Shown: positions 1 through 64,000 of the stretch, in pieces
Position numbering within the stretch: position 1 is the first letter of the stretch
Layout of the letters: the number at the start of each line of letters is the position of its first letter
From: Peptoniphilus duerdenii ATCC BAA-1640
Lineage (GTDB): Bacteria; Bacillota; Clostridia; Tissierellales; Peptoniphilaceae
Direction of reading: 5' to 3'
Length of the DNA: 64,000 nucleotides
Assembly (NCBI RefSeq): GCF_000146345.1
Contig: NZ_GL397071.1
Coordinates: 313,763-377,762 of the forward strand
Notes under the pieces: generated by a model
The model's database searches: none
What the model saw: the letters and a program-made list of their open reading frames with translations, nothing else
Told to the model about the DNA's origin: nothing
Made by a program: the position numbers and the translations under genes

Positions 1-218
1 TCTTTTTTTACGAGGGAGAGGGAGGGAATTAACGTCTCTCGAAAAAACCTACGGTTTTCTCTTCGAGACTCGCAGTTTCCTCCCTTCTCCCTCGAGCTCC
101 CTCTACCCACCTCGCATTGGGCTTTTTGTTGAAGTGATTTTTTTATTCGGCTAAAATTTTCCAAACTCGCTACGCTCAGACAGTGGAAAATTTCTTAACG
201 CCGAAAGCAAAAATCACA
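1..218 (-). repeat. Composite dispersed repeat, copy 1 (short form)
   Basis: Read on the minus strand this matches the plus-strand copies at 1230-1540 and 59487-59800. It contains the long imperfect hairpin (about 135-218) with the loop AACTCGCTACGCTC, then the purine/pyrimidine-rich tail ending in CTCCCTCG. It lacks the roughly 105-base central module that the other two copies carry between GAGCTCGA and AGGGAGGAAACTGCG. The element may run off the left edge of the window. No known repeat family name is recognised. Confidence 0.85.
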
Positions 219-425
219 TGCAGTGGCACTGACTATATAAGAATATGGATTACAAGTAAGGATTCTACGGAATAAATATGATTAATGCTTTTCCCACGGC
301 TAACGCCTGAGGGAAAATAATTTAGTATCAATGCTATGGAAAAAGCCTTCTTCCGCTACGGGATACACAGTTGGAAAAGCTGTAGCACATTATTTAAATT
401 AATAAAAAATAAAATGGGATAAATT
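219..425. other. Intergenic spacer upstream of bacteriocin-like locus
   Basis: No gene is seen. The stretch holds degenerate scraps of the dispersed repeats (for example CTTCCGCTACGG near 350) and then AT-rich sequence that must contain the promoter of the 426-981 genes. No convincing -35/-10 pair was found. Confidence 0.4.
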
Positions 426-608
426 ATGGACAAAAATTTTTTAGTTCTAAATGAACAAGAATTAATGCTAGTTGATGGTGGATCATTTTTGATAGGATGT
501 GCAGTTGTCGGTTGTATTGCACTTTTTGGTCTAGGAGTATATACTGGATATAAAGATCCTAAGGATCAAAAAATAAACCGTTATAGATTGGAGGCGACTT
601 TTCTATGA
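426..608 (+). CDS. Double-glycine-leader bacteriocin-like peptide precursor
   Basis: A 60-residue precursor. The first 19 residues form a classic double-glycine leader: hydrophobic and acidic positions (LNEQELMLV) followed by DGG. Processing after the GG would release about 41 residues that begin hydrophobic and glycine-rich (SFLIGCAVVGC) and end basic/polar, the usual layout of class II unmodified bacteriocins or ComC/Blp-type peptides. Two cysteines in the mature part could form a disulfide. The stop codon overlaps the next ATG (ATGA), suggesting a coupled partner. No PCAT-type peptidase/ABC exporter is in the window, so export would depend on one encoded elsewhere. A signalling-peptide role cannot be excluded. 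Confidence 0.7.
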   Translation: MDKNFLVLNEQELMLVDGGSFLIGCAVVGCIALFGLGVYTGYKDPKDQKINRYRLEATFL

Positions 609-736
609 AATTTTTAAGAAAATCAATGGATTCTTATCCTACATATTATAAAATAGTAGGTATTCTTATACTTATGTTTCTTTTATATAAGTTTGGGTAT
701 TTATTTGGCAAGTTTGCTGCAAATATCAATTTGTAA
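605..736 (+). CDS. Small membrane peptide, partner or immunity candidate
   Basis: A 43-residue ORF beginning at the ATG that overlaps the stop of the upstream peptide gene (ATGA). It has a short basic N-terminus and one strongly hydrophobic helix (about residues 17-36, IVGILILMFLLYKFGYLF). The tight coupling suggests either the second peptide of a two-component bacteriocin or a membrane immunity protein. It has no GG leader of its own, which favours a membrane protein over a secreted partner. The function is inferred only from context. Confidence 0.55.
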   Translation: MKFLRKSMDSYPTYYKIVGILILMFLLYKFGYLFGKFAANINL

Positions 737-786
737 AATGTGTGCTGATTATTTTTAAAGCTCAGCATATTTGTAAAGGAGAATAA

Positions 787-981
787 TTGAAAACAGAAAT
801 ACTTAGAGTTTTTAAAATTGTATTGCTATTTATTTCATTATTTGTGATTAATATTATATTCTTTAAAATTATTTCACTTTTAGGGTTTAGTATTATTATG
901 ACAGATTTAAGTTTTTTGGTGCCTCCGTTATTTGCAACAATTGTATTGTTATTAATTAATAAATATAAAAAAACTAAGTAA
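787..981 (+). CDS. Small two-helix membrane protein, immunity candidate
   Basis: A 64-residue protein starting at TTG (787) with AAAGGAG about six bases upstream. It has two hydrophobic segments (about residues 9-34 and 39-59) and ends with a lysine-rich tail. Small two-helix proteins directly behind GG-leader peptides are commonly immunity proteins that protect the producer membrane. A hairpin with a T-run follows, closing the three-gene locus. No specific family is recognised. It resembles in size and layout the 58-residue protein at 9849-10025. Confidence 0.5.
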   Translation: MKTEILRVFKIVLLFISLFVINIIFFKIISLLGFSIIMTDLSFLVPPLFATIVLLLINKYKKTK

Positions 982-1036
982 TTATTTGATAGGTTGTAAA
1001 ATTAAATGTGACAATAGAATAAAATAGAAAACTCTG

Positions 1037-1065
1037 AATAATAGGTTATGCCTATTATTTTTTTA
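1037..1065 (+). terminator. Rho-independent terminator of the bacteriocin-like locus
   Basis: AATAATAGG pairs with CCTATTATT around a short TTATG loop and is followed directly by a T-run. It lies 55 bases behind the last small membrane gene. Confidence 0.75.
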
Positions 1066-1088
1066 TTTGCAATTTTTAAAAAATTTAC

Positions 1089-1123
1089 GCCTTCGGCTGT
1101 GGAAGCAAGATGCTTCCGCTACA
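1089..1123. repeat. Short palindromic repeat (GGAAGC...GCTTCC module)
   Basis: A short dispersed module in which TGGAAGCA is followed by TGCTTCCGCTACA, with a preceding CTTCGGCTG. Similar copies are seen near 1733-1771, 7073-7107, 16783-16821, 21877-21925, 58668-58706 and 59341-59370, in both orientations, always between genes. Confidence 0.7.
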
Positions 1124-1229
1124 AAAATATATCATTACTTAGACTTATGTAAAAATAAATTTAGAAACTTCCTTCGAACTATACCATAGAATCCTTAATC
1201 ACAATCCTTCTACAGATACAAACTGTGCC

Positions 1230-1540
1230 ACTACAAGTGATTTTTGCTTTCGGCGTTAAGAAATTTTCCACTGTTTGAGCGTAGCGAGTTTGGAAAATTT
1301 TAGCCGAATAAAAAAATCACTACCAAAACCTCCCAATGCGAGGTGGGCAGAGGGAGCTCGATCGGCAGTCGAGTTCTACAAATCAGCCTTCATTTCATTC
1401 GGCTTCTTTGGAACTCTTTGCATAAGACCTGCAACGAAATCGGAGATTTCGGCTAGGGCTTTAACAAGGGAGGAAACTGCGAGTCTCGTTCGCAAAACCG
1501 TAGGTTTTTCGGTGCCTCCCGCTCCCTCGTAAAAAAAGAT
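1230..1540 (+). repeat. Composite dispersed repeat, copy 2 (full form)
   Basis: About 310 bases. First comes an imperfect hairpin (1236-1320): AGTGATTTTT pairs with AAAAAATCACT, TTCGGC with GCCGAA, and AAATTTTCCA with TGGAAAATTTT, around a loop containing GAGCGTAGCGAG. Then come a purine-rich box, the central module that also occurs alone elsewhere, and a pyrimidine-rich end. It is nearly identical to 59487-59800 and inverted relative to 1-218. Short ORFs crossing it on either strand are not believable genes. Confidence 0.88.
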
Positions 1541-1624
1541 TTGAAGAAGAAAGAATAGGGTTAGGTTATCCATAAGATATTTATTTAAAATTATTTTACA
1601 TTTTTGTTTTAGATGGGTTAAATA

Positions 1625-1930
1625 TGGGTCAGATCCTTCGACTTCAAAGGCTACCGCCTTTTCCGCTCAGGATGACAAGTTGTTTAGACTATCGCTATAT
1701 TGGTTTTAATTATTTGCAAGTTTTAAAGAATTTACGCCTTTGGATATGGAAGCTGGTAGCTTCCGCTACAAAAAAACATAAGTGTTATACCTCACTAGGG
1801 TTATACCCGTTCGAAGCCCTAGCCGAAATCTCTGATTTCGTCGCAGGTCTCGTGCAAAGAGTTCCAAAGAAGCCGAATGAAATGAAGGCTGATTTGCAGA
1901 ACTCGACTGCCTCTCAGGGTGACTGTATTC
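1625..1930. repeat. Clustered dispersed repeat modules
   Basis: Three modules lie in a row. At 1625-1679 is an element with fixed arms (CAGATCCTTCGAC and GCTCAGGATGAC) around a variable palindromic centre. At about 1733-1771 is a GGAAGC/GCTTCC module. At about 1799-1925 the same fixed arms enclose the roughly 105-base module that is also found inside the composite repeats. A 183-codon open frame crosses the area but is built of repeat sequence and is rejected as a gene. Confidence 0.8.
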
Positions 1931-1964
1931 CTTCAGATTTTCTCAAATATTTTTTCAAAAAAAT

Positions 1965-1992
1965 AAAACTCCTCCCGAAGGAGGAATTAATA
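1965..1992 (-). terminator. Terminator of the double-cubane reductase operon
   Basis: On the minus strand AATTCCTCC and GGAGGAGTT form a stem around a stable TTCG tetraloop, followed by TTTATTTTTTT. It lies directly behind the stop codon of the last gene of the operon. Confidence 0.9.
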
Positions 1993-1998
1993 ATAAGG

Positions 1999-2253
1999 TT
2001 AGCAAAATCTTCCACGGTTTGGATCAATTTTACTTTCTGTATCAAAGAATGTGTCTATTTTTATATTATTTTCATCTGCTATTTTCTTTATCTTTTCTCT
2101 ATCTTCTTCATTTTCATAAAGAATTGCTATTCCGCAGCAGTGATCTACTTCTCTCGGCGTTGGAACCATTGTTGATTCTATTTTTTCTAGCTTTTGATAA
2201 AGTTCATAGGCTAACTTTGAGTTTGGGACTAGGACATAGTGTAATATTTTCAT
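1999..2253 (-). CDS. DUF3343 protein (putative Se/S carrier-like)
   Basis: An 84-residue protein with the DUF3343 hallmark: a short alpha/beta domain with a conserved PTPRE segment followed by a cysteine pair (VPTPREVDHCCGIA, residues about 31-44) and a C-terminal Cys. Members of this family sit beside anaerobic oxidoreductases and selenium or sulfur metabolism genes; their biochemical role is poorly defined. It is the last gene of the four-gene reductase operon, 15 bases behind the preceding stop, with a strong GGAGG site. I infer an accessory role in cluster assembly or sulfur handling for the reductase. Confidence 0.75.
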   Translation of the reverse strand: MKILHYVLVPNSKLAYELYQKLEKIESTMVPTPREVDHCCGIAILYENEEDREKIKKIADENNIKIDTFFDTESKIDPNRGRFC

Positions 2254-2268
2254 CCTTTGTCCTCCTTT

Positions 2269-3543
2269 TTATCCAAGTATTTCTATGAATGCACCTATTC
2301 TTGTCTTTAGTTGTTCTGCGTCTTCGTCTGTGTAGTCGGTTTCGATTCCTATTACTGGAATGTTGTCTTCTCTTAGTGATTTTTCTACTTTTAATCCTTC
2401 TACATCGTATAGGTTACAGAATTTAAGGTTGACGTCGATTACTCCGTCTGCGTTATATTCTTTTACTAGTCTCTTGATGTCGTCGATTCTTTCCATGTTT
2501 GGTGTGAAGCATGCGCAGTTGATGTGTCCTAGATATCTTCTTGCTAGATTTTCTACCATTGTATCCATGTCTGTAGCTTCTTCGTCTACTAGGTTTTCAC
2601 AGTATCTTAGTCCTGTACACATTTCTTCTCCTACGATTGATGCGCCTAGTGTTTCGATTATATGATGTAGTTTCCAGTTTGGTATTGATAGTGGTGTTCC
2701 TGTTAGAAGGATTCTCTTTGATCCTTCTTCGTATACGGATACACCGTTTTTAACTCTTTCGTCTAGTTCATCACATAGTTTGTTTACCATGGTTGTGAAT
2801 CTTTCTGGATCGTCGAAGAATGCGATTTGGTGGATTAGTAGTACGTCTACTCCACTTATTGGTACATTCTTTTGTTTTCTAAAGTTATTTAGTCTTTGTA
2901 GTGCACGTCTCTTGTTGTTTACTATTTCTATTGCTTTATGAAGTGATTCTTCGGTTATTTTGTTGCCTGTTAGTTCTTCTAGTCTTTCCATGTAACCTCT
3001 GATTTCTTCTTCCCAATGTTTAAAGTCTCTTTCTCTTTTTAGTTGAGGAATATCCATTATGTACATAGGTGCGTCTTCGGCTAATATTTCCCAAGCTTTT
3101 TTCTTTCCATCACAGGTTGTTTCTCCTACGAATAGGTCTGCTATTCTGAAGAATGGACAGGTTCTATCAAATCTTGCACCTAGTGATGCTTTGATTAGTG
3201 GGCAGGTTGCTGTTGGTAGTACTTTTTCTCCACCTGGTACCCAGAATTGTGATCCTGAGCATAGTCCTGTTGGGATTGCTCCTGCTGCTATTACTACTTC
3301 GTCTGGTACGTGGATACAGAATGATCCTACTACTTTTTGTCCGTTTTTTTGTGCTTCTATTAACTCAGCAGGTCTGATTCCGTGTATATCTCCAACTACC
3401 ATGTTGAAATAATCCATTCCCTTTGGTCTGTTTTCTTGTGATAAGAATACATCTGAGAATGCTCCTGGTAGTACTTCACATAGAATATCATGTGTTGCTA
3501 CATCCATTCCTAGATCAGCCCACATCTTATGATTGTCTGTCAT
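2269..3543 (-). CDS. Double-cubane-cluster anaerobic reductase (HgdB/YjiM family)
   Basis: A 424-residue member of the 2-hydroxyacyl-CoA dehydratase beta-subunit superfamily, closest in layout to double-cubane-cluster proteins that carry an Fe-S cluster of [Fe8S9] type and reduce small molecules at low potential when fired by an ATP-dependent activase. Cysteines at about 76, 95, 114, 129 and 144 (VGSFC, GLCSG, TATCPL, RTCPFF, ETTCDG) and later ones in EEMCTG, NCACF and KFCN are candidate cluster ligands. The start is the second ATG: GGAGG lies at the right distance before it, inside the end of the upstream gene, whereas an ATG 15 bases further up has none. The physiological substrate is unknown. 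Confidence 0.8.
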   Translation of the reverse strand: MTDNHKMWADLGMDVATHDILCEVLPGAFSDVFLSQENRPKGMDYFNMVVGDIHGIRPAELIEAQKNGQKVVGSFCIHVPDEVVIAAGAIPTGLCSGSQFWVPGGEKVLPTATCPLIKASLGARFDRTCPFFRIADLFVGETTCDGKKKAWEILAEDAPMYIMDIPQLKRERDFKHWEEEIRGYMERLEELTGNKITEESLHKAIEIVNNKRRALQRLNNFRKQKNVPISGVDVLLIHQIAFFDDPERFTTMVNKLCDELDERVKNGVSVYEEGSKRILLTGTPLSIPNWKLHHIIETLGASIVGEEMCTGLRYCENLVDEEATDMDTMVENLARRYLGHINCACFTPNMERIDDIKRLVKEYNADGVIDVNLKFCNLYDVEGLKVEKSLREDNIPVIGIETDYTDEDAEQLKTRIGAFIEILG

Positions 3544-3547
3544 AAAA

Positions 3548-4327
3548 TTAACCTCCATATTTTAAATAATGTTTAGATCTTTTGTAGCAACCTCTTACTG
3601 CATACATTCCGTCTCTTGGCTTGACTTCATAGCATTTGCTACAAAGATCTTCATTAATGCCATCTATTATCCCTCCGGGACATGTGGCGAAAATTTCATA
3701 CCTTTTTTGTTTGTGAGTTTTGTTTGCGTCTTTAAACTCTGGAGAATACATGTTAAGTACGTTTTTGTAAAGTTGTATCCTCTCGTTCAAATCTATAATA
3801 TATCTTGAATAGAATTTTAAAAGAAATAGTTCATAACCGCCTATGGAGGTTTCTCTTATTTTTTCATAAAGTGAGTCTATCTCCTCTAGGTTTTCCTTTG
3901 CTCTTTCGAAAAGTTCTTCAGAAAATTCATAACGATCTTTTAGGTAGGAATGCAAATCGTAATGATTTACCACGTCCTTTTCTGTTGCTCCTCTTAGTTC
4001 TTCTTTTAAGACATGGCAGTAATCGTCTAAAACGTAGAACTTAGATGAGTAGAGTATCGGGCATTTGTCGGTTTTAAGATACACTAGTGTGGATCTTACT
4101 TGATCACATCCTTCGTGAAATCCATATTCAAAAATATAGCTATCAAGCCCCTCAAGAGGAAGGGGCTTTATGCCAAATCCATATAGAAGTGCTATGTCTA
4201 CGTCGCCAAAATAAGATGCGAGATTATCTGTACTCATCTTGGTTTCTATTGCTGTGACGAAAGACAGCCTTCTTAAATTTTTTAAGTCAGTGAAATTAAA
4301 TATTCCTTTTTCAGGAAGTAGGCTCAT
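3548..4327 (-). CDS. HgdB-like partner protein of the reductase system
   Basis: A 259-residue protein lying between the activase and the double-cubane reductase, overlapping the activase stop (ATGA) and ending four bases before the reductase start. Its layout recalls the first half of 2-hydroxyacyl-CoA dehydratase subunits: a YGFGIKPLPLEG segment where these have an AAG-P-LWG strand, then a Cys-containing stretch (FHEGCDQVR) and a helical part. It ends in a cysteine-rich tail (ATCPGG, LCSKCYEV, GCYK; about residues 215-250) that could bind an Fe-S cluster. It is far shorter than a full subunit (about 380-430). It may be an electron-transfer or scaffold subunit; the assignment is tentative. 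Confidence 0.5.
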   Translation of the reverse strand: MSLLPEKGIFNFTDLKNLRRLSFVTAIETKMSTDNLASYFGDVDIALLYGFGIKPLPLEGLDSYIFEYGFHEGCDQVRSTLVYLKTDKCPILYSSKFYVLDDYCHVLKEELRGATEKDVVNHYDLHSYLKDRYEFSEELFERAKENLEEIDSLYEKIRETSIGGYELFLLKFYSRYIIDLNERIQLYKNVLNMYSPEFKDANKTHKQKRYEIFATCPGGIIDGINEDLCSKCYEVKPRDGMYAVRGCYKRSKHYLKYGG

Positions 4328-5076
4328 GACAATAGCGCCGCTCCTATTGCGCCTGCAAATCTTGCATCAGGGTCGGTGGAAACTTCTGCTCCTAAACGTT
4401 CAGAAAGTTCCTTAGTCATGTAAGGAGAGCTACAGAATCCTCCAGTTAGGAAGTAGTGGTTTGCTCTCGATTTTCTACTTGCCAAAGATACGACCTTTGC
4501 GCAGATGGAGTTAACTACTCCTGCTGCAATATCTTCCTTTGGAGTTCCTCTTCCCATTAGGGAAATAATTTCTGACTCAGCAAATACTGTGCAGGTTGAA
4601 CTGATCTTAACTTCAGTTCCTTTTTCGGCAGATGTAAACATCTCATCTATGGAAAGTCCTAGTCTATTAGCCATGACTTCCAAGAATTTTCCCGTACCTG
4701 CAGAGCATTTATCATTCATAATAAAGTCTACAACCATGCCATTTTCAAGCACTATGATCTTAGTATCTTGGCCGCCTATATCTATTATAGTTGCGTCCCT
4801 TCCTAAGAGAAATTTGGCGCCGTTACCATGACATGTTATTTCAGTCAAGGTTTTATCTGCATAAGGTACCGAAATTCTTCCATAACCGGTAGCCATTATT
4901 CTGGAATCTGAAAGGTCTCCATATTTTTCTTCTAGATAGTCCTTGATCTTAAGGCTGGTTTCCTTTGAATTCCATCCACTTGGCATGAGTATTTTTTCAA
5001 TTATTTTTTCTTTATTCGAATCCATAACTACGACCTTGCTGGCAGTGGATCCAATATCAATTCCTATACAGTACAT
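4324..5076 (-). CDS. Acyl-CoA dehydratase activase, BadF/BadG/HgdC family ATPase
   Basis: A 250-residue ASKHA-fold ATPase. GIDIGSTASK (residues 5-14) is the phosphate-1 motif and IDIGGQDTK (about 98-106) phosphate-2; Cys124 in CSAGTG and Cys162 in SSTCTVFAESE are the two cysteines that in this family hold one [4Fe-4S] cluster at the dimer interface. ATP hydrolysis drives a low-potential electron onto the partner reductase. First gene of the operon. The start is the second ATG because GAGGTG precedes it at proper spacing; an ATG five codons up has no ribosome site. The genes behind it make the double-cubane protein the likely client. Confidence 0.9.
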   Translation of the reverse strand: MYCIGIDIGSTASKVVVMDSNKEKIIEKILMPSGWNSKETSLKIKDYLEEKYGDLSDSRIMATGYGRISVPYADKTLTEITCHGNGAKFLLGRDATIIDIGGQDTKIIVLENGMVVDFIMNDKCSAGTGKFLEVMANRLGLSIDEMFTSAEKGTEVKISSTCTVFAESEIISLMGRGTPKEDIAAGVVNSICAKVVSLASRKSRANHYFLTGGFCSSPYMTKELSERLGAEVSTDPDARFAGAIGAALLS

Positions 5077-5110
5077 ATTCACCTCATACATTTAAATTTA
5101 CCTTAGCTAT

Positions 5111-5139
5111 ATTCTACAACAAAATAATAAAAAATTCAA
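5111..5139 (-). promoter_or_regulatory. Sigma-A-type promoter of the reductase operon
   Basis: On the minus strand TTGAAT (5139-5134) and TAGAAT (5116-5111) are separated by 17 bases, about 35 bases upstream of the activase start. No operator-like repeat was noticed. Confidence 0.65.
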
Positions 5140-5187
5140 ATTTTCATTAAAAGAAAGCAAAAATATTTTTGTAAAATTTTTTAGAAA

Positions 5188-5214
5188 AATAAAAAAGGAT
5201 GTTTTTTTAACATC
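5188..5214 (-). terminator. Terminator behind the DUF3783 gene
   Basis: On the minus strand AGGATGTT and AACATCCT form a stem around an A-rich loop, followed by TTTTTTATTTTT, immediately after the stop codon. Confidence 0.85.
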
Positions 5215-5745
5215 CTAGTCCTTTAAATACTCTTCTATTTTTAAAATAAGTTCATCTATCATCTCTTCTGTTAAGTTCATATCCGTCTTGAAGGAATGGG
5301 CTTTTTCTATAATCTCGTCTCTTACTTCTTTTTCAATCTCTATAGTTTCGTCACTTTCAAGCCTCTTTACATACTCTCCAAGCTTTTTCCACTTGGTCAC
5401 AACCCTGTGCTCATCCTTTATATGATCCATTAAATATTCCAGAGTCCATCTTAAGTTGTTAGGTGTGGCTACAGATTTATGCGGAAGATTAATTCCCATT
5501 TTGTTTGCAACTTTTAAAAAGTCGTATAATTTGTTCCTATCCATATTTGAGAAAAAAATGAAACTTATGTCATGTGAGAAATTTTTATAATCCGGTTCAC
5601 TTTTTTTATAATTTAAGATATCTTCCATAGGAACTTTTAAATCCTTATCACCTGTATAGATGGTTTCAATTTCAAATTCTTTAGCGATAGCTTGTAATTT
5701 TAAGTTTAAATCCTTTGTAAATCCGTACAAAATTATTTTATCCAT
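5215..5745 (-). CDS. DUF3783 domain protein
   Basis: A 176-residue soluble protein. The N-terminal part (MDKIILYGFTKDLNLKL) and a central segment ending in TPNNLRWTLEYLMDHIKDEH match the DUF3783 pattern, in which a conserved T-x-x-N-x-x-W-T motif follows a short alpha/beta region. The last 60 residues are highly charged and helical and are not typical of the domain. The family has no established function. It is a monocistronic minus-strand gene with its own terminator, divergent from the EamA gene. Confidence 0.55.
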   Translation of the reverse strand: MDKIILYGFTKDLNLKLQAIAKEFEIETIYTGDKDLKVPMEDILNYKKSEPDYKNFSHDISFIFFSNMDRNKLYDFLKVANKMGINLPHKSVATPNNLRWTLEYLMDHIKDEHRVVTKWKKLGEYVKRLESDETIEIEKEVRDEIIEKAHSFKTDMNLTEEMIDELILKIEEYLKD

Positions 5746-5803
5746 TGCAGTTTTACCTCCCTGTTGCTAAAATAAAATAGTTAATATAAGTTAAGGAGAG
5801 CTT

Positions 5804-6703
5804 ATGAAAAATAAAAATTTAAAAGGTTATTTATATACACTTCTCGGTGCAACCTTTTGGGGACTATCTGGCACCTGTGCCTACTACTTGATGAACGATA
5901 GAAGTATTCCCCCACTTGACCTAAGCACTTATAGGATGCTAATAGCAGGAAGCATAATGCTTATATATATTCTAATTAAAAATGGAAAAGAAGCCCTAAG
6001 GGTCTTTACAAATCTAAAGGACACCTTTGTGCTAATTTCTTTTTCAATCTTTGGCATGGCAGCGATGCAGGTCACATATTTAATCACAATCTCCTATACC
6101 AACGCACCCACCGCCACCGTTCTCCAATATACAGGGATAGTGATGATCGTGGTGCTAGTGTGCGTGCTTGAGACACGTCTACCATATAGGGCTGAAGGAT
6201 TTTCAATAATATTTGCAATCCTTGGAACATTCTTCCTTGCGACTAGAGGAAATATTCACACCCTAGTCATCTCCAACGAAGGACTCCTATACGGAGGACT
6301 CTCAGCAGTAGCTATGATGATATATACCCTTGTACCGCCAAAGTTATTAAAAAAATACGGAACAATAAATATAACTGCACTCGCCACATTTATATCTGGG
6401 GTTATGATGATTTTAGTCTCTAGACCACCTATACCAGAAAAAATAGATTCACTGATTATCCTTGCATTTATGGGACTTACATTTTTTGGAACGATCATTT
6501 CCTACACCCTTTACTTCGAAGGGCTATCCATCATCGGTCCGGTTAAGACATCACTTATCGCATGCGTTGAACCAATATCAGCGCTATTATTTTCAATGGT
6601 GCTCCTTGGAGAACACTTTGTGTTTATGGATTTTGTAGGAATCATGTGCATACTATTTGCAGTGGCGATTCTTTCAATAAAAGATCTTTGGGTAAAGGAA
6701 TAG
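5804..6703 (+). CDS. EamA-family (DMT) transporter
   Basis: A 299-residue integral membrane protein with ten predicted helices in two five-helix halves; the first half starts with LYTLLGATFWGLSGT and the second with GLLYGGLSAVAMMIYTL, the internal repeat typical of the drug/metabolite transporter superfamily. YFEGLSIIGPVKTSLIACVEPISALLF-type sequence in the last third contains the conserved proline/glutamate of the EamA domain. It is likely an exporter of amino acids or related metabolites; the substrate cannot be read from sequence. TAAGGAG precedes the ATG, and a strong terminator follows. Confidence 0.85.
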   Translation: MKNKNLKGYLYTLLGATFWGLSGTCAYYLMNDRSIPPLDLSTYRMLIAGSIMLIYILIKNGKEALRVFTNLKDTFVLISFSIFGMAAMQVTYLITISYTNAPTATVLQYTGIVMIVVLVCVLETRLPYRAEGFSIIFAILGTFFLATRGNIHTLVISNEGLLYGGLSAVAMMIYTLVPPKLLKKYGTINITALATFISGVMMILVSRPPIPEKIDSLIILAFMGLTFFGTIISYTLYFEGLSIIGPVKTSLIACVEPISALLFSMVLLGEHFVFMDFVGIMCILFAVAILSIKDLWVKE

Positions 6704-6734
6704 TTTGATAAGTAAAAATTTAAATAAATGAATT

Positions 6735-6763
6735 TAATCTCCTTTTATTAAGGAGATTTTTTT
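6735..6763 (+). terminator. Terminator of the EamA gene
   Basis: AATCTCCTT pairs with AAGGAGATT around a short loop and runs straight into seven T residues. Confidence 0.9.
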
Positions 6764-6824
6764 GAAGGTTTTAGATACACTTAGGATTTGCAGCCTAAGA
6801 ATCTGTCAAGAAAACCCAATGAAT

Positions 6825-7107
6825 ACAGTCACCCTGAGCGAAAATGACGAAGCCCCTAGGCTGAGTCATTGGAGTCGAATGGGTATAGCCATGGTGTGGT
6901 TATAAATGGGTGACTTTAGTTGGAAGAATTTTTGTAGCCTCGAAGCCCTAGCCGAAATCTTCGATTTTGTCGCAGGTCTTGTGCAAAGAGTTCCAAAGAA
7001 GCCGAATGAAATGAAGGCTGATTTGCAGAACTCGACTGCCTCTCAGGGTGACTGCAGTTGGGAAGTTTGTTATAGCCTTCGGCTGTGGAAGCAAGATGCT
7101 TCCGCTA
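6825..7107. repeat. Clustered dispersed repeat modules
   Basis: At 6825-6888 is a fixed-arm element (CAGTCACCCTGAG ... GTCGAATGGGTATA) with its own palindromic centre. At 6937-7053 the roughly 105-base module (GAAGCCCTAGCCGAAATC ... CAGAACTCGACTGCC) is flanked by the same arm CTCAGGGTGACTG. At 7073-7107 is a GGAAGC/GCTTCC module. Short ORFs across this block are rejected as genes. Confidence 0.8.
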
Positions 7108-7132
7108 CGTGGGATAAATTGCTTAATACCAA

Positions 7133-7160
7133 AACAAAAAACTCCTGGTTTCCCAAGAGT
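7133..7160 (-). terminator. Duplicated terminator copied from the hydrolase gene
   Basis: On the minus strand AACTCTTGG and CCAGGAGTT pair around GAAA, followed by a T-run. It is a near-identical copy of the terminator at 12150-12178 and belongs to the duplicated segment 7136-7253. Confidence 0.8.
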
Positions 7161-7179
7161 TTCAAATAATATTTTCCTA

Positions 7180-7269
7180 TTAACTTATCAAAAAATCTTT
7201 TATTTCTTCGTGCACTGTCGGGTCGTTTTCATTTAAGACTTCGTGTCTTAGTTGTTCTAATTTTCTCAT
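7180..7269 (-). pseudogene. Chimeric 29-codon ORF: tiny-ORF start joined to a hydrolase 3-prime end
   Basis: On the minus strand AAAGGAG precedes an ATG at 7269. The first eight codons (MRKLEQLR) match the start of the broken tiny ORF at 9433-9558; from about codon 8 onward (HEVLNENDPTV...) the frame equals the last 21 or so codons of the alpha/beta hydrolase at 12192-13073, followed by a copy of that gene's terminator. It is therefore a recombination product: either a relic of a duplicated hydrolase end, or a translated micropeptide, since it keeps ribosome site, frame, stop and terminator. No function is known. Confidence 0.7.
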
Positions 7270-7289
7270 ATATAACTCCTTTTTTGTAA

Positions 7290-7325
7290 TAAAAAAAGAC
7301 GATAGAGTTTTTAATTTCTATCGCC
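7290..7325 (-). terminator. Terminator of the YtrA-type ABC operon
   Basis: On the minus strand CGATAGAAATTAAAAACTCTATCG forms a hairpin followed by TCTTTTTTTATT. A close copy sits at 9347-9385, so the element is part of a locally duplicated cassette end. Confidence 0.75.
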
Positions 7326-7345
7326 TAAGATATTCATCATTCATC

Positions 7346-7990
7346 CTAAACATCTAATTTTAAATTTTCCATTTTCTTTGAGTTCAATGCAAAAGACATT
7401 AAAAATATTACCAAGTATATTATACAAAGTACAATATTCCCATCTGACTTAGAAAATCCGAGTCTATTTAATGTAAATATTTCTATTGATACTAGCATTA
7501 TAGAGCCAATCAAGCCTAAAACCATCCACAAATCACCTTTCTCTAAATCAATAAAGTACATGGCTAAGTAGAAGATTGATACTAATTGTAATATAAGACC
7601 TAATAGAACATTTAACAAAGATATTAAGTCTGAAGATCCATAATCAAAATAATGCTTACCAAGATAAATTGATATATAATTCAAAATAATCAACATCAAT
7701 ATAGAGAAGAGAATAATAACTACTTGACTTACATATTTTGATAGTATTATATTTTTACTTTTTATTGGTAACATGAATTCATATTTATATAATTTTAAAT
7801 CATAATCTTTTCTTTGAGATAAAAGTAGCAATAAACTATTAGCGAAAATTACTACTGCAAAATACGCAAAAACAATCATTTGTATGTCAGCAAATAAATT
7901 TATTAGAATCCATACTAAAATTAAAAATGCATTCATTATAAAAATATTTTTAATGTTTTTATAATATATTTCTATCAACAAACCTTTCAT
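7346..7990 (-). CDS. ABC-2 type transporter permease
   Basis: A 214-residue integral membrane protein with six hydrophobic segments (first about residues 16-35, last about 185-203) and no soluble domain, the layout of small ABC-2 permeases coupled to BcrA/YtrB-type ATPases. Its start follows a GGAGG site three bases behind the ATPase stop, so it is translated with it. With the GntR regulator upstream, the set resembles YtrA-regulated operons responding to cell-wall-active compounds. What it moves is unknown. Base composition is more AT-rich than the core genes, in keeping with an accessory patch. Confidence 0.8.
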   Translation of the reverse strand: MKGLLIEIYYKNIKNIFIMNAFLILVWILINLFADIQMIVFAYFAVVIFANSLLLLLSQRKDYDLKLYKYEFMLPIKSKNIILSKYVSQVVIILFSILMLIILNYISIYLGKHYFDYGSSDLISLLNVLLGLILQLVSIFYLAMYFIDLEKGDLWMVLGLIGSIMLVSIEIFTLNRLGFSKSDGNIVLCIIYLVIFLMSFALNSKKMENLKLDV

Positions 7991-7993
7991 ATA

Positions 7994-8872
7994 TTAGTCC
8001 TCCTTCCCTGTTAATATTAATAACATTTCATCAAAGTTTGGTTTATTCACAACAAATTCTTTATACTTATTCTTTATCTTCGATATATCTTTTACTAAAA
8101 TATCTATCCTTCCAAATTCCTTCCTGTATGAAATGATGTCCGTTTTTTCCACTTTTTCTATTTCTGTATCAGTACAACGAAGTATCCCATAGTTATATAA
8201 CAATTCATCCTTTTCTTCGCTCAACACGACTTTACCATTATCCATAAAAACTATATAATCAGCTATTTTTTCCAAGTCTGTTGTAATATGTGATGATATA
8301 TATACCGAGTGTTCTGGGTTTTCTATAAATTCTAATAATATACATAAAATCTCATCTCTACTTACTGGGTCTAACCCTGAAGTAATTTCATCTAATATGA
8401 GAAGTTTTGTTTCATGAGACAATGCTATAGCCAACGATAACTTTTTTTTCATTCCAAATGAAAATTGCTTAGTTTTCTTATCTATTGGCAAATTAAATCG
8501 ATTCAAATAATTTTTAAAACTATCTTCTTCCCAATTACCATAATTAAATTTCATTACCTCATTTATCTCATTAGGCGTTAATAATAATGAAAAGTTTGGG
8601 TCATCTAAAACAACACCTATGTGTTTTTTAATATCTATTTGATTACAATCTTCAGTACCGAATATCTCTATTTTTCCATCATCTATTTGAAACATTCCAA
8701 GAATACAAGAAATAGTAGTACTTTTCCCTGCTCCATTTCTTCCTATATTTCCTACAATAGATCCATAAGGTACTTCAATATTTATATTTTTCAAAGAAAA
8801 ATCATTTGTTTTATTCTTTTTATTTAATCCAGATACTCTTAATGCTAATTCATTTTCATACGAATCCATCAT
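7994..8872 (-). CDS. ABC transporter ATP-binding protein (BcrA/YtrB type)
   Basis: A 292-residue ATPase. Walker A is GRNGAGKST (about residues 43-51), the signature is FSFGMKKKL in place of LSGGQ (common in BcrA/YtrB-like ATPases), Walker B is LLILDE and the switch histidine is in SSH. The C-terminal 60-70 residues form the extra alpha/beta tail of the export-type subgroup. The start overlaps the regulator's stop (ATGA). It energises the permease encoded three bases downstream. Family membership is clear; the transported molecule is not. Confidence 0.9.
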   Translation of the reverse strand: MMDSYENELALRVSGLNKKNKTNDFSLKNINIEVPYGSIVGNIGRNGAGKSTTISCILGMFQIDDGKIEIFGTEDCNQIDIKKHIGVVLDDPNFSLLLTPNEINEVMKFNYGNWEEDSFKNYLNRFNLPIDKKTKQFSFGMKKKLSLAIALSHETKLLILDEITSGLDPVSRDEILCILLEFIENPEHSVYISSHITTDLEKIADYIVFMDNGKVVLSEEKDELLYNYGILRCTDTEIEKVEKTDIISYRKEFGRIDILVKDISKIKNKYKEFVVNKPNFDEMLLILTGKED

Positions 8873-9246
8873 TGCCCCTCCTCATATATCTTTTTTATTA
8901 AATCTATTAAGTCATCTATTGAAATAGAACTTGATTGTATGCTCTTGACAATTTTCTTAGCTAAATCTTCCACTTCTTTATATGTTTCTATTTTTTGTAA
9001 TTCAATATTTCTTGCTGATATAAAACTGCCTTTGCCATGAATAGTTTCAATAAATCCATCTTTTTGTAAATTTTCATAAGCTTTTTGAACTGTAATTACA
9101 GCTACCTTAAGATTTCTAGCCAATACTCTCATAGATGGTATAGAATCTCCAGTTTTCAAATCTTCATTCATAATTTGTTTTTTTATCTGATTTTCGATTT
9201 GTTCATAAATCGGTTCGCTAGAATCGGTATTTATAATAATATTTAT
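8869..9246 (-). CDS. GntR-family (YtrA subgroup) regulator with apparent AUA start
   Basis: A 125-residue regulator when read from an ATA at 9246; the first ATG (9171) would remove the first helix. The upstream in-frame segment (residues about 10-24, EPIYEQIENQIKKQI) is the invariant opening of YtrA-type winged-helix domains, and SIPSMRVLARNLKVA plus VQKAYENLQKDGFI complete the DNA-binding domain; a 50-residue helical dimerisation tail follows. AGGAGG lies six bases before the ATA, exactly where an ATG would be expected. So either AUA is used, or a G-to-A change has weakened the gene. It presumably represses its own operon until an inducer binds. Confidence 0.75.
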   Translation of the reverse strand: MNIIINTDSSEPIYEQIENQIKKQIMNEDLKTGDSIPSMRVLARNLKVAVITVQKAYENLQKDGFIETIHGKGSFISARNIELQKIETYKEVEDLAKKIVKSIQSSSISIDDLIDLIKKIYEEGQ

Positions 9247-9265
9247 AATGCACCTCCTGTTTCAA

Positions 9266-9285
9266 AAGTGTACTTATGTGTACTT
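9266..9285. promoter_or_regulatory. Candidate operator of the GntR-ABC operon
   Basis: AAGTGTACTTATGTGTACTT consists of two tandem GTGTACTT units, each with a GTAC core, about 20 bases upstream of the regulator's ribosome site. Placement and symmetry suit autoregulation by the YtrA-like protein. Confidence 0.5.
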
Positions 9286-9346
9286 GTCGTTTTAATAATA
9301 CCACCAACAAAAAGTTTTTTCAACCCCCTTAATTTCCTAATTTTGA

Positions 9347-9385
9347 GTATAAAAAAAGACGATAGAGTTTTTAATTTCTATCATC
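9347..9385 (-). terminator. Terminator behind the broken tiny ORF
   Basis: On the minus strand GATGATAGAAATTAAAAACT continues into CTATCGTC and a T-run. It closely copies the terminator at 7290-7325. Confidence 0.7.
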
Positions 9386-9432
9386 TTCGATACTATTTCC
9401 ATTAAATTTTTTAGTTAGATAAATTGAATTTG

Positions 9433-9558
9433 TTATACAATAAATTTACTTGCTAACTTGTACACTTGATTTATTTCTTGCCTTAATCTTTCTTCTGTAT
9501 CGTCAATTTTATCTTTTATTTCTTTTGACTCTTGTCTTAGTTGTTATAATTTTTTCAT
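9433..9558 (-). pseudogene. Tiny charged helical ORF interrupted by one TAA codon
   Basis: On the minus strand AAAGGAG precedes ATG (9558). The frame reads MKKL, then TAA (9546-9544), then continues open for 36 codons (QLRQESKEIKDKIDDTEE...) to a natural TAA at 9433, followed by a terminator. In the related start at 7269 the fifth codon is GAA, so a single G-to-T change explains the stop. The intact product would be a 41-residue, strongly charged, probably coiled peptide. No family is recognised. Its ribosome site and first codons recur at 7269. Confidence 0.6.
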
Positions 9559-9581
9559 ATAAAACTCCTTTCTTGTAATAA

Positions 9582-9618
9582 AAAAACGACTAGATTTTTA
9601 TTTCTAATCGTTTTTCAG
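9582..9618 (-). terminator. Terminator of a truncated minus-strand gene
   Basis: On the minus strand ACGATTAGAAATAAAAATCT followed by AGTCGTTTTTTT forms an imperfect hairpin with T-run. It follows an open frame tail (ending ...QVVLKH, stop near 9620) whose 5-prime part is missing beyond about 9683. Confidence 0.5.
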
Positions 9619-9619
9619 C

Positions 9620-9803
9620 TTAGTGTTTTAATACAACTTGTTTTGTTGCTTCTATTTTTTTATCTGCCCATATTACAATTCCTTTTAGAGAAGCCGGACA
9701 CAAAAGACACACAACGCCTGTAGCTCGACACATTGCTTGATACCATGAGCGATAAGAGAATACGGATTATAACCGTAACGGCAAAAGAGATTAAGGATGT
9801 CTA
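9620..9803. other. Junction of two truncated gene ends, mobile-element scrap
   Basis: From the right edge of a minus-strand C-terminal tail (stop near 9620, open back to about 9683) the sequence changes character: less AT-rich and with different codon use. On the plus strand a C-terminal-like frame ends at TAA 9801-9803 (LDTLLDTMSDKRIRIITVTA...), interrupted once by a TAG near 9720. Together these look like two gene remnants brought together by a deletion or insertion, one of them foreign. The parent genes are not recognised. Confidence 0.35.
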
Positions 9804-9813
9804 AAAAAGCAAT

Positions 9814-9848
9814 TAACCGACAGCGTAATGAACCACTGTCGGTTTATT
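9814..9848. terminator. Strong stem-loop, likely bidirectional terminator
   Basis: AACCGACAG pairs perfectly with CTGTCGGTT around a 14-base loop; plus-strand TTTATTTTATTT follows and the minus side has TTGCTTTTTTA further out. It lies between the plus-strand gene scrap and the minus-strand small membrane gene. Confidence 0.65.
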
Positions 9849-10025
9849 TTATTTCTTATGTTGTGAAATACTCAACATCATACAAAGAAGAAACTGAATA
9901 AAAAAAATAATTGCTATCGTATAATTTCTTATTCTAAAAAAGAAGTACATTGAGGACAAAAACGACGTAAATATAGCTATTATCAATAGCATATTTCTGA
10001 ACTTTTCTAATCTACTTTTACGCAA
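9849..10025 (-). CDS. Small two-helix membrane protein, bacteriocin-immunity-like
   Basis: A 58-residue protein starting at TTG 10025, seven bases behind a perfect GGAGG. A basic N-terminus (MRKSRLEKFR) precedes two hydrophobic helices (about residues 11-30 and 35-53). The size, two-helix layout and TTG start echo the protein at 787-981 behind a bacteriocin-like peptide. Directly upstream and overlapping is a fragment resembling the end of a small peptide gene, so this may be the surviving immunity gene of a decayed bacteriocin locus. The function is inferred. Confidence 0.55.
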   Translation of the reverse strand: MRKSRLEKFRNMLLIIAIFTSFLSSMYFFFRIRNYTIAIIFFIQFLLCMMLSISQHKK

Positions 10026-10125
10026 AATAAAGCCTCCAAACTCTCTGACAATTATCTATTGCATGGTTTAATGCAGTAACTTCAACAATGGCTGCACCTG
10101 CCACGGTAGCAGCTTCACCTTCTCT
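10018..10125 (-). pseudogene. Leaderless fragment of a small alanine-rich peptide gene
   Basis: The minus-strand frame from 10125 reads REGEAATVAGAAIVEVTALN and on to ...YFA, ending at TAA 10018 just past the TTG of the next gene. It has no start codon with a ribosome site and is closed upstream by TAA, so the N-terminal part (a leader, if it was a bacteriocin) is missing. The Gly/Ala-rich opening resembles mature class II bacteriocin sequence, but this is only suggestive. Confidence 0.35.
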
Positions 10126-10350
10126 TTATTAGATTTATTTAATTATAGCATAAATATTGATTTAATTAAGTCTTACATTGATTTAGTGTTTTGTTTTAGA
10201 GAATTTGTTGTGTTATTCCGTCTTTATTTTGCCATAAATTGCTTTATGCCTAATTAGAGATTGTAAAATACTTGTAGTGTGTCTTATTTATTATCATCCT
10301 TCCAATCCTCTTACAATGAAAAAGAAGTAGATTTTTTCTCTACTTCTCCT
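10126..10350. terminator. Intergenic stretch with terminator of the YhcG gene at its right end
   Basis: No gene is seen in 10126-10320; a minus-strand TATAAT near 10143 may serve the small genes. At 10321-10350 GAAGTAGA and TCTACTTC form a stem with T-runs on both sides, placing a terminator behind the YhcG-like gene. Confidence 0.6.
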
Positions 10351-10363
10351 TATAATTTATATT

Positions 10364-11392
10364 TTATTTTTCCTTATATTTTTTAATAACCTTTTCTACT
10401 TGTTCTTCAAGCTCTTCCCTGTCTGGGATATACAAAGTATATTTTGATGCGAATATTTTATTTGATAAATTTCCTAAGGCATATTCTGCTTGGACTCCGT
10501 CTTTATCAGTACATAAGATTATCCCTATCGGTTCATTATCCATCTCATCATTGACTTCTGCCTTATAATAATTGAGATACATATTTATTTGACCAACTGC
10601 TTCTGGCATTAGCTTGCTTGTTTTTAGTTCGATTAAGACATAAGACCTTAATATCTTATTGTAAAATACCATATCCACATAATAGTGGGTGTTGCCTAAA
10701 GTTACTCTTTGTTGACTACCTACATACATAAAACCATTACCAAGTTCTAGCAAGAATTTTTCAATATGATCTATGAGTGCTTTTTCTAAATCACTTTCCA
10801 TCATTGGTTTTTCTTCTGGCAAACCTAAAAATTCAAATACATAAGGGTCTTTTACAAGGTCAGCCGCCTTATTTATTTCATTGCCCTTTAAGGCTAGGTC
10901 TAGGACTTTTTCTTTGTTTTCTTCCCCCGATGATAAGAGCAATCTTTCAAAAAGTGAGGTTTTAATTTGTCTTTTAAGTTCTCTTACTGACCAGTTTGCA
11001 TTTATACTTTCTTTTTCATAGAAGCTTCGCTTTTTCTCATCGCTAATGGATAAGAGTTCGCAATAATGGGACCAGGTCAATTTGCCAGACAGTGTCTGGC
11101 AAATTGGATATGATAAATATAAGTTTCTCATATTCTGTAAATTAGACCTTGAAAATCCTCTGCCATACTCTCTTGTAAGCTGTCTTGACAAGTCATTTAT
11201 AAGCTCTTTGCCATACTCTGCTCTTTGTTCATGCCCTTGCTCATCTTCTACGATAATACGTCCAATCTCCCAGTAAGTTTGCACCAAAATATTATTTACT
11301 TCTCTTGCAACTTCGTTTCTTGCCTTATCCATCAATGTTTTTATGCTATTAAAAACATCATCATGAACTCTCTCTATATTATTGTTACTCAT
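10364..11392 (-). CDS. YhcG/DUF1016-family PDDEXK nuclease
   Basis: A 342-residue protein with two parts: an N-terminal DUF1016 domain (about residues 10-160, including VAREVNNILVQTYWEIGRII and the LTWSHYCELL motif) and a C-terminal PDDEXK nuclease-like domain (about 190-335) whose core residues appear as YYVDMVFY followed by YVLIELKTSK (Asp ... Glu-x-Lys). Such proteins are often carried on mobile elements or beside restriction-modification genes, but no hsd or other R-M gene is near. Probably a DNA-acting accessory nuclease. GAGGTG precedes the ATG. The coding sequence contains a perfect 29-base palindrome at 11078-11106. Confidence 0.85.
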   Translation of the reverse strand: MSNNNIERVHDDVFNSIKTLMDKARNEVAREVNNILVQTYWEIGRIIVEDEQGHEQRAEYGKELINDLSRQLTREYGRGFSRSNLQNMRNLYLSYPICQTLSGKLTWSHYCELLSISDEKKRSFYEKESINANWSVRELKRQIKTSLFERLLLSSGEENKEKVLDLALKGNEINKAADLVKDPYVFEFLGLPEEKPMMESDLEKALIDHIEKFLLELGNGFMYVGSQQRVTLGNTHYYVDMVFYNKILRSYVLIELKTSKLMPEAVGQINMYLNYYKAEVNDEMDNEPIGIILCTDKDGVQAEYALGNLSNKIFASKYTLYIPDREELEEQVEKVIKKYKEK

Positions 11393-11506
11393 GAAAGCAC
11401 CTCTTTGACCTCTTAATTGCTTTGATCATATCACAAATAGTGTGTTTAAATCTATCGATTGCAAAATACTTATATTGATTTCATTTTGAATTCAATCCCT
11501 TAATTA

Positions 11507-12031
11507 TTAAATACCACTAAAATACTCCTCAGTATATAAAACCTCAACTTCTCCGGACCAATTAAGTATTGAACCGATAAAATCATTAATATCTAATCCG
11601 GGCATTTCATAAATTTCTTCATCTCCAAATGTTCCCGAAGCATCTTCAATAAAAATAGTTTCATAACCTCTATCAGAACATAAGATGCTGGAAAATAAAC
11701 AACAATATTCCGTATTAAAGCCGCTTATATATACTTTAGACACTTCATTGTCTTTTAAAATTTGGGCAAGATTGGTTTTATAAAATGGATTACAGGATGT
11801 CTTTTCAATATTATAATCGCCAAATCCTTGAAGCTCATCCCATATTTCCACATCATCGGAGCCTTTAAAATAGGGACTGTCAGCATCATCCGAAAGATGC
11901 TTGGTCAAGATTACAATATCATTGTTTTTTTTAAAATCATCAATTAGAATTTTAATATTATTTAAAGTCTCTGAAAAATCCTTTTTCTTCAATATTCCCT
12001 TTTGCACATCCAGTACAATTAATGCATTCAT
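11507..12031 (-). CDS. Isochorismatase-family cysteine hydrolase
   Basis: A 174-residue hydrolase of the isochorismatase/nicotinamidase fold. The catalytic triad is visible: Asp8 in LIVLDVQ, Lys77 in IEKTSCNPF and Cys110 in GFNTEYCC. The substrate is not determinable; relatives cleave nicotinamide, ureidoacrylate or similar amides. The start is the second ATG (12031), which has AAGGAG six bases before it; the ATG at 12046 has none. The C-terminal tail is acidic (VEVLYTEEYFSGI). It stands alone between accessory genes. Confidence 0.85.
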   Translation of the reverse strand: MNALIVLDVQKGILKKKDFSETLNNIKILIDDFKKNNDIVILTKHLSDDADSPYFKGSDDVEIWDELQGFGDYNIEKTSCNPFYKTNLAQILKDNEVSKVYISGFNTEYCCLFSSILCSDRGYETIFIEDASGTFGDEEIYEMPGLDINDFIGSILNWSGEVEVLYTEEYFSGI

Positions 12032-12149
12032 CGTATTCTCCTTCATTTATAAATTATCTACAACTCTTTTACATTAAACATTTTTCTTGAAATTACATAA
12101 ATTATGCCATTTCCATCCATATTTTGCCATAAATTGCTAGATTTCCCAA

Positions 12150-12178
12150 TAAAAAACTTCTGGTTTCCCAAGAGTTTC
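12150..12178 (-). terminator. Terminator of the FUSC-to-hydrolase operon
   Basis: On the minus strand AACTCTTGG and CCAGAAGTT pair around GAAA, followed by TTTT. The same structure, with one compensating difference, is duplicated at 7133-7160. Confidence 0.8.
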
Positions 12179-12191
12179 AAATAATATTTTC

Positions 12192-13073
12192 CTATTCACT
12201 TATCAAAAAATCTTTTATTTCTTCATACACTGTTGGGTCGTTTTCGTTTAAGACTTCGTGTCTTAGTTCTTCTTTTAGATGGAGTTCTGCTCTATATCCG
12301 TCTTCTAAATATTCTTTGTAGACTTTCTTTACTCCTATTCCTAGGGCTCCTACTGGATCTTTGTCGCCGGAGTAGAACATGATGTCTGTTTCTTTGTTTC
12401 TTCCAGATCTTTCTACTTTATTCATTTCGATTATTATTTTTCCAAGCATTTTATATCCATTGGTGGTGAAATTGTAGTTACATAGGGGATCTTCTTTGTA
12501 TGTGTTTATGTTTTCGATGTTTAGACTTAACCAGCTGAGTGGATCTGTGCTCTTTAGCTTTTTTTTGTAACTTCCTGTGGTTAGACTGTTTAGAATTTTT
12601 CCTCTGTATCTGTCTCCTTTGAATTTTTCAAATAGACTCGCTAGATTGTAAAGCGTCTTGCCTTCGAATTCTGTCATGTGTCCTGTGCCCATGATGATTA
12701 TCTTATCCAAATCGTATTTTGAGATATAGTTTCTCGTAAGGAATGATCCCATTGAATGTCCGAGAATGTAGTATGGTACCTCTTTGTTTCTAAGTTCTGA
12801 TACTCTTCTTATATCTTCTATTAGATTATCCACCGTCGTTTTTCCAAAGTATCCAAGATCATCTTTGCTCTTTACCGAATGTCCGTGGCCGATATGATCG
12901 TGACCGATTACTGTTATGCCATATTCGTTTAAATACTTTGCAAAGTCTTCGTACCTATCCACATATTCGCACATGCCGTGCACTATTTGAAGGGTTGCCT
13001 TTTCATTTTTACTCTTCCAAATATTGGTATATAATTGTGTTCCTTTGTAGGACGATTCTATATATTCACTCAT
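12192..13073 (-). CDS. Alpha/beta hydrolase, lysophospholipase/monoacylglycerol lipase type
   Basis: A 293-residue serine hydrolase of the Hydrolase_4/S33 group. VHGMCEYVDRYEDFA (about residues 32-46) is the oxyanion/lid-proximal motif of monoglyceride-lipase-like enzymes, GHSMGS (about 95-100) the nucleophile elbow, and later Asp (SGDKDPVG) and His (LRHEVLNE) complete the triad. It probably releases fatty acids from lyso-lipids or acylglycerols in the cytoplasm. It overlaps the walJ stop by eight bases and is last in its operon. Its 3-prime end and terminator are duplicated at 7136-7253. Confidence 0.85.
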   Translation of the reverse strand: MSEYIESSYKGTQLYTNIWKSKNEKATLQIVHGMCEYVDRYEDFAKYLNEYGITVIGHDHIGHGHSVKSKDDLGYFGKTTVDNLIEDIRRVSELRNKEVPYYILGHSMGSFLTRNYISKYDLDKIIIMGTGHMTEFEGKTLYNLASLFEKFKGDRYRGKILNSLTTGSYKKKLKSTDPLSWLSLNIENINTYKEDPLCNYNFTTNGYKMLGKIIIEMNKVERSGRNKETDIMFYSGDKDPVGALGIGVKKVYKEYLEDGYRAELHLKEELRHEVLNENDPTVYEEIKDFLISE

Positions 13074-13860
13074 TTTCTACCTCATCTCTTGTTACTGCAT
13101 CTCTTTTTGCAACTTTTATTGTGTAGTCCACGCCTTCTATCTTTCCGCTTTCACTTAATTTTGTGTTTACTTCTTTCAATGCAATACTCGGGCTATTGTT
13201 GTCGCTGGAGAGATGGGCGAGGATGATTCTCTCGCCTTTTTTTCTTAGAAGTTTATTTAATATTTCTCCTGCGTTTTCATTGGAAAGATGTCCTCTGTTA
13301 GATAGGATTCTCTGTTTCGTCTGCCATGGATAGGTCCCGTTTATAAGCATATCCACGTTGTGATTTGCTTCTAGATAGTAAATGTCGGAGCCGTCCATCT
13401 TCTTCATCATCTCTGTGTTGACCCAGCCTGTGTCTGTTAGTATGGTCGCTTTTTCATCTTTGGAATGAATGATAAAGCTGTTTCCTTCCTGACAGTCGTG
13501 GTAGATTTCCATAGGCTCGATGTATAGATCCTTGTACCTAAATCCTATAGAGTTTTGAAATATTTTTATATTTTCTGCATTTATTTTCTTAACTTGGCTC
13601 TCCATTGCCCTGAAGGTCACTTCGCTTGCAAAGACGTCCATCTTGTACCTTCTGTGTAGCACTCCCACGCCTTTTACATGGTCTATGTGCTCGTGGGTTA
13701 CAAAAATCGCGTCGATGGTAGAAGGATCCACGTCGATATCTTTTAGTAGACTTTCTATTTTCTTGCCGCTATGGCCTGCGTCGATTAATATTCTCGTGTT
13801 ATTTTCTTCTATAAATATTGAATTTCCAGAACTACCACTTGATAGTGGAATTAATTTCAT
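13066..13860 (-). CDS. walJ: MBL-fold metallohydrolase WalJ (YycJ)
   Basis: A 264-residue metallo-beta-lactamase fold protein of the WalJ/YycJ type: SSGSSGNSIFI opening, LIDAGHSGKKI, the metal motif THEHIDH (about residues 55-61), a further DTGW and a C-terminal NHNVDML and LAHLSSDN. WalJ proteins are double-strand 5-prime exonuclease-like enzymes often encoded with the WalRK regulators and linked to cell-division coordination; here walRK are not adjacent. The start is six bases behind the preceding stop. Product identity is good; the cellular role in this organism is inferred from the family. Confidence 0.85.
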   Translation of the reverse strand: MKLIPLSSGSSGNSIFIEENNTRILIDAGHSGKKIESLLKDIDVDPSTIDAIFVTHEHIDHVKGVGVLHRRYKMDVFASEVTFRAMESQVKKINAENIKIFQNSIGFRYKDLYIEPMEIYHDCQEGNSFIIHSKDEKATILTDTGWVNTEMMKKMDGSDIYYLEANHNVDMLINGTYPWQTKQRILSNRGHLSNENAGEILNKLLRKKGERIILAHLSSDNNSPSIALKEVNTKLSESGKIEGVDYTIKVAKRDAVTRDEVENE

Positions 13861-13866
13861 CTATTT

Positions 13867-15453
13867 TCACTTCCTACGTTTCGTCTTTATGTCTATGATA
13901 TTGGATTCTTTGTTTTCTTTTAGGTATTCATCATAGAACTCATCGAAGCCTTCTACTTTGTCCAGCTCATATAATCCGACATATTGTAGAAGGAATTTCT
14001 GCTCTTCTGTCAGTACATTTTCTCCTTCCCTTAAAAGTTTTAGATTTTTATAAAGACTTCTTGCTTTGACAGGACCTATTAACTCGCTAAGAGTTTCCTT
14101 GTCCAATATATTTTCTATAAGCATGGTGTTCATTTCACTTTTTGTTATGGTTTCAAAGAATTCAGAATCAGAAGTCATCTCTGCTAATCTTTCTAGATCT
14201 AGATATTCCGTTATGAATCCTCTCTTAAGAAGAGTTCCATAGGCAAAATTATAAGCCATTCTAAAGCTTTTTAAATCCTCTTTGTGGAAAGTACCCCCAT
14301 AGGTCAATTCTAAAAATGTATTGATTATAGTATCTTCTCCACCTTTTGTAAGGGTCATCTTATCTTTTCTCAAAGGATATGCTGAAGATTTAATCTCCCA
14401 ACATATTTGTAGCATCATATCCGTCAATTCTCCTGGATAGATTCCAAGTTCAAATAGCCTTAGCTGCAGATCAAAATCGCTAAACAGTCCGAGTTTGGTG
14501 TTAGATAGAATATTTTTGTAGATAAAGAGATTGTCCTTTATCTTTTTTGCAATCTTTCTTTCTCCCTCTTTTTCCAAAAATGTCGCTATAAATCTAACGA
14601 AATCCTCTAGGGCATAGGTGTTTAGCATCATTCCCTTGGAGCAGACACTCTTTATATAGTCAGGGAGTTTTTTATAATTTTTATAACTTTCTCTATATTC
14701 GATAATTACCTTTAAAAATGTAGGCAAGTCCTCTTCTTCTATCTCTTCCTCTTCAAGTGAAGCCATTACATTCTCTGCAATATCGGCACACTCTCCGTGA
14801 AGTTTCATAAATACGATATTCGTAAGATCTGTATTTACTGAAAGAAGTTTAGAGAAAATTTCTGGCATCTTCACATTCTGTAAAAAAATAGGATTTAAAT
14901 AATTTCTAATTTCTTTATTATTTTCCCTTGCGTCGGCAATTATGTCACTGTTATATACGATAAACTTAGTCATATTGAATTCTGGAAGAGGCATGTAGGA
15001 ATCGATTAAGTAGTATTTACCGTCAAGTTCTACTATCCTTAAGAACACCACTTCGCCAAGATCTTCTTCTTTAAGTTCATAAGGAGAATAGATTTTTATT
15101 TTCTCTCCTAATATAATTTCATATGCATCTATGGTGTAGTATTCTTTTGTCTTCTTAATAGAATTTACGATGCAAATAGCAGAGTAGGATCCATATGTAC
15201 AAAATGTATCTCTAAACTCATCTTGACCCATTCGAAGTTTCTCCCTTGCAAGCTGTCTATAATCTTCGGTTTTTTCTAAAAACTTTTCATTATAATCATT
15301 AAAGGGAGTTGCAAATTGTCCGAATAAGTCATAGTAAAAGGCGTGTTTAAACACTTCTACTTCACCAGGGCTCTTGCCGGCGAAGGCTCTTTCCAAATCT
15401 CTATCTATTAATTTTTTAAAACTTTTTACAAAATCAAGGTTTGATTTTTTCAA
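13867..15453 (-). CDS. Large conserved-looking cytoplasmic protein of unknown function
   Basis: A 528-residue protein with no recognised domain. It has no signal peptide or membrane helix, is rich in Glu and Lys, and appears mostly helical, with an acidic run (EEEEIEEEDLP) in the middle and a basic tail ending TKRRK. I place the start at TTG 15453: GGAGG lies six bases before it, whereas the ATG seven codons upstream lies without a ribosome site inside the end of the FUSC gene. It overlaps that gene by 20 bases and precedes walJ by six, so it is firmly part of the operon. It could be a helical-repeat scaffold; this is a guess from composition. Confidence 0.6.
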   Translation of the reverse strand: MKKSNLDFVKSFKKLIDRDLERAFAGKSPGEVEVFKHAFYYDLFGQFATPFNDYNEKFLEKTEDYRQLAREKLRMGQDEFRDTFCTYGSYSAICIVNSIKKTKEYYTIDAYEIILGEKIKIYSPYELKEEDLGEVVFLRIVELDGKYYLIDSYMPLPEFNMTKFIVYNSDIIADARENNKEIRNYLNPIFLQNVKMPEIFSKLLSVNTDLTNIVFMKLHGECADIAENVMASLEEEEIEEEDLPTFLKVIIEYRESYKNYKKLPDYIKSVCSKGMMLNTYALEDFVRFIATFLEKEGERKIAKKIKDNLFIYKNILSNTKLGLFSDFDLQLRLFELGIYPGELTDMMLQICWEIKSSAYPLRKDKMTLTKGGEDTIINTFLELTYGGTFHKEDLKSFRMAYNFAYGTLLKRGFITEYLDLERLAEMTSDSEFFETITKSEMNTMLIENILDKETLSELIGPVKARSLYKNLKLLREGENVLTEEQKFLLQYVGLYELDKVEGFDEFYDEYLKENKESNIIDIKTKRRK

Positions 15454-16333
15454 GTATATCCTCCATTTCTTCAAAGCATCTTAAAATATTTGCCACTTGG
15501 TAATTATATACGATGCTTAGTTCACTCTCTTCGACTTCCTCTTCTGTAGTTTCAATGCCAAAGTCTTCAAGAAGTTTAATTCTATTTTCATAATCCAAAA
15601 CCTTAGGCTCCAAAAGATCCAAAAGATTTAAACTGATTTCAAGATTTGAAAAAATCCCTTTTAGTTCCTTGGCGTGGACTATGTCCATCTTTGGATGCAT
15701 TATAGTTTCGTACTCTTTTAAAAGCTTCTCAAACTTTTCTTCAACAGACTTTCTGCTTCCAGAGACAAACTCTATATTTCTTTCATCCCTCTTTATAATA
15801 TTAATAAAAATATTTCTTAAAATATCCCTTTGGGCGATAGCGTCGTTGTAAAAATCCAAATCAAGTCTAGGTCTAGCAACGATTAGGTTTACAAGAAGAC
15901 CGACGAGCATGCCGATTATGGTTCCGATGACCCTGTTAAGTCCATATTGAAACTTGTCGATTTTTGAAAAATAGGACGCCATAAACACGATGCAGGAAAG
16001 AGACGCCATTCTATTTAATTTAAATTGTTTTAACAGAAAAAGTATAAGCAAAACTCCAAAACCGCACACGAGGATTTCCAAATAAGGATCTTCTGTAAGT
16101 TTTGAAAGAAGATATCCCAAAGTAACCCCGAAAACCGCGGTAAAACCCCTCTTGGTCACATCCTTTACACTGTCGTAAACAGAAGACTGCATCGAAGTGA
16201 CACAGGCGATAGACGTGTAAAGTGGAGTGTATAATTTAAAAATATATGAAAGATATAGACCAATCATCACAGCAACAGCAGTTTTAATCGATCTAAGACC
16301 AATTCTCTTATTTGATTTCACATAATTATCCAT
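15434..16333 (-). CDS. Aromatic acid exporter family (FUSC/DUF939-type) membrane protein
   Basis: A 299-residue protein with an N-terminal membrane half (about residues 14-160, six hydrophobic segments, with TPLYTSIACVTSMQ and GLNRVIGTIIGMLVGLLVN) and a C-terminal cytoplasmic helical half, as in the ArAE_1/DUF939 exporters of Firmicutes. It is likely an efflux component for aromatic or amphiphilic acids; the substrate is unknown. It is the first gene of the four-gene operon. A TATAAT lies only six bases before the ATG and no ribosome site is visible, so its mRNA may be leaderless. Confidence 0.8.
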   Translation of the reverse strand: MDNYVKSNKRIGLRSIKTAVAVMIGLYLSYIFKLYTPLYTSIACVTSMQSSVYDSVKDVTKRGFTAVFGVTLGYLLSKLTEDPYLEILVCGFGVLLILFLLKQFKLNRMASLSCIVFMASYFSKIDKFQYGLNRVIGTIIGMLVGLLVNLIVARPRLDLDFYNDAIAQRDILRNIFINIIKRDERNIEFVSGSRKSVEEKFEKLLKEYETIMHPKMDIVHAKELKGIFSNLEISLNLLDLLEPKVLDYENRIKLLEDFGIETTEEEVEESELSIVYNYQVANILRCFEEMEDILEKIKP

Positions 16334-16339
16334 ATTAAT

Positions 16340-16368
16340 ATTATAACATTATTATTCAGGTATATAAA
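16340..16368 (-). promoter_or_regulatory. Promoter for the FUSC operon, possibly giving leaderless mRNA
   Basis: Minus-strand TATAAT (16345-16340) with a weak TTTATA 17 bases upstream. Transcription would begin at about the A of the start codon (16333), consistent with the missing ribosome site. Confidence 0.45.
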
Positions 16369-16384
16369 TCTTAAAGTTTTTAAA

Positions 16385-16591
16385 TAATCCACAGCTTAAT
16401 TCTTCGTCAATACCATTCTCCACAAAGTTTTCCACATTATCCACATGTTTTTCTACACATTTTTGCATTTTATTTTGCATTTGTGGATAAAAATAAAATT
16501 TATGTAAAATTTGTGTATTTTATAGGATTTAAATTTTTAAATAAAAAATATGGGAAAGATTATAAATGAGAATCAAAAAAATTGTGGATTA
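16385..16591. other. DnaA-box cluster outside the origin
   Basis: Perfect TTATCCACA at 16437-16445 (plus) and its complement TGTGGATAA at 16482-16490, plus one-mismatch copies at 16385-16393 (TAATCCACA) and 16583-16591 (TGTGGATTA), all in AT-rich sequence without a gene. DnaA-dependent regulation of the neighbouring FUSC operon or titration of DnaA is possible. Confidence 0.6.
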
Positions 16592-16631
16592 TATTTAGAG
16601 TAACACATTTTTTATTTGCATAATTTAGGTT

Positions 16632-16821
16632 TAATATAGGTCAGATCCTTCGAAGCCCTAGCTGAAATCTTTGATTTCGCAGCAGGTCTTGTGCAAAGAG
16701 TTCCAAAGAAGCCGAACAAAGTGAAGGCTGATTTGCAGAACTCGACTGCCTCTCAGGGTGACTGTAGTTGGGAAGATAGTTGTAGCCTATCGGCTGTGGA
16801 AGCAGATTGCTTCCGCTACAA
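16632..16821. repeat. Dispersed repeat modules
   Basis: The arm CAGATCCTTCGAA leads into the roughly 105-base module (to CAGAACTCGACTGCC) and out through CTCAGGGTGACTG, followed by a GGAAGC/GCTTCC module at 16783-16821. A 71-codon frame spanning it is repeat-derived and not taken as a gene. Same layout as 1799-1930 and 6937-7107. Confidence 0.8.
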
Positions 16822-16890
16822 AATATACAATTTATTAGACTTTTTTAATAATAAATCCAGAACCTTCCTTCCAAAAGCAAATATATTCCA

Positions 16891-17471
16891 ATCGAATAGG
16901 GGCTAAGATCTAGCCCCTTTCACACCACCCGTACGTGCCGTTCGGTATACGGCGGTTCGATATTTTCTTGTATAATATTATTTATTACTGATGTATCTAT
17001 TTAACTTTATTCTTTTTGTATCCGAACCTTGAGAAATGAATACGTCATTTCTTGTGTTCCATCAAGTCATAGTACATCCTTTTCAAATATTACAATAAAT
17101 ATCGTTCCTCCCTTCGCTCCATTTCCATTACAGAAACTTCTTCGCTACTATGGATTCTGCTGACTTCTCACTATTCGTTGTTACTACTATTTCGCTAGCT
17201 AGACCTCACGGGATAAGCCCTAATACTTTCATCGTTTACTTGCAGAATTTACGCCTTGGGTTTACGGTTACCTTTTGGGTCTTTGCTATCTTAAGCTAGC
17301 TTGCCCACCTGTTACGCCTTGTATTCTGTTCCTGTTCGTCAAGCCACGATTTCGCTATTGCTTCTTCTCTCCTAGATGTCACCATCCAAAACTTGCAAGT
17401 CGCTATTAGATTCGTCGGTAACTACGCTCTGTAGGGAATTTCACCCCAGCATTAGAACATGCCCGTCATAC
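16891..17471 (-). mobile_element. ORF-less group II intron
   Basis: On the minus strand the element begins GTATGACGGGC with GGGTGAAATTCCCTACAG nearby (domain I features) and ends with a recognisable domain V (CCGCCGTATACCG ... CACGTACGG) and domain VI hairpin (AGGGGCTA/TAGCCCCT) followed by TATTCGAT, the usual 3-prime end of bacterial group II introns. At about 580 bases there is no room for a reverse transcriptase; no maturase ORF or clear remnant was found. It sits directly behind the hpf terminator's T-run, a site preference known for group IIC introns. Splicing or mobility would need a maturase in trans. Confidence 0.8.
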
Positions 17472-17475
17472 ATAA

Positions 17476-17506
17476 AAAAGGAAAGAGATAACTCTTTCCT
17501 TTAATT
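17476..17506 (-). terminator. Terminator of hpf
   Basis: On the minus strand GGAAAGAG and CTCTTTCC pair around TTAT and are followed by TTTTTTAT, after which the group II intron begins. Confidence 0.9.
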
Positions 17507-17537
17507 CATATAAATCATTTAATTCATTTAAAAATTA

Positions 17538-18062
17538 TTAATTTTCCGTTTCTATTATACCGTAATCCCCATCATCTCTTCTGTAGATTACTGCTGGAGT
17601 TCCATCTTTTTCATTGATGTATACGAAGAAATCGTGATTTAATAGTTCCATTTGAACTACTGCTTCTTCTTCAAACATTGGATGAATTTTAAATCTCTTT
17701 CTCTTAACGATCTTTTCTTTTGGTTCTTCCTTAGGTTCTTCGAAGTTGTCGAATCTGATGGTTTCTTTTTCTTGACTCTTGTTCTTAAGTCTTGTCTTGT
17801 ACTTTCTAACTTGTCTTGAGAGTACATCTACCACTTTGTCCATGGAAGTTTCCATATCATCAGAAGTTTCTTCTGCTCTTAGGGTCGCTCCCTTTAAGAA
17901 CACTGTTACTTCGATTCTCTTTCTGTTCTTAATATGAGAAAATACAGCCCTTGCCTCAACTTCATCTGCAAAGTACTTATCTAGTTTAGATAGTTTCTTT
18001 TCAGCCAATGCCTTTAAATCATCTGTCAAGGTTAGATTTTTGCCTGTTAATATAAGTTTCAT
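17538..18062 (-). CDS. hpf: Ribosome hibernation promoting factor, long form
   Basis: A 174-residue long-type HPF (RaiA/YfiA family). Residues 1-100 form the N-terminal ribosome-binding beta-alpha-beta domain (MKLILTGKNLTLTDDLK, IEVTVFLKGATLRAEE); after a charged linker the C-terminal dimerisation domain starts near residue 118 (IVKRKRFKIHPMFEEEAV) and includes HDFFVYINEKDGTPAVIYRR. In stationary phase it joins two 70S ribosomes into inactive 100S dimers. Single gene with GGAGG site and its own terminator; length matches the family. Confidence 0.95.
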   Translation of the reverse strand: MKLILTGKNLTLTDDLKALAEKKLSKLDKYFADEVEARAVFSHIKNRKRIEVTVFLKGATLRAEETSDDMETSMDKVVDVLSRQVRKYKTRLKNKSQEKETIRFDNFEEPKEEPKEKIVKRKRFKIHPMFEEEAVVQMELLNHDFFVYINEKDGTPAVIYRRDDGDYGIIETEN

Positions 18063-18148
18063 AATGTACCTCCTGTCTTTTTATATAGTTACCCAATAAA
18101 TTATAATTTTACTCTCAATAATATGTTAAAATGTTTATGAGGTGTAAA

Positions 18149-19957
18149 ATGACAGATAATACTCGTGAAATTCAAATTAAAAAGGTGCTGCTACTCATAT
18201 TTTTTGCAGCAAATTTAATTTTTAATATTTTTTCCTTCGATATTTTAATTTCCAGATACTTGCACGTGATGCTTCTATTTATTTTGGGTGCATTCTTTTC
18301 TAAATCTTCAAAAATTTTCTATTTTTTGGAAATTCCAACTTTTTTATATATTATTTTAAGTCAAAACGCAAGGATCCTCCGCGGTGGTTACTTGACAAGT
18401 CTGGATGTAACAATAGGTGTAGTTCTAATTTTAATCTTTATCTACATGGGTTTTAGAGCAAATAGAACTGTCACTCTTCTCGGACTATTCTTCCTTTTGT
18501 TTCTCTACTTCGGTAGATTTATTCCGGCGCCAATAGGTCACAACGGTTTTTCAATCAAAAGAATCGTCTCTCACATGATCTACTCAACTTCAGGATTTTT
18601 CGGTACTGGAACTTCTGTATCCATGTCCTACATATTTCTATTTATGATCTTCGGATCGTTTTTAAAGTATGCAGGACTTACGGATTTTATTGCAAATATT
18701 TCCCTTTCTCTATTTGGAAAAAGTAGCGGTGGATCTGCAAAGGTCAGCGTAGTTAGCTCCGCATTTATGGGAATGATCAATGGTTCTGCTGTGGCAAATG
18801 TGGCGACAACGGGGACATTTACCATTCCGATGATGAAAAAATCCGGATACAGTAGCGACTTTGCTGCTGCTGTTGAAGCGGTAAGTTCCACTGGAGGACA
18901 GTTCTGTCCACCGATTATGGGTGCGGCAGCTTTTGTCATGGCGGAATTTTTAAATATAAATTATTTTGAAATCCTAAAGGCTGCTATAATTCCTGCGATT
19001 TTATTCTACTCAGGGATTCTCTTCGCGGTGCATTTCGAAGCGCAAAAGTCGAATATTAAATCCTCAGAAGTTAACATAGACATAAAAGAGGAGTTTAAAA
19101 ATAATTTCCATCTTCTCATTCCAATTATACTTTTGATTATTTTGATTTACTTCAAAGCAAATATCATAAAGGCAATTTTAATTTCCACAGCAAACATCTA
19201 CTTCGTTTCACTTCTAAGATCTCACACGAGCATGAGTTTCAAAGACGTTTTAGATGCGATCTACGAAGGCTCAATGGAATCTATAAATGTTGGAATATCT
19301 GTGGTGATGATTGGACTTATTATAGGCACTGAATCTCTAAGCGGTCTTGGAATCTCTGTAATCGGATTTTTAACTTCCTACGGAATTAGATCCATGATTC
19401 TATCCGCATTTATAATTGCAATTTTATCCATCATTCTTGGAATGGGAGTGCCGGGGGTGGCTTCCTTTGTAATTATCTACACCATCGCGAGTCCACTTTT
19501 AAATTCCTACGGAGTTAGCTACATGGCATCGGGACTTTTTTGTCTAATCTATGCATGTTTATCAAATATAACTCCGCCGGTGGCTATCTCTTCATATATG
19601 GCAAGCTCCATCGCAAGATCGGACCTTGTGAAGACATCTTTTACGGCGATGAGGCTCGGGCTTCATGGATTTATGATTCCATTTTTCTTTTTGGTGAACC
19701 CATTTTTCCTAGGAGATGGACCTATACTTAAAGTTTTATTCTATCTAGGACTGGGAATACTCGGCACATTTGCCATGTCCATTGCAAATATCGGCTACTT
19801 AAAAAGAGATTTAAATATGTTTAAGAGGATAATATTTATGGCAAGCGGAGTGCTGCTCCTCTATCCGGAATTTTTCTCATCAGTTGCAGGACTTGTACTT
19901 TTAATTGTCCTTGTAGTTTCGATTCGTTTCGGAGGTCAACATGAAAAAACTATCTAA
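18149..19957 (+). CDS. TRAP transporter fused permease (TAXI family DctQM)
   Basis: A 602-residue membrane protein with about 16-18 hydrophobic segments: the small four-helix subunit is fused to the large twelve-helix subunit, as in TAXI-type TRAP systems. GGSAKVSVVSSAFMGMINGSAVANVATTG-type sequence (about residues 196-222) and GMGVPGVASFVIIYTIA mark the two halves of the large subunit. It would import an organic anion with Na+ using the binding protein encoded next. The start is the third in-frame ATG, preceded by GAGGTG. It overlaps the next gene by 17 bases. Confidence 0.9.
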   Translation: MTDNTREIQIKKVLLLIFFAANLIFNIFSFDILISRYLHVMLLFILGAFFSKSSKIFYFLEIPTFLYIILSQNARILRGGYLTSLDVTIGVVLILIFIYMGFRANRTVTLLGLFFLLFLYFGRFIPAPIGHNGFSIKRIVSHMIYSTSGFFGTGTSVSMSYIFLFMIFGSFLKYAGLTDFIANISLSLFGKSSGGSAKVSVVSSAFMGMINGSAVANVATTGTFTIPMMKKSGYSSDFAAAVEAVSSTGGQFCPPIMGAAAFVMAEFLNINYFEILKAAIIPAILFYSGILFAVHFEAQKSNIKSSEVNIDIKEEFKNNFHLLIPIILLIILIYFKANIIKAILISTANIYFVSLLRSHTSMSFKDVLDAIYEGSMESINVGISVVMIGLIIGTESLSGLGISVIGFLTSYGIRSMILSAFIIAILSIILGMGVPGVASFVIIYTIASPLLNSYGVSYMASGLFCLIYACLSNITPPVAISSYMASSIARSDLVKTSFTAMRLGLHGFMIPFFFLVNPFFLGDGPILKVLFYLGLGILGTFAMSIANIGYLKRDLNMFKRIIFMASGVLLLYPEFFSSVAGLVLLIVLVVSIRFGGQHEKTI

Positions 19958-20876
19958 AATAATTTTGCTTTCAATTTCACTTTTAATTTTAACCTCTTGC
20001 AACGATTACAAGTACAGGGTCACCATGCCCACCGCAGGCACAGGCGGATCCCTCTACCCACTCGGTGCATCCATCGCCAAGGTTTTAAATCGAACCGGAG
20101 ATTTCAAGGCGAATCTCGAAGCTTCCGGCGGAGGAATAGACAATTTAAACATAATCTACGACAAGGACGCAAATATTTCTTTCGGCGTATCCTCCATCGT
20201 CTCCATGAGTTACGAAGGGGAAGGCATCTTCAAAGGAAGAGAAAACAAACATCTACGGGTAATCGCATCCCTATATTTAAATCCTAACCAAGTTGTAGTT
20301 TTAAAAGATAAAAATATTAATTCCCTTAAAGATTTAGAAAATAAAAAATTCTCCTCTGGGGCAGTTGGCTCAAGTACAGAGATGGAATACTACTACCACA
20401 TGGACGCTGTCGGCTGTGAAAAAGAAAACAAGGTCCACCTAGGACCGAGGGAAAGTATGGAAGAGATGAAGATGGACGCCATGGACGGAGTGTGGATCAT
20501 GGCAGGAGCACCGAGCGCACAGATAACAGAGATGCTACTAACCACAAATTCCAAAGTACTAAGTATCCCGGAAGAAGAAATAGAAAAAGTCATAGCGAAA
20601 TACCCTTGGTACGAAAAATATACGATAAAAAAAGATGTATACAACACAGAAGAAGACATAGAGACCACTGCAACGAGGATGCTCATCTATACCAGGGATG
20701 ACTGTGACGAAGAATTGGTGTATAATTTTACAAAAGTGTTCTGGGAAAATATAGAAGAACTGAAAAAAGAAAACAAAGTCCTAAAGACTGTGAAGATAGA
20801 AGAAGCGGAAAAAGGCGCAGGAGTGATCCCAATCCATCCTGGAGCTATGAAGTACTACAAGGAGGTTTTGAAATGA
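19941..20876 (+). CDS. TAXI-family TRAP solute-binding lipoprotein
   Basis: A 311-residue binding protein: signal peptide with lipobox LTSC (Cys at about 20), so anchored to the outer face of the membrane, then PTAGTGGSLYPLGASIAKVLNR, the hallmark opening of TAXI proteins in which the first strand and glycine-rich loop cradle the ligand. VWIMAGAPSAQITEML matches the TAXI ligand-proximal region. Works with the fused permease upstream; the ligand is probably a carboxylate or amino acid such as glutamate or glutamine analogues, which cannot be settled here. Overlaps the next gene by four bases. Confidence 0.9.
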   Translation: MKKLSKIILLSISLLILTSCNDYKYRVTMPTAGTGGSLYPLGASIAKVLNRTGDFKANLEASGGGIDNLNIIYDKDANISFGVSSIVSMSYEGEGIFKGRENKHLRVIASLYLNPNQVVVLKDKNINSLKDLENKKFSSGAVGSSTEMEYYYHMDAVGCEKENKVHLGPRESMEEMKMDAMDGVWIMAGAPSAQITEMLLTTNSKVLSIPEEEIEKVIAKYPWYEKYTIKKDVYNTEEDIETTATRMLIYTRDDCDEELVYNFTKVFWENIEELKKENKVLKTVKIEEAEKGAGVIPIHPGAMKYYKEVLK

Positions 20877-21235
20877 TTAAAAACGATACATTTATGAGGG
20901 AGATAAACGACATAATCAAGATGACAGCCAGCATCTACACCGACGATCTCGACTATGAATATGAAAATATAGATAACAAAACCAAGGAAGATAAAATCTA
21001 TGACGAGCTAATGGAGCTGGTATCAAGCGGAGATTTAAACGCCGCAGACGAATGTATCTTCGATAATCTCGATCCAAACTCCATGAACTATCTAAAGCTC
21101 GCCTTAAACTTTTATAAAAAGATAAACGAACTTGACGATGACGAATTAAAATCCATGGACTTCGAAAGAGGAGAGATAAAATCTGCGGTCCTAGAAATTC
21201 TAGACGCATACGGAATTAATTTTATCAGCAAGTAG
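20873..21235 (+). CDS. Small acidic helical protein downstream of TRAP genes
   Basis: A 120-residue cytoplasmic protein, strongly acidic and apparently all-helical, starting at an ATG that overlaps the stop of the TAXI gene. The opening IKNDTFMREINDIIKMTA faintly recalls DUF6483-type proteins (RQDW/Y-MR-I), but the match is weak. Nothing suggests membrane location. Tight coupling to the transporter suggests a role connected with uptake or the metabolism of the substrate; this is context only. Confidence 0.5.
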   Translation: MIKNDTFMREINDIIKMTASIYTDDLDYEYENIDNKTKEDKIYDELMELVSSGDLNAADECIFDNLDPNSMNYLKLALNFYKKINELDDDELKSMDFERGEIKSAVLEILDAYGINFISK

Positions 21236-21265
21236 TTGGGTATAAATAAAAAAAGGAGGATTTTT

Positions 21266-21712
21266 ATGAAGTACTTAAGTATATTTTTAGCATGTTTAAT
21301 CATTTTAACAGGATGCGGAAAGAAAAATGACAACAAAAAAGAAAATAACAATCAAACGAAGATAGAAAACCAAACGGAAAATAAAAATAACAAAGAAACC
21401 AACACCCACGAGCCAGCCTCATCATCAGCAGGAGGATTTGCAGAAATAAAATTCGACACCAATCTTACAGAAGAAGAAGTGGTGAACGAAGCCAGTGCGG
21501 TGAATGCATTCTTAGAAGATAAGAACATCGAAATAATAAATCCAGCAACTGTTGAATCATGGAGCATACAAAAAGAAAATGACACAATAATTTCAATTTC
21601 AAAAGACAAGAACGAACAGACAGGAGAAGAAAGAGAGATAGAAGTAGAGTATAAACTCGGAGAAGAAAGAGTTTTAAAAAGTATAAAAGTAAATGGACAA
21701 GAAGTAAAATAG
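21266..21712 (+). CDS. Small lipoprotein of unknown function
   Basis: A 148-residue lipoprotein. The signal peptide MKYLSIFLACLIILTGCG carries the lipobox LTGC (Cys17), followed by a low-complexity Asn/Lys/Glu linker (about residues 20-60) and a small acidic domain (about 62-148). The start is the ATG at 21266 with AAAGGAGG ahead; an in-frame upstream ATG at 21236 gives a poor N-terminus. It is the last gene of the TRAP cluster, 30 bases behind its neighbour, and is followed by a terminator. No family is recognised. Confidence 0.65.
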   Translation: MKYLSIFLACLIILTGCGKKNDNKKENNNQTKIENQTENKNNKETNTHEPASSSAGGFAEIKFDTNLTEEEVVNEASAVNAFLEDKNIEIINPATVESWSIQKENDTIISISKDKNEQTGEEREIEVEYKLGEERVLKSIKVNGQEVK

Positions 21713-21721
21713 TAAAAATTT

Positions 21722-21756
21722 TAGAAAATAGGTGCTAGATAGCATCTATTTTTTTA
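21722..21756 (+). terminator. Terminator of the TRAP-lipoprotein operon
   Basis: AAATAGGTGCTA and TAGCATCTATTT form a stem with a two-base loop and continue into a T-run. Confidence 0.85.
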
Positions 21757-21869
21757 TTGTTTTAGATGCTCTACGAAGAGTATGTAAATTTATAAATTTT
21801 ATGAAATTCTATAAAGATATTCTAAAAAATAAAAATACATATTAATATTGTTTGTGATGTTAAGATTTA

Positions 21870-22125
21870 AATCATATGTAGCGGAAGCAATCTGCTTCAA
21901 TGCCGTTAGGCACTGCGTAGAAAAAATTAATTGATTATAAAAATGTGGTGATGTCTATCCTTCTATACAGTCATCCTGAGCGGAAAAGGCGCTAGCCTTT
22001 GGAGTCGAAGGATCTGACCCATATTTAATCCATATTTGCAACTGCATAATACCAAAATTAGATCCTTCGACTACAACGGCTTTGCCGACTGCCGCTCATG
22101 ATGACTGTATTCCTTGGTTTCTATA
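21870..22125. repeat. Dispersed repeat modules between TRAP and MATE genes
   Basis: A GGAAGC module at about 21877-21925 and two fixed-arm elements in opposite orientations: 21965-22024 (CAGTCATCCTGAG ... GTCGAAGGATCTGACCCA) and 22046-22110 (TAGATCCTTCGAC ... GCTCATGATGACTG), each with a different self-complementary centre. No gene seen here. Confidence 0.75.
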
Positions 22126-22157
22126 TAAGAATTAATTTAAATTAACTTAAAATTCCA

Positions 22158-22194
22158 AAACAAAAAGCGACTAATTTCTTAATCGCTTTTTCAT
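22158..22194 (-). terminator. Terminator of the MATE gene
   Basis: On the minus strand AAAGCGATTAAGAAATTAGT is followed by CGCTTTTTG; the stem AAAGCGA(T)TAA pairs with TTA(G)TCGCTTT. Confidence 0.8.
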
Positions 22195-22208
22195 TTACAT
22201 ATTTATTT

Positions 22209-23594
22209 TTAATCTAACTCAACTGCCAATCCAATTTCTTCTTCTGGATTTAATACTTCTCTCCACTTACCTTTCTTGAAGTAGATATAGTTTGATATAA
22301 ACGCGAAGACCCAGGTAACTGGCCATGCCATAAATATTATTTCGACTTTGTAGATAATATTTAGTACTACATAGATCCAAATCATTCTTATCCCGCACAT
22401 AAATACCAAAGATGTAAGCATCGGCGGCATCGCATAGCCTGCTCCTCTTACTACTCCTCCTAGGATTTCTGATACTCCAAATATAAAGTAGGTTGAGCAG
22501 AGGTACCTCATGTAGATTGCGCCGTACTTCACTACTTCTGGATCGGTATTAAAGAGTTTTACAAGATCTGTTGCAAATACAAATATTATGATGCTTGTGA
22601 TTGCTGTTGTGACCAAGGTGATGTTTATTGCAACTTTTGTGCCGGCTATAACTCTGTGATACTTCTTTGCACCGATATTTTGCCCTGTAAATGTGGTGGC
22701 GGAGATGGTGATGGCGATAATTCCCATAAATATGAAGCTGTCTATCCTTCCTCCTGCCGAAAATGCGGCGATGATGTCCGGTCCGAATTTATTTAGCTTC
22801 GCTTGGATAAGTACGTTTGAGAATGAAATTATAACCGATTGAAGCCCTGCCGGTAGTCCTATATTAAATATATTTAAAAGAATTTCTCTTTCTAGTTTTA
22901 AATCTGCTTTTTTAATTATTCCAACCTGGTCTGATTTTAATAGTGAATATGTGACAAGGATGGATGAAACTACTTGAGCGATTAAAGTTGCCCAGCCTGC
23001 TCCTGCTACCCCCATCTTGAAGATTGCAATAAATATTAAGTCTAGAACTATATTTACTATTGCAGCTACTACAAGGAAGTTAAATGGTCTTTTGGAATCT
23101 CCCATAGATCTTAATATTCCTGAACCCATATTGTAAACGAGGAGCGGAATTATTCCAAAGAAAAATATCCTTAGATATTTGTTTGCGTCGTCAAAGATTT
23201 CCGCCGGTGTGTGGGTTATGCGAAGCATCCATGGCGAAAGCACATATCCAATTATGGTTAGAAGTAGTCCGCCAAATATGGAGATGGCATAGGCATTTAC
23301 GATTGACTTTTTAAGTTTAGATCTGTTGCCACTTCCATAGGTCTGACTGATTACCACTGAGGCTCCCGTTGCTAGACCAAAAAAAAGACCCAATAGAAGA
23401 GAACTCACTTGAGCGGTGCTTCCTACTGCTGCCATCGGATTTTTGCCTGCGAATTTACCTACGATTATAAGGTCCGCCGTATTATAAAGTTGTTGTAAAA
23501 AGTTTGATAATAGTAGCGGAATCGTAAAATAAATGATTCCCATCATTATCGAACCCTCTGTAAGATTTATATTTCTCTGCTTTTTTATAATCAT
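22209..23594 (-). CDS. MATE family efflux transporter
   Basis: A 461-residue protein with twelve hydrophobic segments in two homologous halves. GSIMMGIIYFTIPLLLSNFLQQLYNTAD and VGSTAQVSSLLLGLFFGLATGASVVIS are the characteristic first-half sequences, and GGVVRGAGYAMPPM is the second-half counterpart of GSGILRSMGDSKRPF. It belongs to the DinF/NorM-like group that exports drugs or metabolites by Na+ or H+ exchange. Single gene with a GGAG site and its own terminator. Substrate unknown. Confidence 0.93.
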   Translation of the reverse strand: MIIKKQRNINLTEGSIMMGIIYFTIPLLLSNFLQQLYNTADLIIVGKFAGKNPMAAVGSTAQVSSLLLGLFFGLATGASVVISQTYGSGNRSKLKKSIVNAYAISIFGGLLLTIIGYVLSPWMLRITHTPAEIFDDANKYLRIFFFGIIPLLVYNMGSGILRSMGDSKRPFNFLVVAAIVNIVLDLIFIAIFKMGVAGAGWATLIAQVVSSILVTYSLLKSDQVGIIKKADLKLEREILLNIFNIGLPAGLQSVIISFSNVLIQAKLNKFGPDIIAAFSAGGRIDSFIFMGIIAITISATTFTGQNIGAKKYHRVIAGTKVAINITLVTTAITSIIIFVFATDLVKLFNTDPEVVKYGAIYMRYLCSTYFIFGVSEILGGVVRGAGYAMPPMLTSLVFMCGIRMIWIYVVLNIIYKVEIIFMAWPVTWVFAFISNYIYFKKGKWREVLNPEEEIGLAVELD

Positions 23595-23699
23595 AAAATC
23601 ACTCCATCTAGGTATTATAACAAGTAATGAAATCTATTTAAAGGCATTTACAAAAGTATTATTATTTTCTCAATTTGTTTAATTTTTTTTGTAAGCTAT

Positions 23700-23728
23700 T
23701 TGAATTATGGCTATTCTAGTGGTATAAT
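23700..23728 (+). promoter_or_regulatory. Promoter of the oligopeptide importer operon
   Basis: TTGAAT (23700-23705) and TATAAT (23723-23728) with a 17-base spacer, about 50 bases upstream of the binding-protein start. Confidence 0.75.
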
Positions 23729-23779
23729 TGTATTGTTTGTTTGATAAAAAATAAACAATTTAATTTATACGGAGGTATT

Positions 23780-25441
23780 ATGAAAAAGAAAATATTTTCT
23801 ATTTTTCTAGCTGCTATGTTACTCTTAACAGCTTGTGGCAAAAACGAAAACAAAGTAGCGAAAACAAACAATGGTAATTCAGTTAAGTCAGAAGAACAAA
23901 CTGATTACAAGAGTCCTAACGGAAATACAATGGTGCTTACACTATTCCAAAACCCAAAGACTTTAGACATTCAAAAAACAAATGCGGACTACTTCATTCC
24001 ACTTCAAATCTACGATAGACTTGTAGATGTTAAGGTAAATGATGATGGCACTAATGAAATAGTTCCAAGTCTTGCAGAAAAATGGGACATCTCAGAAGAT
24101 GGAAAAACTTATACTTTCTATCTAAGAAAGGGTGTTAAATTCCACAATGGTGAAGAATTTAAAGCTGACGATGTTCTCTTCACTATCGAAAAGATGATGG
24201 ATCCTAAGGAAGCTGCAGTAAATACTTATCAATTTGAAAAGATTGAAGGAGCTCTTGACAAATTAAATGGCAAAGCTGATTCTGTAAAAGGAGTTAAGGT
24301 TATAGATGATTACACAGTATCTATTACACTAGATCAACCTTTCCCACCATTCTTAGCAAGCTTAACTGGAGCACCTGCATCTATCTTCAATAGAAAAGCT
24401 GTTGAAGAAGGCAAGGACAAATTCGGTTTTGATCCTGAATATACTGTTGGAACAGGCTATATGAAGTTTAAAGATTGGGCACAAGATAAAGAAATCAATC
24501 TTGTAAGAAATGATGACTACTTCGGAGAAAAAGCAAATATTGATGGTGTTAGATACCTTATGAACATAGATTCTTCTACATCAAAGATGATGCTTGAAAA
24601 TGGCGAGCTAGATTTTAGAAAAATATCTTCAGCTGAACTAGATTCTTATAAAGAAAATCCTATCTTCAAAGATAATATTGTAGATTCTCAAAGAGCTGGT
24701 ATGGATTATATTTCATTCAACCAAAAAGATCCTAACATGGCTAAGGTAGAAGTTAGAAAAGCTGTTTCTATGGCTATAGATAGAGATTTAATCAACAAGA
24801 CTTTCTACAATGGTGAAGGTACTATAGTAAACGGTGTACTACCTCCAGGAATCCCAGGATATGAAGTTGAACAAGAAAAGATTGAATACAATCCTGAAAA
24901 AGCTAAAGAATTATTAAAAGAAGCTGGATTAGATAAAGGTCTTACTCTTATTTCTCTACAAAACTCAACCTATGAAGAAGACCAAGCAAAGAATGAAATG
25001 ATTCAATCAATGCTTAAAAATATTGGAATTGATTTACAAATAAAGACTGTAGATGCTACAAGTTACTATGATATTCTAACTAAAGGTGAAGGTTTCTCAA
25101 TGAGTATTGAGCCTGTTACAGCAGACGTTCCAGATCCTGACGATTTCTACCAAGCATTTACTGTTGAAGCTGGTGAATCAAACGGATTAAAGGTACAAGA
25201 TAAAGCTTTGAGTGATGAAATTAATAAGGCTAGATTTATTATTAATCAAGAAGAAAGAATAAAAGCTCTTACAAGCTTAGATAAAAAGATTGTAGGTGAA
25301 CAAGCCCTTTATTTACCACTTGTTTCTGATTTAAACCACTTTGCTAAAAGCCCTAGACTTGATAATTTTAAATTATCTTGGCAAGGTTGGGTCTGTGGTT
25401 CAACACATTTTGTAAAGATAGATCCAAAGTACAATAAATAA
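23780..25441 (+). CDS. Peptide ABC transporter substrate-binding lipoprotein (family 5)
   Basis: A 553-residue SBP_bac_5 protein. Signal peptide with lipobox LTAC (Cys at about 20), a spacer, then the family sequence: EIVPSLAEKWDISEDGKTYTFYLRKGVKFHNGEEFKADDV-type motif in short form VPSLAEKW and GKTYTFYLRKGVKFHNG (about residues 82-115), the cluster 5 signature. The domain binds peptides, nickel or opines outside the membrane and hands them to the permeases encoded next. The start at 23780 has GGAGG; the in-frame ATG 13 codons upstream does not. A terminator-like hairpin behind it suggests extra expression over the permeases. Confidence 0.92.
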   Translation: MKKKIFSIFLAAMLLLTACGKNENKVAKTNNGNSVKSEEQTDYKSPNGNTMVLTLFQNPKTLDIQKTNADYFIPLQIYDRLVDVKVNDDGTNEIVPSLAEKWDISEDGKTYTFYLRKGVKFHNGEEFKADDVLFTIEKMMDPKEAAVNTYQFEKIEGALDKLNGKADSVKGVKVIDDYTVSITLDQPFPPFLASLTGAPASIFNRKAVEEGKDKFGFDPEYTVGTGYMKFKDWAQDKEINLVRNDDYFGEKANIDGVRYLMNIDSSTSKMMLENGELDFRKISSAELDSYKENPIFKDNIVDSQRAGMDYISFNQKDPNMAKVEVRKAVSMAIDRDLINKTFYNGEGTIVNGVLPPGIPGYEVEQEKIEYNPEKAKELLKEAGLDKGLTLISLQNSTYEEDQAKNEMIQSMLKNIGIDLQIKTVDATSYYDILTKGEGFSMSIEPVTADVPDPDDFYQAFTVEAGESNGLKVQDKALSDEINKARFIINQEERIKALTSLDKKIVGEQALYLPLVSDLNHFAKSPRLDNFKLSWQGWVCGSTHFVKIDPKYNK

Positions 25442-25449
25442 TAATTTAA

Positions 25450-25488
25450 AAAGAGCTCTACATTTTTATGTAGAGTATCTTTTTTTAC
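25450..25488 (+). terminator. Partial terminator between binding protein and permeases
   Basis: CTCTACAT and ATGTAGAG pair around TTTT, followed by TATCTTTTTTT. Placed between first and second genes it would let the binding protein be made in excess. Confidence 0.75.
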
Positions 25489-25503
25489 ATAGAAAGGATT
25501 GTT

Positions 25504-26424
25504 ATGTTAAATTATATTTTAAAAAGGATTTTTCAGTCTTTTATAGTGGTTATCTTAATTATTATAACAACATTTGTACTTATGAATGTAATTCCTGGCA
25601 ATGCTGCTACAGCTATGATGGGTGAAAAAACAAATATCCATATTCAGGAGAGGGTAGTTAAAGAATTGGGACTTGATAAACCTGTCAAAGAAAGATTTAT
25701 AGATTATGTAAAAGATCTTTCTAAAGGAGATCTTGGAAAGTCTATCGTAATGAAAAGACCTGTCAAGGATATGATTTTTGAAGTTTTCCCTAATACCTTA
25801 AAACTTACTGCCACTTCTTTAATCTTTGCATGGAGTTTTGGAATACTTTCTGGACTAATATCTGCTAGGTATCACAACAAGATTTTAGATAAAATATTCT
25901 CAACTATTTCTATTTTGGGAATATCGGCTCCTACATTTTTTATAGCTATAATTCTTCAATATTTCTTCGCCTTTAAACTTAAATTATTTCCTATTTCTGG
26001 ATTTGGAAAATTAAAACAACTTGTTTTACCTTCAATAGTTTTGGGATGGGCAATGGCAGGAGAGATTTCCAGGCTTTTAAGAGCAAATCTTTTAGAAAAT
26101 ATGGAAAGTGATTTTCTAGATTTAGCTAGAATAAAAGGTAGAAAGAAGTGGGCAGTTTTAATTTTTCATACACTTAAAATAAGTATGCTCCCTGTGGTTA
26201 CTATTATGATACTTCAGCTTGCATCACTTCTAGGTGGAGCCATGATAACAGAAAGTATTTTTGGTATTCCTGGCATAGGTACACTATCTATATCAGCTCT
26301 AACCAATAGAGATCTGCCTGTTATCCAAGCAACTGTACTTTTGGGTTCATTTTTAATAATTCTAGGAAATTTAATTTCCGACATTTTATACTTTTTAATT
26401 GACCCAAGAATTAGATTGAGGTAG
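25504..26424 (+). CDS. Oligopeptide ABC transporter permease (DppB/OppB type)
   Basis: A 306-residue permease with six hydrophobic segments. The N-terminal part contains the OppB-specific region before helix 2 (TNIHIQERVVKELGLDKPVKERF), the BPD_transp_1 domain covers about residues 95-300, and the EAA loop appears as LARIKGRKKWAVLIFHTLK. GAMITESIFGIPGIG is the highly conserved stretch of this family. It pairs with the next permease to form the membrane channel. The ribosome site AAAGGAT is acceptable. Confidence 0.92.
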   Translation: MLNYILKRIFQSFIVVILIIITTFVLMNVIPGNAATAMMGEKTNIHIQERVVKELGLDKPVKERFIDYVKDLSKGDLGKSIVMKRPVKDMIFEVFPNTLKLTATSLIFAWSFGILSGLISARYHNKILDKIFSTISILGISAPTFFIAIILQYFFAFKLKLFPISGFGKLKQLVLPSIVLGWAMAGEISRLLRANLLENMESDFLDLARIKGRKKWAVLIFHTLKISMLPVVTIMILQLASLLGGAMITESIFGIPGIGTLSISALTNRDLPVIQATVLLGSFLIILGNLISDILYFLIDPRIRLR

Positions 26425-26427
26425 TAT

Positions 26428-27261
26428 ATGAAAAAATTTATTAATTATTTAAAGAAAAATCCAATAATAGCACTCTCTTTAATTTTTATAATAATTTGTT
26501 TTCTGTGCGCAATCTTTGCTCCAATAGTTGCTCCTTATAATTATGACGAGACGGATTTTAGTTCTCCGCTAAGTCCTCCATCTTTAAAAAATATTTTTGG
26601 GACAGATCAACTTAGTAGAGATATCTTTAGCAGAATGATTTTTGCCCTTAGAATATCCCTCTTCGTAGGGATTGTGCCAACTACTATAAATCTATTTATT
26701 GGAGCAATAATAGGTACTATTTCCGGATTATCAAATAAAAGAATAGATAATATTCTTATGAGATTTACAGATTTGGGATTATCTTTCCCATTTATGATAT
26801 TGGCTATGGCAATAATATATAATCTAGGTTCCAGTATGAAAAGTATGATCCTTGCGCTTGTAGTCTTTGGATGGACATCAACAGCTAGAATTATAAGAGC
26901 TCAAACGAAATTTATAAAAAACAACTCCTATATAGATGCTGCAAAGATAATGGAAGTCTCAAAATTTAGAATGATATTTAAACATATTCTTCCAAATATG
27001 AAATCAACCCTATTCGTTCTATATACCATGTCTATTCCACAGACAATTTTAGCAGAAGCTGGTCTTAGTTTCTTGGGATTTGGAGCTCAACCACCACTTA
27101 CAAGTCTAGGAGTTATGGTAGCTAATGGAAGAACATTTTTATTTGAAGCTCCTTGGCTTTCAATAGCTCCCGGAATATTTATCATGCTTATTTCTCTAAG
27201 CTTTAATTTTTTAGGTGATGGACTTAGAGATTTCTACGGATTAGGAGGTGCGGACATCTAA
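26428..27261 (+). CDS. Oligopeptide ABC transporter permease (DppC/OppC type)
   Basis: A 277-residue second permease. The OppC-specific N-terminus (IFAPIVAPYNYDETD, then PPSLKNIFGTDQLSRDIFSRMI, residues about 29-71) leads into the BPD_transp_1 domain with EAA loop AAKIMEVSKFRMIFKHILPN and the conserved LAEAGLSFLGFGAQPPLTSLG. It starts three bases after the dppB-like stop and its own stop overlaps the next ATG (TAATG), so the operon is translationally coupled. Confidence 0.93.
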   Translation: MKKFINYLKKNPIIALSLIFIIICFLCAIFAPIVAPYNYDETDFSSPLSPPSLKNIFGTDQLSRDIFSRMIFALRISLFVGIVPTTINLFIGAIIGTISGLSNKRIDNILMRFTDLGLSFPFMILAMAIIYNLGSSMKSMILALVVFGWTSTARIIRAQTKFIKNNSYIDAAKIMEVSKFRMIFKHILPNMKSTLFVLYTMSIPQTILAEAGLSFLGFGAQPPLTSLGVMVANGRTFLFEAPWLSIAPGIFIMLISLSFNFLGDGLRDFYGLGGADI

Positions 27262-28217
27262 TGGAAAATGTACTTGAAGTTTCAAATTTGACGATAGGAA
27301 TAAAAAATGGCAAAAATATTTTAAAGCTTGTAGAAGATGTTTCCTTCTCCATAAAAAAAGGTGAAGTATTAGGAATCGTTGGTGAATCCGGTTGCGGCAA
27401 ATCCCTAACTTGTAGATCTATACCTAATCTATTGCCAAGCGGAGTTAATATTTTATCTGGAAGCATTATTTTCAATGGAAAACTAATAAATGACAAATCA
27501 TTTAATATTGAAAAGATAAGAGGACAAAATATAAGCATGATATTTCAAGAACCTACCAAGACTCTACACCCTCTTAAGACCATAGGACATCAAGTAGAAG
27601 AAGTCCTCAAAATACACACAGACTTAAATAAAAACGAGAGAAAAGAAAAAGTAATAGAGCTTCTAGAGGCAGTTGGAATAGACAATGCAAGTTCAAGAAT
27701 AAAACAATATCCATTTCAACTTTCAGGAGGTTTGTGCCAAAGGGTTGTAATAGCAATTGCAATTGCACTTAACCCCGATTTGATAATAGCGGACGAACCG
27801 ACCACAGCACTTGATGTGTCAGTTCAAAAGAAAATTTTAGAACTTTTAAAAGATTTAAATAAAAAGATGAACTGCTCTTTAATAATAGTATCCCATGACA
27901 TAGGAGTGGTTAAAGAAATAGCTGATAGAGTAGCCATAATGTATTGCGGACAGATAGTTGAAGAATCTTCTTTAAAAGAAATATTTAACCATCCACTACA
28001 CCCTTATAACAAAGCTCTTATGAACTGTATACCAACTATCTCTACGAATAAAAAACTAGTTCCGATAAAGGGAAGCGTACCAAACCCAAAAGATTATTCA
28101 AAACTTTGTAGATTTTTCGATAGATGTGAAGAATCCGTTGAAAAATGCAAATGTAAAAATCCAAGTATTATAAAAAAAGGAGAAACCTATGTCAGATGCA
28201 TTAAATACGAAGAATAA
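27261..28217 (+). CDS. Oligopeptide ABC transporter ATPase (DppD/OppD type)
   Basis: A 318-residue ATPase with Walker A GESGCGKS (about residues 41-48), signature LSGGLCQRV, Walker B LIIADEPTTALDV and switch His in SHDIGVV. The C-terminal oligo_HPY extension contains four cysteines (LCRFFDRCEESVEKCKC, about 275-292), the Cys cluster that in DppD/OppD proteins can hold a [4Fe-4S] cluster. It works as a heterodimer with the next protein, which overlaps it by 29 bases. Confidence 0.93.
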   Translation: MENVLEVSNLTIGIKNGKNILKLVEDVSFSIKKGEVLGIVGESGCGKSLTCRSIPNLLPSGVNILSGSIIFNGKLINDKSFNIEKIRGQNISMIFQEPTKTLHPLKTIGHQVEEVLKIHTDLNKNERKEKVIELLEAVGIDNASSRIKQYPFQLSGGLCQRVVIAIAIALNPDLIIADEPTTALDVSVQKKILELLKDLNKKMNCSLIIVSHDIGVVKEIADRVAIMYCGQIVEESSLKEIFNHPLHPYNKALMNCIPTISTNKKLVPIKGSVPNPKDYSKLCRFFDRCEESVEKCKCKNPSIIKKGETYVRCIKYEE

Positions 28218-28971
28218 TATAGTAACCTTAAAGGACGCGGAGCTAAGTTTTAGACTAGGTAAAAATAAAAATATAAAAGTTCTTGATAAATTAAATTTGG
28301 AGATAGAAAGTGGAAAAGTTTTAGGTCTTGTTGGAGAATCTGGTTGTGGAAAGACGACTGTCAGTAGAGTGCTCTTAGGACTTGAAAGTCTATCAAATGG
28401 CACCTATACTTTCTTAAATAGAGAAATAAAAAGTAGATCTGACTTTAGCTTCGTCAGACAAAATATGCAGATGGTTTTTCAAGATCCATTTCTATCTATA
28501 GATCCAACTATGAGGATGAAAGATGTCCTTGAAGAACCTATGCTTGGACTTAGAAAAGAGTGGGACAAGAAAATTAGAGAAGAAAAGATACTTAAACTAA
28601 TTGAATTGGTAGGATTAGATAGATCTTATCTAAATTACAAATCAAAAGAAATGTCCGGTGGACAAAGACAGAGAATTGGAATAGCTAGAGCGCTTATCAC
28701 AGAACCAAAAGTTCTTTTATGCGATGAGTGTGTATCTGCCCTTGATATATCCATTCAAGCTCAAATACTAAATCTTTTGATAAAAATAAAAAACGAATTA
28801 GAAGTTACAATAGTGTTTATATCCCATGACCTTGCAGTAGTTAAATATATAGCTGACGAAATAGCTGTCATGAAAGACGGTAAGATCTGCGAAAAGAGAA
28901 GTAGTGAAGATTTATTTAAAAATCCAGAGAGTGAACATACTAAATATTTAATCGAATCAGCTCTACTGTAG
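28189..28971 (+). CDS. Oligopeptide ABC transporter ATPase (DppF/OppF type)
   Basis: A 260-residue ATPase: Walker A GESGCGKT (about 47-54), Q-loop in QMVFQDPFLSIDP, signature MSGGQRQRIGIARAL, Walker B VLLCDECVSALDI and switch His SHDLAVV. The Q-loop DP...IDP form is typical of DppF/OppF. At 260 residues it lacks the longer C-terminal oligo_HPY tail that many OppF proteins carry. An AAAAGGAG site lies within the end of the upstream gene. Last gene of the importer operon. Confidence 0.92.
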   Translation: MSDALNTKNNIVTLKDAELSFRLGKNKNIKVLDKLNLEIESGKVLGLVGESGCGKTTVSRVLLGLESLSNGTYTFLNREIKSRSDFSFVRQNMQMVFQDPFLSIDPTMRMKDVLEEPMLGLRKEWDKKIREEKILKLIELVGLDRSYLNYKSKEMSGGQRQRIGIARALITEPKVLLCDECVSALDISIQAQILNLLIKIKNELEVTIVFISHDLAVVKYIADEIAVMKDGKICEKRSSEDLFKNPESEHTKYLIESALL

Positions 28972-29092
28972 ATATATTTTATATAAATAGATAAAATTAC
29001 TATATTTTAATCTATACCTATTTTATGTGAAATTTTCTCTTTATTATTGTAATTAAATTTAATTTATCATAAAATGTAGTTGGAGGTTTGAT

Positions 29093-29920
29093 ATGACAAT
29101 TAGAGACCTAGAGATTTTTCTAGAGGTTGTAAAACAAAACAACATGTCTGTTGCAGCTAAAGCCTTAAATATTTCACAACCTACTGTATCTCATGCAATT
29201 GCTCAAATTGAAGATGAGTATGATATTATTCTTTTTGAAAGAGCTTCCAAAAAGCTTTTCTTAACAGATGTAGGTTATAGATTTTATAATAGGGCGAAGA
29301 AAATTTTATTAGAGCTATACAACTTAGACGTCGAGTTTAAAAACAACCAAAACCATATTAGTCTAGGTATTCACAACGGGATACCTACGCCTATAGTAGT
29401 AGATTTTTCTAAGAAAATGAAAGAACAATATGACTTAGACATCATGTTCGTTATCACTGAAAGGGAACTGATGTTAGATATGCTAAAAAGAGGAGAGTTA
29501 GACGCGGTTCTAACGGATTACGCCTATGATTTAGAGGAATGTGATTTTACTCCTGGATTTAGACTTACTTATAAACTCGCGACAGATAAGAAAAATGTAG
29601 CTGATTTTCCAAATAATTTAGAGTTTATCTATTGGGCTGGCACAGATAAGAATGTAGTGTTCGACGAACTTGCACACAAGTTCCCTGTAGAAATGAAGTA
29701 CAGAGTTGGAAACATTGACTCCGCTCTAAGGCTTATGGAAACAGAAAAAGTCTACACATTTTTACCTGCCTACACCATTAGGGAATCAGATGAGTTTGAA
29801 GTTTTAGATGATTTAACTTTTTCAAAGAAATTTAAACTCTACTACATGAGGGATAAGTACATCACAAAGAAGATGAAAATCCTTATGAGCGAATTAGCTA
29901 AGGCACATTACGAAGAATAA
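29093..29920 (+). CDS. LysR-family transcriptional regulator
   Basis: A 275-residue LTTR. The winged helix-turn-helix at residues 1-60 (MTIRDLEIFLEVVKQNNMSVAAKALNIS split around SQPTVSHAIAQIE) is classic. The effector domain (about 90-275) is slightly short but has the expected two-lobed layout. Its position 120 bases behind the peptide importer suggests it controls uptake or an amino-acid pathway, but LTTRs usually act on divergent genes and none is divergent here. A bidirectional terminator follows. Confidence 0.88.
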   Translation: MTIRDLEIFLEVVKQNNMSVAAKALNISQPTVSHAIAQIEDEYDIILFERASKKLFLTDVGYRFYNRAKKILLELYNLDVEFKNNQNHISLGIHNGIPTPIVVDFSKKMKEQYDLDIMFVITERELMLDMLKRGELDAVLTDYAYDLEECDFTPGFRLTYKLATDKKNVADFPNNLEFIYWAGTDKNVVFDELAHKFPVEMKYRVGNIDSALRLMETEKVYTFLPAYTIRESDEFEVLDDLTFSKKFKLYYMRDKYITKKMKILMSELAKAHYEE

Positions 29921-29929
29921 TTTCTTCAT

Positions 29930-29982
29930 TTAAAAAGAGATAGCAGATATTCTTTTGAATATTTACTATCTCTTTTTTATTT
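29930..29982. terminator. Bidirectional terminator between LysR and ABC importer genes
   Basis: AAAAGAGATAG pairs with CTATCTCTTTT with an inner AT-rich stem (GATATTC/GAATATT), and T-runs lie on both strands. It serves the converging genes on either side. Confidence 0.85.
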
Positions 29983-29983
29983 T

Positions 29984-30826
29984 TTAACTTTTTACTGAGC
30001 CGCTGGTAAGTCCATTTACCAGGTACTTTCTAAATATACTTGCAATTATTGCCGGTGGAATTATTGAAAGTATTCCTCCTGCTGCTATCAGTCCGTAGTT
30101 TATTGTATCCTTGGTTATAAATTCACTCATTACTTGGGTTATTACTTTATGTCCCGTTGAGGAAAGTAGTATGGTAGGGATTATATACTGCTTAAATGAC
30201 GATAGGAAAAATATAAGGCTTATGGTTACTATTATCGGTCTCGATAATGGTAGCACCACCTTGAAAAATATATCCTTCTCAGAAAATCCATCCACATAGC
30301 AGGCTTCAAAGATTTCTTCTGGTATGTCTTTTAAATAGTTTATAACTATAAATGTATTCATCGGTAGAAATGATGAGATGTAGATTATTGATGTAGCTGC
30401 CATGCTGTCTAATAGATTTAGTTTTCTAAATATATTGTAGATTGGTATTATCGTTGTAAATACTGGAATGATGATGGTTAAAAAAAGTATATTTAAAAAT
30501 ATTTTTTTAAATTTAAAATCGTACCTCGTTATTACATATCCGCTTACAAATGTAATTGGAATTCCAATTAGTATGGTCACCATAGATATTTTGAGGGCGT
30601 TCTTCATACCTCTTATTATGATTTGTGACTCTCTTCCGGATATGGTTAAGAGTTTTCTATAGGAGCCAAAGACCAAACTCTGTGGTAGAAGTTTCGTCGT
30701 CTTTACGAGCATCTCGCTCTCTGGAGTGATACTTATGATAAAACACCAGATAATCGGAAATAGACAGTAGATTATTAAAAATATTACTCCTAGAGTATAT
30801 AGAATATTTATATTTTTTCTTTTCAT
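29984..30826 (-). CDS. Carbohydrate-type ABC transporter permease (MalG family)
   Basis: A 280-residue permease with six hydrophobic segments. The EAA loop is EEIFEACYVDGFSEKDIFFKVVLPLSRPI (written here as EACYVDGFSEKD), and the family motif FFLSSFKQYIIPTILLSS and a short basic C-terminus are present. It forms a heterodimeric channel with the MalF-type permease, overlapping it by four bases. The substrate may be a sugar, glycerol-phosphate or polyamine; the sequence does not decide. Confidence 0.9.
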   Translation of the reverse strand: MKRKNINILYTLGVIFLIIYCLFPIIWCFIISITPESEMLVKTTKLLPQSLVFGSYRKLLTISGRESQIIIRGMKNALKISMVTILIGIPITFVSGYVITRYDFKFKKIFLNILFLTIIIPVFTTIIPIYNIFRKLNLLDSMAATSIIYISSFLPMNTFIVINYLKDIPEEIFEACYVDGFSEKDIFFKVVLPLSRPIIVTISLIFFLSSFKQYIIPTILLSSTGHKVITQVMSEFITKDTINYGLIAAGGILSIIPPAIIASIFRKYLVNGLTSGSVKS

Positions 30827-31686
30827 TTTATACCTCGAGACATTCTTTTAATGTATCCAATCCCGCAGACTCCAACTATTATCATAATAGTGTAGGAGAT
30901 TGCACTTCCGTATCCAAAGTTTAAGTATTGAAATGTATTTGCATAGTTGTAGATGAGTAGGGTCTGGTTCTCCAACACATATCCTGAGAGGGCTATGATT
31001 TCGTCGTAGACATTTATCGCTGCTGTGGTCAAATTAAGTAGCACGATTCCCAAGACTTCCATAATTAGTGGAAGAGTTATCAGTCTAAAGGTGTCAAATT
31101 TACCTGCTCCATCTATGGAGATTGCTTCGTAAAGTGTCTTTGGAATGGTCTCAAGCTTTGCAAGGATTACAAGGGCACAAAACGGTACTATCTTCCAACA
31201 TAGAACCATCGCCACTAGGAATACAAACATCTTTTTATTATTTATCCAGTTTATAGGTTTAGATGCAAGTCCCAGATTTATTATAAGTTTGTTTGCAAAT
31301 CCATATCCTGGGAAGAAAATAAATTTCCAAATGATTCCGTTTACAATGGGTGGTAGTGCCCAAGGTATGATGGAAATCGCCAAAAGTACTCCACTTATTT
31401 TCGTCTTTTTATTTAGAATAAGGGCAATTACTATGGAGATTACAAGCCCGATAATTATAACTGCTATGAGGATCATAAATGAGTTTTTAAATGCATTTAT
31501 AAATCCCTTGTCATGAAGAATATCTACATAGTTTTTAATCCCGATAAATTTTTGGTTATTCGGATCTGTAAGTTTAAAGTAGCTCAAACTATATCTAAAT
31601 GTAGTCACTATCGGCACGAGAATCGTAAGTAGCACTATTAGTACTGCAGGTAGTATGAGCAGGTATGCGTATTTATTCTTCTTCAT
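30823..31686 (-). CDS. Carbohydrate-type ABC transporter permease (MalF family)
   Basis: A 287-residue permease. LLILPAVLIVLLTILVPIV is helix one, the EAA loop is YEAISIDGAGKFDTFRLITLP, and the remaining helices follow the MalF/UgpA pattern without the large periplasmic domain of enteric MalF. I prefer the ATG at 31686 (MKKNKYAY) to one four codons upstream because family members begin with a short basic tail; neither has a strong ribosome site. The gene overlaps the ATPase stop, indicating coupled translation. Confidence 0.88.
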   Translation of the reverse strand: MKKNKYAYLLILPAVLIVLLTILVPIVTTFRYSLSYFKLTDPNNQKFIGIKNYVDILHDKGFINAFKNSFMILIAVIIIGLVISIVIALILNKKTKISGVLLAISIIPWALPPIVNGIIWKFIFFPGYGFANKLIINLGLASKPINWINNKKMFVFLVAMVLCWKIVPFCALVILAKLETIPKTLYEAISIDGAGKFDTFRLITLPLIMEVLGIVLLNLTTAAINVYDEIIALSGYVLENQTLLIYNYANTFQYLNFGYGSAISYTIMIIVGVCGIGYIKRMSRGIK

Positions 31687-32710
31687 ATCTAGTCCCATCT
31701 TCTTTAAATATATGAATCTTTTCTCTATCGAAAGAAATATCGAATCTGTCGCCGTTATTTATATCATCTTTTAAGAATGTGCGCACTGTGAAATTATCTT
31801 TTCCTTCTTCGAAGTGAAGGATGCTTTCTGCTCCTAGATTTTCGCAGTACTTAACTTCATACTTATTTCCGCTATCTAGATTTATATGTTCCGGTCTAAT
31901 TCCAACTTGCACCTTTAAATTCTCTTTACTCTTAAATGGAATTTTAAAATCAAAGAAGATAAGTTCTCCATCCTTTATCTCCCCTTCAAAGAAGTTCATT
32001 CCATTTCCTATGAAGTTCGCCACAAATGTATTGTTAGGTGTATCGAAAAGTTCTTGTGGAGGTCCGCTTTGAATGATCTCTCCCTTGTTTAGTAGCACAA
32101 CTTTTGTCGCCATGGTCATAGCTTCCACCTGGTCGTGGGTTACATAGATGGTTGTGATCTTTAGTTTTTCGTAGAGCTTCATAATTTCAAATCTCATCTT
32201 CTGTCTAAGTTTCGCATCGAGATTTGAAAGAGGCTCGTCCATTAGGTATGCCTTTGGACTTCTTATAATCGCCCTCGCAAGAGCAACTCTCTGTTGTTGT
32301 CCGCCGGATAATTCCCTTGGATATCTATTAAGTAAATCTTCGATAGAGAGAAGTTTTGCGATTTCATTTAACTTACTTTCTATCTTTTCTTTTGGAACTT
32401 TTTTAAGTTTTAAGCTTACGGTTATATTTTCAGAGACGGTCATGTGTGGATAGAGGGCGTAGTTTTGAAAAACGAATGCCATATTTCTATCCTTAGGAAG
32501 AGAATTGGTAATATTTTCTCCATCCATAAAGATACTTCCACCATCTATATCTATAAGTCCAGCAATAATTCTAAGCAGCGTTGACTTACCGCATCCGGAA
32601 GGTCCGAGGAACACCACAAAATCTCCATCCTCAATGGATAGATTGAAATCATCTATGACAGCTACGTCTTTTTCGTAGCATTTTCTAATATTTTTAAGTT
32701 CTATACTCAT
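31673..32710 (-). CDS. ABC transporter ATPase, UgpC/MsmX type
   Basis: A 345-residue ATPase: Walker A GPSGCGKST (about 37-45), Q-loop FQNYALYPHMTV, signature LSGGQQQRV, Walker B YLMDEPLSNLDA and switch His THDQVEA, followed by TOBE/OB-fold regulatory domains from about residue 240 (VGIRPEHINL). This class energises sugar or glycerol-phosphate importers. It is the first minus-strand gene of the cluster, divergent from the binding protein. ATG preceded by AAGGAGG. Confidence 0.93.
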   Translation of the reverse strand: MSIELKNIRKCYEKDVAVIDDFNLSIEDGDFVVFLGPSGCGKSTLLRIIAGLIDIDGGSIFMDGENITNSLPKDRNMAFVFQNYALYPHMTVSENITVSLKLKKVPKEKIESKLNEIAKLLSIEDLLNRYPRELSGGQQQRVALARAIIRSPKAYLMDEPLSNLDAKLRQKMRFEIMKLYEKLKITTIYVTHDQVEAMTMATKVVLLNKGEIIQSGPPQELFDTPNNTFVANFIGNGMNFFEGEIKDGELIFFDFKIPFKSKENLKVQVGIRPEHINLDSGNKYEVKYCENLGAESILHFEEGKDNFTVRTFLKDDINNGDRFDISFDREKIHIFKEDGTRYEEE

Positions 32711-32791
32711 ACTTCCTCCTTAAATCTATATTAGCAAAATAGGGCTTTAAAAACAATAAATCGAGGCTTAAATAATAATTTTTTTTAATTA

Positions 32792-32820
32792 TTGCATTCA
32801 ATTTTTCCCTATGCTATGAT
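32792..32820 (+). promoter_or_regulatory. Promoter of the ABC binding-protein gene
   Basis: TTGCAT (32792-32797) and TATGAT (32815-32820) separated by 17 bases in the divergent spacer, 38 bases before the start codon. Confidence 0.7.
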
Positions 32821-32857
32821 TAAAAAAAGAAAATTAAAATTTTAGGAGGATAAAAAT

Positions 32858-34114
32858 TTGAAAAAATTCACAAAATTTTTAAGCGTTTTACTAATCGCAA
32901 CTCTACTAGTTGCTTGCGGTAAACAAGAAGCACCTGCACCAAAGGAAGAATCTGGTGATGCTTCAAAAGATAAAGGTGAAATTACAGTTTTAGTTCCTGA
33001 ATGGGGAGCTCCAAGCGATGAAATGCTTGCAAAGTTTAAAGAAGAAACTGGAATCACTGCAAATGTTGAAACCCAAGGATGGGACGAAATCAAACAAAAG
33101 GTTGGTATTGCAAGTGCTGGTAACACAGCTGCTGCCGACGTATTTGAAGTTGACTGGTCATGGGTTGGAGAATTTGTAGCAGCAGGATGGCTAGAAAAAT
33201 TAGATCTATCTGATGAAGTTAAGAATGATATTGCATCTATTCCATACTTCACAGTAGAAGGAAATGTTTATTCACTACCATTTATAAACGACTACAGAAT
33301 AGCTTATCTAAACACACAAATGGCAGGAGACAAAGTTCCAGCTACCTATGACGAACTAAACGAAATCCTACTTCAAGCTAAAAAAGATGGCAAGGTTGAA
33401 TATCCAATACTATTCCCACTTAATGCTGAAGAAAAGACTTCAACATCATTTATGACTCTAGTATTCACTAGAAACGGAGTATTCTTAAACGACGACAACA
33501 CAGCTAACGAAGCTGCAATAAGAGACGGATTTGAAACTCTAGATTACCAACTAAAGAATGGACTTATCGATCCAAACGAAGCTTCTAGACCAGGAGTTGA
33601 AACTTTCAAAGGTATCGTAAATGGAGAAGGAGCATTCTTAATAGGACCATCAGGATATGTAAACAAACTTGACGATCCAGAATTCTCAAAGGTTGTTGGA
33701 CAAGTTAAATCAATCATGCTTCCAGGTAAAGATGGAGTATCTCCAAATACTTTAGCATTTACAGAAGCACTAGGAGTATCAGCTTTCTCTAAGAACAAAG
33801 AAGATGCTATGAAGTTCATCGAATTTATGTCAAGAGATGACGTACAAGAACAGTTCCACAAAGAAAAGAAAGTTGTACCTACAAGAGTTAAAGCACTTAG
33901 CGCACTTATAGAAGATGGAACCATCGCAAACCCTGGAACACTTCTAGACCAAGCTAAGACAATTGCTAACCCATTCCCTAATGGAGTTCCAAGTTACTAC
34001 ACAGAAATGAGTACATCAATGTTTAACATCGTTAACGAATTTGCACTTGGAAAACTTTCAGTAGACGAAGCAACAGAAAAATTAGTAACATCTATAAACT
34101 CATTTGTAAAATAA
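32858..34114 (+). CDS. ABC transporter extracellular solute-binding lipoprotein (family 1)
   Basis: A 418-residue family 1 binding protein starting at TTG, with AGGAGGA ahead. The signal peptide has lipobox LVAC (Cys20) and is followed by a short Ala/Pro/Glu linker, then EITVLVPEWGAPSDEMLAKFKEETGI-type opening (about residues 42-65) and the two-lobe fold. Late residues YYTEMSTSMFNIVNEFALGKLS match the C-terminal helix pattern of sugar-binding relatives. It is expressed divergently from the ATPase-permease genes, so levels of the two units can be set separately. The ligand is not known. Confidence 0.9.
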   Translation: MKKFTKFLSVLLIATLLVACGKQEAPAPKEESGDASKDKGEITVLVPEWGAPSDEMLAKFKEETGITANVETQGWDEIKQKVGIASAGNTAAADVFEVDWSWVGEFVAAGWLEKLDLSDEVKNDIASIPYFTVEGNVYSLPFINDYRIAYLNTQMAGDKVPATYDELNEILLQAKKDGKVEYPILFPLNAEEKTSTSFMTLVFTRNGVFLNDDNTANEAAIRDGFETLDYQLKNGLIDPNEASRPGVETFKGIVNGEGAFLIGPSGYVNKLDDPEFSKVVGQVKSIMLPGKDGVSPNTLAFTEALGVSAFSKNKEDAMKFIEFMSRDDVQEQFHKEKKVVPTRVKALSALIEDGTIANPGTLLDQAKTIANPFPNGVPSYYTEMSTSMFNIVNEFALGKLSVDEATEKLVTSINSFVK

Positions 34115-34121
34115 TTTAAAA

Positions 34122-34165
34122 CAAGAAAAAAAGTTGTGTCATTAAGGCACAACTTTTCTTTTTAA
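34122..34165 (+). terminator. Terminator of the binding-protein gene
   Basis: AAAAGTTGTGTC and GCACAACTTTTC form a long stem around ATTAAG, with A-run before and T-run after, so it can serve both converging genes. Confidence 0.85.
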
Positions 34166-34168
34166 GTA

Positions 34169-34402
34169 TTAATATAGGGTGTTTGATTTAACGTGTTGTA
34201 TTTCTCCTATCTTAGCTGATAGTTCATCAATCTTATCCTTTGGTGCATCTAAGATGATTGAGATGATTGAAATATTTTTTTCGTTATAAGGAAGTCCCAT
34301 TCTCCCTATTATGAATTCTCTGTATTCATGAAGAATTGAATTAATCTTTTCTACAGAGTCTCTGTTTTCGACGATGATCGCCATTATTGCTACGTTTTTC
34401 AT
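34169..34402 (-). CDS. TM1266-type iron-only hydrogenase system regulator
   Basis: A 77-residue ferredoxin-fold (ACT-like) protein: VAIMAIIVENRDSVEKIN, LHEYREFIIGRMGLPYNEKNIS (as HEYREFIIGRMGLPY) and SIISIILDAP follow the TM1266 family closely; these small proteins are usually encoded with [FeFe]-hydrogenase maturation genes and resemble the NikR ligand domain. No hydrogenase genes are in the window. No DNA-binding domain is present, so a direct repressor role is doubtful. GGAGG site before the ATG. Confidence 0.85.
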   Translation of the reverse strand: MKNVAIMAIIVENRDSVEKINSILHEYREFIIGRMGLPYNEKNISIISIILDAPKDKIDELSAKIGEIQHVKSNTLY

Positions 34403-34461
34403 AAATCCTCCTTTACCTTTAATGATATATTATCATAAAAAAGTATTAAATAGTTCAATTA

Positions 34462-34492
34462 AAACAAAAACCCTGAATGTTCAGGGTTTTTT
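34462..34492 (-). terminator. Terminator of the ZIP transporter gene
   Basis: On the minus strand AAACCCTGAA and TTCAGGGTTT pair around CA and continue into a T-rich run. Confidence 0.88.
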
Positions 34493-35257
34493 CTATCCTA
34501 GGGTTATATCCATTATCATCATGATTATAAATCCTATTATTACTCCATAGGTCGCTTCTCTTTCGTATCCGTTGGAGTGGGTCTCTGGAATTATTTCGTC
34601 ACTTATTACAAATAGCATCGCTCCTCCTGCAAGGGCTAGTACTATTCCAAGGATTGGATTAAATATTGATACTAGTCCGTAGCCTAGGGCTGCTCCTATA
34701 GGTTCTACTAGTCCTGTTATAAGGGCTATTATAAAACTATATTTCTTGCTATAGCCTTCCCTTACTAGTGCAAGGGCAACAGCCATTCCTTCTGGCATAT
34801 TTTGTAATCCTATTCCAACTGCTATTGCTATTCCATTATTTATATTTTCCGTTCCAAATCCTACTCCTGTGGCAAGTCCTTCTGGAAAATTATGAATGGT
34901 TATGGCGATTATAAATAGCCAAATCTTTTTAAGTGAATCTGTATTTCTACCTTCGACCCTTTTGTCTATTAAATGTTCGTGGGGAGCATACTTATCTATC
35001 ATATCAAGCATAACCGCCCCAAGAAATATTCCTAAAGAAGTTATTAAGACCGCCTTTAAGTCTGATCCTCCAAATTCTATACTAGGTATTATTAGGGAAA
35101 AGCATGTGGCTGCAAGCATAACTCCTGCTGCTACTCCAAGAAGCATGTCCATGGTGCCCCTCTTTATTTCTTTTGCAAAGAAGATTGGAATTGCTCCTAC
35201 TCCAGTTGCCAGTCCTGGTAATGTAAGTCCTAGTAATAATATTAGTGTTTTGCTCAT
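34493..35257 (-). CDS. ZIP family divalent metal transporter
   Basis: A 254-residue protein with eight hydrophobic segments. Helix 4 carries HNFPEGLATG and helix 5 QNMPEGMAVAL, the two metal-binding motifs of ZIP carriers (first with the His-Asn-x-Pro-Glu-Gly form, second with Gln in place of His). It would import zinc, iron or manganese. A short loop with HEHLIDKR lies between helices 3 and 4. Nine bases separate it from the upstream gene, so it may be the last gene of the gyr-sigma read-through unit. Confidence 0.92.
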   Translation of the reverse strand: MSKTLILLLGLTLPGLATGVGAIPIFFAKEIKRGTMDMLLGVAAGVMLAATCFSLIIPSIEFGGSDLKAVLITSLGIFLGAVMLDMIDKYAPHEHLIDKRVEGRNTDSLKKIWLFIIAITIHNFPEGLATGVGFGTENINNGIAIAVGIGLQNMPEGMAVALALVREGYSKKYSFIIALITGLVEPIGAALGYGLVSIFNPILGIVLALAGGAMLFVISDEIIPETHSNGYEREATYGVIIGFIIMMIMDITLG

Positions 35258-35266
35258 CTTTTTCCT

Positions 35267-35905
35267 TTATCCTGAAATTTTGCTTATAGAGATGGTTTCT
35301 ATTACATTGCTTGAGATTTTAACTATCTCGTAGATATATTCTCCATCGTCTACCATGGTTCCCATTTCTAATTCGTATCCACTTTCTTTTACTAAGTTGG
35401 ATACCAAACCTCCCAAGGTTTTGTATCCTTTGGTATCTATTTGATAATTTTCAAGTTTATTTATCTCTTCTATCTCGGTGGATGCGGAGAAATTATTTTC
35501 GCTTCCTGTAAATATTGAGTCCATAACTGATGAGGTCATAAGGAATTTTCTAACTGCAAATAGAATGGTTATGGAGATTACTCCTATTAGTATGTCCATC
35601 ATGTTGTCGGATTTTATAAGCATCTTTCTAGCTACAACAAGCATGATTAGGTGGATTATCGTTGAGTCTGAATGGGCTGTCATCAGTAGTACAAATTCCA
35701 CCGCGATTACTAGTATTAGTACGTGGTCTAGAAATTGTTTAAATTGATCGTATCCCACAAGACTATCTGATTTTAGTATTGCTCCGTAGTACGAAATTAT
35801 ATCTGGTACTGATATCAGTATTCCGATTATTAAAAATATTGATATGAGTATTTCAAATATATATACTATTTTGTTTAAATATAGTAAGAATTTACGTCTA
35901 TTCAT
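35267..35905 (-). CDS. PsiE-like membrane protein with C-terminal transporter-associated domain
   Basis: A 212-residue protein: four hydrophobic segments in residues 8-130 with a layout like the PsiE family (including HLIMLVVARKMLIKSD), then a 75-residue soluble tail (TKGYKTLGGLVSNLVKESGYELEMG) resembling the CorC/HlyC transporter-associated domain, which binds small ligands beside membrane transporters. This pairing is unusual and the function is unknown. It overlaps the sigma-factor stop by four bases and directly precedes the ZIP gene. Confidence 0.6.
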   Translation of the reverse strand: MNRRKFLLYLNKIVYIFEILISIFLIIGILISVPDIISYYGAILKSDSLVGYDQFKQFLDHVLILVIAVEFVLLMTAHSDSTIIHLIMLVVARKMLIKSDNMMDILIGVISITILFAVRKFLMTSSVMDSIFTGSENNFSASTEIEEINKLENYQIDTKGYKTLGGLVSNLVKESGYELEMGTMVDDGEYIYEIVKISSNVIETISISKISG

Positions 35906-36684
35906 AGAACTTCTCCCATCGTTTTGCCTTCTACATCTTTTTTAAGTCTCTCAAGTACCTTTTTTTCTATCCTCGATACGGTCATCTGAGATATATTTAG
36001 CTGCTCTGCTATTGCTACTTGAGTCTTTCTATTGAAGTATCTCTCTACCAATATGGTTTTTTCCACTTCGTTTAGATTTTTAAAAAGACTTTCCATTAGA
36101 TCGTTCATTTCTATTTTTTCAAAGTATTCCTCATCCTGTCCTATTATATCTGCAAGATTTACTTCCTTGTCATCGCTTTGACTTTCGTAGCTGATGTCCA
36201 AGGATTGTGGTTGATATACCCTCGATGCTTCTATGGCTTCTAGTACTTCTTCTTCTGTTGTGTTTAAATATTCTGCAATATCTGAAACCGTTGGAGCCTT
36301 TTGAAGGTTCTGTGCAAGATATACTCTAGCATTGTTTATTTTTTTTGATAATTCTTGGATCCTTCTCGGTACTCTTATGGTCCAACCTTTATCTCTAAAG
36401 TATTTTTTTATTTCACCTATGATTGTAGGTGTGGCGAATGAAGAGAATTCAAATCCTTTGGAAGGGTCGTATCTATCCACTGCATATATAAGTCCGATGG
36501 ATGCTACTTGGTAGATATCGTCGTAGTCGATTCCCCTTCCGTAGTATTTTTTAGCGAGGATTTCTGCTATATAGAGATTGTCCTCTATTAGTTTTTCTCT
36601 AAGCTCAGGATCCCTCGTTTTGTTGTATTCTTCGAAGTCTCTCCTTTTTCTATCCCTCTCTTTTTTTCTTTCGTCTTTATTCAT
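35902..36684 (-). CDS. Sigma-B/F/G-type RNA polymerase sigma factor
   Basis: A 260-residue sigma factor with region 2 (about 25-95; YYGRGIDYDDIYQVASIGLIYAVDRY and FSSFATPTIIGEIKKYFRDKGW in parts), region 3 (about 105-180) and region 4 with helix-turn-helix (TQVAIAEQLNISQMTVSRIEK, about 222-243). It clusters with the SigB/SigF group by sequence. In the absence of sporulation genes, a general-stress role is more likely than a spore role. It is third in the STAS, anti-sigma, sigma order typical of partner-switching operons, overlapping the anti-sigma gene by eight bases. Confidence 0.9.
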   Translation of the reverse strand: MNKDERKKERDRKRRDFEEYNKTRDPELREKLIEDNLYIAEILAKKYYGRGIDYDDIYQVASIGLIYAVDRYDPSKGFEFSSFATPTIIGEIKKYFRDKGWTIRVPRRIQELSKKINNARVYLAQNLQKAPTVSDIAEYLNTTEEEVLEAIEASRVYQPQSLDISYESQSDDKEVNLADIIGQDEEYFEKIEMNDLMESLFKNLNEVEKTILVERYFNRKTQVAIAEQLNISQMTVSRIEKKVLERLKKDVEGKTMGEVL

Positions 36685-37021
36685 TACAAGTCTTTTTAAT
36701 TAGAAGTTTATTATCTTCTAATGTAACTTCATCCACAAGGCATCTAAGTACCATAAATGCCATATCGTTTTGATCGTCTCTTTCTATATCGAAGTTATTA
36801 ATTATAGCTGTCATGCTTTTATTTTCTAAAATAAATTCCAACTCGATATTTTCTTTTTTCCCGTCTAGAATCAAAATATTAAGTCCTTCTGTCACAGCCA
36901 TCTTTAAATCTTCTATGGCATCAAAACATAGGTTTTCTACGGATAGTATTCCAGATACAAAAAGTCTTACTGATCCAAAATACTTGCTGCAAGCGGGAAT
37001 TTTTAGTTTAAATCTATTCAT
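36677..37021 (-). CDS. Anti-sigma factor, RsbW/SpoIIAB-like, shortened
   Basis: A 114-residue HATPase-type anti-sigma factor by position and N-terminal half (IPACSKYFGSVRLFVSGIL, FDAIEDLKMAVTEGLN), but compared with the usual 145-160 residues it lacks the stretch with the G1 (D-x-G-x-G) and G2 (G-x-G) nucleotide boxes: NNFDIERDDQND leads straight to MAFMVLRCLVDEVTL, the counterpart of the last helix. The N-box is also irregular (Glu45, Asn48). ATP binding and kinase activity toward the STAS partner therefore look compromised. It may still bind the sigma factor. Confidence 0.7.
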   Translation of the reverse strand: MNRFKLKIPACSKYFGSVRLFVSGILSVENLCFDAIEDLKMAVTEGLNILILDGKKENIELEFILENKSMTAIINNFDIERDDQNDMAFMVLRCLVDEVTLEDNKLLIKKTCNE

Positions 37022-37327
37022 CTAATCACCTATCATAAACATGGTATCTAGTTTTGTAATGGTAAATAGTTTTTTGATATTTGGCTTTACATTTTCTATC
37101 TTTACCTTGTTGTTTTCGTATACGCTTTTGTAGATGAATATGAGAGCTCCAAGTCCTGTTGAGTCAATGTATTCTAGATTTTCAAAATCAAATACTATAT
37201 CCATTGGGTTTTCTTTGTATAGGGAAAGTACTTCGTTTTTGAAGTTTTCAGATTGGTAAATATCTAGCTCTCCTGCTGGAAATATCTTTAAATTATCTTC
37301 TACCTTTGAGTGTATTTCAAATGCCAT
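37022..37327 (-). CDS. STAS-domain anti-anti-sigma factor (RsbV/SpoIIAA-like)
   Basis: A 101-residue single STAS domain. FDFENLEYIDSTGLGALIF contains the phosphoacceptor serine (Ser56) in the DSTGLG motif. In partner switching the unphosphorylated form binds the anti-sigma factor and frees sigma. Its ATG shares one base with the gyrA stop (TAATG), an unusual coupling of a stress-regulation operon to DNA gyrase. The next gene begins directly after its stop codon. Confidence 0.88.
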   Translation of the reverse strand: MAFEIHSKVEDNLKIFPAGELDIYQSENFKNEVLSLYKENPMDIVFDFENLEYIDSTGLGALIFIYKSVYENNKVKIENVKPNIKKLFTITKLDTMFMIGD

Positions 37328-39759
37328 TATATTTCTTCTCCTATATATTTTGCTACTGAAACTACTTCTGAATCCTTGATATTCATTAGTTTTACTCCAG
37401 TGGTATGTCTTCCCATGACGCTGATTCCTTCGCAGCCGATTCTTATGATTATTCCAGATACGGTTATGATCATGATTTCATCTGACTTATCTATAACTTT
37501 TGCAGATACGAGTTTACCAGATTTTTCTGTAGCCTTATAAGTTAAAAGTCCCACACCTGCACGATTTTGTTTTCTATATTCTGTCATCTTCGTCATCTTT
37601 CCGAATCCATTTTCAGATATCACTAGAAGATATTTGTCATCCTGTGGTATTTCAAATGATACTACTTCATCATCGTTCTTTAAGTCTATACTCTTAACTC
37701 CCATTGCGGTTCTACCCATGTTTCTCACATCACTTTCTGAGAATCTGATGGCCATACCGTTCTTGGTTACGATCATTATTTCATCTCTTCCTGAAGTAAG
37801 TCTAACTCCTATTAGGTTGTCTCCTTCATTTAGAGTTATGGCAATTAAACCATTTTTTCTAATCTTTTCGAATTCGCTGTAAGAAGTCTTCTTTATAAGT
37901 CCATTCTTTGTAGCCATGACTAGGTTTGCATTTTCATCCACATTTCTAACTGGGATAACTGCTGTTACAAATTCATCCCCTTCAAGATTTAGAAGATTTA
38001 TTATTGCGGTTCCCTTTGCCTGTCTACTTGATTCTGGTATTTCGTAAGCCTTTAGTGAATAAACTCTTCCGAAGTTTGTAAAGAATAGAATTGTATCGTG
38101 GGTTGATGTTATATAGATATCCTTTACGAAGTCTTCTTCTCTAGTTGTAAGTGCTGATATACCTGTACCGCCACGCCTTTGTGGTTTGTAGGTTCCTTCA
38201 GGCATCCTCTTAATATAACCAAATTCTGTTAGAGTTATGACTACATCTTCTTCTTCGATTAAATCTTCTGAGTCGATATCTCCCTCATCTGGTGCAAGGA
38301 CTGTTCTTCTAAGATCAGAATACTTTTCTTTTATTTCTTCAAGTTCTTCTATAATTGTGTTATCTAGTAGTTTTTTATTTTCAAGGATGGATTTTAATTT
38401 TGCTATGAGTTTTATAAGATCTTGGTATTCTTGTTCTAGTTTTTCTCTTTCTAGTCCTGTAAGTCTTCTAATTCTCATGTCTAGAATCGCCTGACCTTGT
38501 ATGTCTGTAAGTCCAAATTCTTTTGTAAATTTGTTCTTTGCTTCTTGGTCGTCTGATGATTCTCTAACTATCTTTATTATTCTGTCGATATTATCAAGAG
38601 CAATTTTTAATCCTTCTATGATATGAGCTCTCGCTTCTGCCTTTTCTAGGTCAAACTGAGTTCTTCTTCTAACTACATTTCTTTGGTGATCAACGTAGTA
38701 TTTAATGATTTCTTTTAAGTTTAGAACTTTTGGTTCACCATTTACAAGGCATAGATTTATAATTCCAAATGTGATTTGCATTTGTGTATTTTTGTATAGA
38801 TTATTTAAAACTACATTTGGATTTGCATCTCTCTTTAGATCTATATCTATTTTTATCCCTGTTTTGTGGGAAGATAGGTCTCTTATATTTGAAATTCCTT
38901 CTATACTCTTATTTTTAACTAAGTCTGCTATCTTTACGATTAAGTTGGTCTTGTTAACTTGGTATGGAATTTCTGTAATTACTATTTTGTACCTACCCTT
39001 ATGTTCTTCTATTTCAGCCCTTGCCCTTACTTGGATTTTTCCTCTTCCTGTCTTGTAGGCATCTATAATTCCTTGTTTACCTAGAATTATTGCTCCTGTT
39101 GGAAAGTCTGGACCTTTTATAGATTTCATAAGTTCTTCTATTTCTATATCTTCGTTATTTATATAGTCGATTACCGCTGATATACTTTCTCCTAAATTGT
39201 GTGGAGCCATGTTGGTTGCCATACCTACTGCGATACCAGCTGAACCATTTACAAGTATATTTGGAAATCTTGATGGTAGTACTGATGGTTCTACTTCTCT
39301 TTCATCGTAGTTTGGTACGAAATCCACGGTATCTTTATTTATATCTCTAAGCATCTCTTGAGCGATTTTGCTCATTCTCATTTCTGTATAACGAGGAGCT
39401 GCTGGACTATCTCCATCTACGTTTCCGAAGTTACCTTGACCATCTACTAATGTGTACCTGATATTGAAATCCTGTGCAAGTCTAGCTGCAGCATCATAGA
39501 TACTTGAATCGCCATGAGGGTGAAATTTCCCCATTACTTCCCCTACTAGGGTAGCTGATTTTCTATATGATTTATCCGGAGTTATTCCAAGGGTTTGCAT
39601 CCCATAGACTATTCTTCTATGAACCGGTTTTAAACCGTCTCTTACATCTGGTAGTGCACGAGAAACTATTACAGACATTGAATAGTCAAGATAGGAACTA
39701 CGCATCTTCTTGGATATATCTACGTCTATTATTCCATTTTCATTTACATTTTCTATCAT
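37327..39759 (-). CDS. gyrA: DNA gyrase subunit A
   Basis: An 810-residue GyrA. The opening SSYLDYSMSVIVSRALPDVRDGLKPVHRR (seen as SYLDYSMSVI...) is invariant; catalytic Tyr lies in AAPRYTEMRMS, and the quinolone-determining region reads GDSSIYDAAARLAQ, that is, Ser and Asp at the two usual resistance positions, the sensitive state. The C-terminal half is the DNA-wrapping beta-pinwheel with the GyrA-box-like QRRGGTG near residue 530. It makes double-strand passage with GyrB in the cytoplasm. Seven bases downstream of gyrB. Confidence 0.97.
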   Translation of the reverse strand: MIENVNENGIIDVDISKKMRSSYLDYSMSVIVSRALPDVRDGLKPVHRRIVYGMQTLGITPDKSYRKSATLVGEVMGKFHPHGDSSIYDAAARLAQDFNIRYTLVDGQGNFGNVDGDSPAAPRYTEMRMSKIAQEMLRDINKDTVDFVPNYDEREVEPSVLPSRFPNILVNGSAGIAVGMATNMAPHNLGESISAVIDYINNEDIEIEELMKSIKGPDFPTGAIILGKQGIIDAYKTGRGKIQVRARAEIEEHKGRYKIVITEIPYQVNKTNLIVKIADLVKNKSIEGISNIRDLSSHKTGIKIDIDLKRDANPNVVLNNLYKNTQMQITFGIINLCLVNGEPKVLNLKEIIKYYVDHQRNVVRRRTQFDLEKAEARAHIIEGLKIALDNIDRIIKIVRESSDDQEAKNKFTKEFGLTDIQGQAILDMRIRRLTGLEREKLEQEYQDLIKLIAKLKSILENKKLLDNTIIEELEEIKEKYSDLRRTVLAPDEGDIDSEDLIEEEDVVITLTEFGYIKRMPEGTYKPQRRGGTGISALTTREEDFVKDIYITSTHDTILFFTNFGRVYSLKAYEIPESSRQAKGTAIINLLNLEGDEFVTAVIPVRNVDENANLVMATKNGLIKKTSYSEFEKIRKNGLIAITLNEGDNLIGVRLTSGRDEIMIVTKNGMAIRFSESDVRNMGRTAMGVKSIDLKNDDEVVSFEIPQDDKYLLVISENGFGKMTKMTEYRKQNRAGVGLLTYKATEKSGKLVSAKVIDKSDEIMIITVSGIIIRIGCEGISVMGRHTTGVKLMNIKDSEVVSVAKYIGEEI

Positions 39760-39766
39760 AGTTACC

Positions 39767-41680
39767 TCACGCGTCTATATTTTCTGCATATTTTGCATTT
39801 TCTTCAATAAATTCTCTTCTAGGCTCTACATCTACTCCCATTAGAGTTGAGAATACATCGTCCGCATCTAGTACGTCTTCTATATTTACTCTTAATAGAA
39901 TTCTGCTGTCCGGGTTCATGGTAGTTTCCCAAAGTTGTTCCGCGTTCATTTCCCCAAGACCTTTGTACCTAGCTATTTTATAGTTTTTATCTCTTCCAAG
40001 TTCATTTAAAGCACTTTCTAGTTCTTCATCGTCATAGCAGTATCTTATAACTTTTTCTCCTCTCTTAACTCCATAAAGAGGTGGCTTAGCTACATATATA
40101 TGACCGTGTTCAATAAGTGGTTTCATATGTCTAAAGAAGAATGTCAAAAGAAGTGTCATTATGTGGGCACCGTCTACATCGGCATCCGTCATGATTATTA
40201 TCTTTCCATATCTAAGATTATTTATATCAAACTCTTTGTCGATTCCAGTTCCAAAGGCTGTGATCATCGCTTTTATTTCGTCTGAGTTTAGAATTTTATC
40301 AAGTCTTGCCTTCTCAACGTTCATAATCTTACCTCTAAGTGGAAGTACTGCTTGGATATTGGAATCTCTTCCGTCCTTTGCTGTACCACCCGCACTGTCC
40401 CCTTCGACTAAGAATATTTCGTTTACAGAAATATCTGATTCGTGACAGTCCTTTAATTTTCCTGGTAAGGTCATAGAATCTAGGATGGATCTCTTACGAG
40501 TTAAATCCCTCGCTTTTCTAGCTGCTTCTCTTGCACGTCTAGCTTGGAGAGCTTTATCAAGTATAATCTTAGCTACTTTTGGATTTTCTTCTAAGTACGC
40601 TGTAAGTCCGTTAGAAACTACTCCATCCACTATTCCTCTCGTTTCAGAGTTACCGAGTTTAGACTTGGTTTGTCCTTCGAACTGTGGATTTGGAATCTTA
40701 ACTGAAATTATTGCAGTCATTCCTTCTCTTACGTCGTCTCCAGATAGATTTTCTTCCTTTTCCTTTATAATATTATATTTTCTACCGTAGTCATTTATAG
40801 TTCTAGTAACAGATGCTCTAAAACCACTTAGGTGAGTACCACCTTCTTCTGTATTTATATTATTTGCAAAGGTTAGTACATTTTCTGAATATGAATCTGT
40901 ATATTGGATAGCTACTTCTACCTGAGTATTTTCAGCTAATTCTTCAAAATAGATTACATCCTTGTGAATCTTGGTCTTTTTTCTATTTATATATTCTACA
41001 AAGGATTTGATTCCACCTTCGTAGTGGAAGATTTCTTGTCTGTCCACTCTTTCGTCGGTAAAGATTATTTTGACATTCTTATTTAAAAATGCCATCTCTC
41101 TAAATCTCTTTTCCAAAACTTCAAATTCAAACTCTACAGTTTCGAATATTTCTGGATCTGGATGGAATATTATAGTAGTTCCAGTTACATCTTCTTTTAA
41201 GTCTTCTACAACTTCAAGTTCAGTTTGAGGAACACCTCTAGAAAATTCTTGTCTATATAATTTTTTATTTCTCTTTACTTCTGCTACAAGTTTGGTAGAT
41301 AGTGCGTTTACAACTGAAACCCCTACACCGTGAAGTCCTCCGGAAACTTTGTATGCTCCTTCTTTGAACTTACCTCCAGCATGAAGTATTGTAAGTACAG
41401 TTTCAACGGTACTCTTACCAGTTTGAGGATGTTTTTCTACTGGAATTCCTGATCCATTATCGCTAACGGACACGGAACCATCTTTTAAAATTGTAACTTC
41501 TATGGTGTCGCACATTCCTTGCAGTGCTTCGTCGATAGAGTTATCTACCACTTCATAGATTAAGTGGTGGAGTCCTTTTGGACCTGTTGAACCGATGTAC
41601 ATCCCTGGTCTTAATCTTACTGGTTCAAGACCTGTTAAGACTTGGATATCACCAGCTCCATAATGCCTGTTGTTCGTCAT
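39767..41680 (-). CDS. gyrB: DNA gyrase subunit B
   Basis: A 637-residue GyrB: ATPase domain with VDNSIDEALQG, DNGSGIP and GLHGVGVSVVNALS; transducer; TOPRIM domain with EGDSAGGTA and MTDADVDGAHI; C-terminal YKGLGEMNAEQLWETTMNP. Length fits the short (no insertion) Gram-positive type and the sequence reads as gyrase rather than ParE because of the long C-terminal match and its location beside recF. Start ATG overlaps the recF stop (ATGA), preceded by GGAG. Confidence 0.97.
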   Translation of the reverse strand: MTNNRHYGAGDIQVLTGLEPVRLRPGMYIGSTGPKGLHHLIYEVVDNSIDEALQGMCDTIEVTILKDGSVSVSDNGSGIPVEKHPQTGKSTVETVLTILHAGGKFKEGAYKVSGGLHGVGVSVVNALSTKLVAEVKRNKKLYRQEFSRGVPQTELEVVEDLKEDVTGTTIIFHPDPEIFETVEFEFEVLEKRFREMAFLNKNVKIIFTDERVDRQEIFHYEGGIKSFVEYINRKKTKIHKDVIYFEELAENTQVEVAIQYTDSYSENVLTFANNINTEEGGTHLSGFRASVTRTINDYGRKYNIIKEKEENLSGDDVREGMTAIISVKIPNPQFEGQTKSKLGNSETRGIVDGVVSNGLTAYLEENPKVAKIILDKALQARRAREAARKARDLTRKRSILDSMTLPGKLKDCHESDISVNEIFLVEGDSAGGTAKDGRDSNIQAVLPLRGKIMNVEKARLDKILNSDEIKAMITAFGTGIDKEFDINNLRYGKIIIMTDADVDGAHIMTLLLTFFFRHMKPLIEHGHIYVAKPPLYGVKRGEKVIRYCYDDEELESALNELGRDKNYKIARYKGLGEMNAEQLWETTMNPDSRILLRVNIEDVLDADDVFSTLMGVDVEPRREFIEENAKYAENIDA

Positions 41681-42762
41681 TTTATCTCCTTATATTTTCC
41701 ATTTTCAATCATAAATACTTTTGAATTATCATCTATATATGAATCGATGATCTCCGAATTTGTACTTGTGATAAATGTCTGTATTCCTTCAATAGATGTG
41801 AGAAGGGCGTCCCTTCTTGTGCTATCAAGTTCTGAAAGCACATCATCTAAAAGTAGTACAGGAGTTATATTTAATACGTTTAAAATATATTTTAGCTCCG
41901 CGAGTTTTAGAACCAATATGGAAGACCTTATCTCTCCCTGGGATCCAAAATTCTTGACGGATTTGTCGTTTATTTTAAAATCTATATCGTCCCTATGAGG
42001 TCCGATGCTCGTGTATAGTTTTCTCTTATCTATATGTCTTCTTGATCTAAGTGCATTTAAAAATTCTTCTACCAATTCTTCTCTAGTCTTCTTTAGATTT
42101 ATGGTAGACAGATAGGTTATTTTAAAATCGCATCCAGAAAGGGTTTTGTAGTACTCTTTTGCATAACTTTCCAAAATTTTAATAATATTTAACCTCTTTA
42201 TAAGTATTTCCGAGGCAAATTTAGACAGTTGCCTATCGTAAATATCAAGTAAAGTGTCATTATTATTTACTTTTAAAGCTTTGTTTTTTTCGTAGAGTAC
42301 CTTTTTGTAGGAATTTAAATTGTACCTGTATATAGAATCCAAATTTGAAATTATATCATCTAGGTACCTTCTCCTATCAGATGGAGAATTTTTAATTATA
42401 TATAGATCATCAGGTTTAAAGATTACAGCAGCGGAACTCTTTGTAAAATCTTTTAGGGTTGTTATTTTGCCATTTATGGAATGTTTAATTCCCGAAGAAT
42501 CTATGTAGATAGATCTCTTTTCCAATCGTCCCTTCTTCTCAATTTCAGAAATTATATTGGAGCTTTTATTTCCAAGTTCAATCATCTCCGCATTTTTTGA
42601 AGTTCTAAAAGAAGATCCACTTATAGAGACTGCTATAGATTCTATTAAATTGGTCTTGCCCTGAGCATTCTTACCTACAAATAGGTTTAGAGTCTCGCTT
42701 GGGATTAGTTTTAAATCTTCGTAATTTCTAAAATTTATAAGTTGAAGAGATTTTAGCTTCAT
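41677..42762 (-). CDS. recF: DNA replication/repair protein RecF
   Basis: A 361-residue SMC-like ATPase: LQLINFRNYEDLKL opening, Walker A GKNAQGKTNLIESI (about 30-43), signature region FGSQGEIRSSILVLKLAEL and Walker B VLLLDDVLSELD, with the final THR/Ser switch FITSTN. RecF loads RecA at gaps together with RecO and RecR. Four-base overlaps on both sides (S4 protein stop, gyrB start) show strict coupling in the dnaN-yaaA-recF-gyrB unit. Confidence 0.96.
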   Translation of the reverse strand: MKLKSLQLINFRNYEDLKLIPSETLNLFVGKNAQGKTNLIESIAVSISGSSFRTSKNAEMIELGNKSSNIISEIEKKGRLEKRSIYIDSSGIKHSINGKITTLKDFTKSSAAVIFKPDDLYIIKNSPSDRRRYLDDIISNLDSIYRYNLNSYKKVLYEKNKALKVNNNDTLLDIYDRQLSKFASEILIKRLNIIKILESYAKEYYKTLSGCDFKITYLSTINLKKTREELVEEFLNALRSRRHIDKRKLYTSIGPHRDDIDFKINDKSVKNFGSQGEIRSSILVLKLAELKYILNVLNITPVLLLDDVLSELDSTRRDALLTSIEGIQTFITSTNSEIIDSYIDDNSKVFMIENGKYKEIK

Positions 42763-42962
42763 TCTATTACAAACACTTCTCCTAATGCTTCTACTGTGCT
42801 TCCTTTATAAATCTTTTTTCCTCTTCTCGTCTCAACTTCACCATCGACTCTAACCTCACCGTCTTGAATTATATTTTTTGCCATTCCTCCAGTAATTCCA
42901 AGGGTGATTTTAAGTAGAGAATCCAGTTTTATAAATTCTTCTTCTAATGTTATATTTGTCAA
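42759..42962 (-). CDS. yaaA: S4-domain RNA-binding protein YaaA
   Basis: A 67-residue S4-like protein (LDSLLKITLGITGGMAKNIIQDGEVRVDGEVETRRGKKI in outline), identical in position to B. subtilis yaaA between dnaN and recF. The S4 fold binds structured RNA; the family is linked to ribosome assembly. It overlaps both neighbours by four bases. Confidence 0.93.
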   Translation of the reverse strand: MTNITLEEEFIKLDSLLKITLGITGGMAKNIIQDGEVRVDGEVETRRGKKIYKGSTVEALGEVFVIE

Positions 42963-44035
42963 TTTGCAAGCCTTACAGGAAGTACTAGGTAGGTATATGA
43001 TTTTTCGTTTATTATTAGTGGATTTATTGAATCTGTGAAGTTTAGTACGATTTCATCTTCATCCATAATCTTTATACCATCTAGTAAGTATTTTGAGTTA
43101 AATGCTATATCTAGTCCAGGACCGTTTATTTCACATTCCAATACTTCTTCTACATTTCCGATTTCTGTATTAGATGAGATTTTAACCCTGTTATCAGCAA
43201 TATTTAACTTAATTAAGTTGGATCTTTCTTCCTTAGCTAGAAGAGATGCTCTTTCAATACTAGTTTGGAACATTTCTCTATTTATCTTTACTTCTGTGGT
43301 GTGACTTTTTCTAATTAAATCTTTGTAATTGAAATATTCTCCACTATATAGTGTTGAGTAGATTTTTGTATTATTGGTTTCAAAAAGTATCTTTCTTTCA
43401 CCGATAGTTATCTTAACATCTCCAGAACCTAGAATTTTTTGAAGTTCATTTAAGTGGTTTGCAGGGATTATAGATTCAGAAGGTTCAGTAGAAATTGCTA
43501 TTCTTTCCCTTGCCATTCTAAATCCATCTAGTGCTACAAAGGATATATCTTCCTTGCAATCCATAAATACTCCTGTGAAGATCTTTCTAGTTTCTTCTAT
43601 TGAAACTGCAAAAGTAGTCTTTCTAATAGCCTCTTTTAAATCTTCTTCCTTCATAGTAAATGAACCTTTATCTTCAAAGTTTAGATTTCTTGGGAATTCT
43701 TTGGAACTTTGACAGTTGATATTAAAATCTGAATTTTTACAAACTATATTTAAGTTTAAATCTTTAAGCGTAATATCTACGAATGAATCTTCTAGTTTTC
43801 TAATGATATCTCCAAATAGTCTAGAGTTTACTACCACTTCACCTTCTTCTTCAACTATACAAGCCATAGTACTTATGATAGTTAAATCTGTGTCAGTTCC
43901 TATAAGTGTAAGGGTATTGTCCTTTGCAATTAGAAGAAGCCCTTCTAGTATTTGCATAGTAGTTCTCGATGAAACTGCTCTCTGTGCAATTTGGATATGT
44001 TTAGATAATTCTTGTTTCGAAGCTCTAAATTTCAT
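42959..44035 (-). CDS. dnaN: DNA polymerase III beta sliding clamp
   Basis: A 358-residue clamp with three repeated clamp domains (about 1-120, 125-240, 243-358). FRASKQELSKHIQIAQRAVSSRTTMQILEGLL-like opening and the terminal PVRL motif (VLPVRLAN) that lines the partner-binding pocket are clear. It encircles DNA as a dimer and tethers the polymerase. Preceded by AGGAGG, 150 bases behind dnaA, overlapping the yaaA start. Confidence 0.97.
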   Translation of the reverse strand: MKFRASKQELSKHIQIAQRAVSSRTTMQILEGLLLIAKDNTLTLIGTDTDLTIISTMACIVEEEGEVVVNSRLFGDIIRKLEDSFVDITLKDLNLNIVCKNSDFNINCQSSKEFPRNLNFEDKGSFTMKEEDLKEAIRKTTFAVSIEETRKIFTGVFMDCKEDISFVALDGFRMARERIAISTEPSESIIPANHLNELQKILGSGDVKITIGERKILFETNNTKIYSTLYSGEYFNYKDLIRKSHTTEVKINREMFQTSIERASLLAKEERSNLIKLNIADNRVKISSNTEIGNVEEVLECEINGPGLDIAFNSKYLLDGIKIMDEDEIVLNFTDSINPLIINEKSYTYLVLPVRLAN

Positions 44036-44185
44036 ATTTCCTCCAATATAATATATAAATTATTAGTATTAGTAGTAGTAGCTGTTAGTATGTGGAAAAC
44101 TATACCTAGCCACTCTATTCATTAACAAATTCAATTTAATAAGTTGTGGAAAGAATTTTAATAAGATGTAAATCTATCCACAAAA
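44036..44185. other. oriC unwinding region in the dnaA-dnaN spacer
   Basis: In minus-strand order (downstream of dnaA) there is TATCCACAA-like sequence at 44168-44178, two near-boxes TTTCCACAA and TTTTCCACA (44143-44151 and 44091-44099), then CTACTACTACTAATACTAA (44063-44081), a DnaA-trio array, and an AT-rich tract (44045-44062). Box, trio, AT-rich tract is the basal unwinding arrangement known from B. subtilis oriC. Confidence 0.7.
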
Positions 44186-45529
44186 CTATTTTTTGATCTC
44201 TTTTATAAGACCTTGAATCTCTATACTAAATTCCGCATCTTTTTTAATTCTAGTGTCAATTTTATTTATGGCATACATAACTGTAGTATGATCTCTACCG
44301 CCAAATTCCTGTCCAATCATCGGTAGTGAAAGATCGGTAAGGGTCCTCGTTAGATACATTGCAATCTGTCTTGGAAATGCTATGTTTGCAGTTCTCTTAG
44401 AAGAGAGTATATCGTCGATAGTAATGTTGTAATTTTTAGAAATTACTTCTTTTATTCTCTTCGCATCTACAACTCTTACAGTTTTTACTTTGTAAATATC
44501 TTTTATAGCCTGTTTAGCAATATCTTCTGTGATTACACCTTTTGTAAGTTTTGAGAATGCCTTGACCCTAGTAAGAGCGCCTTCAAGTTCACGAATATTA
44601 CTTCTAACATTTTCTGCGATGTAGTTAATTACATTTTCAGGTACATCGAATCCTTCACTATCTGATTTTGCTCTTAAAATTGCAATCCTAGTTTCTAAAT
44701 CTGGTGGTCCAATATCTACCACAAGTCCCCACGCAAATCTAGATACCAGCCTTTCTTTCAAGGATTTTATATCCTTAGGCGGTTTATCTGAAGTTAGAAC
44801 TATCTGTTTATTTGCACCGTGAAGGGCATTAAATGTATGGAAAAATTCTTCTTGAGTAGATTCTTTATCCGCAATAAATTGGATGTCGTCGATTAAAAGT
44901 AGGTCTACTGAGCGATATTTTCTTCTGAATTCTTCGTTTCTACCATTTTTTATAGAGTCTATAAGTTCATTCATAAACTGTTCAGAAGTTACATACAAAA
45001 CTTTTTTTGAAATGTCTTGTTGTAGTACAAAATGACCTATAGCCTGCATAAGGTGAGTCTTACCAAGACCTACACCACCGTAGATAAAAAGCGGATTGGA
45101 ATGAGCAGCCTCTGGATTTTCGTAGGATTCTGCAGCAGCAAGTGAAGCTGCATGGGCAAATTCATTGCTCTTTCCAACTATGAAATTCTCAAAAATATAC
45201 TTCGGGTTGAGTCTGGATTTTTCAAAAGCATCTTCAATAGGAAGAGAACTACTAGGATCTTCGTCGTCTCCTGCAAGTATCTCTATTTCATAAGCTATGC
45301 CTGATGCTTCATACATACATTTAGAAAGTAGTTTCATATTCAAATCAGAATTAGACAGATAGTTTTTTATAAACTCATTAGGTACAGTAATAATAAACTT
45401 GTTATTATTCTTGTCTATTTCTTTGGGTACCATTCTTTGAAACCAAGTAGAAAATGAAATTTCACTTCTAGAATTTTGTCTCAAAAGCTTCATAAAATTT
45501 TCCCAAATTTTTGAAATATCTTGTTCCAT
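44186..45529 (-). CDS. dnaA: Chromosomal replication initiator DnaA
   Basis: A 447-residue initiator: domain I (1-85), a short linker, AAA+ domain III (about 108-330) with Walker A GGVGLGKTHLM and Walker B LLIDDIQFI, Arg-sensor region GLVVDIGPPDLETRIAIL, and the DNA-binding domain IV with GRDHTTVMYAINKI, which reads the 9-mer boxes. Bound to ATP it opens the origin. Promoter and oriC lie upstream. ATG with GGAGG. Gene product and neighbours are canonical, the upstream neighbour is not (see jag). Confidence 0.98.
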   Translation of the reverse strand: MEQDISKIWENFMKLLRQNSRSEISFSTWFQRMVPKEIDKNNNKFIITVPNEFIKNYLSNSDLNMKLLSKCMYEASGIAYEIEILAGDDEDPSSSLPIEDAFEKSRLNPKYIFENFIVGKSNEFAHAASLAAAESYENPEAAHSNPLFIYGGVGLGKTHLMQAIGHFVLQQDISKKVLYVTSEQFMNELIDSIKNGRNEEFRRKYRSVDLLLIDDIQFIADKESTQEEFFHTFNALHGANKQIVLTSDKPPKDIKSLKERLVSRFAWGLVVDIGPPDLETRIAILRAKSDSEGFDVPENVINYIAENVRSNIRELEGALTRVKAFSKLTKGVITEDIAKQAIKDIYKVKTVRVVDAKRIKEVISKNYNITIDDILSSKRTANIAFPRQIAMYLTRTLTDLSLPMIGQEFGGRDHTTVMYAINKIDTRIKKDAEFSIEIQGLIKEIKK

Positions 45530-45904
45530 ACTTCCTCCATTTAAAAATTTTACCTGTTGATAAAAAAACTGTTAAAAACCTATCCACAGATGTGTACTAA
45601 ATTGTGTATAATTTAAAATATCAACAGCTGTTTATAAGTAAACTGTGGAAAAATAATATGAATATTCCTTATAAAATCTAAATAAATAAAAATATTAAGC
45701 TTAAAAAAGGAGTTTATTAACATTTTATACACAATTTGTTAATAACTCCGCAATATCAACAAGTAATTTTTCTATCCACAACTTTTTCTTATAACTATGT
45801 ATATTTTATCAAATAAACGGTAAGTTATCAACAATGTAAAACTTTAAGATGTGGAAAAAATATTTAAAAAAATTAAAAAAAACATAAAAAATATATAAAA
45901 AAAT
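45530..45904. other. oriC, DnaA-box region upstream of dnaA
   Basis: AT-rich, gene-free. At least eight near-consensus 9-mers: CTATCCACA at 45580 and 45772, TGTGTATAA at 45603, TTATACACA at 45725, TGTTGATAA at 45555, TTATCAACA at 45825, TGTGGAAAA at 45644 and 45850. None is the perfect TTATCCACA. It must also hold the dnaA promoter. This and the dnaA-dnaN spacer would make a bipartite origin. Confidence 0.75.
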
Positions 45905-45945
45905 ATAAAAAAATTCCCCGGATCAATCCAGGGAATATAAAAATT
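45905..45945 (-). terminator. Terminator of the rpmH-jag operon
   Basis: On the minus strand ATTCCCTGG and CCGGGGAAT pair around ATTGAT, followed by TTTTTTTATA. It insulates the origin region from the upstream operon. Confidence 0.85.
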
Positions 45946-45948
45946 ATC

Positions 45949-46857
45949 TCAATATTCTTTTTTAATTTGTACCACTATTCTTCTATTAGGTTCTTGACCT
46001 TCTGAATGAGTAAATACTCCTTCGAAATCCTTTAGGGCTTCGTGGATTATCTTTCTTTCGTGTGCATTCATAGGTTCAAGTCTAGCTGGTCTTCCAGTTC
46101 TTAAAGCGCGGTTGGCAGTCTTTTCTGCAAGGCTTATAAGAGTGTTCTTTCTCTTTTCTCTGTATCCAGAGGAGTCAACTATAACTCTTACGAAACTGTC
46201 GGAATGTTTATTTATAATAAGACTTAGAATATATTGGATTGAATCAAGGGTTGTACCTCTTTTTCCAATCACTATTCCAAGATCTTTTTCGTTACCTAGA
46301 ATATTTACATTAAGTACATTTTTATCCATAGTAATGTCTGTGTCGTACTTAATTTCAAGTGGTTTTAATATTTTATCGATAAATTCATTAGAAATTTCGG
46401 TAAACTTTTCTATATCAAAGTTAGCTTCAGCTTCTTCGATATTTTCTGAATCTTCTGTTTCTACTTCTTCATCTAAAGTTTTAGAAGTATCACAAGATTT
46501 AACTTCATGAACTTCTACTTTAACTTCTTCTGTAACTTCAGGTTTATCCTTACTTAATTCTTCAGATTTAGAAAATTTAGGTTCAGATTTTACCTTATTT
46601 CTTGTTTTGTTTTCAAATTTAGAACTTTTGCTATTCTCGGATTCAAATTCTTCGCTAAAAATCTCTTTTAAAATATCTTCTGTATCTTCTTTTTTAGATA
46701 CCTTAACTGCAGCGTCCTTTTGTCCAAATCCTAAGAAACCTTTGGAAGCTTCTTGTAGAACTTCTACAGTTACATCCTCTTTTTTAAGTTTTAGCTTTTT
46801 AAGAGCATCTTCTACTGCTTCATCTACACTACGTCCTGTAGTAATTACATAATTCAT
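45949..46857 (-). CDS. jag: Jag/KhpB RNA-binding protein
   Basis: A 302-residue protein: N-terminal Jag-N domain (about 1-55; VEVLQEASKGFLGFGQKDA), a long acidic low-complexity linker (about 60-140), KH domain (about 165-220, IGKRGTTLDSIQYILSLI) and C-terminal R3H domain (ANRALRTGRPARLEPMNAHERKII in outline). With KhpA it binds RNA and influences cell elongation and division. The linker is longer than in many homologues. Its start overlaps the yidC stop by one base. Reading toward dnaA, it is adjacent to oriC. Confidence 0.94.
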   Translation of the reverse strand: MNYVITTGRSVDEAVEDALKKLKLKKEDVTVEVLQEASKGFLGFGQKDAAVKVSKKEDTEDILKEIFSEEFESENSKSSKFENKTRNKVKSEPKFSKSEELSKDKPEVTEEVKVEVHEVKSCDTSKTLDEEVETEDSENIEEAEANFDIEKFTEISNEFIDKILKPLEIKYDTDITMDKNVLNVNILGNEKDLGIVIGKRGTTLDSIQYILSLIINKHSDSFVRVIVDSSGYREKRKNTLISLAEKTANRALRTGRPARLEPMNAHERKIIHEALKDFEGVFTHSEGQEPNRRIVVQIKKEY

Positions 46858-47573
46858 TATACACCCTCCACTTCACGCTTGATGATAACATTCTGAATCA
46901 GTTGTTGTAAAACTTGGAATAAGTTAGAAACTGTCCAATAAAGGACCAATGCTGATGCAAAGTTCCTACCCATCATAAAGATCATAACAGGCATAACTAA
47001 AGTCATAGTATTCATCATTGATTGAGATTGTGCTGTTTGACTTGCTTTATTAGCTGTTGAGTTTTGTGTTATCCATGAAGATAAAAATGTAGTAACAGCT
47101 GCAACTATTGGCAGAATAAGGGTTGTATCTTTAAGATCTATATCTTTAATATAGAAAAAATTCTTTGCAATGCTATCGTATAGTCCAGGTTCTTTAAACA
47201 CATAGGTCGCTGGTTCATAGAATACTCTATAAAATCCAATAAGAACCATCATTTGAACGATCATAGGAAGACATCCACTAAGCATATTGTAGTTTGCATC
47301 TTTGTAGAGTTGTCTTTGTTTAGCAGCCAAAGTTTGAGGATCATTTTTGTATTTCGTTTGGATCTTTTCAAGTTCTGGTTGTAACTCTGCCATCTTCTTT
47401 TGGTTTCTCATTTGAGAAATACCGATAGGTAGCATCAAAACTCTAATGATAAAAGTGGATATGATAATCGTAATAGCAAAGAAAGAAATACTTTTAGGTT
47501 CTGGAAATCCTTTAGAAAGAACATCGTAGATAAATCTAAAAAAGATACCTAAAATTGTACTAATTGTTTTCAT
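46857..47573 (-). CDS. yidC: Membrane protein insertase YidC (Oxa1/SpoIIIJ type)
   Basis: A 238-residue insertase with five hydrophobic segments and the conserved Arg in helix one (FIIRVLMLPIGISQ, about residues 40-53); the charged cytoplasmic hairpin (RNQKKMAELQPELEKIQTKY) and YNMLSGCLPMIVQMMVLIGFYRVF are typical. Unlike many Gram-positive YidC proteins it has no signal peptidase II lipobox, so it is probably not a lipoprotein. It inserts small membrane proteins with or without SecYEG. Nine bases behind yidD. Confidence 0.94.
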   Translation of the reverse strand: MKTISTILGIFFRFIYDVLSKGFPEPKSISFFAITIIISTFIIRVLMLPIGISQMRNQKKMAELQPELEKIQTKYKNDPQTLAAKQRQLYKDANYNMLSGCLPMIVQMMVLIGFYRVFYEPATYVFKEPGLYDSIAKNFFYIKDIDLKDTTLILPIVAAVTTFLSSWITQNSTANKASQTAQSQSMMNTMTLVMPVMIFMMGRNFASALVLYWTVSNLFQVLQQLIQNVIIKREVEGV

Positions 47574-47582
47574 TTATTCTCC

Positions 47583-47798
47583 TTATGGAAGGGGATCATA
47601 ACCACCTTTACAAAATGGATTACATCTAAGTATACGATAAGTACTAAGATATAAGGCTTTAAAAAAACCATACTTCGTAAAAGCAAGTCTTGCATATTCG
47701 GAACATGTGGGTTCAAATCTACAGTGCCTTCCTGGCAGTAGATACTTCGATATAACCTTTTGATAAAATTTAATAATCAAAAGAACTATTCTATTCAA
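47583..47798 (-). CDS. yidD: Membrane protein insertion efficiency factor YidD
   Basis: A 71-residue protein with the YidD signature: IKFYQKVISKYLLPGRHCRFEPTCSEYA in parts, three conserved cysteines (CRFEPTCS and NPFCKGGYDP) and the amphipathic N-terminal helix. It assists YidC-dependent insertion at the inner face of the membrane. It overlaps rnpA by four bases, as usual. Confidence 0.95.
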   Translation of the reverse strand: MNRIVLLIIKFYQKVISKYLLPGRHCRFEPTCSEYARLAFTKYGFFKALYLSTYRILRCNPFCKGGYDPLP

Positions 47799-48115
47799 AT
47801 AAGACCCTTCTTTCTAAGAACATGTTCAAAAGATCTCTTAAGCTCACTATAATCTATGTAGGACTTATCCTTTTTTAAAATTAGGACAACATCATATCCC
47901 GGTTTTAGATCATAATCTCTTAAAATCATTCTAAGTCTTCTCTTAAATTTGTTTCTAGTGACAGCATTTCCAAACTTCTTGGTAATGACGAAACCGACCC
48001 TAGTAGTAGGAAGGTTATTTTTATTTAAAAACATGGTGAAGACTCTATTTCCAGTTACATTCTTTTTTTTATAGACCTTTTGAAAATCCCTATCTTTTTT
48101 TAAAATTTCTTGCAT
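47795..48115 (-). CDS. rnpA: Ribonuclease P protein component
   Basis: A 106-residue basic protein. NAVTRNKFKRRLRMILRD corresponds to the RNR motif helix that contacts the RNase P RNA, and VGFVITKKFGNAV is the preceding strand. It helps the RNA subunit mature tRNA 5-prime ends. Its ATG shares a base with the rpmH stop (TAATG). Confidence 0.95.
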   Translation of the reverse strand: MQEILKKDRDFQKVYKKKNVTGNRVFTMFLNKNNLPTTRVGFVITKKFGNAVTRNKFKRRLRMILRDYDLKPGYDVVLILKKDKSYIDYSELKRSFEHVLRKKGLI

Positions 48116-48249
48116 TATGCTGAAAGTTTCTTTCTTCCCTTTCTTCTTCTAGCTCTTATTACAGCTCTACCTGATTTAGTTCTCATTCTAGCTCTGAAGC
48201 CGTGTTCTCTTTTTCTTTGTTTGTTTTTTGGTTGATAAGTTCTTTTCAT
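48115..48249 (-). CDS. rpmH: 50S ribosomal protein L34
   Basis: A 44-residue protein too short for ordinary ORF calling: it starts [18 protein letters not shown], continues with [13 protein letters not shown] and ends in an Arg/Lys-rich tail with LSA. All L34 landmarks are present. AAAGGAGGG precedes the ATG, and the stop overlaps rnpA, giving the universal rpmH-rnpA pair. Confidence 0.97.
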
Positions 48250-48275
48250 TATTTTCCCTCCTTTCCCATCTTAAA

Positions 48276-48305
48276 ATTATATACAACATAAACCTTGTTT
48301 GTCAA
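48276..48305 (-). promoter_or_regulatory. Promoter of the rpmH operon
   Basis: Minus-strand TTGACA (48305-48300) and TATAAT (48281-48276) with an 18-base spacer, 26 bases before the rpmH start. This is the best sigma-A match in the window, as expected for a ribosomal-protein operon. Confidence 0.85.
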
Positions 48306-48403
48306 TGAAAAGCTTATGAAATTAGAAGATTTAGGGATATTTAGATAATTTAAATGGAAAAATATAAATATGTGAAAATTTTTTGAAATATAACAAAATA
48401 TAT

Positions 48404-48454
48404 TGAACATTGTTCATAAAAAGAGTAATATATTATAAAACTGAACTATGTTCA
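48404..48454. promoter_or_regulatory. Paired TetR operators
   Basis: TGAACATTGTTCA at 48404-48416 and TGAACTATGTTCA at 48442-48454 are 13-base palindromes with identical TGAAC/GTTCA arms, centres 38 bases apart, flanking an AT-rich -10-like stretch (TATTATAAA). Position just before the TetR start indicates autoregulation of the TetR-MMPL operon. Confidence 0.75.
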
Positions 48455-48471
48455 TTAGATTGGAGGTTATT

Positions 48472-49047
48472 ATGGAAAAGAAAAAAAATAAAGAAAAAGC
48501 TATCATGGATGCTGCTCTTAAGTCTTTTAGAGAAAAAGGAATAGACAAGACTTCCATTAGAGATATTATGAGTGAATCTGGACTTGGTCTAGGAACTTTC
48601 TATCTGTACTTCAATGACAAGAATAGTCTCGAAGAAAAGATAGTACTAGATATTCTTACAGATTTAATCTACAAGGCAGAAGTCCAGTGTAAGGAAGAAA
48701 ATGCATCTGACAGATATATTTCTTTTGTAAGCTATCTTATAGATGAGCTCTTAAAAGACCCTCTCGAACTAGAGCTCATTTCAAAAAATGCGAACTGGGC
48801 ACTGTATGCCAAGGTAGAAAATGATAGCAGATTTGAAGAAGCTGAAAACACTTTGAAGTTTGTACTTAACAGATTCGATTCTCTATTCAATGTTAAACTT
48901 TCTGAATCTGAGCAGATTTTTATAATCTCTCTTACTTTTCATATAGTGCTTTCAACTTGTAAATCTTCTTTAAACGAAGATTCAGTCTTAACTATAGACG
49001 AGATGAAACCAATACTTTTTAAAATACTAGAAAAAATATTTAGATAG
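48472..49047 (+). CDS. TetR/AcrR family repressor
   Basis: A 191-residue regulator: N-terminal helix-turn-helix (AIMDAALKSFREKGIDKTSIRDIMSESGLGLGTFYLYF in parts, about residues 10-50) with the hallmark GxGTFYxYF, and a helical ligand-binding domain. The start is the ATG at 48472 with GGAGG; an upstream in-frame ATG at 48448 falls in the operator. It presumably represses its own operon with the MMPL pump until a hydrophobic ligand binds. Confidence 0.9.
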   Translation: MEKKKNKEKAIMDAALKSFREKGIDKTSIRDIMSESGLGLGTFYLYFNDKNSLEEKIVLDILTDLIYKAEVQCKEENASDRYISFVSYLIDELLKDPLELELISKNANWALYAKVENDSRFEEAENTLKFVLNRFDSLFNVKLSESEQIFIISLTFHIVLSTCKSSLNEDSVLTIDEMKPILFKILEKIFR

Positions 49048-49056
49048 AGTGATTTA

Positions 49057-51111
49057 ATGAAAAAATTTACAAAATTTATATCTCATCATCCGAAAATTGT
49101 ATTTTTAGTGATGAGTTTTCTTCTTATTCCCTCTTTTATCAGTTATAAATTGACGGGAGTAAATTATGATATTTTGACCTACCTTCCTGGCGATCTAAAG
49201 TCTACACAGGGTCAAAAAATTTTAGATAGCGAGTTTAAAAATGCAGCCACTGGTATGCTTATATTGGAAGGTACTGACCATGAGGCAGATGCTCTAAGAG
49301 AAGAGATTTTAAAGATCGATGGTGTTGAGGATGTAATATCTAAATCTTCTACTTTAGGAGATATGATTCCAAAAGATTTTCTGCCAGAAGATTTACAAAA
49401 TGTTTTCTATGCCAATGGATCTACCCTTATGATAGTAAAATTTAGCGAGTCCGCATCTTCTTTTACGACCATGTCTGCAATTGATCAAATAAAAAATATA
49501 GAGTCCAATCAAAAATATTTAAGTGGGATTTCATCCCTAGTTAAAGATACTAAAGAAATTATAGATAACGAGACTCCCATATATGTTCTATTAGCTGTTG
49601 CGCTAGGAATTATTATATTGGCTCTTACAAATGAATCCACTGTGATACCATTTGTATTTATAATTACAATAGGATATGCAGTTTTATATAATTTTGGAAC
49701 GAATATATTTTTAGGAGAGATTTCCTATATTACAAAGGCAATTGCGGCTGTACTTCAGCTAGCAGTAACCATGGACTATTCAATATTTCTATATCACAGG
49801 TATGTTGAAGAAAAAGCTTTAGACGACAACAAATATGATGCAATGGATGTGGCTATTCAAAAGACTATTTCATCCCTATTTGCATCTTCTCTTACCACTT
49901 TTGCAGGATTTATCGTTCTTATATTAATGAGGTTAGGTCTTGGAAAAGATATAGGACTTGTCATGAGTAAGGGAGTATTAATAGGGCTTATAGTAACGGT
50001 AACTCTTCTTCCTGCCATGCTTTTGATAGTTGAAAACCTTGTAAATAGATATAACCACAAGGTACTCTTACCTTCTTTTGAAAAACTTGCAGACTTCAAT
50101 ATTAGACATAAAAAAGTTTTAGCACTTGTGTTTGTAATTTTATTTATACCTGCAGTCTATGGAGCTAGAAACACAAAGCTTTATTATAACTTGGATAGAT
50201 CTCTTCCACAGGATTTGGATTCAATAGTTGCGCTAAATAAGATGAAAAAAGACTATGATATGGCAACTACACATTTTATAGTTGTAAAAGATGATCTTTC
50301 TAATTCAGATTTAAATGGACTTATAGATGAATTAAAAGATATAGATGGTATAAATTCAGTCCTAAGCACCAATTCTGTAACTGGAGTGATGCTTCCACAG
50401 GATATGCTTCCTGACAAGGTGAGAGATAATTTCTCAAAGGGCGGATATGAGATGATAATGGCTAACTCCAAGTATCAAACCGCTTCAGATGAGGTAAGAG
50501 AACAGATAAAAAGTATGAGAGATGTAATCAAAAAGTATGATAAGGAAGGTTATTTAACTGGAGAAGCTGTGCTTACAGATGATCTTACAGATATATCTGC
50601 AGAGGATTTCAAAGTTGTAAACATTGCATCTATTGCAATTGTTTTTTTAATTATAGCTTTGGTATTTAAATCCATAGGTATTCCAATAGTCTTGATACTT
50701 GCAATTGAACTTGCAATTCAAATAAATATGGGGATTCCTTTCTATTTAAATCAAACCATACCATTTATAACTTCTATAATAATCGGGGTTATTCAACTTG
50801 GATCCACTATAGACTATTCAATACTTCTTACCAATAGATTTTTACATGAATACGAATTAAGTGGCGAAGTGGATGATGCTCTTAGAATTGCAGTTAAAGA
50901 AACTTCCAAATCAATAGTTACATCAGCCCTTTCATTTATGGCTGCAACGATTGGAGTTGGAATCTATTCAAAGATGGAGATAGTTTCAACTATTTGTACC
51001 TTCCTTGCAAGAGGTGCAATCATAAGTATGACGGTAATAATACTTCTTTTACCAGCTATTATATCGGTAACATTTCCATTTATTAAAAAGACGACAAAGG
51101 GATTAAATTAA
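49057..51111 (+). CDS. MMPL/RND family transporter
   Basis: A 684-residue protein with two homologous halves of one plus five hydrophobic helices each and large extracytoplasmic loops (about residues 35-170 and 365-520). ITKAIAAVLQLAVTMDYSIFLYHRYVEE and ITSIIIGVIQLGSTIDYSILLTNRF carry the conserved Asp-Tyr pair used for proton coupling in MMPL proteins. It probably exports lipids, hydrophobic drugs or cell-envelope precursors. It starts nine bases behind the TetR gene and precedes a coiled-coil protein that may be its periplasm-like partner. Confidence 0.9.
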   Translation: MKKFTKFISHHPKIVFLVMSFLLIPSFISYKLTGVNYDILTYLPGDLKSTQGQKILDSEFKNAATGMLILEGTDHEADALREEILKIDGVEDVISKSSTLGDMIPKDFLPEDLQNVFYANGSTLMIVKFSESASSFTTMSAIDQIKNIESNQKYLSGISSLVKDTKEIIDNETPIYVLLAVALGIIILALTNESTVIPFVFIITIGYAVLYNFGTNIFLGEISYITKAIAAVLQLAVTMDYSIFLYHRYVEEKALDDNKYDAMDVAIQKTISSLFASSLTTFAGFIVLILMRLGLGKDIGLVMSKGVLIGLIVTVTLLPAMLLIVENLVNRYNHKVLLPSFEKLADFNIRHKKVLALVFVILFIPAVYGARNTKLYYNLDRSLPQDLDSIVALNKMKKDYDMATTHFIVVKDDLSNSDLNGLIDELKDIDGINSVLSTNSVTGVMLPQDMLPDKVRDNFSKGGYEMIMANSKYQTASDEVREQIKSMRDVIKKYDKEGYLTGEAVLTDDLTDISAEDFKVVNIASIAIVFLIIALVFKSIGIPIVLILAIELAIQINMGIPFYLNQTIPFITSIIIGVIQLGSTIDYSILLTNRFLHEYELSGEVDDALRIAVKETSKSIVTSALSFMAATIGVGIYSKMEIVSTICTFLARGAIISMTVIILLLPAIISVTFPFIKKTTKGLN

Positions 51112-51123
51112 AAGGAGAATAGA

Positions 51124-53547
51124 ATGAAAAAGAATTTACAAAGAGTGGTTGCGGGAGCTGTGGTATTTTCAATGCTACTACCTAGCACAGCCTTCGCAGC
51201 TAACAATATAAATAAATCTGAAACAGTATATGTAATTAAAAATAATGGTGAGATAAGGGATAAGACCGTATCTGTTTGGCTTAATTCAGAAGAAAATATA
51301 AGGACAAAGGACAGGACAAACCTTGAAGATATTAAGAATTTAAAGACTGATGAAAAGATAGATTCAAAGGGTGGATTTATTGAATGGGACGAAGATAAGA
51401 AAGATATTTACTACCAAGGAAAGAGTGAGAAAGATCTTCCGATAGATGTAAATATAAAATACTTTTTGGATGGAAAAGAGATGAAATCCAGTGAGCTCAA
51501 AGGAAAATCAGGCCATTTAAAGATAGAAATCTCAGCAGAAAATAAAGAGTTTGCAGTTAAAAAGATAGGTGGAAAAAACAAAAAAATCTATGCGCCATAC
51601 ACAGTTTTAAGTGCCATGAGTTTCGATTCAGAAATCGCATATAATATAGAAGCAAAAGATTCCAAAGTCGTAAAGGATGGCAAGAATGAAATAGTAACCA
51701 CTGTCTTAACTCCTGGACTCAGAGAAAACTTTGAAAATATATTGGAAGAAAGACAGATGGAAGAATTTAGAAATAGTTCTACCATAGAAATGGATGTAAA
51801 GGACTATGAACCAATAGAAGCCTATGTGGTGATTTCAAACGAACTATTCCAAAATAAACTGGATATAGAATCCATAGATAAACTTCGAGATGGAGTAAGA
51901 GAACTCGAAGACAATTCTCAAAAACTTGTGGATGCATCTGTAAAACTATCTAAAGCTCAAGGTGAGCTAAATAATGGAATAGCAAAGATGGGAGACGGAG
52001 CCAAGAAATTGGAAGATGGTTCAAAAGAACTCTACGATAAATCTGGCGAACTTGAAAACAAGTTTGACGAAGTAATAGAAAAGATAAAGCCAGTACCAGA
52101 ATATGCTGCCAAGATGGATGACGGAGGTAGTAAACTTTCAACAGGCATCACAAAATACACAGAAGCAGTTGGAAAGATGAATGAAAATACAGGCAAGATG
52201 GTAGAAGGAGCCGGCAAACTTGCACAAGGTTCAAGAGAATTAGATGAAGGTTTGGGAAAACTAAAAATTGCAACATCTCAGCTTAGAGAAGGCTCATCAA
52301 AATTATCTAAAGTAAACGATCTAAAGGATAATCTAGTAGGTAAGCTTACAGAACTCAAAGCTGGAATAGGTGAGTTGAGCACTGGGGCAAATAGTCTTCA
52401 CCAAGGATTAACACAAGCATCACAAGGTGCAAACGAACTATCTCAAAAAAATGCGGCATTAAATGGAGCAATCCAAGAAATGAACTCAAAAGTTCAAGGT
52501 ATAACTGGAGCAGATTTACCAGGCATGCAAAACCTAGATGTATCTTCTGATTTACAAAATATAGGTGTAAATGCAAAATCTATTGGAAATAACTTGGCAG
52601 AAGTACAAAATGCGATAACACTCCTAAGTCAAGTGAAAGATCCTACAGGACAAGTACAAGAAGCAATACAAATTCTTGCAGGAGCATCTCAAAATATAGG
52701 AGCAAACGCACAAGGCATCGCAGGATCTACAAAAAGTGTAGGATCTAAGCTAGAATCACTTCAAAACCTAAGCGGAAGCCTCGGAAATATTTCTTCACAA
52801 ATAAAAGTATTAAAAACCAATATGAATAGTGTTGCAACAGCTTCAAATGGAATAAATGGAGGAATGGAAGAACTTTCTTCAAGTCTAAATGAATTGGAAG
52901 CTGGAGCAGGCAGAATCTCCGGAGGACTCCAAGCGATAGATGCATCTCTAGAAAAAGGAATGGGAGAAGTTACAAATGGAATGGACCTATCTGAATTAAA
53001 TAAACTTGGAGAATCTCTAGTAAAATTAGATGATGCAACTGGACAATTAAAAGAAGGATCCCAAAAGCTAAGAGCAGGCACAGAAGAAAGTGAAGCAGGA
53101 GTAGAAAAACTTGCTTCAGCAATAAATGAACTAGATGGCAACTCCGAAAAATTAAATTCGGGAGCAAGTGAACTCTCTAATGGTCTTCATGAATTCAAAG
53201 AAAAATCCAAGATGTTAAATGATTTTCCAAGACTAAAGACAGAAGGAATCTCACCAATGAGGGAGGGAATTTGGAAAATAAACGATGGCATACACACACT
53301 AAGTGATGGAACTATAAAACTTGAAAATGGAAGTGTAGAGATAGATACAGCTATGAAGACATTTAGCGAAAAACTACAAGAATTTAAACAAAAGGGAATA
53401 GACGAACTGGATAATAAGACTAGAGAGCTTCCAGAATTTAAAGAAATTGTAGACGAAATGAGCAGACTAGCTAAGGAAGAATCCTCATTTACAGGAACAA
53501 CAGAAGGATTTGAAACCAAATTTAGAATAATAGAAAAGATAAAATAG
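51124..53547 (+). CDS. Secreted heptad-repeat (LxxG) coiled-coil protein
   Basis: An 807-residue protein with a clear signal peptide (KKNLQRVVAGAVVFSMLL, cleavage after AFA near residue 25), an N-terminal globular part (about 26-260) and then long stretches of Leu-x-x-Gly heptads (GAKKLEDGSKELYDKSGEL type) from about 265 to 770, as in YhgE/Pip-like proteins, but without the usual flanking membrane helices. No C-terminal anchor or sorting motif is seen. In an operon with an MMPL pump it could form an extracytoplasmic sleeve or surface fibre; this is inference. Several leucine-rich minus-strand frames across it are compositional shadows. Confidence 0.75.
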   Translation: MKKNLQRVVAGAVVFSMLLPSTAFAANNINKSETVYVIKNNGEIRDKTVSVWLNSEENIRTKDRTNLEDIKNLKTDEKIDSKGGFIEWDEDKKDIYYQGKSEKDLPIDVNIKYFLDGKEMKSSELKGKSGHLKIEISAENKEFAVKKIGGKNKKIYAPYTVLSAMSFDSEIAYNIEAKDSKVVKDGKNEIVTTVLTPGLRENFENILEERQMEEFRNSSTIEMDVKDYEPIEAYVVISNELFQNKLDIESIDKLRDGVRELEDNSQKLVDASVKLSKAQGELNNGIAKMGDGAKKLEDGSKELYDKSGELENKFDEVIEKIKPVPEYAAKMDDGGSKLSTGITKYTEAVGKMNENTGKMVEGAGKLAQGSRELDEGLGKLKIATSQLREGSSKLSKVNDLKDNLVGKLTELKAGIGELSTGANSLHQGLTQASQGANELSQKNAALNGAIQEMNSKVQGITGADLPGMQNLDVSSDLQNIGVNAKSIGNNLAEVQNAITLLSQVKDPTGQVQEAIQILAGASQNIGANAQGIAGSTKSVGSKLESLQNLSGSLGNISSQIKVLKTNMNSVATASNGINGGMEELSSSLNELEAGAGRISGGLQAIDASLEKGMGEVTNGMDLSELNKLGESLVKLDDATGQLKEGSQKLRAGTEESEAGVEKLASAINELDGNSEKLNSGASELSNGLHEFKEKSKMLNDFPRLKTEGISPMREGIWKINDGIHTLSDGTIKLENGSVEIDTAMKTFSEKLQEFKQKGIDELDNKTRELPEFKEIVDEMSRLAKEESSFTGTTEGFETKFRIIEKIK

Positions 53548-53557
53548 AAAAATAATT

Positions 53558-53597
53558 CACCTTGACTCCGGAGCAAGACTTCGGGGTCTTTTTTAAA
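53558..53597 (+). terminator. Terminator of the TetR-MMPL-heptad operon
   Basis: GACTCCGGAG and CTTCGGGGTC form a stem around CAAGA and run into TTTTTTA. Confidence 0.85.
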
Positions 53598-53620
53598 TAA
53601 GAAAATGAGGCGGATATCTT

Positions 53621-54025
53621 TTATGAATTAATAAATACTAAATAGTATCCCTTTAAGGCTTTTAAATCTTCAGCACTAAAAGCACCGTCTTTTGGATAGC
53701 CTTCATACCAAGTAACTTCACCTCTGTAGGTTACTTCTACTGTTCCATTGACATAATAATTGTCATAGTCTATGCATATCGCATGGAGAGTTCCTTTTAC
53801 CTCTCCGTCATCATAATCGATGGCTCTTGGATAGTCAAAGTCCTTTCCATATGTTTTTTTGATTTGCTCAAACCTTTTGTACTCACCGTTAACTACATAT
53901 ATGTCGCCTTTTGATTTGTCGATTTTTATAGATTTACTATCAAAATTTCTTGCATCAACACTTAAACTTGTAGTAATTAATGAAAGCATTATTAGAAGAG
54001 CAAATACTACTTTTCTAAATTTCAT
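53621..54025 (-). CDS. Small secreted protein of unknown function
   Basis: A 134-residue secreted protein: signal peptide with hydrophobic core FALLIMLSLITTSLS and likely cleavage after VDA (about residue 23), then a roughly 110-residue domain rich in Tyr and Asp (YDNYYVNGTVEV, TWYEGYPKDGAF). No transmembrane anchor or lipobox. The start is the second ATG (54025) behind GGAGG. A 15-base inverted repeat (TGAGGCGGATA) flanks the gene on both sides. Not recognised as a family member. Confidence 0.6.
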   Translation of the reverse strand: MKFRKVVFALLIMLSLITTSLSVDARNFDSKSIKIDKSKGDIYVVNGEYKRFEQIKKTYGKDFDYPRAIDYDDGEVKGTLHAICIDYDNYYVNGTVEVTYRGEVTWYEGYPKDGAFSAEDLKALKGYYLVFINS

Positions 54026-54185
54026 AATTACCTCCATATGGTAAATAAATAAAGTATCCGCCTCAAATCAAGTATATCACAAAAAAAAAAAAACAGACTA
54101 CGGTAATTTGATAAAATTTACTATTGCAATTTATCACGAAGAGGCGTAAAATTAATAAAAATGTCAAGAATATAAGGAGGATATT

Positions 54186-55436
54186 ATGGAAAAATCATAT
54201 TCAAGTTCCAAATCATTAGAAATTACAAAATCTATTAAAAAAGTAACTCTAGCTTTGCAACATATGATTGCAATGTTTGGTGCTACTGTTTTGGTTCCCC
54301 TTTTAACAGGGTTCAATGTTTCAACTTCACTGATGTGCGCAGGGATAGGTACTCTTATTTTTCACTTTTGTACGAAAAAGAAGGTACCTGTTTTTTTAGG
54401 TTCATCTTTCGCTTTTATACCAGTTATTCAGTCTGTCGCTAAATCCTATGGTTCTTTGGCATACGCTCAAGGTGGGATCGTCGTGGCAGGCTTTATTTAT
54501 GTAATCCTATCTTTATTCATTAAAAGGATAGGTGTTAAGAGAATTACAAAATATTTTCCAGCACAAGTGGTTGGTCCAATGGTTATAGTCATAGGTTTTA
54601 ATCTTCTACCTACTGCAGTTTCTATGGCAAGCTCCAACTTCATAGTTTCAATAGTAACCTTTACTGCATGCATCCTACTAAGCAATTTTACAAAAGGTTT
54701 TACAAAACAACTTGCGATTATAATTTCTGTAACTGTTGGATATCTTCTAAGTTTAAAACTTGGGATCGTAGACCTTGCTCCTCTTAAGAGTGCAGAGTTT
54801 TTAAATCTTCCTCCAATCACTCTTCCTAAGTTCAGCCTTGGTGCAATCTTTACCATTGCTCCAGTTGTAATAGCTGTATTTATGGAACATATTGGAGATA
54901 TAACTACCAACTCTCAAGTAGTTGGAGAAAACTTTATGGAAGATCCAGGACTTAATAGAACTCTACTTGGTGATGGACTTGCAACTGTCATGGCAGGGAT
55001 GATCGGTGGCCCGGCAAACACAACCTACGGAGAAAATACAGGTGTACTTGCCCTTACAAAAAATTATGATCCATCTATTTTAAGACTTGCCGCAGTATTT
55101 GCAATAATCCTCGGATGCGTCGGATATATAGGAGGATTCTTACAAACAATTCCTACCGCAGTCATGGGTGGTATATCAGTTATACTCTTCTCAATGATCG
55201 CCCTTGTAGGTTTTAAAACTATAAAGAATTCAAAAATGGATTTTAATTTAAAAAATATAATCACCATGGCAACTATTATAATAATCGGCCTTGGACCAAA
55301 TGCGGGACTTAATATAGGAATAAAAATAACTGACATGGTAAGCCTATCAGGGCTATCACTAGCAGCGATTGTAGGAATTTTGATAAATGTAATATTTACT
55401 CTTTATGAAAATAAAATAGAAAAAGAAACAATGTGA
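54186..55436 (+). CDS. Uracil/xanthine permease (NCS2 family)
   Basis: A 416-residue NCS2 transporter with about 13-14 hydrophobic segments. LALQHMIAMFGATVLVPLLTGF opens as in UraA, and IAVFMEHIGDITTNSQVVGENFMEDPGL-type sequence with the binding Glu and GGPANTTYGENTGVLALT (Glu in YGEN) are the substrate-site motifs of uracil permeases. It imports uracil with a proton. Strong AGGAGG; no purine or PreQ1-type riboswitch is visible in the 150-base leader. Confidence 0.92.
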   Translation: MEKSYSSSKSLEITKSIKKVTLALQHMIAMFGATVLVPLLTGFNVSTSLMCAGIGTLIFHFCTKKKVPVFLGSSFAFIPVIQSVAKSYGSLAYAQGGIVVAGFIYVILSLFIKRIGVKRITKYFPAQVVGPMVIVIGFNLLPTAVSMASSNFIVSIVTFTACILLSNFTKGFTKQLAIIISVTVGYLLSLKLGIVDLAPLKSAEFLNLPPITLPKFSLGAIFTIAPVVIAVFMEHIGDITTNSQVVGENFMEDPGLNRTLLGDGLATVMAGMIGGPANTTYGENTGVLALTKNYDPSILRLAAVFAIILGCVGYIGGFLQTIPTAVMGGISVILFSMIALVGFKTIKNSKMDFNLKNIITMATIIIIGLGPNAGLNIGIKITDMVSLSGLSLAAIVGILINVIFTLYENKIEKETM

Positions 55437-55456
55437 AATTAATTTTCACAAAAGTA

Positions 55457-55504
55457 TTCAAAAACGCCTCCTTTAGTATATAATTATTAAAAGGAGGTTT
55501 TTTT
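55457..55504 (+). promoter_or_regulatory. Composite promoter, terminator and ribosome-site element
   Basis: CCTCCTTT (55467-55474) pairs with AAAGGAGG (55490-55497), followed by seven T residues and then the ATG. The 3-prime arm is also the ribosome site of the NSS gene. TTCAAA (55457) and TATAAT (55479-55484, in the loop) could be its promoter, with transcription starting near 55491, after the 5-prime arm. Confidence 0.6.
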
Positions 55505-56812
55505 ATGAAGGAAAACAACGAAGGCTTCAGCTCGATAGTCGGTTTTATAATGGTGGCTATTGGCCTTGCTCTAGGAATCGGATCTCTCTGGAGATTTCCA
55601 TATGTAGTTGGAGAAAATGGTGGAGCCATATTCATATTTATGTATATAGCAATAATACTTGTAATAGGAATTCCACTTATGACTGCAGAGGTAACTATCG
55701 GATTTAAAACTCAAAGGACTGCCATAGACGCATACAAAACTCTAAGTCCAAAAACAAAATGGTACTACGCAGGATATCTACATACATTAGCAGCGATACT
55801 AATAGTTGGATATACATCACCAATCTACGCTTGGATTTTAAAATATATTTCTCTATCCTTAACTGGGGGATTCACAGGTCTTAATAAGGATATGATTGTG
55901 AGTCTATTTAATGATTTCAACGCAGATAAGAATATGGTCTACCTATTCTTTATGATAAATTTAGTTCTAAATGCTGTGGTAATTATATTTGGAATTCAAA
56001 ACGGAATAGAAAGACTATCCAAGATACTTATGCCAATATTATTTGCAATAATGGCTGTAATAATATTCTATGCAATAAGCCTTGATACCAGTGGAGAAGG
56101 ACTAAGATTTCTATTTTCACCAGATCCAAGCAAATTTTCAATTAAATCAGTAATCACATGTCTAGGTCAGGCGTTCTTTGCTCTGGGACTTGCGATGCTC
56201 GGCTCCATGGTATTTGGATCATATATAAAACAAAAGGATGAAAATATATTTAAAACTTCTACTATTATATGTAGTGCCTTAGTCCTTGCGGGAATCTTCG
56301 CAGGAATGATGATACTACCAATAGTATTTGCAACAGGACTTACACCGGGAGAAGGAGTTTCACTTACATTTTTAACCCTACCAAATGCATTTAATGTAAT
56401 TCCATATGGAAATGTACTTGCAATACTATTCTACTTTGGATTTTATATAGCAGCATTTACATCTTCAGTTGGAGTACTAGAAGCAGTGACAGGACAATTT
56501 AGTGAAAAGTTTAATATTTCTAGAAAAAAAGCTCTCCTTATAGCGTTTATAATCGTAGCAGCAATCGCATATGTATCAGTTAATAACGACGCATTCTTTA
56601 ACTTTATAGACAATGTAGAATCAAACTATATCTTAGTAATAGGAGTACTCTTAATAGCAATCTTCACAGGATATGTTTGGGGAATAGAAGAAGCGATGGA
56701 TGCTGCAAACATAAAGAATAAATTTATAAGAACCTGGATGAAAGTAAGTATAAAATATATCTCACCAGTAGTTATAATAGTAATCTTTATAAGTCAATTT
56801 ATAAAATTTTAA
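55505..56812 (+). CDS. Sodium-dependent amino-acid transporter (NSS/SNF family)
   Basis: A 435-residue transporter with eleven to twelve helices. GFIMVAIGLALGIGSLWRFPYVVGENGGAIF (about residues 11-41) contains the unwound helix-1 motif GLGNLWRFPY-like and AIPLMTAEVTIG the following conserved region; LGQAFFALGLAMLGSMVFGSY is helix 6. Bacterial NSS proteins import tryptophan, tyrosine, leucine or alanine with Na+. It follows the uracil permease but is insulated from it by the element at 55457-55504. Confidence 0.93.
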   Translation: MKENNEGFSSIVGFIMVAIGLALGIGSLWRFPYVVGENGGAIFIFMYIAIILVIGIPLMTAEVTIGFKTQRTAIDAYKTLSPKTKWYYAGYLHTLAAILIVGYTSPIYAWILKYISLSLTGGFTGLNKDMIVSLFNDFNADKNMVYLFFMINLVLNAVVIIFGIQNGIERLSKILMPILFAIMAVIIFYAISLDTSGEGLRFLFSPDPSKFSIKSVITCLGQAFFALGLAMLGSMVFGSYIKQKDENIFKTSTIICSALVLAGIFAGMMILPIVFATGLTPGEGVSLTFLTLPNAFNVIPYGNVLAILFYFGFYIAAFTSSVGVLEAVTGQFSEKFNISRKKALLIAFIIVAAIAYVSVNNDAFFNFIDNVESNYILVIGVLLIAIFTGYVWGIEEAMDAANIKNKFIRTWMKVSIKYISPVVIIVIFISQFIKF

Positions 56813-56819
56813 ATGAATA

Positions 56820-56852
56820 TCAATCGGCATTAAGACATGCCGATTTTTTAGT
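56820..56852 (+). terminator. Terminator of the NSS transporter gene
   Basis: AATCGGCAT and ATGCCGATT pair around TAAGAC and continue into TTTTT. The remaining 56853-57028 is AT-rich, without a gene. Confidence 0.9.
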
Positions 56853-57028
56853 GAAATCGCAGTAAGCACTTATAAAATAAATAAACCTTTAAAAATTCTA
56901 AAAAAATAATAAAATAAAATATTTTTATTCTTAATCGTTGTAATCAATTAAAATAGCGAAAGATAGTATGAAAAAATTCTTAAAATGGAAAACCGTAAAA
57001 ATATTTATGAAAACCTTTTACTTTATCG

Positions 57029-57057
57029 TTGAAAATTTAACATGATAAAGGTATAAT
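57029..57057 (+). promoter_or_regulatory. Promoter of the AGCS carrier gene
   Basis: TTGAAA (57029-57034) and TATAAT (57052-57057) with a 17-base spacer, 30 bases before the start codon. Confidence 0.8.
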
Positions 57058-57086
57058 TAAGTTATCTTAATAATAAGGAGGAAGAC

Positions 57087-58454
57087 ATGGAAGACAAATT
57101 ATTAGCAATAGTAAAATCTATTAATGGAGTGCTTTGGGGCGTTCCAATGATGGTAATCCTCGTAGGATGCGGTATTTTTTACACACTAGCATTAAGAGGA
57201 ATCCAAGTAAGAGACTTTGGATTAGCATTTAAGAAAGCTTTTTCCGGCTTCAGTTTAAAAGGAAAAAAAGCTGGCGCTGACGGAATGAGTTCTTTCCAAT
57301 CACTAGCAACAGCAATCGCAGGACAAGTTGGTACTGGTAACTTAACAGGATCAGCAACAGCTATTATTTCAGGGGGACCTGGAGCAATATTCTGGATGTG
57401 GATCAGTGCTTTCTTCGGAATGGCAACAATATTCGCAGAAGCAGTACTAGGACAAAAGTACAAAGTTGTTAAAGACGGACAAGTAACTGGTGGACCAGCT
57501 TACTACCTAAGAAATGGTATCCATTCAAAAGTACTAGCAGCACTATTTGCAATATTTATTACAATAGCACTAGGACTAGTAGGTAACCTTGTACAAGCTA
57601 ACTCAATAGGACAAGCATTCTCAAGTGTTATTGACGTTCCTACATGGGTAGTTGGACTTGTAATAGTAGTTATCTCTGGATTTATCTTCATCGGTGGAGT
57701 TGGTAGAATCGCATCTGTAACAGAAAAAATAGTTCCAGTAATGGCATTCTTCTACATACTAGGTGGACTTATTATCCTTATTAAAAACGGTGGAGCGACA
57801 GCAGACGCATTTAGACAAATCTTCGTAGGAGCATTCAAACCTGAAGCTGTACTAGGTGGAGCTGCAGGGGTTACAGTACGTCAAGCAGTTAGATACGGGG
57901 TTGCACGTGGACTATTCTCTAACGAAGCTGGTATGGGTTCAACACCACATGCTCACGCAATAGCAAAAGTTAACCATCCATGTGACCAAGGTCTAGTAGC
58001 AATCGTAGGTGTATTTATAGATACATTCGTAGTTCTTACAATCAACGCACTAGTTATAATAGCAACTGGCGCAAACCAAATCGACGGACTAAAAGGAATC
58101 AAAGTTACACAAAAAGCATTTGAACTAGGAATAGGACATATAGGTGTAGCATTTATAGCAGTAGCATTATTCTTCTTTGCATTCTCAACTATCATCGGAT
58201 GGTACTTCTATGGAGAAGCAAACGTAAGATACCTATTTGGACAAAAAGGAATAGGAGCATACAGAATACTAGCACTAGTATTTATCTACCTAGGAACTAT
58301 GTTCGAAGTAGACTTAGTTTGGGAACTTGCAGATATGTTTAACGCAATGATGGTAATCCCTAACGTAATCGGGGTAATCGGACTTTACAAAGTAGTTCAA
58401 TCTACACTTAACGAATATCAAACATTAAAACTAGATGTAAATCCAAACGCATAA
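57087..58454 (+). CDS. Alanine/glycine:cation symporter (AGCS family)
   Basis: A 455-residue carrier with about eleven helices. SSFQSLATAIAGQVGTGNLTGSATAIISGGPGAIFWMWISAFFGMA (short key parts AGQVGTGNLTG, GGPGAIFWMW) is the AGCS signature, and GLFSNEAGMGSTPHAHA is the second conserved region. It imports alanine or glycine with Na+ (or H+). Codon use is noticeably more biased (regular CTA, GGA, GTA) than in nearby accessory genes, suggesting high expression. Own promoter, own terminator. Confidence 0.94.
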   Translation: MEDKLLAIVKSINGVLWGVPMMVILVGCGIFYTLALRGIQVRDFGLAFKKAFSGFSLKGKKAGADGMSSFQSLATAIAGQVGTGNLTGSATAIISGGPGAIFWMWISAFFGMATIFAEAVLGQKYKVVKDGQVTGGPAYYLRNGIHSKVLAALFAIFITIALGLVGNLVQANSIGQAFSSVIDVPTWVVGLVIVVISGFIFIGGVGRIASVTEKIVPVMAFFYILGGLIILIKNGGATADAFRQIFVGAFKPEAVLGGAAGVTVRQAVRYGVARGLFSNEAGMGSTPHAHAIAKVNHPCDQGLVAIVGVFIDTFVVLTINALVIIATGANQIDGLKGIKVTQKAFELGIGHIGVAFIAVALFFFAFSTIIGWYFYGEANVRYLFGQKGIGAYRILALVFIYLGTMFEVDLVWELADMFNAMMVIPNVIGVIGLYKVVQSTLNEYQTLKLDVNPNA

Positions 58455-58465
58455 AAATTAAATTA

Positions 58466-58502
58466 AAGAAAAGCTTCAGAGAAATCTGGAGCTTTTTTTA
58501 AT
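58466..58502 (+). terminator. Terminator of the AGCS carrier gene
   Basis: AAAGCTTCAGA and TCTGGAGCTTT form a stem around GAAA and continue into a T-run. Confidence 0.9.
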
Positions 58503-58509
58503 GGGTATG

Positions 58510-58990
58510 CTATCTACATAACATAAAAATTAAAATTAGATGCTCTACATAGAGCATTTAAATTTAAAAAAACTTTTTAGAGGAAGCAATTTTCTTCCAT
58601 TAACATGGATACTAAAATCTATTCAATCAGGCGAAGCCGTGGGAAAGCAAAACATCTGATTTGTCTTTGTAGCGGAAGCATATTGCTTCCACAGCCGAGA
58701 GGCTACAATGAACATCCAAACTTAACCACACCAGAGTTATACCCATTCGACTTCGACGGTTCCGTTAAAACTCCACCGTCTCCGCTCAGGGTGACCGCCT
58801 TCCATTAGGACTATTCGTAATACTACCACCCCAACTGCAGTCATCCTGAGAGGCAGTCGAGTTCTGCAAATCAGCCTTCACTTCAATCGGCTTCTTTGGA
58901 ACTCTTTGCATAAGATCTGCAACGATCTTCCCAACTACAGTCACCCTGAGCGGAAGAGCCGAAGGCTCTGGAGTCGAATGGGTATAACAT
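58510..58990. repeat. Dense block of dispersed repeat modules
   Basis: GGAAGC modules near 58578 and 58668-58706, fixed-arm elements at 58738-58800 and 58935-58985, and a truncated copy of the roughly 105-base module at 58845-58930 (GGCAGTCGAGTTCTGCAAAT, onward to GCAACGATC). No gene is supported; short frames such as the one over 58605-58808 are repeat sequence. Confidence 0.75.
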
Positions 58991-59083
58991 CCGAGGACCT
59001 AGTCAAAGCAAATAAAATAATTTTAAAAATACCGATTAATAATTTTTATATCTCATGCTATACGTCTAGCATCAAAAATAAAA

Positions 59084-59236
59084 GCTCAAAGGAGATCACG
59101 ATTACAGAAACTCTAAAATTCTAAACCACGTCGACCTATAAATCGCAACTCGCTACGCTCAAACAGTGCGATTTATAGCCGGTCTCCTTAGGTTTGAATT
59201 TTGACGAGTTTCTTTCAGACGGATCTCCTTTTGAGC
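59084..59236. repeat. Long hairpin repeat with the family loop on a different stem
   Basis: A 153-base imperfect palindrome: GCTCAAAGGAGATC pairs with GATCTCCTTTTGAGC, AGAAACTC with GAGTTTCT, AAAATTC with GAATTTT, and CTATAAATCGC with GCGATTTATAG, around a loop CTCGCTACGCTCAAACAGT. That loop is the same as in the composite repeats at 135-218, 1236-1320 and 59487-59572, but the stem sequence is unrelated. Confidence 0.8.
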
Positions 59237-59340
59237 ATTTTATTTTATAGAAATATGAATCAGAAATAAGGATTTTATTGAATAGGTCGTAGGGAAAGTT
59301 TTGTATTTGTTTTTAGAGAAAACTTATAAAATAATTATCT

Positions 59341-59800
59341 TTGTAGCGGAAGCAATCTGCTTCCATCAGCCTTGATACTAAATTAATGTAACTTAGCCGT
59401 TAGGCGTAAAACAACAAAAATTTATATGCACGCCCATATAATTCTTACTAACAATCTTAGTACAGATAAAACCTATACCACCACAAGTGATTTTTGCTTT
59501 CGGCGTTAAGAAATTTTCCACTGTCTGAGCGTAGCGAGTTTGGAAAATTTTAGCCGAATAAAAAAATCACTACCAAAACCTCCCAATGCGAGGTGGGTAG
59601 AGGGAGCTCGATTGGCAGTCGAGTTCTGCAAATCAAACTTCGCTATGCTCGTTTTCTTTGGAACTCTTTGCATAAGACCTGCAACGAAATCAAAGATTTC
59701 GGCTAGGGCTTTAACAAGGGAGGAAACTGCGAGTCTCGAAGAGAAAACCGCAGGTTTTTTCGAGAGACGTTAATTGCCTCCCTCTCCCTCGTAAAAGAAA
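59341..59800 (+). repeat. Composite dispersed repeat, copy 3, with flanking GGAAGC module
   Basis: A GGAAGC module at 59341-59370, a less conserved lead-in, then the full composite repeat at 59487-59800: hairpin (to about 59572), purine-rich box, central module (to about 59718) and the CGAAGAGAAAACCGCAGG/CGAGAGACG tail. It is nearly identical to 1230-1540 and marks the right-hand counterpart of the block at 1-2 kb. 59801-59919 is AT-rich without a gene. Confidence 0.87.
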
Positions 59801-59919
59801 ATTGGAAGGAGAAAGAATAAGGTTTGGTTATTCATAAGATATTTATATATTTTTATTTTATTTCCCATGCTCTAAGTAGAACATGAAAAAATAGAAACAA
59901 ACAAACTTTTAAAACAAAC

Positions 59920-59946
59920 AAAAAAAGCGGCTTAGCCGCTTAAATT
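59920..59946 (-). terminator. Terminator of the chromate-proC operon
   Basis: On the minus strand AAGCGGCTAAGCCGCTT is a perfect stem with a minimal loop, followed by TTTTTG. Confidence 0.88.
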
Positions 59947-59953
59947 TTTATAT

Positions 59954-60688
59954 CTATTTACTTTCATTTATTGCATCGATTATTGCGTTTCTAAATCCGC
60001 CCCGTTCTAGTGCGTGGACTCCCTTGATGGTGAGACCTCCTGGAGTGGTGGATTTTCCTTTTAATTTTCCGAGTTCCTCCACATCGCCTAGTATTACGTC
60101 GCAGCATCCTCTTACGGTGCGAGTCATCAAATCTGTGGCGAGATTTCTCTCCATTCCTCTTAGTACTGCTCCGTCTGCTGCTGCTTCCATAAACATGTAG
60201 AAGTATGCTGGAAGACATCCTGCCATCACAGATAGAAGCATGGTGTCCTCTTCTTTTAAGTCGTAGACTTTTCCCAAGACTTCAAATGTTTTAATGACTT
60301 CTCTATATTCTTCTTCCTTTAGATTTACATTTGTTGCACCCATCACTCCGTCGTTTATGGCAACCGGTGTGTTCGGGATTAAGATCATAAATTTGTCATG
60401 AAGCTTATTTAGTTCCTTAGATCCTATCTGAGGCGCTACGGAGATAAATATCTTGCCAGTTTTAACCTCTTTTACAGATTTTAAAAGCTCTGGATAAGAT
60501 GTGTGTGGCGTTGCTAGGACGATGACGTCGCTATCTCTTACTATTTCTTTTAAATCTTCGTAGACCCTGATATTTTCGCCGCTAAATTTAATCTTTCTTC
60601 TATTGTAAACGGACACGGGACATCTATTTGCAAATCCTTTTGCCAAGGCTTTGCCCATGTGACCTAGCCCAACTACAGCTATTTTCAT
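59954..60688 (-). CDS. proC: Pyrroline-5-carboxylate reductase
   Basis: A 244-residue enzyme: Rossmann motif VVGLGHMGKALAKG (about 4-17), then the dimer helical domain with MAGCLPAYFYMFMEAAADGAVLRGM and the signature STTPGGLTIKGVHALERGGFRNAI-type end (TTPGGLTIKG). It reduces pyrroline-5-carboxylate to proline with NAD(P)H. About 20-25 residues shorter than typical (265-275), the difference lying in surface loops. Last gene of an operon with two chromate-transporter-like genes, a combination with no obvious logic. Confidence 0.9.
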   Translation of the reverse strand: MKIAVVGLGHMGKALAKGFANRCPVSVYNRRKIKFSGENIRVYEDLKEIVRDSDVIVLATPHTSYPELLKSVKEVKTGKIFISVAPQIGSKELNKLHDKFMILIPNTPVAINDGVMGATNVNLKEEEYREVIKTFEVLGKVYDLKEEDTMLLSVMAGCLPAYFYMFMEAAADGAVLRGMERNLATDLMTRTVRGCCDVILGDVEELGKLKGKSTTPGGLTIKGVHALERGGFRNAIIDAINESK

Positions 60689-60695
60689 TTCTCAC

Positions 60696-61250
60696 CTACT
60701 TTATAAAATAATTTAGTACGATTCCTAGCACTGCTCCCATGCCTATAAGTTTTAATAGATCTACCTTTTTATAATATAGAACTAGACCTAGGACGAAGCA
60801 CACCGCTGCAGGGATGCTGATATTAGAAATACCATATCCATTTGGAAATACAGACTGAGAAAATAGTGATATGGCAGTGATTAAAATCAGCGATACCACT
60901 CCAGCCTTGATTCCATTAAGCATCCAGTCGAGAAGCTTAAAGGTTTTTTTCTTGGAAAATAAAAAGTATCCAAGTATCATCATCAGTATAAATTGAAATG
61001 TGACAACTCCTGCTGTTGCAAAGACGCTTCCGATTATGCCTCCTACCTTTTGTCCGACAAAGGTCGCGGAATTTATTGCAATAGGTCCTGGAGTCATCTG
61101 AGAAATGGAGATTAGATCCAAGAACTCTTGGGGAGTCATCCAACCATTTTGTTTTACTACGAATTCATTTATAAGTGGAATGACTGCGTATCCTCCTCCG
61201 AATGCCATCATTCCAATCTTTAAAAATATGAGGTAAAGTTTTAAAATCAT
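60696..61250 (-). CDS. Chromate transporter family protein, second half
   Basis: A 184-residue ChrA-domain protein of the short (one-domain) type with about six hydrophobic segments: FLKIGMMAFGGGYAVIPLI opening and SQMTPGPIAINSATFVGQKVGG (about 48-69), the family motif. Short ChrA proteins act as pairs with inverted topology. Overlaps the upstream partner by four bases and precedes proC by seven. Chromate itself is unlikely to be the normal substrate in an anaerobe. Confidence 0.88.
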   Translation of the reverse strand: MILKLYLIFLKIGMMAFGGGYAVIPLINEFVVKQNGWMTPQEFLDLISISQMTPGPIAINSATFVGQKVGGIIGSVFATAGVVTFQFILMMILGYFLFSKKKTFKLLDWMLNGIKAGVVSLILITAISLFSQSVFPNGYGISNISIPAAVCFVLGLVLYYKKVDLLKLIGMGAVLGIVLNYFIK

Positions 61251-61798
61251 TTTCTACCTCCTATTCCAAAGACTATTATTCCTGATAGTGCTGAAAATAT
61301 AATTAAATAAACTGTATCCACATTTGTAAACATGCCCAAAAGGAATATTATCGCCATGACTACCGATGAAAACAAAGGATGTTTTTTGTAGGCGGTCTTG
61401 CCCATTCTAAGTACTGTTATAAATAGTACCGCGGAGATGATGCCGCTTATGCCAAGAAGGGCTGATGAGATGAAGAAATTTTCTTTAAATTCTGTGTAAA
61501 ATTTCGCCACCAAGGATAGGGTTATTAAACATGGAAGGGTGGATGCTACTAGTGCCACCACTGCTCCCACAGGACCACAGACTTTGTATCCGGTGAGTAT
61601 TGATGTGGAGATTGCCATAGCGCCAGGACCACCCTGTGCCAAAGCAACTATATCAAGCATATCATCTTCAGAGATGGCTTCAAGTTCTTCTACAAAGACG
61701 TCCTTTACTATTGGAACGATTGTGTAGCCGCCGCCGAAAGTAAGTGCATTTATTTTAAAAAATGTAAGAAATAATTTAATTAAGCTAATTTTCTTCAT
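61247..61798 (-). CDS. Chromate transporter family protein, first half
   Basis: A 183-residue partner of the next gene with the same fold: FFKINALTFGGGYTIVPIVKD and ALAQGGPGAMAISTSILTGYKV are the paired motifs. The start is the ATG at 61798 behind GAGGTG, rather than the ATG four codons upstream. Together the two proteins replace the fused 380-400-residue ChrA. Confidence 0.88.
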   Translation of the reverse strand: MKKISLIKLFLTFFKINALTFGGGYTIVPIVKDVFVEELEAISEDDMLDIVALAQGGPGAMAISTSILTGYKVCGPVGAVVALVASTLPCLITLSLVAKFYTEFKENFFISSALLGISGIISAVLFITVLRMGKTAYKKHPLFSSVVMAIIFLLGMFTNVDTVYLIIFSALSGIIVFGIGGRK

Positions 61799-61868
61799 AT
61801 AACACCTCATTTAAAATTATAACATAGCAAAATTATAAAAATAACTTGGGTTTAATAGTTAAATGAGA

Positions 61869-62300
61869 TTATATTAGATCTAAATAATCTCCGTATCCTT
61901 CCTTTTCCATATCTTCCTTCTTTATAAATCTGAGACTCGCACCATTTATACAGTATCTAAGTCCGCCTGATAGAATCGGACCATCGGGGAACACATGACC
62001 TAGGTGAGAGTCGGCTTCTTTGGATCTAACTTCAGTCCTTCTCATTCCGTACCTTTCATCTAGAACTTCTTCAAGTTCTACGCCTTTTGCGGGCTTGGTA
62101 AAAGATGGCCAGCCGCAACCGGCGTTAAACTTGTCCTTTGAGGAGAATAGCACTTCTCCAGAGACGATGTCCACATAGATTCCGTCGCGAAACTCGTCGT
62201 TAAGTGGTGAGGTAAAAGGTCTTTCTGTGCCATTATTTTGAGTAACCTTGTAGGATACTTCGTCTAAATTTTCTATTTCTTTTGTAAAATCTTTTTTCAT
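61869..62300 (-). CDS. msrB: Peptide-methionine (R)-S-oxide reductase MsrB
   Basis: A 143-residue MsrB: AGCGWPSF (about 60-67), DSHLGHVF and [11 protein letters not shown] with the catalytic Cys are all in place. The usual CxxC zinc pairs are absent, so this is the zinc-free type. It repairs methionine-R-sulfoxide in proteins. Stand-alone, not fused to MsrA; no msrA in the window. Useful to an anaerobe exposed to air. Confidence 0.95.
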
Positions 62301-62344
62301 AAATCCTCCAGATTATTATTAATATATTTATTTAATAACATTTC

Positions 62345-62372
62345 AATAAAAAAGACAACCTTTATGGTTGTC
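62345..62372 (-). terminator. Terminator behind the orphan antitoxin
   Basis: On the minus strand GACAACC and GGTTGTC pair around ATAAA and are followed by TTTTTTA, directly behind the stop codon, leaving no room for a toxin gene. Confidence 0.85.
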
Positions 62373-62664
62373 AGTCATTTATAATTTTATTTTCTATAAA
62401 AGTTTTTAAATCTTCCTTGGTCATTTCGCCACTTGCAAGTTCCTTCAAAGCCAAGATATGTTCATCTACGAATTCTTCTGCATCTTTTAAAATTCTGTCT
62501 TCACTATTTAGACTTATGTTAAAAGGAATTGATTGCTCTCTTATCGCCTGTCTTAAAAATATATTTACTGCACTTGATAGATTGAGTCCAAGTTCATTGA
62601 ATAATTTATCTGCCTCATTCTTTAAATCTGAATCTACTCTTATACTTATAGTTGTACTTGACAT
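62371..62664 (-). CDS. RelB/DinJ-type antitoxin, no toxin partner
   Basis: A 97-residue protein with the ribbon-helix-helix opening of DinJ/RelB antitoxins (TTISIRVDSDLKNEADKLF and NLSSAVNIFLRQAIRE, residues 4-45) and a charged C-terminal toxin-binding tail. A YafQ/RelE toxin should follow, but a terminator and msrB do. The start is the ATG at 62664 with GGAGGG, not an ATG 20 codons upstream. It may be an orphan antitoxin or a free-standing regulator. Confidence 0.88.
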   Translation of the reverse strand: MSSTTISIRVDSDLKNEADKLFNELGLNLSSAVNIFLRQAIREQSIPFNISLNSEDRILKDAEEFVDEHILALKELASGEMTKEDLKTFIENKIIND

Positions 62665-62683
62665 AGTATCCCTCCTTAAATAA

Positions 62684-62711
62684 ATTATAACATTTTCTAT
62701 TACAGCGTCAA
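62684..62711 (-). promoter_or_regulatory. Promoter of the orphan antitoxin
   Basis: Minus-strand TTGACG (62711-62706) and TATAAT (62689-62684) with a 16-base spacer, just upstream of the GGAGGG site. Confidence 0.7.
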
Positions 62712-62800
62712 TACACAGTAACACAAAACACTTTAAGAGTTCATGTCTTCAAACTTGGATAAGTCATGATATAATATTAATAATAATATTGGAGGTTACT

Positions 62801-63574
62801 ATGAAAAATAATAATAAATCTAATAAATCTTTAGAAAAAATAAATAAAGAAAAAGAAAATTCGAGAAAGAGCAACCTGACCTTCGGTGTGATTTCCATAC
62901 TCATCCCAATAGGTGCAGAGTTTTACTTCGGCAAGAGTCCTTATATGGAGAGTACGACTCTTATGATGATTTTGTGGATGTTTGTAAACTATATGTTTTT
63001 AACTACCACCTACCAACTCATTGTAAACTACACGCCGATCATGACTCTAAAGGGACTTACCATGAGAAAGACGAGGTTAAATTTAAATCTTCTCACCTAC
63101 TATGCGGCGATTGTGTTTTTTAACGCATACTTTCTCTACAATCTATACACCAGGGACAATGTAATCATCTCAAGGCTTGCAAATCCAATACTTATGGTGA
63201 TGGTTCTACTAACATTTTTTATAAATCTATACAGCGGAATCTTTCCAAAGATTACGAAGAAGGACAATGTGACCCTCTACGATGTAAGTGATAAGCTTCC
63301 ATTTAGAAATGGTCGTGAAAAGGTGGATGTCCTTGCTGGGATTTATGAAGGCGGCCTTGTGGTTGGGATAAATAAATTTAGATTTTCCACTATTAATAAT
63401 ATTTTTGAAGATAAGGATACCTTGGTCATCCGTGGAAAGGACGAAGAGGGCGCTTACAGGGTAAATATTTCCGCTCCAAAGACCAAGTACATGATGAAAA
63501 ACTATATAAGAGCAGCAGAAGAGTTGAAGCTTCTTTCTAGGGACGTTATAAATATTTCTTATGAAGATCTATAA
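62801..63574 (+). CDS. Membrane protein of unknown function
   Basis: A 257-residue protein: a lysine- and asparagine-rich N-terminus (residues 1-30), four hydrophobic segments (about 31-47, 56-77, 97-118 and 129-150) and a C-terminal soluble part (about 155-257) with a mixed beta/alpha pattern (VDVLAGIYEGGLVVGIN, DKDTLVIRGKDEEGAY). The layout resembles small membrane proteins with a PH-like or DUF-type soluble domain, but no family is recognised. The start is the second ATG behind GGAGG. Alone on the plus strand. Confidence 0.6.
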   Translation: MKNNNKSNKSLEKINKEKENSRKSNLTFGVISILIPIGAEFYFGKSPYMESTTLMMILWMFVNYMFLTTTYQLIVNYTPIMTLKGLTMRKTRLNLNLLTYYAAIVFFNAYFLYNLYTRDNVIISRLANPILMVMVLLTFFINLYSGIFPKITKKDNVTLYDVSDKLPFRNGREKVDVLAGIYEGGLVVGINKFRFSTINNIFEDKDTLVIRGKDEEGAYRVNISAPKTKYMMKNYIRAAEELKLLSRDVINISYEDL

Positions 63575-63614
63575 TCTTTACATGAGTTTTACACAAAATA
63601 TATGTTTGTAAAAT

Positions 63615-63674
63615 TGTGGATAATGTGGATAAGATTGGGGATAAGGGAATTACAGCGTTTATAACTGTTGATAA
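63615..63674. other. DnaA-box cluster between converging genes
   Basis: Two perfect boxes in direct contact, TGTGGATAATGTGGATAA (63615-63632), followed by a one-mismatch TGGGGATAA (63636-63644) and TGTTGATAA (63666-63674), in the gap between the membrane-protein gene and an ABC-F gene reading toward it. Confidence 0.65.
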
Positions 63675-63701
63675 AAAATGTGGATGGATTTTAAAATAAT
63701 T

Positions 63702-64000
63702 TTAAAAGTCCATCCACTTTTCATATGCGTTATCTAGCTTATTTACTAAGTTTTCTCGCTCAAGGCTAAGTTTATTTATAGTTTCAAAATCTCCATCAAG
63801 ACTTGCATTTGAGAGGTCTTCATCGATTGTGGATAATTTATTTTCGATTTCCACAATTTGATCCTCCAGCTCTTTAAATTCTTTCTCACGCTTTCTTTTT
63901 TCTTCTCTTTTCTGTCTCTCTTCTTTTTTTATTTGCGCTCTTTCTGTCTTGGAAATATATACTTCTTCTTCCTCTTCTTCTGAGGTGGTCTTTTCCAAGA
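63702..64000 (-). CDS. ABC-F ATPase, C-terminal end (partial at window edge)
   Basis: The last roughly 99 residues of a minus-strand gene that continues beyond the window. A run of Glu, then a highly charged two-helix coiled coil (KTERAQIKKEERQKREEKRK ... INKLSLERENLVNKLDNAY) ending YEKWMDF matches the C-terminal domain of Uup/ABC-F proteins, which act on ribosomes or provide antibiotic resistance. No ATPase motif lies inside the window, so the assignment rests on this tail only. The apparent start at 63998 is an internal TTG. Confidence 0.7.
   Translation of the reverse strand, partial: LEKTTSEEEEEEVYISKTERAQIKKEERQKREEKRKREKEFKELEDQIVEIENKLSTIDEDLSNASLDGDFETINKLSLERENLVNKLDNAYEKWMDF

Follow-up and report, generated by a model that had tools for sequence, protein, structure and literature searches.

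What does an operon do that joins an activase and a double-cubane reductase to an undersized third protein, and what is that third protein for? The locus lies in a 64,000-nucleotide stretch of the Peptoniphilus duerdenii ATCC BAA-1640 genome (contig NZ_GL397071.1), called the window here. The features involved, with positions in the window, are:

5111..5139, minus strand: weak sigma-70-like site upstream of ACT, TTGAAT-17-TAGAAT, 9/12 match
4324..5076, minus strand: ACT, acyl-CoA dehydratase-type activase / DCCP reductase, 250 aa from ATG 5076 (TIGR00241, PF01869)
3548..4327, minus strand: MID, truncated HGD-D-fold protein, 259 aa (fold match to DCCP/BzdN/HadC and profile-profile match)
3552..3556, minus strand: GGAGG Shine-Dalgarno site for RED, within the end of MID, read directly
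2269..3543, minus strand: RED, double-cubane cluster protein (DCCP-type reductase), 424 aa from ATG 3543 (NF040772, PDB 6eno/7yyl)
1999..2253, minus strand: DUF3343 / Se_S_carrier-like protein, 84 aa (PF11823)
1967..1988, minus strand: intrinsic-terminator-like hairpin 3' of the DUF3343 gene, pattern match

All four frames are present, in the minus-strand order ACT, MID, RED, DUF3343, and the four-gene operon proposed in the first-pass annotation is confirmed: MID, RED and DUF3343 follow one another on one strand at 31 of 31 loci of the family that have MID. The ACT frame opens at 5091; its start at 5076 has a GAGG-type Shine-Dalgarno site, in agreement with the end given at first. The DUF3343 gene (1999-2253) falls outside the interval 2269-5076 of that annotation. 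Overlapping genes had also been described, and ACT and MID do share 4 bases (ATGA). The RED frame opens at 3558 and would overlap MID only if an upstream ATG were used; we place the RED start at ATG 3543, 4 bases past the MID stop, because GGAGG lies 8 bases upstream of this codon and the starts of homologues agree, and so the second overlap falls away. The terminator stands, as a terminator-like hairpin (1988-1967) directly after the DUF3343 gene, matched by pattern in a region with 5 such sites versus 3.0 expected. The 'clear promoter' does not, since it is a 9/12 match only and sigma-70-like sites in the region number 13 versus 15.6 in shuffles, which is not above chance. Nothing convincing in the way of Crp/FNR-like palindromes was found before ACT. 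An upstream DUF3783 gene was considered as part of the operon and rejected; its homologues occur at 2 of 30 relative loci and are not adjacent.

Family models bear out the identities given to the activase, the double-cubane reductase and the DUF3343 protein. ACT scores 249.9 bits against TIGR00241 (cut-off 125.4) and matches PF01869 at E 2.4e-55, and the DUF3343 protein matches PF11823 at E 1.4e-14. RED scores 496.6 bits against the double-cubane cluster protein (DCCP) model NF040772, over its cut-off of 350, and the alignment with PDB 6eno/7yyl (E ~1e-146) spans its full length. All six ligand cysteines are there (C81, C119, C149, C314, C348, C381); in the profile alignment they correspond to BzdN C36/73/100/263/293/327, as numbered in an excerpt of PMC11971306, and each is a cysteine in 28/28 reference rows. 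RED also has the activase partner expected of a DCCP, in its own operon and at 27 of 31 loci. The Carboxydothermus hydrogenoformans DCCP/DCCP-R (PDB 6eno, 7yyl, 7yzm) is alike in its full-length alignment, its six ligand cysteines and an activase gene in the same operon; it is a homodimer (PMC11971306, excerpt), whereas here MID and DUF3343 are added to the unit. These matches make it a DCCP/DCCP-reductase operon that has two further genes, one for a half-size HGD-D paralogue (MID) and one for DUF3343.

The gene order is that of hadIBC as well, activator-alpha-beta. Together with a weak match of RED to the HadC model, it could suggest a standard two-subunit 2-hydroxyacyl-CoA dehydratase of the HadIBC type whose alpha subunit is atypical, a reading that we regard as highly improbable. 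The HadC match (122.5 bits) is far under the cut-off of 700, while the DCCP cut-off is exceeded; HadB gives 39.2 bits against a cut-off of 750. HadB and HadC of 2-hydroxyisocaproyl-CoA dehydratase (3o3m, 3o3n) have the HGD-D fold in common with the proteins here, but RED retains the double-cubane ligands and MID matches neither the HadB nor the BzdO model. The first-pass annotation saw no CoA-transferase or acyl-CoA dehydrogenase gene nearby; neither of these, nor an enoyl-CoA hydratase, is among the 25 families listed, of 73, for 95 flanking proteins, and within the operon no gene suggests CoA chemistry. Within the same 25 families, the neighbourhood comparison did not show a CoA-pathway gene as a constant companion of the operon.

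MID itself escapes the family models. It has no Pfam or NCBIfam family match, and neither HGD-D (PF06050) nor DUF523 (the TudS family) appears at E 1; NF040772 alone comes up in NCBIfam, at E 0.047, and an HGD-D search of the organism's own genome finds RED and no other protein. The HMM search thus returned no known full-function family. Profile comparison with hhalign, however, matches MID to DCCP-like proteins of ~385 aa at E 5.6e-15 over 218 columns, and the predicted structure (pLDDT 90.9) matches HGD-D chains at Z 13.9-18.8 over 234-249 residues, the next family reaching Z 3.5; the match is closer to BzdN (Z 18.8) than to BzdO (Z 14.4). Because of the profile comparison and the predicted fold, we take MID to be a shortened HGD-D protein, as the description of it as a shortened HgdB-like partner had proposed. 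The C-terminal part alone gives no significant profile match to DCCP C-domains, and in a second model, of the Finegoldia MID (mean pLDDT 75), the C-terminal 60 residues mostly have pLDDT <50, so that this model lends the C-terminal topology no support. Two further searches gave matches that were set aside, ferritins and two other proteins for the MID profile against PDB sequences (E 0.04 or worse, chance) and NusB and others for phmmer against the PDB (E 0.03 or worse).

Cysteine conservation was counted in one alignment that combined 32 MIDs with 28 reference proteins. The invariant residues of MID are R19, C74, Y83, K88, C89, P90, C104 and C247, and the positions of RED C119, C134, C149 and C381 are cysteines in 32/32 MIDs. 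C74, C89 and C104 have the spacing 15/15 of RED C119, C134 and C149. In terms of cluster ligands, the second, third and sixth are kept in 32/32 (C74, C104, C247), the first (RED C81) and fifth (C348) are lost in 32/32, and the fourth (C314) is lost in 23; the position of the invariant Glu of RED, E87, is Glu in 10/32 MIDs only. The C-terminal cysteines C216, C229, C232 and C247 had been described as a cluster of MID's own. C247 is indeed conserved in 32/32, with C216 in 22 of 32, but the kept cysteines are mainly N-terminal (C74, C89, C104), and the idea of a separate C-terminal cluster holds only in part. C247 is paired with RED C381 on the basis of the joint alignment and of how far the structural match extends.

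With two ligands always lost and a third one usually so, a double cubane like that of RED is unlikely in MID. From the cysteine map we infer instead that MID would carry one three-cysteine [4Fe-4S] cluster with an open site, comparable to those of BzdO, HadB and TudS. The closest parallel is class I benzoyl-CoA reductase (BzdNO / MbdNO), in which a double-cubane subunit has a sister whose cluster is bound by three cysteines (PMC11971306, excerpt), much as RED may have in MID. At residue level, C247 and the proposed equivalence of C74, C104 and C247 with BzdO C95/128/380 (ligands as given in the same excerpt) are tentative assignments. BzdO differs in being ~440 aa long with a CoA channel; MID, at 259 aa, is without most of the C-terminal domain. 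TudS / DUF523 desulfidase is set apart by its description, with a size and cysteine spacing (C10, C43, C104) unlike those of MID. It does not appear among the structural matches listed for MID, though the two may still be related.

The arrangement is conserved far beyond chance. MID is present in 31 of the 33 family genomes that carry this RED, and ACT precedes MID at 27 of the 31 loci; at the 4/31 from which ACT has moved away, MID still stands directly before RED. (The 32 MID genomes become 31 on leaving out G023, where the match is inside an 870-aa ORF that by eye resembles alanyl-tRNA synthetase.) A profile search of the genome contigs for MID relatives yielded 21 loci, and a peptide-pattern search of them for close relatives none. 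In the tree, the MIDs are monophyletic (96/70; recovered in 98% of 200 bootstrap trees), as are the REDs of MID operons (100/100; nine in the tree); a 412-aa row labelled LONG (L136) is a divergent HGD-D protein outside the LONG clade.

A functionless, decaying remnant of a full-length paralogue might explain the truncation of MID, its frameshift in one genome (G088, L044) and its orphan state in Treponema vincentii, where RED remains only as a fragment. This is scarcely tenable given purifying selection in 7/7 pairs (dN/dS 0.08-0.27), cysteines that stay invariant across 24-43% identity, the confident fold and synteny at 31/31 loci. MID does diverge quickly: its dN/dS exceeds that of RED ~3- to 10-fold, an unusual ratio for a catalytic subunit. 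Fast divergence, few invariant cysteines and the constant place before RED, even where ACT is elsewhere, would suit a maturation factor, that is, an HGD-D-fold scaffold or chaperone that assists in building or inserting the [8Fe-9S] cluster of RED and does not itself take part in turnover. We consider this rather doubtful. The same RED occurs without MID in 2/33 family genomes and in MID-free operons of the phylum, and therefore cluster assembly presumably does not require MID; the characterised Carboxydothermus DCCP, too, is not known to have a MID-like partner.

Which substrate, then, might the operon serve? An excerpt of PMC10418091 calls DCCP 'provisionally linked to selenium metabolism', and one of PMC5322559 places DUF3343, activase and HGD subunits together with YedE/YedF in Slackia. 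In the family, selD is present in 33/33 genomes with this RED versus 53/97 without (86/130 overall; raw genome counts). The association is weaker by genus (13/13 with RED versus 16/26 without, p 0.016) and within genus g3, which is Anaerococcus by its named members, stands at 8/8 versus 14/23 (p 0.068). The window's own genome has selD (336.9 bits) and selA, and YedE was not found in it. In three Fenollaria-group genomes (L048-L050) the operon is divergent from genes for seleno-YedE (TIGR04112, 494.7 bits in L048), a TusA-like protein and DUF3343; Se/S genes of the tested kinds are close by at 3/31 MID loci only. Among MID-free loci of this RED, cysteine-desulfurase-like, YedF, SelD or YedE genes occur at 10/19 (raw count). 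Compared with the DUF3343/YedE/YedF/SelD selenium genes (PMC5322559, excerpt), the operon likewise includes DUF3343, and in some relatives it has a YedE, TusA-like or desulfurase gene as a neighbour; it differs in the window, where no Se gene adjoins and the selD-YedF-DUF3343-desulfurase cluster is ~30 kb away.

In Anaerococcus, hcp and a Crp-type gene stand next to the operon instead of Se/S genes: hcp is immediately upstream at 5/8 loci and the Crp-type gene immediately downstream at 5/8. The operon could then be a partner of hybrid cluster protein that reduces small nitrogen compounds under nitrosative or hydroxylamine/azide-like stress; acetylene, hydrazine and azide are in vitro substrates of DCCP (PMC11971306, excerpt), and a Desulfovibrio '2-hydroxyglutaryl-CoA dehydratase D-component' goes up on nitrate (PMC5701242, excerpt). 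We judge this role unlikely, as the pattern is limited to 1 of 11 genera with MID, a terminator-like GC hairpin and T run (by eye) separate hcp from ACT, and the Desulfovibrio protein may not be a DCCP. Excerpts of PMC12915319 and PMC1274295 show no DCCP-like gene in HcpR regulons.

The most likely role of the operon is ATP-driven reduction tied to selenium or sulfur handling. By analogy with characterised relatives, ACT would use ATP and its [4Fe-4S] cluster to charge the [8Fe-9S] double cubane of RED with low-potential electrons. MID, with one [4Fe-4S] cluster and a free iron site, would act beside RED in an accessory or acceptor role and not as a second double-cubane unit. The gene company suggests a reaction serving selenium or sulfur handling and not CoA-ester dehydration; Se/S would be reductively released or captured, with DUF3343 as a small carrier. 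As a whole, this proposal of an ATP-driven reductase with an accessory MID is held tentatively, at somewhat short of even confidence. A bolder version, speculative and on balance improbable, is that MID founds an undescribed half-size branch of the double-cubane/BCR-I family. Loss of ligands 1, 5 and usually 4 would have reduced a double-cubane unit to one open [4Fe-4S] site, paralleling BzdO and TudS, and MID would pair with RED in CoA-independent, ATP-driven reduction or release of Se/S species that DUF3343 receives or delivers.

The selenium-gene link of this reductase and the conserved arrangement go beyond the first-pass annotation. DCCPs are widespread ATP-driven reductases with a biological role stated as unknown (PMC11971306, excerpt). 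A conserved extra subunit, regular ligand loss and selD in all hosts narrow the substrate search for them, and provide a series of naturally occurring ligand deletions in the double-cubane site. If the bolder version is true, the DCCP family would gain a defined physiological reaction.

The operon that the first-pass annotation had claimed is present on the minus strand, with its activase (ACT), shortened middle protein of 259 residues (MID), double-cubane reductase (RED) and DUF3343 genes in the following surroundings.

Beyond the DUF3783 gene, opposite strand to the operon: EamA transporter
5215–5745 (−): DUF3783 gene, upstream of ACT
5216–5196: hairpin of the DUF3783 gene itself, between that gene and the operon
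4324–5076 (−): ACT
3548–4327 (−): MID
2269–3543 (−): RED
1999–2253 (−): DUF3343

The ACT gene, starting at 5076, shares ATGA with the MID gene. The likeliest start of RED is 3543, 4 bases past the MID stop and preceded by GGAGG, and a gap of 15 bases precedes DUF3343. The terminator also holds, as a terminator-like hairpin downstream of DUF3343 (1988–1967); the promoter, described as clear, does not, the promoter-like site at 5139–5111 being not above chance. In large part, the earlier reading of an ACT–RED engine with a shortened HgdB-like partner stands; the promoter falls away. Elsewhere in the window, an interspersed repeat of about 100–115 bases, 95–97% alike, occurs in both orientations (1364–1461, 1811–1925, 6940–7054) and falls within doubtful ORFs, such as 1624–2175. 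A 60-residue ORF at 426–608 (+) has, by eye, a LNEQELMLVDGG leader, which we take to be a double-glycine-type motif, and then a hydrophobic tail; its sequence looks like that of a class II bacteriocin-type peptide.

The ACT–RED engine is already known. ACT matches the family models TIGR00241 and PF01869, and RED, the sole PF06050 match in its genome, scores 496.6 bits against the NF040772 double-cubane equivalog (cut-off 350) and far under the cut-offs of the HadC, BzdN and BcrC models; its closest PDB chains are Carboxydothermus DCCP (7yyl and 6eno, E ~1e-146). The DUF3343 protein matches PF11823, presently named Se/S carrier-like.

No family names MID, in keeping with its description as a non-standard subunit: Pfam at E 1 gives two rows, both below cut-off, and NCBIfam a single match (NF040772, E 0.047). 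Profile–profile comparison relates it to ten ~385-residue DCCP-like proteins (E 5.6e-15, 218 columns) and to the RED alignment (E 5.5e-7, 162 columns). The AlphaFold2 model from 22 sequences (pLDDT 90.9, pTM 0.88) retrieves HGD-D chains with Foldseek (E 1.4e-6 to 1e-3 in the best 14 rows), and VIA lists ten HGD-D entries at Z 13.9–18.8 over 234–249 residues, the next being at Z 3.5. The match extends into the last strand of the HGD-D C-terminal domain; therefore, judging from the model, MID seems to comprise the N-terminal and helical domains plus a minimal C-terminal domain.

The cysteines can be compared with known ligands. For the double cubane of BzdN six ligands are given in PMC11971306, and for the aqua-[4Fe-4S] cluster of BzdO three; TudS appears there as a one-domain relative. 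Alignment with BzdN gives C81, C119, C149, C314, C348 and C381 as the RED ligands. When 28 reference rows and 32 MIDs are aligned together, every MID has cysteine at RED positions 119, 134, 149 and 381 and lacks the C81 and C348 equivalents, and only nine retain that of C314. C74, C89 and C104 of MID repeat the spacing (15, 15) of RED C119, C134 and C149. Two further alignments, one of 24 relatives from Peptoniphilaceae genomes and one combining the window protein and 21 loci from named organisms (among others Anaerococcus, Peptoniphilus indolicus, Finegoldia magna, Ezakiella, Fenollaria, Lagierella, Gallicola, a Eubacteriales MAG and Treponema vincentii), share R19, C74, Y83, C89, P90, C104 and C247 as invariant residues. 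C247 is the weak point: its region alone gives no significant alignment, and a second structure model was no help in placing it. The overall pattern of kept and lost cysteines is what would be expected of a predicted single site with three ligands.

MID relatives occur in 31 of 130 Peptoniphilaceae genomes (32 matches, one, in G023, rejected as false). Of 398 phylum genomes, 60 have a match to the MID profile; the window's own is one of them, and elsewhere the matches are ~385-residue HGD-D proteins (E down to 2.5e-17). By tblastn, all 31 loci have MID–RED–DUF3343 in that order on one strand, and ACT precedes them in 27. The other four (L051–L053, L055) belong to one genus, where the sole activase match has moved beside a ~385-residue RED elsewhere and probably serves both reductases. 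Long-type RED, resembling the window's, is found in 33 of the 130 genomes; G061 and G062 have it without MID, in the order RED–DUF3343–ACT, one of them with a ~385-residue RED directly upstream, and G063 has an intermediate MID of 315 residues. Two Ezakiella-group loci (L043, 4642–6854, and L047) carry, divergent from the MID operon, a ~381-residue DCCP-like gene and, immediately after it, a ~355-residue gene that by eye reads as a putative pyridine-nucleotide oxidoreductase.

MIDs group into a single clade (96/70, and in 98% of bootstrap trees), as do the nine REDs of MID operons included (100/100), in a tree whose long branches leave the attachment point unsure. Identity to the window protein is 24–43% for MID and 71–82% for fifteen RED orthologues; dN/dS is 0.08–0.27 for MID (seven close pairs) and 0.01–0.10 for RED. 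By these sequence measures MID is kept under selection, though loosely. Treponema vincentii has an orphan MID and a 99-residue RED remnant, probably a transferred, decaying system; in strain OMZ 806 the MID branches inside those of Peptoniphilaceae, and the RED fragment, its cysteines lost, lies elsewhere in the chromosome.

As to function, no operon gene requires CoA chemistry, and no CoA enzymes are among the 25 commonest of 73 Pfam families in 95 flanking proteins. A candidate role is selenium or sulfur handling. selD is above cut-off in 33/33 genomes with long-type RED vs 53/97 others (Fisher 9e-8, inflated by relatedness of the genomes); by genus the figures are 13/13 vs 16/26 (p 0.016), and within the Anaerococcus group 8/8 vs 14/23 (p 0.07). 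A ~385-residue RED lies at most 100 bases from selD, on the same strand, in 7 of the 48 family genomes having it. Cysteine-desulfurase-like, YedF, SelD or YedE genes are near RED in 10 of 19 MID-free long-type loci (a raw count, from mostly best matches rather than a random sample) and near 3 of 31 MID loci, all of the Fenollaria group, where the operon is divergent from seleno-YedE, TusA-like and DUF3343 genes. In the genome of the window itself, selA is present, a selD–YedF–DUF3343–desulfurase cluster lies some 30 kb away from the operon, and no YedE is found. PMC10418091 has DCCP 'provisionally linked' to selenium, and PMC5322559 lists activase and HGD genes together with YedE/YedF/DUF3343 in Slackia. 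Many family members (G063, G087, G086, G052 and others) have selD read through one TGA, therefore probably a selenoprotein; selD of the window's genome has no TGA. Against a selenium or sulfur role stands the company in Anaerococcus, where each of two genes is near the operon in 5 of 8 loci:

L038–L042: hybrid cluster protein gene (hcp), directly upstream of ACT–MID–RED–DUF3343
L036 and L038–L041: Crp-family gene, directly downstream

Among the open-access titles and abstracts listed by the searches, none describes DCCP with a shortened HGD-D protein as its partner. The suggested role of the operon in selenium or sulfur handling is unproven; its half-size partner with regular ligand loss is undescribed in the literature searched.
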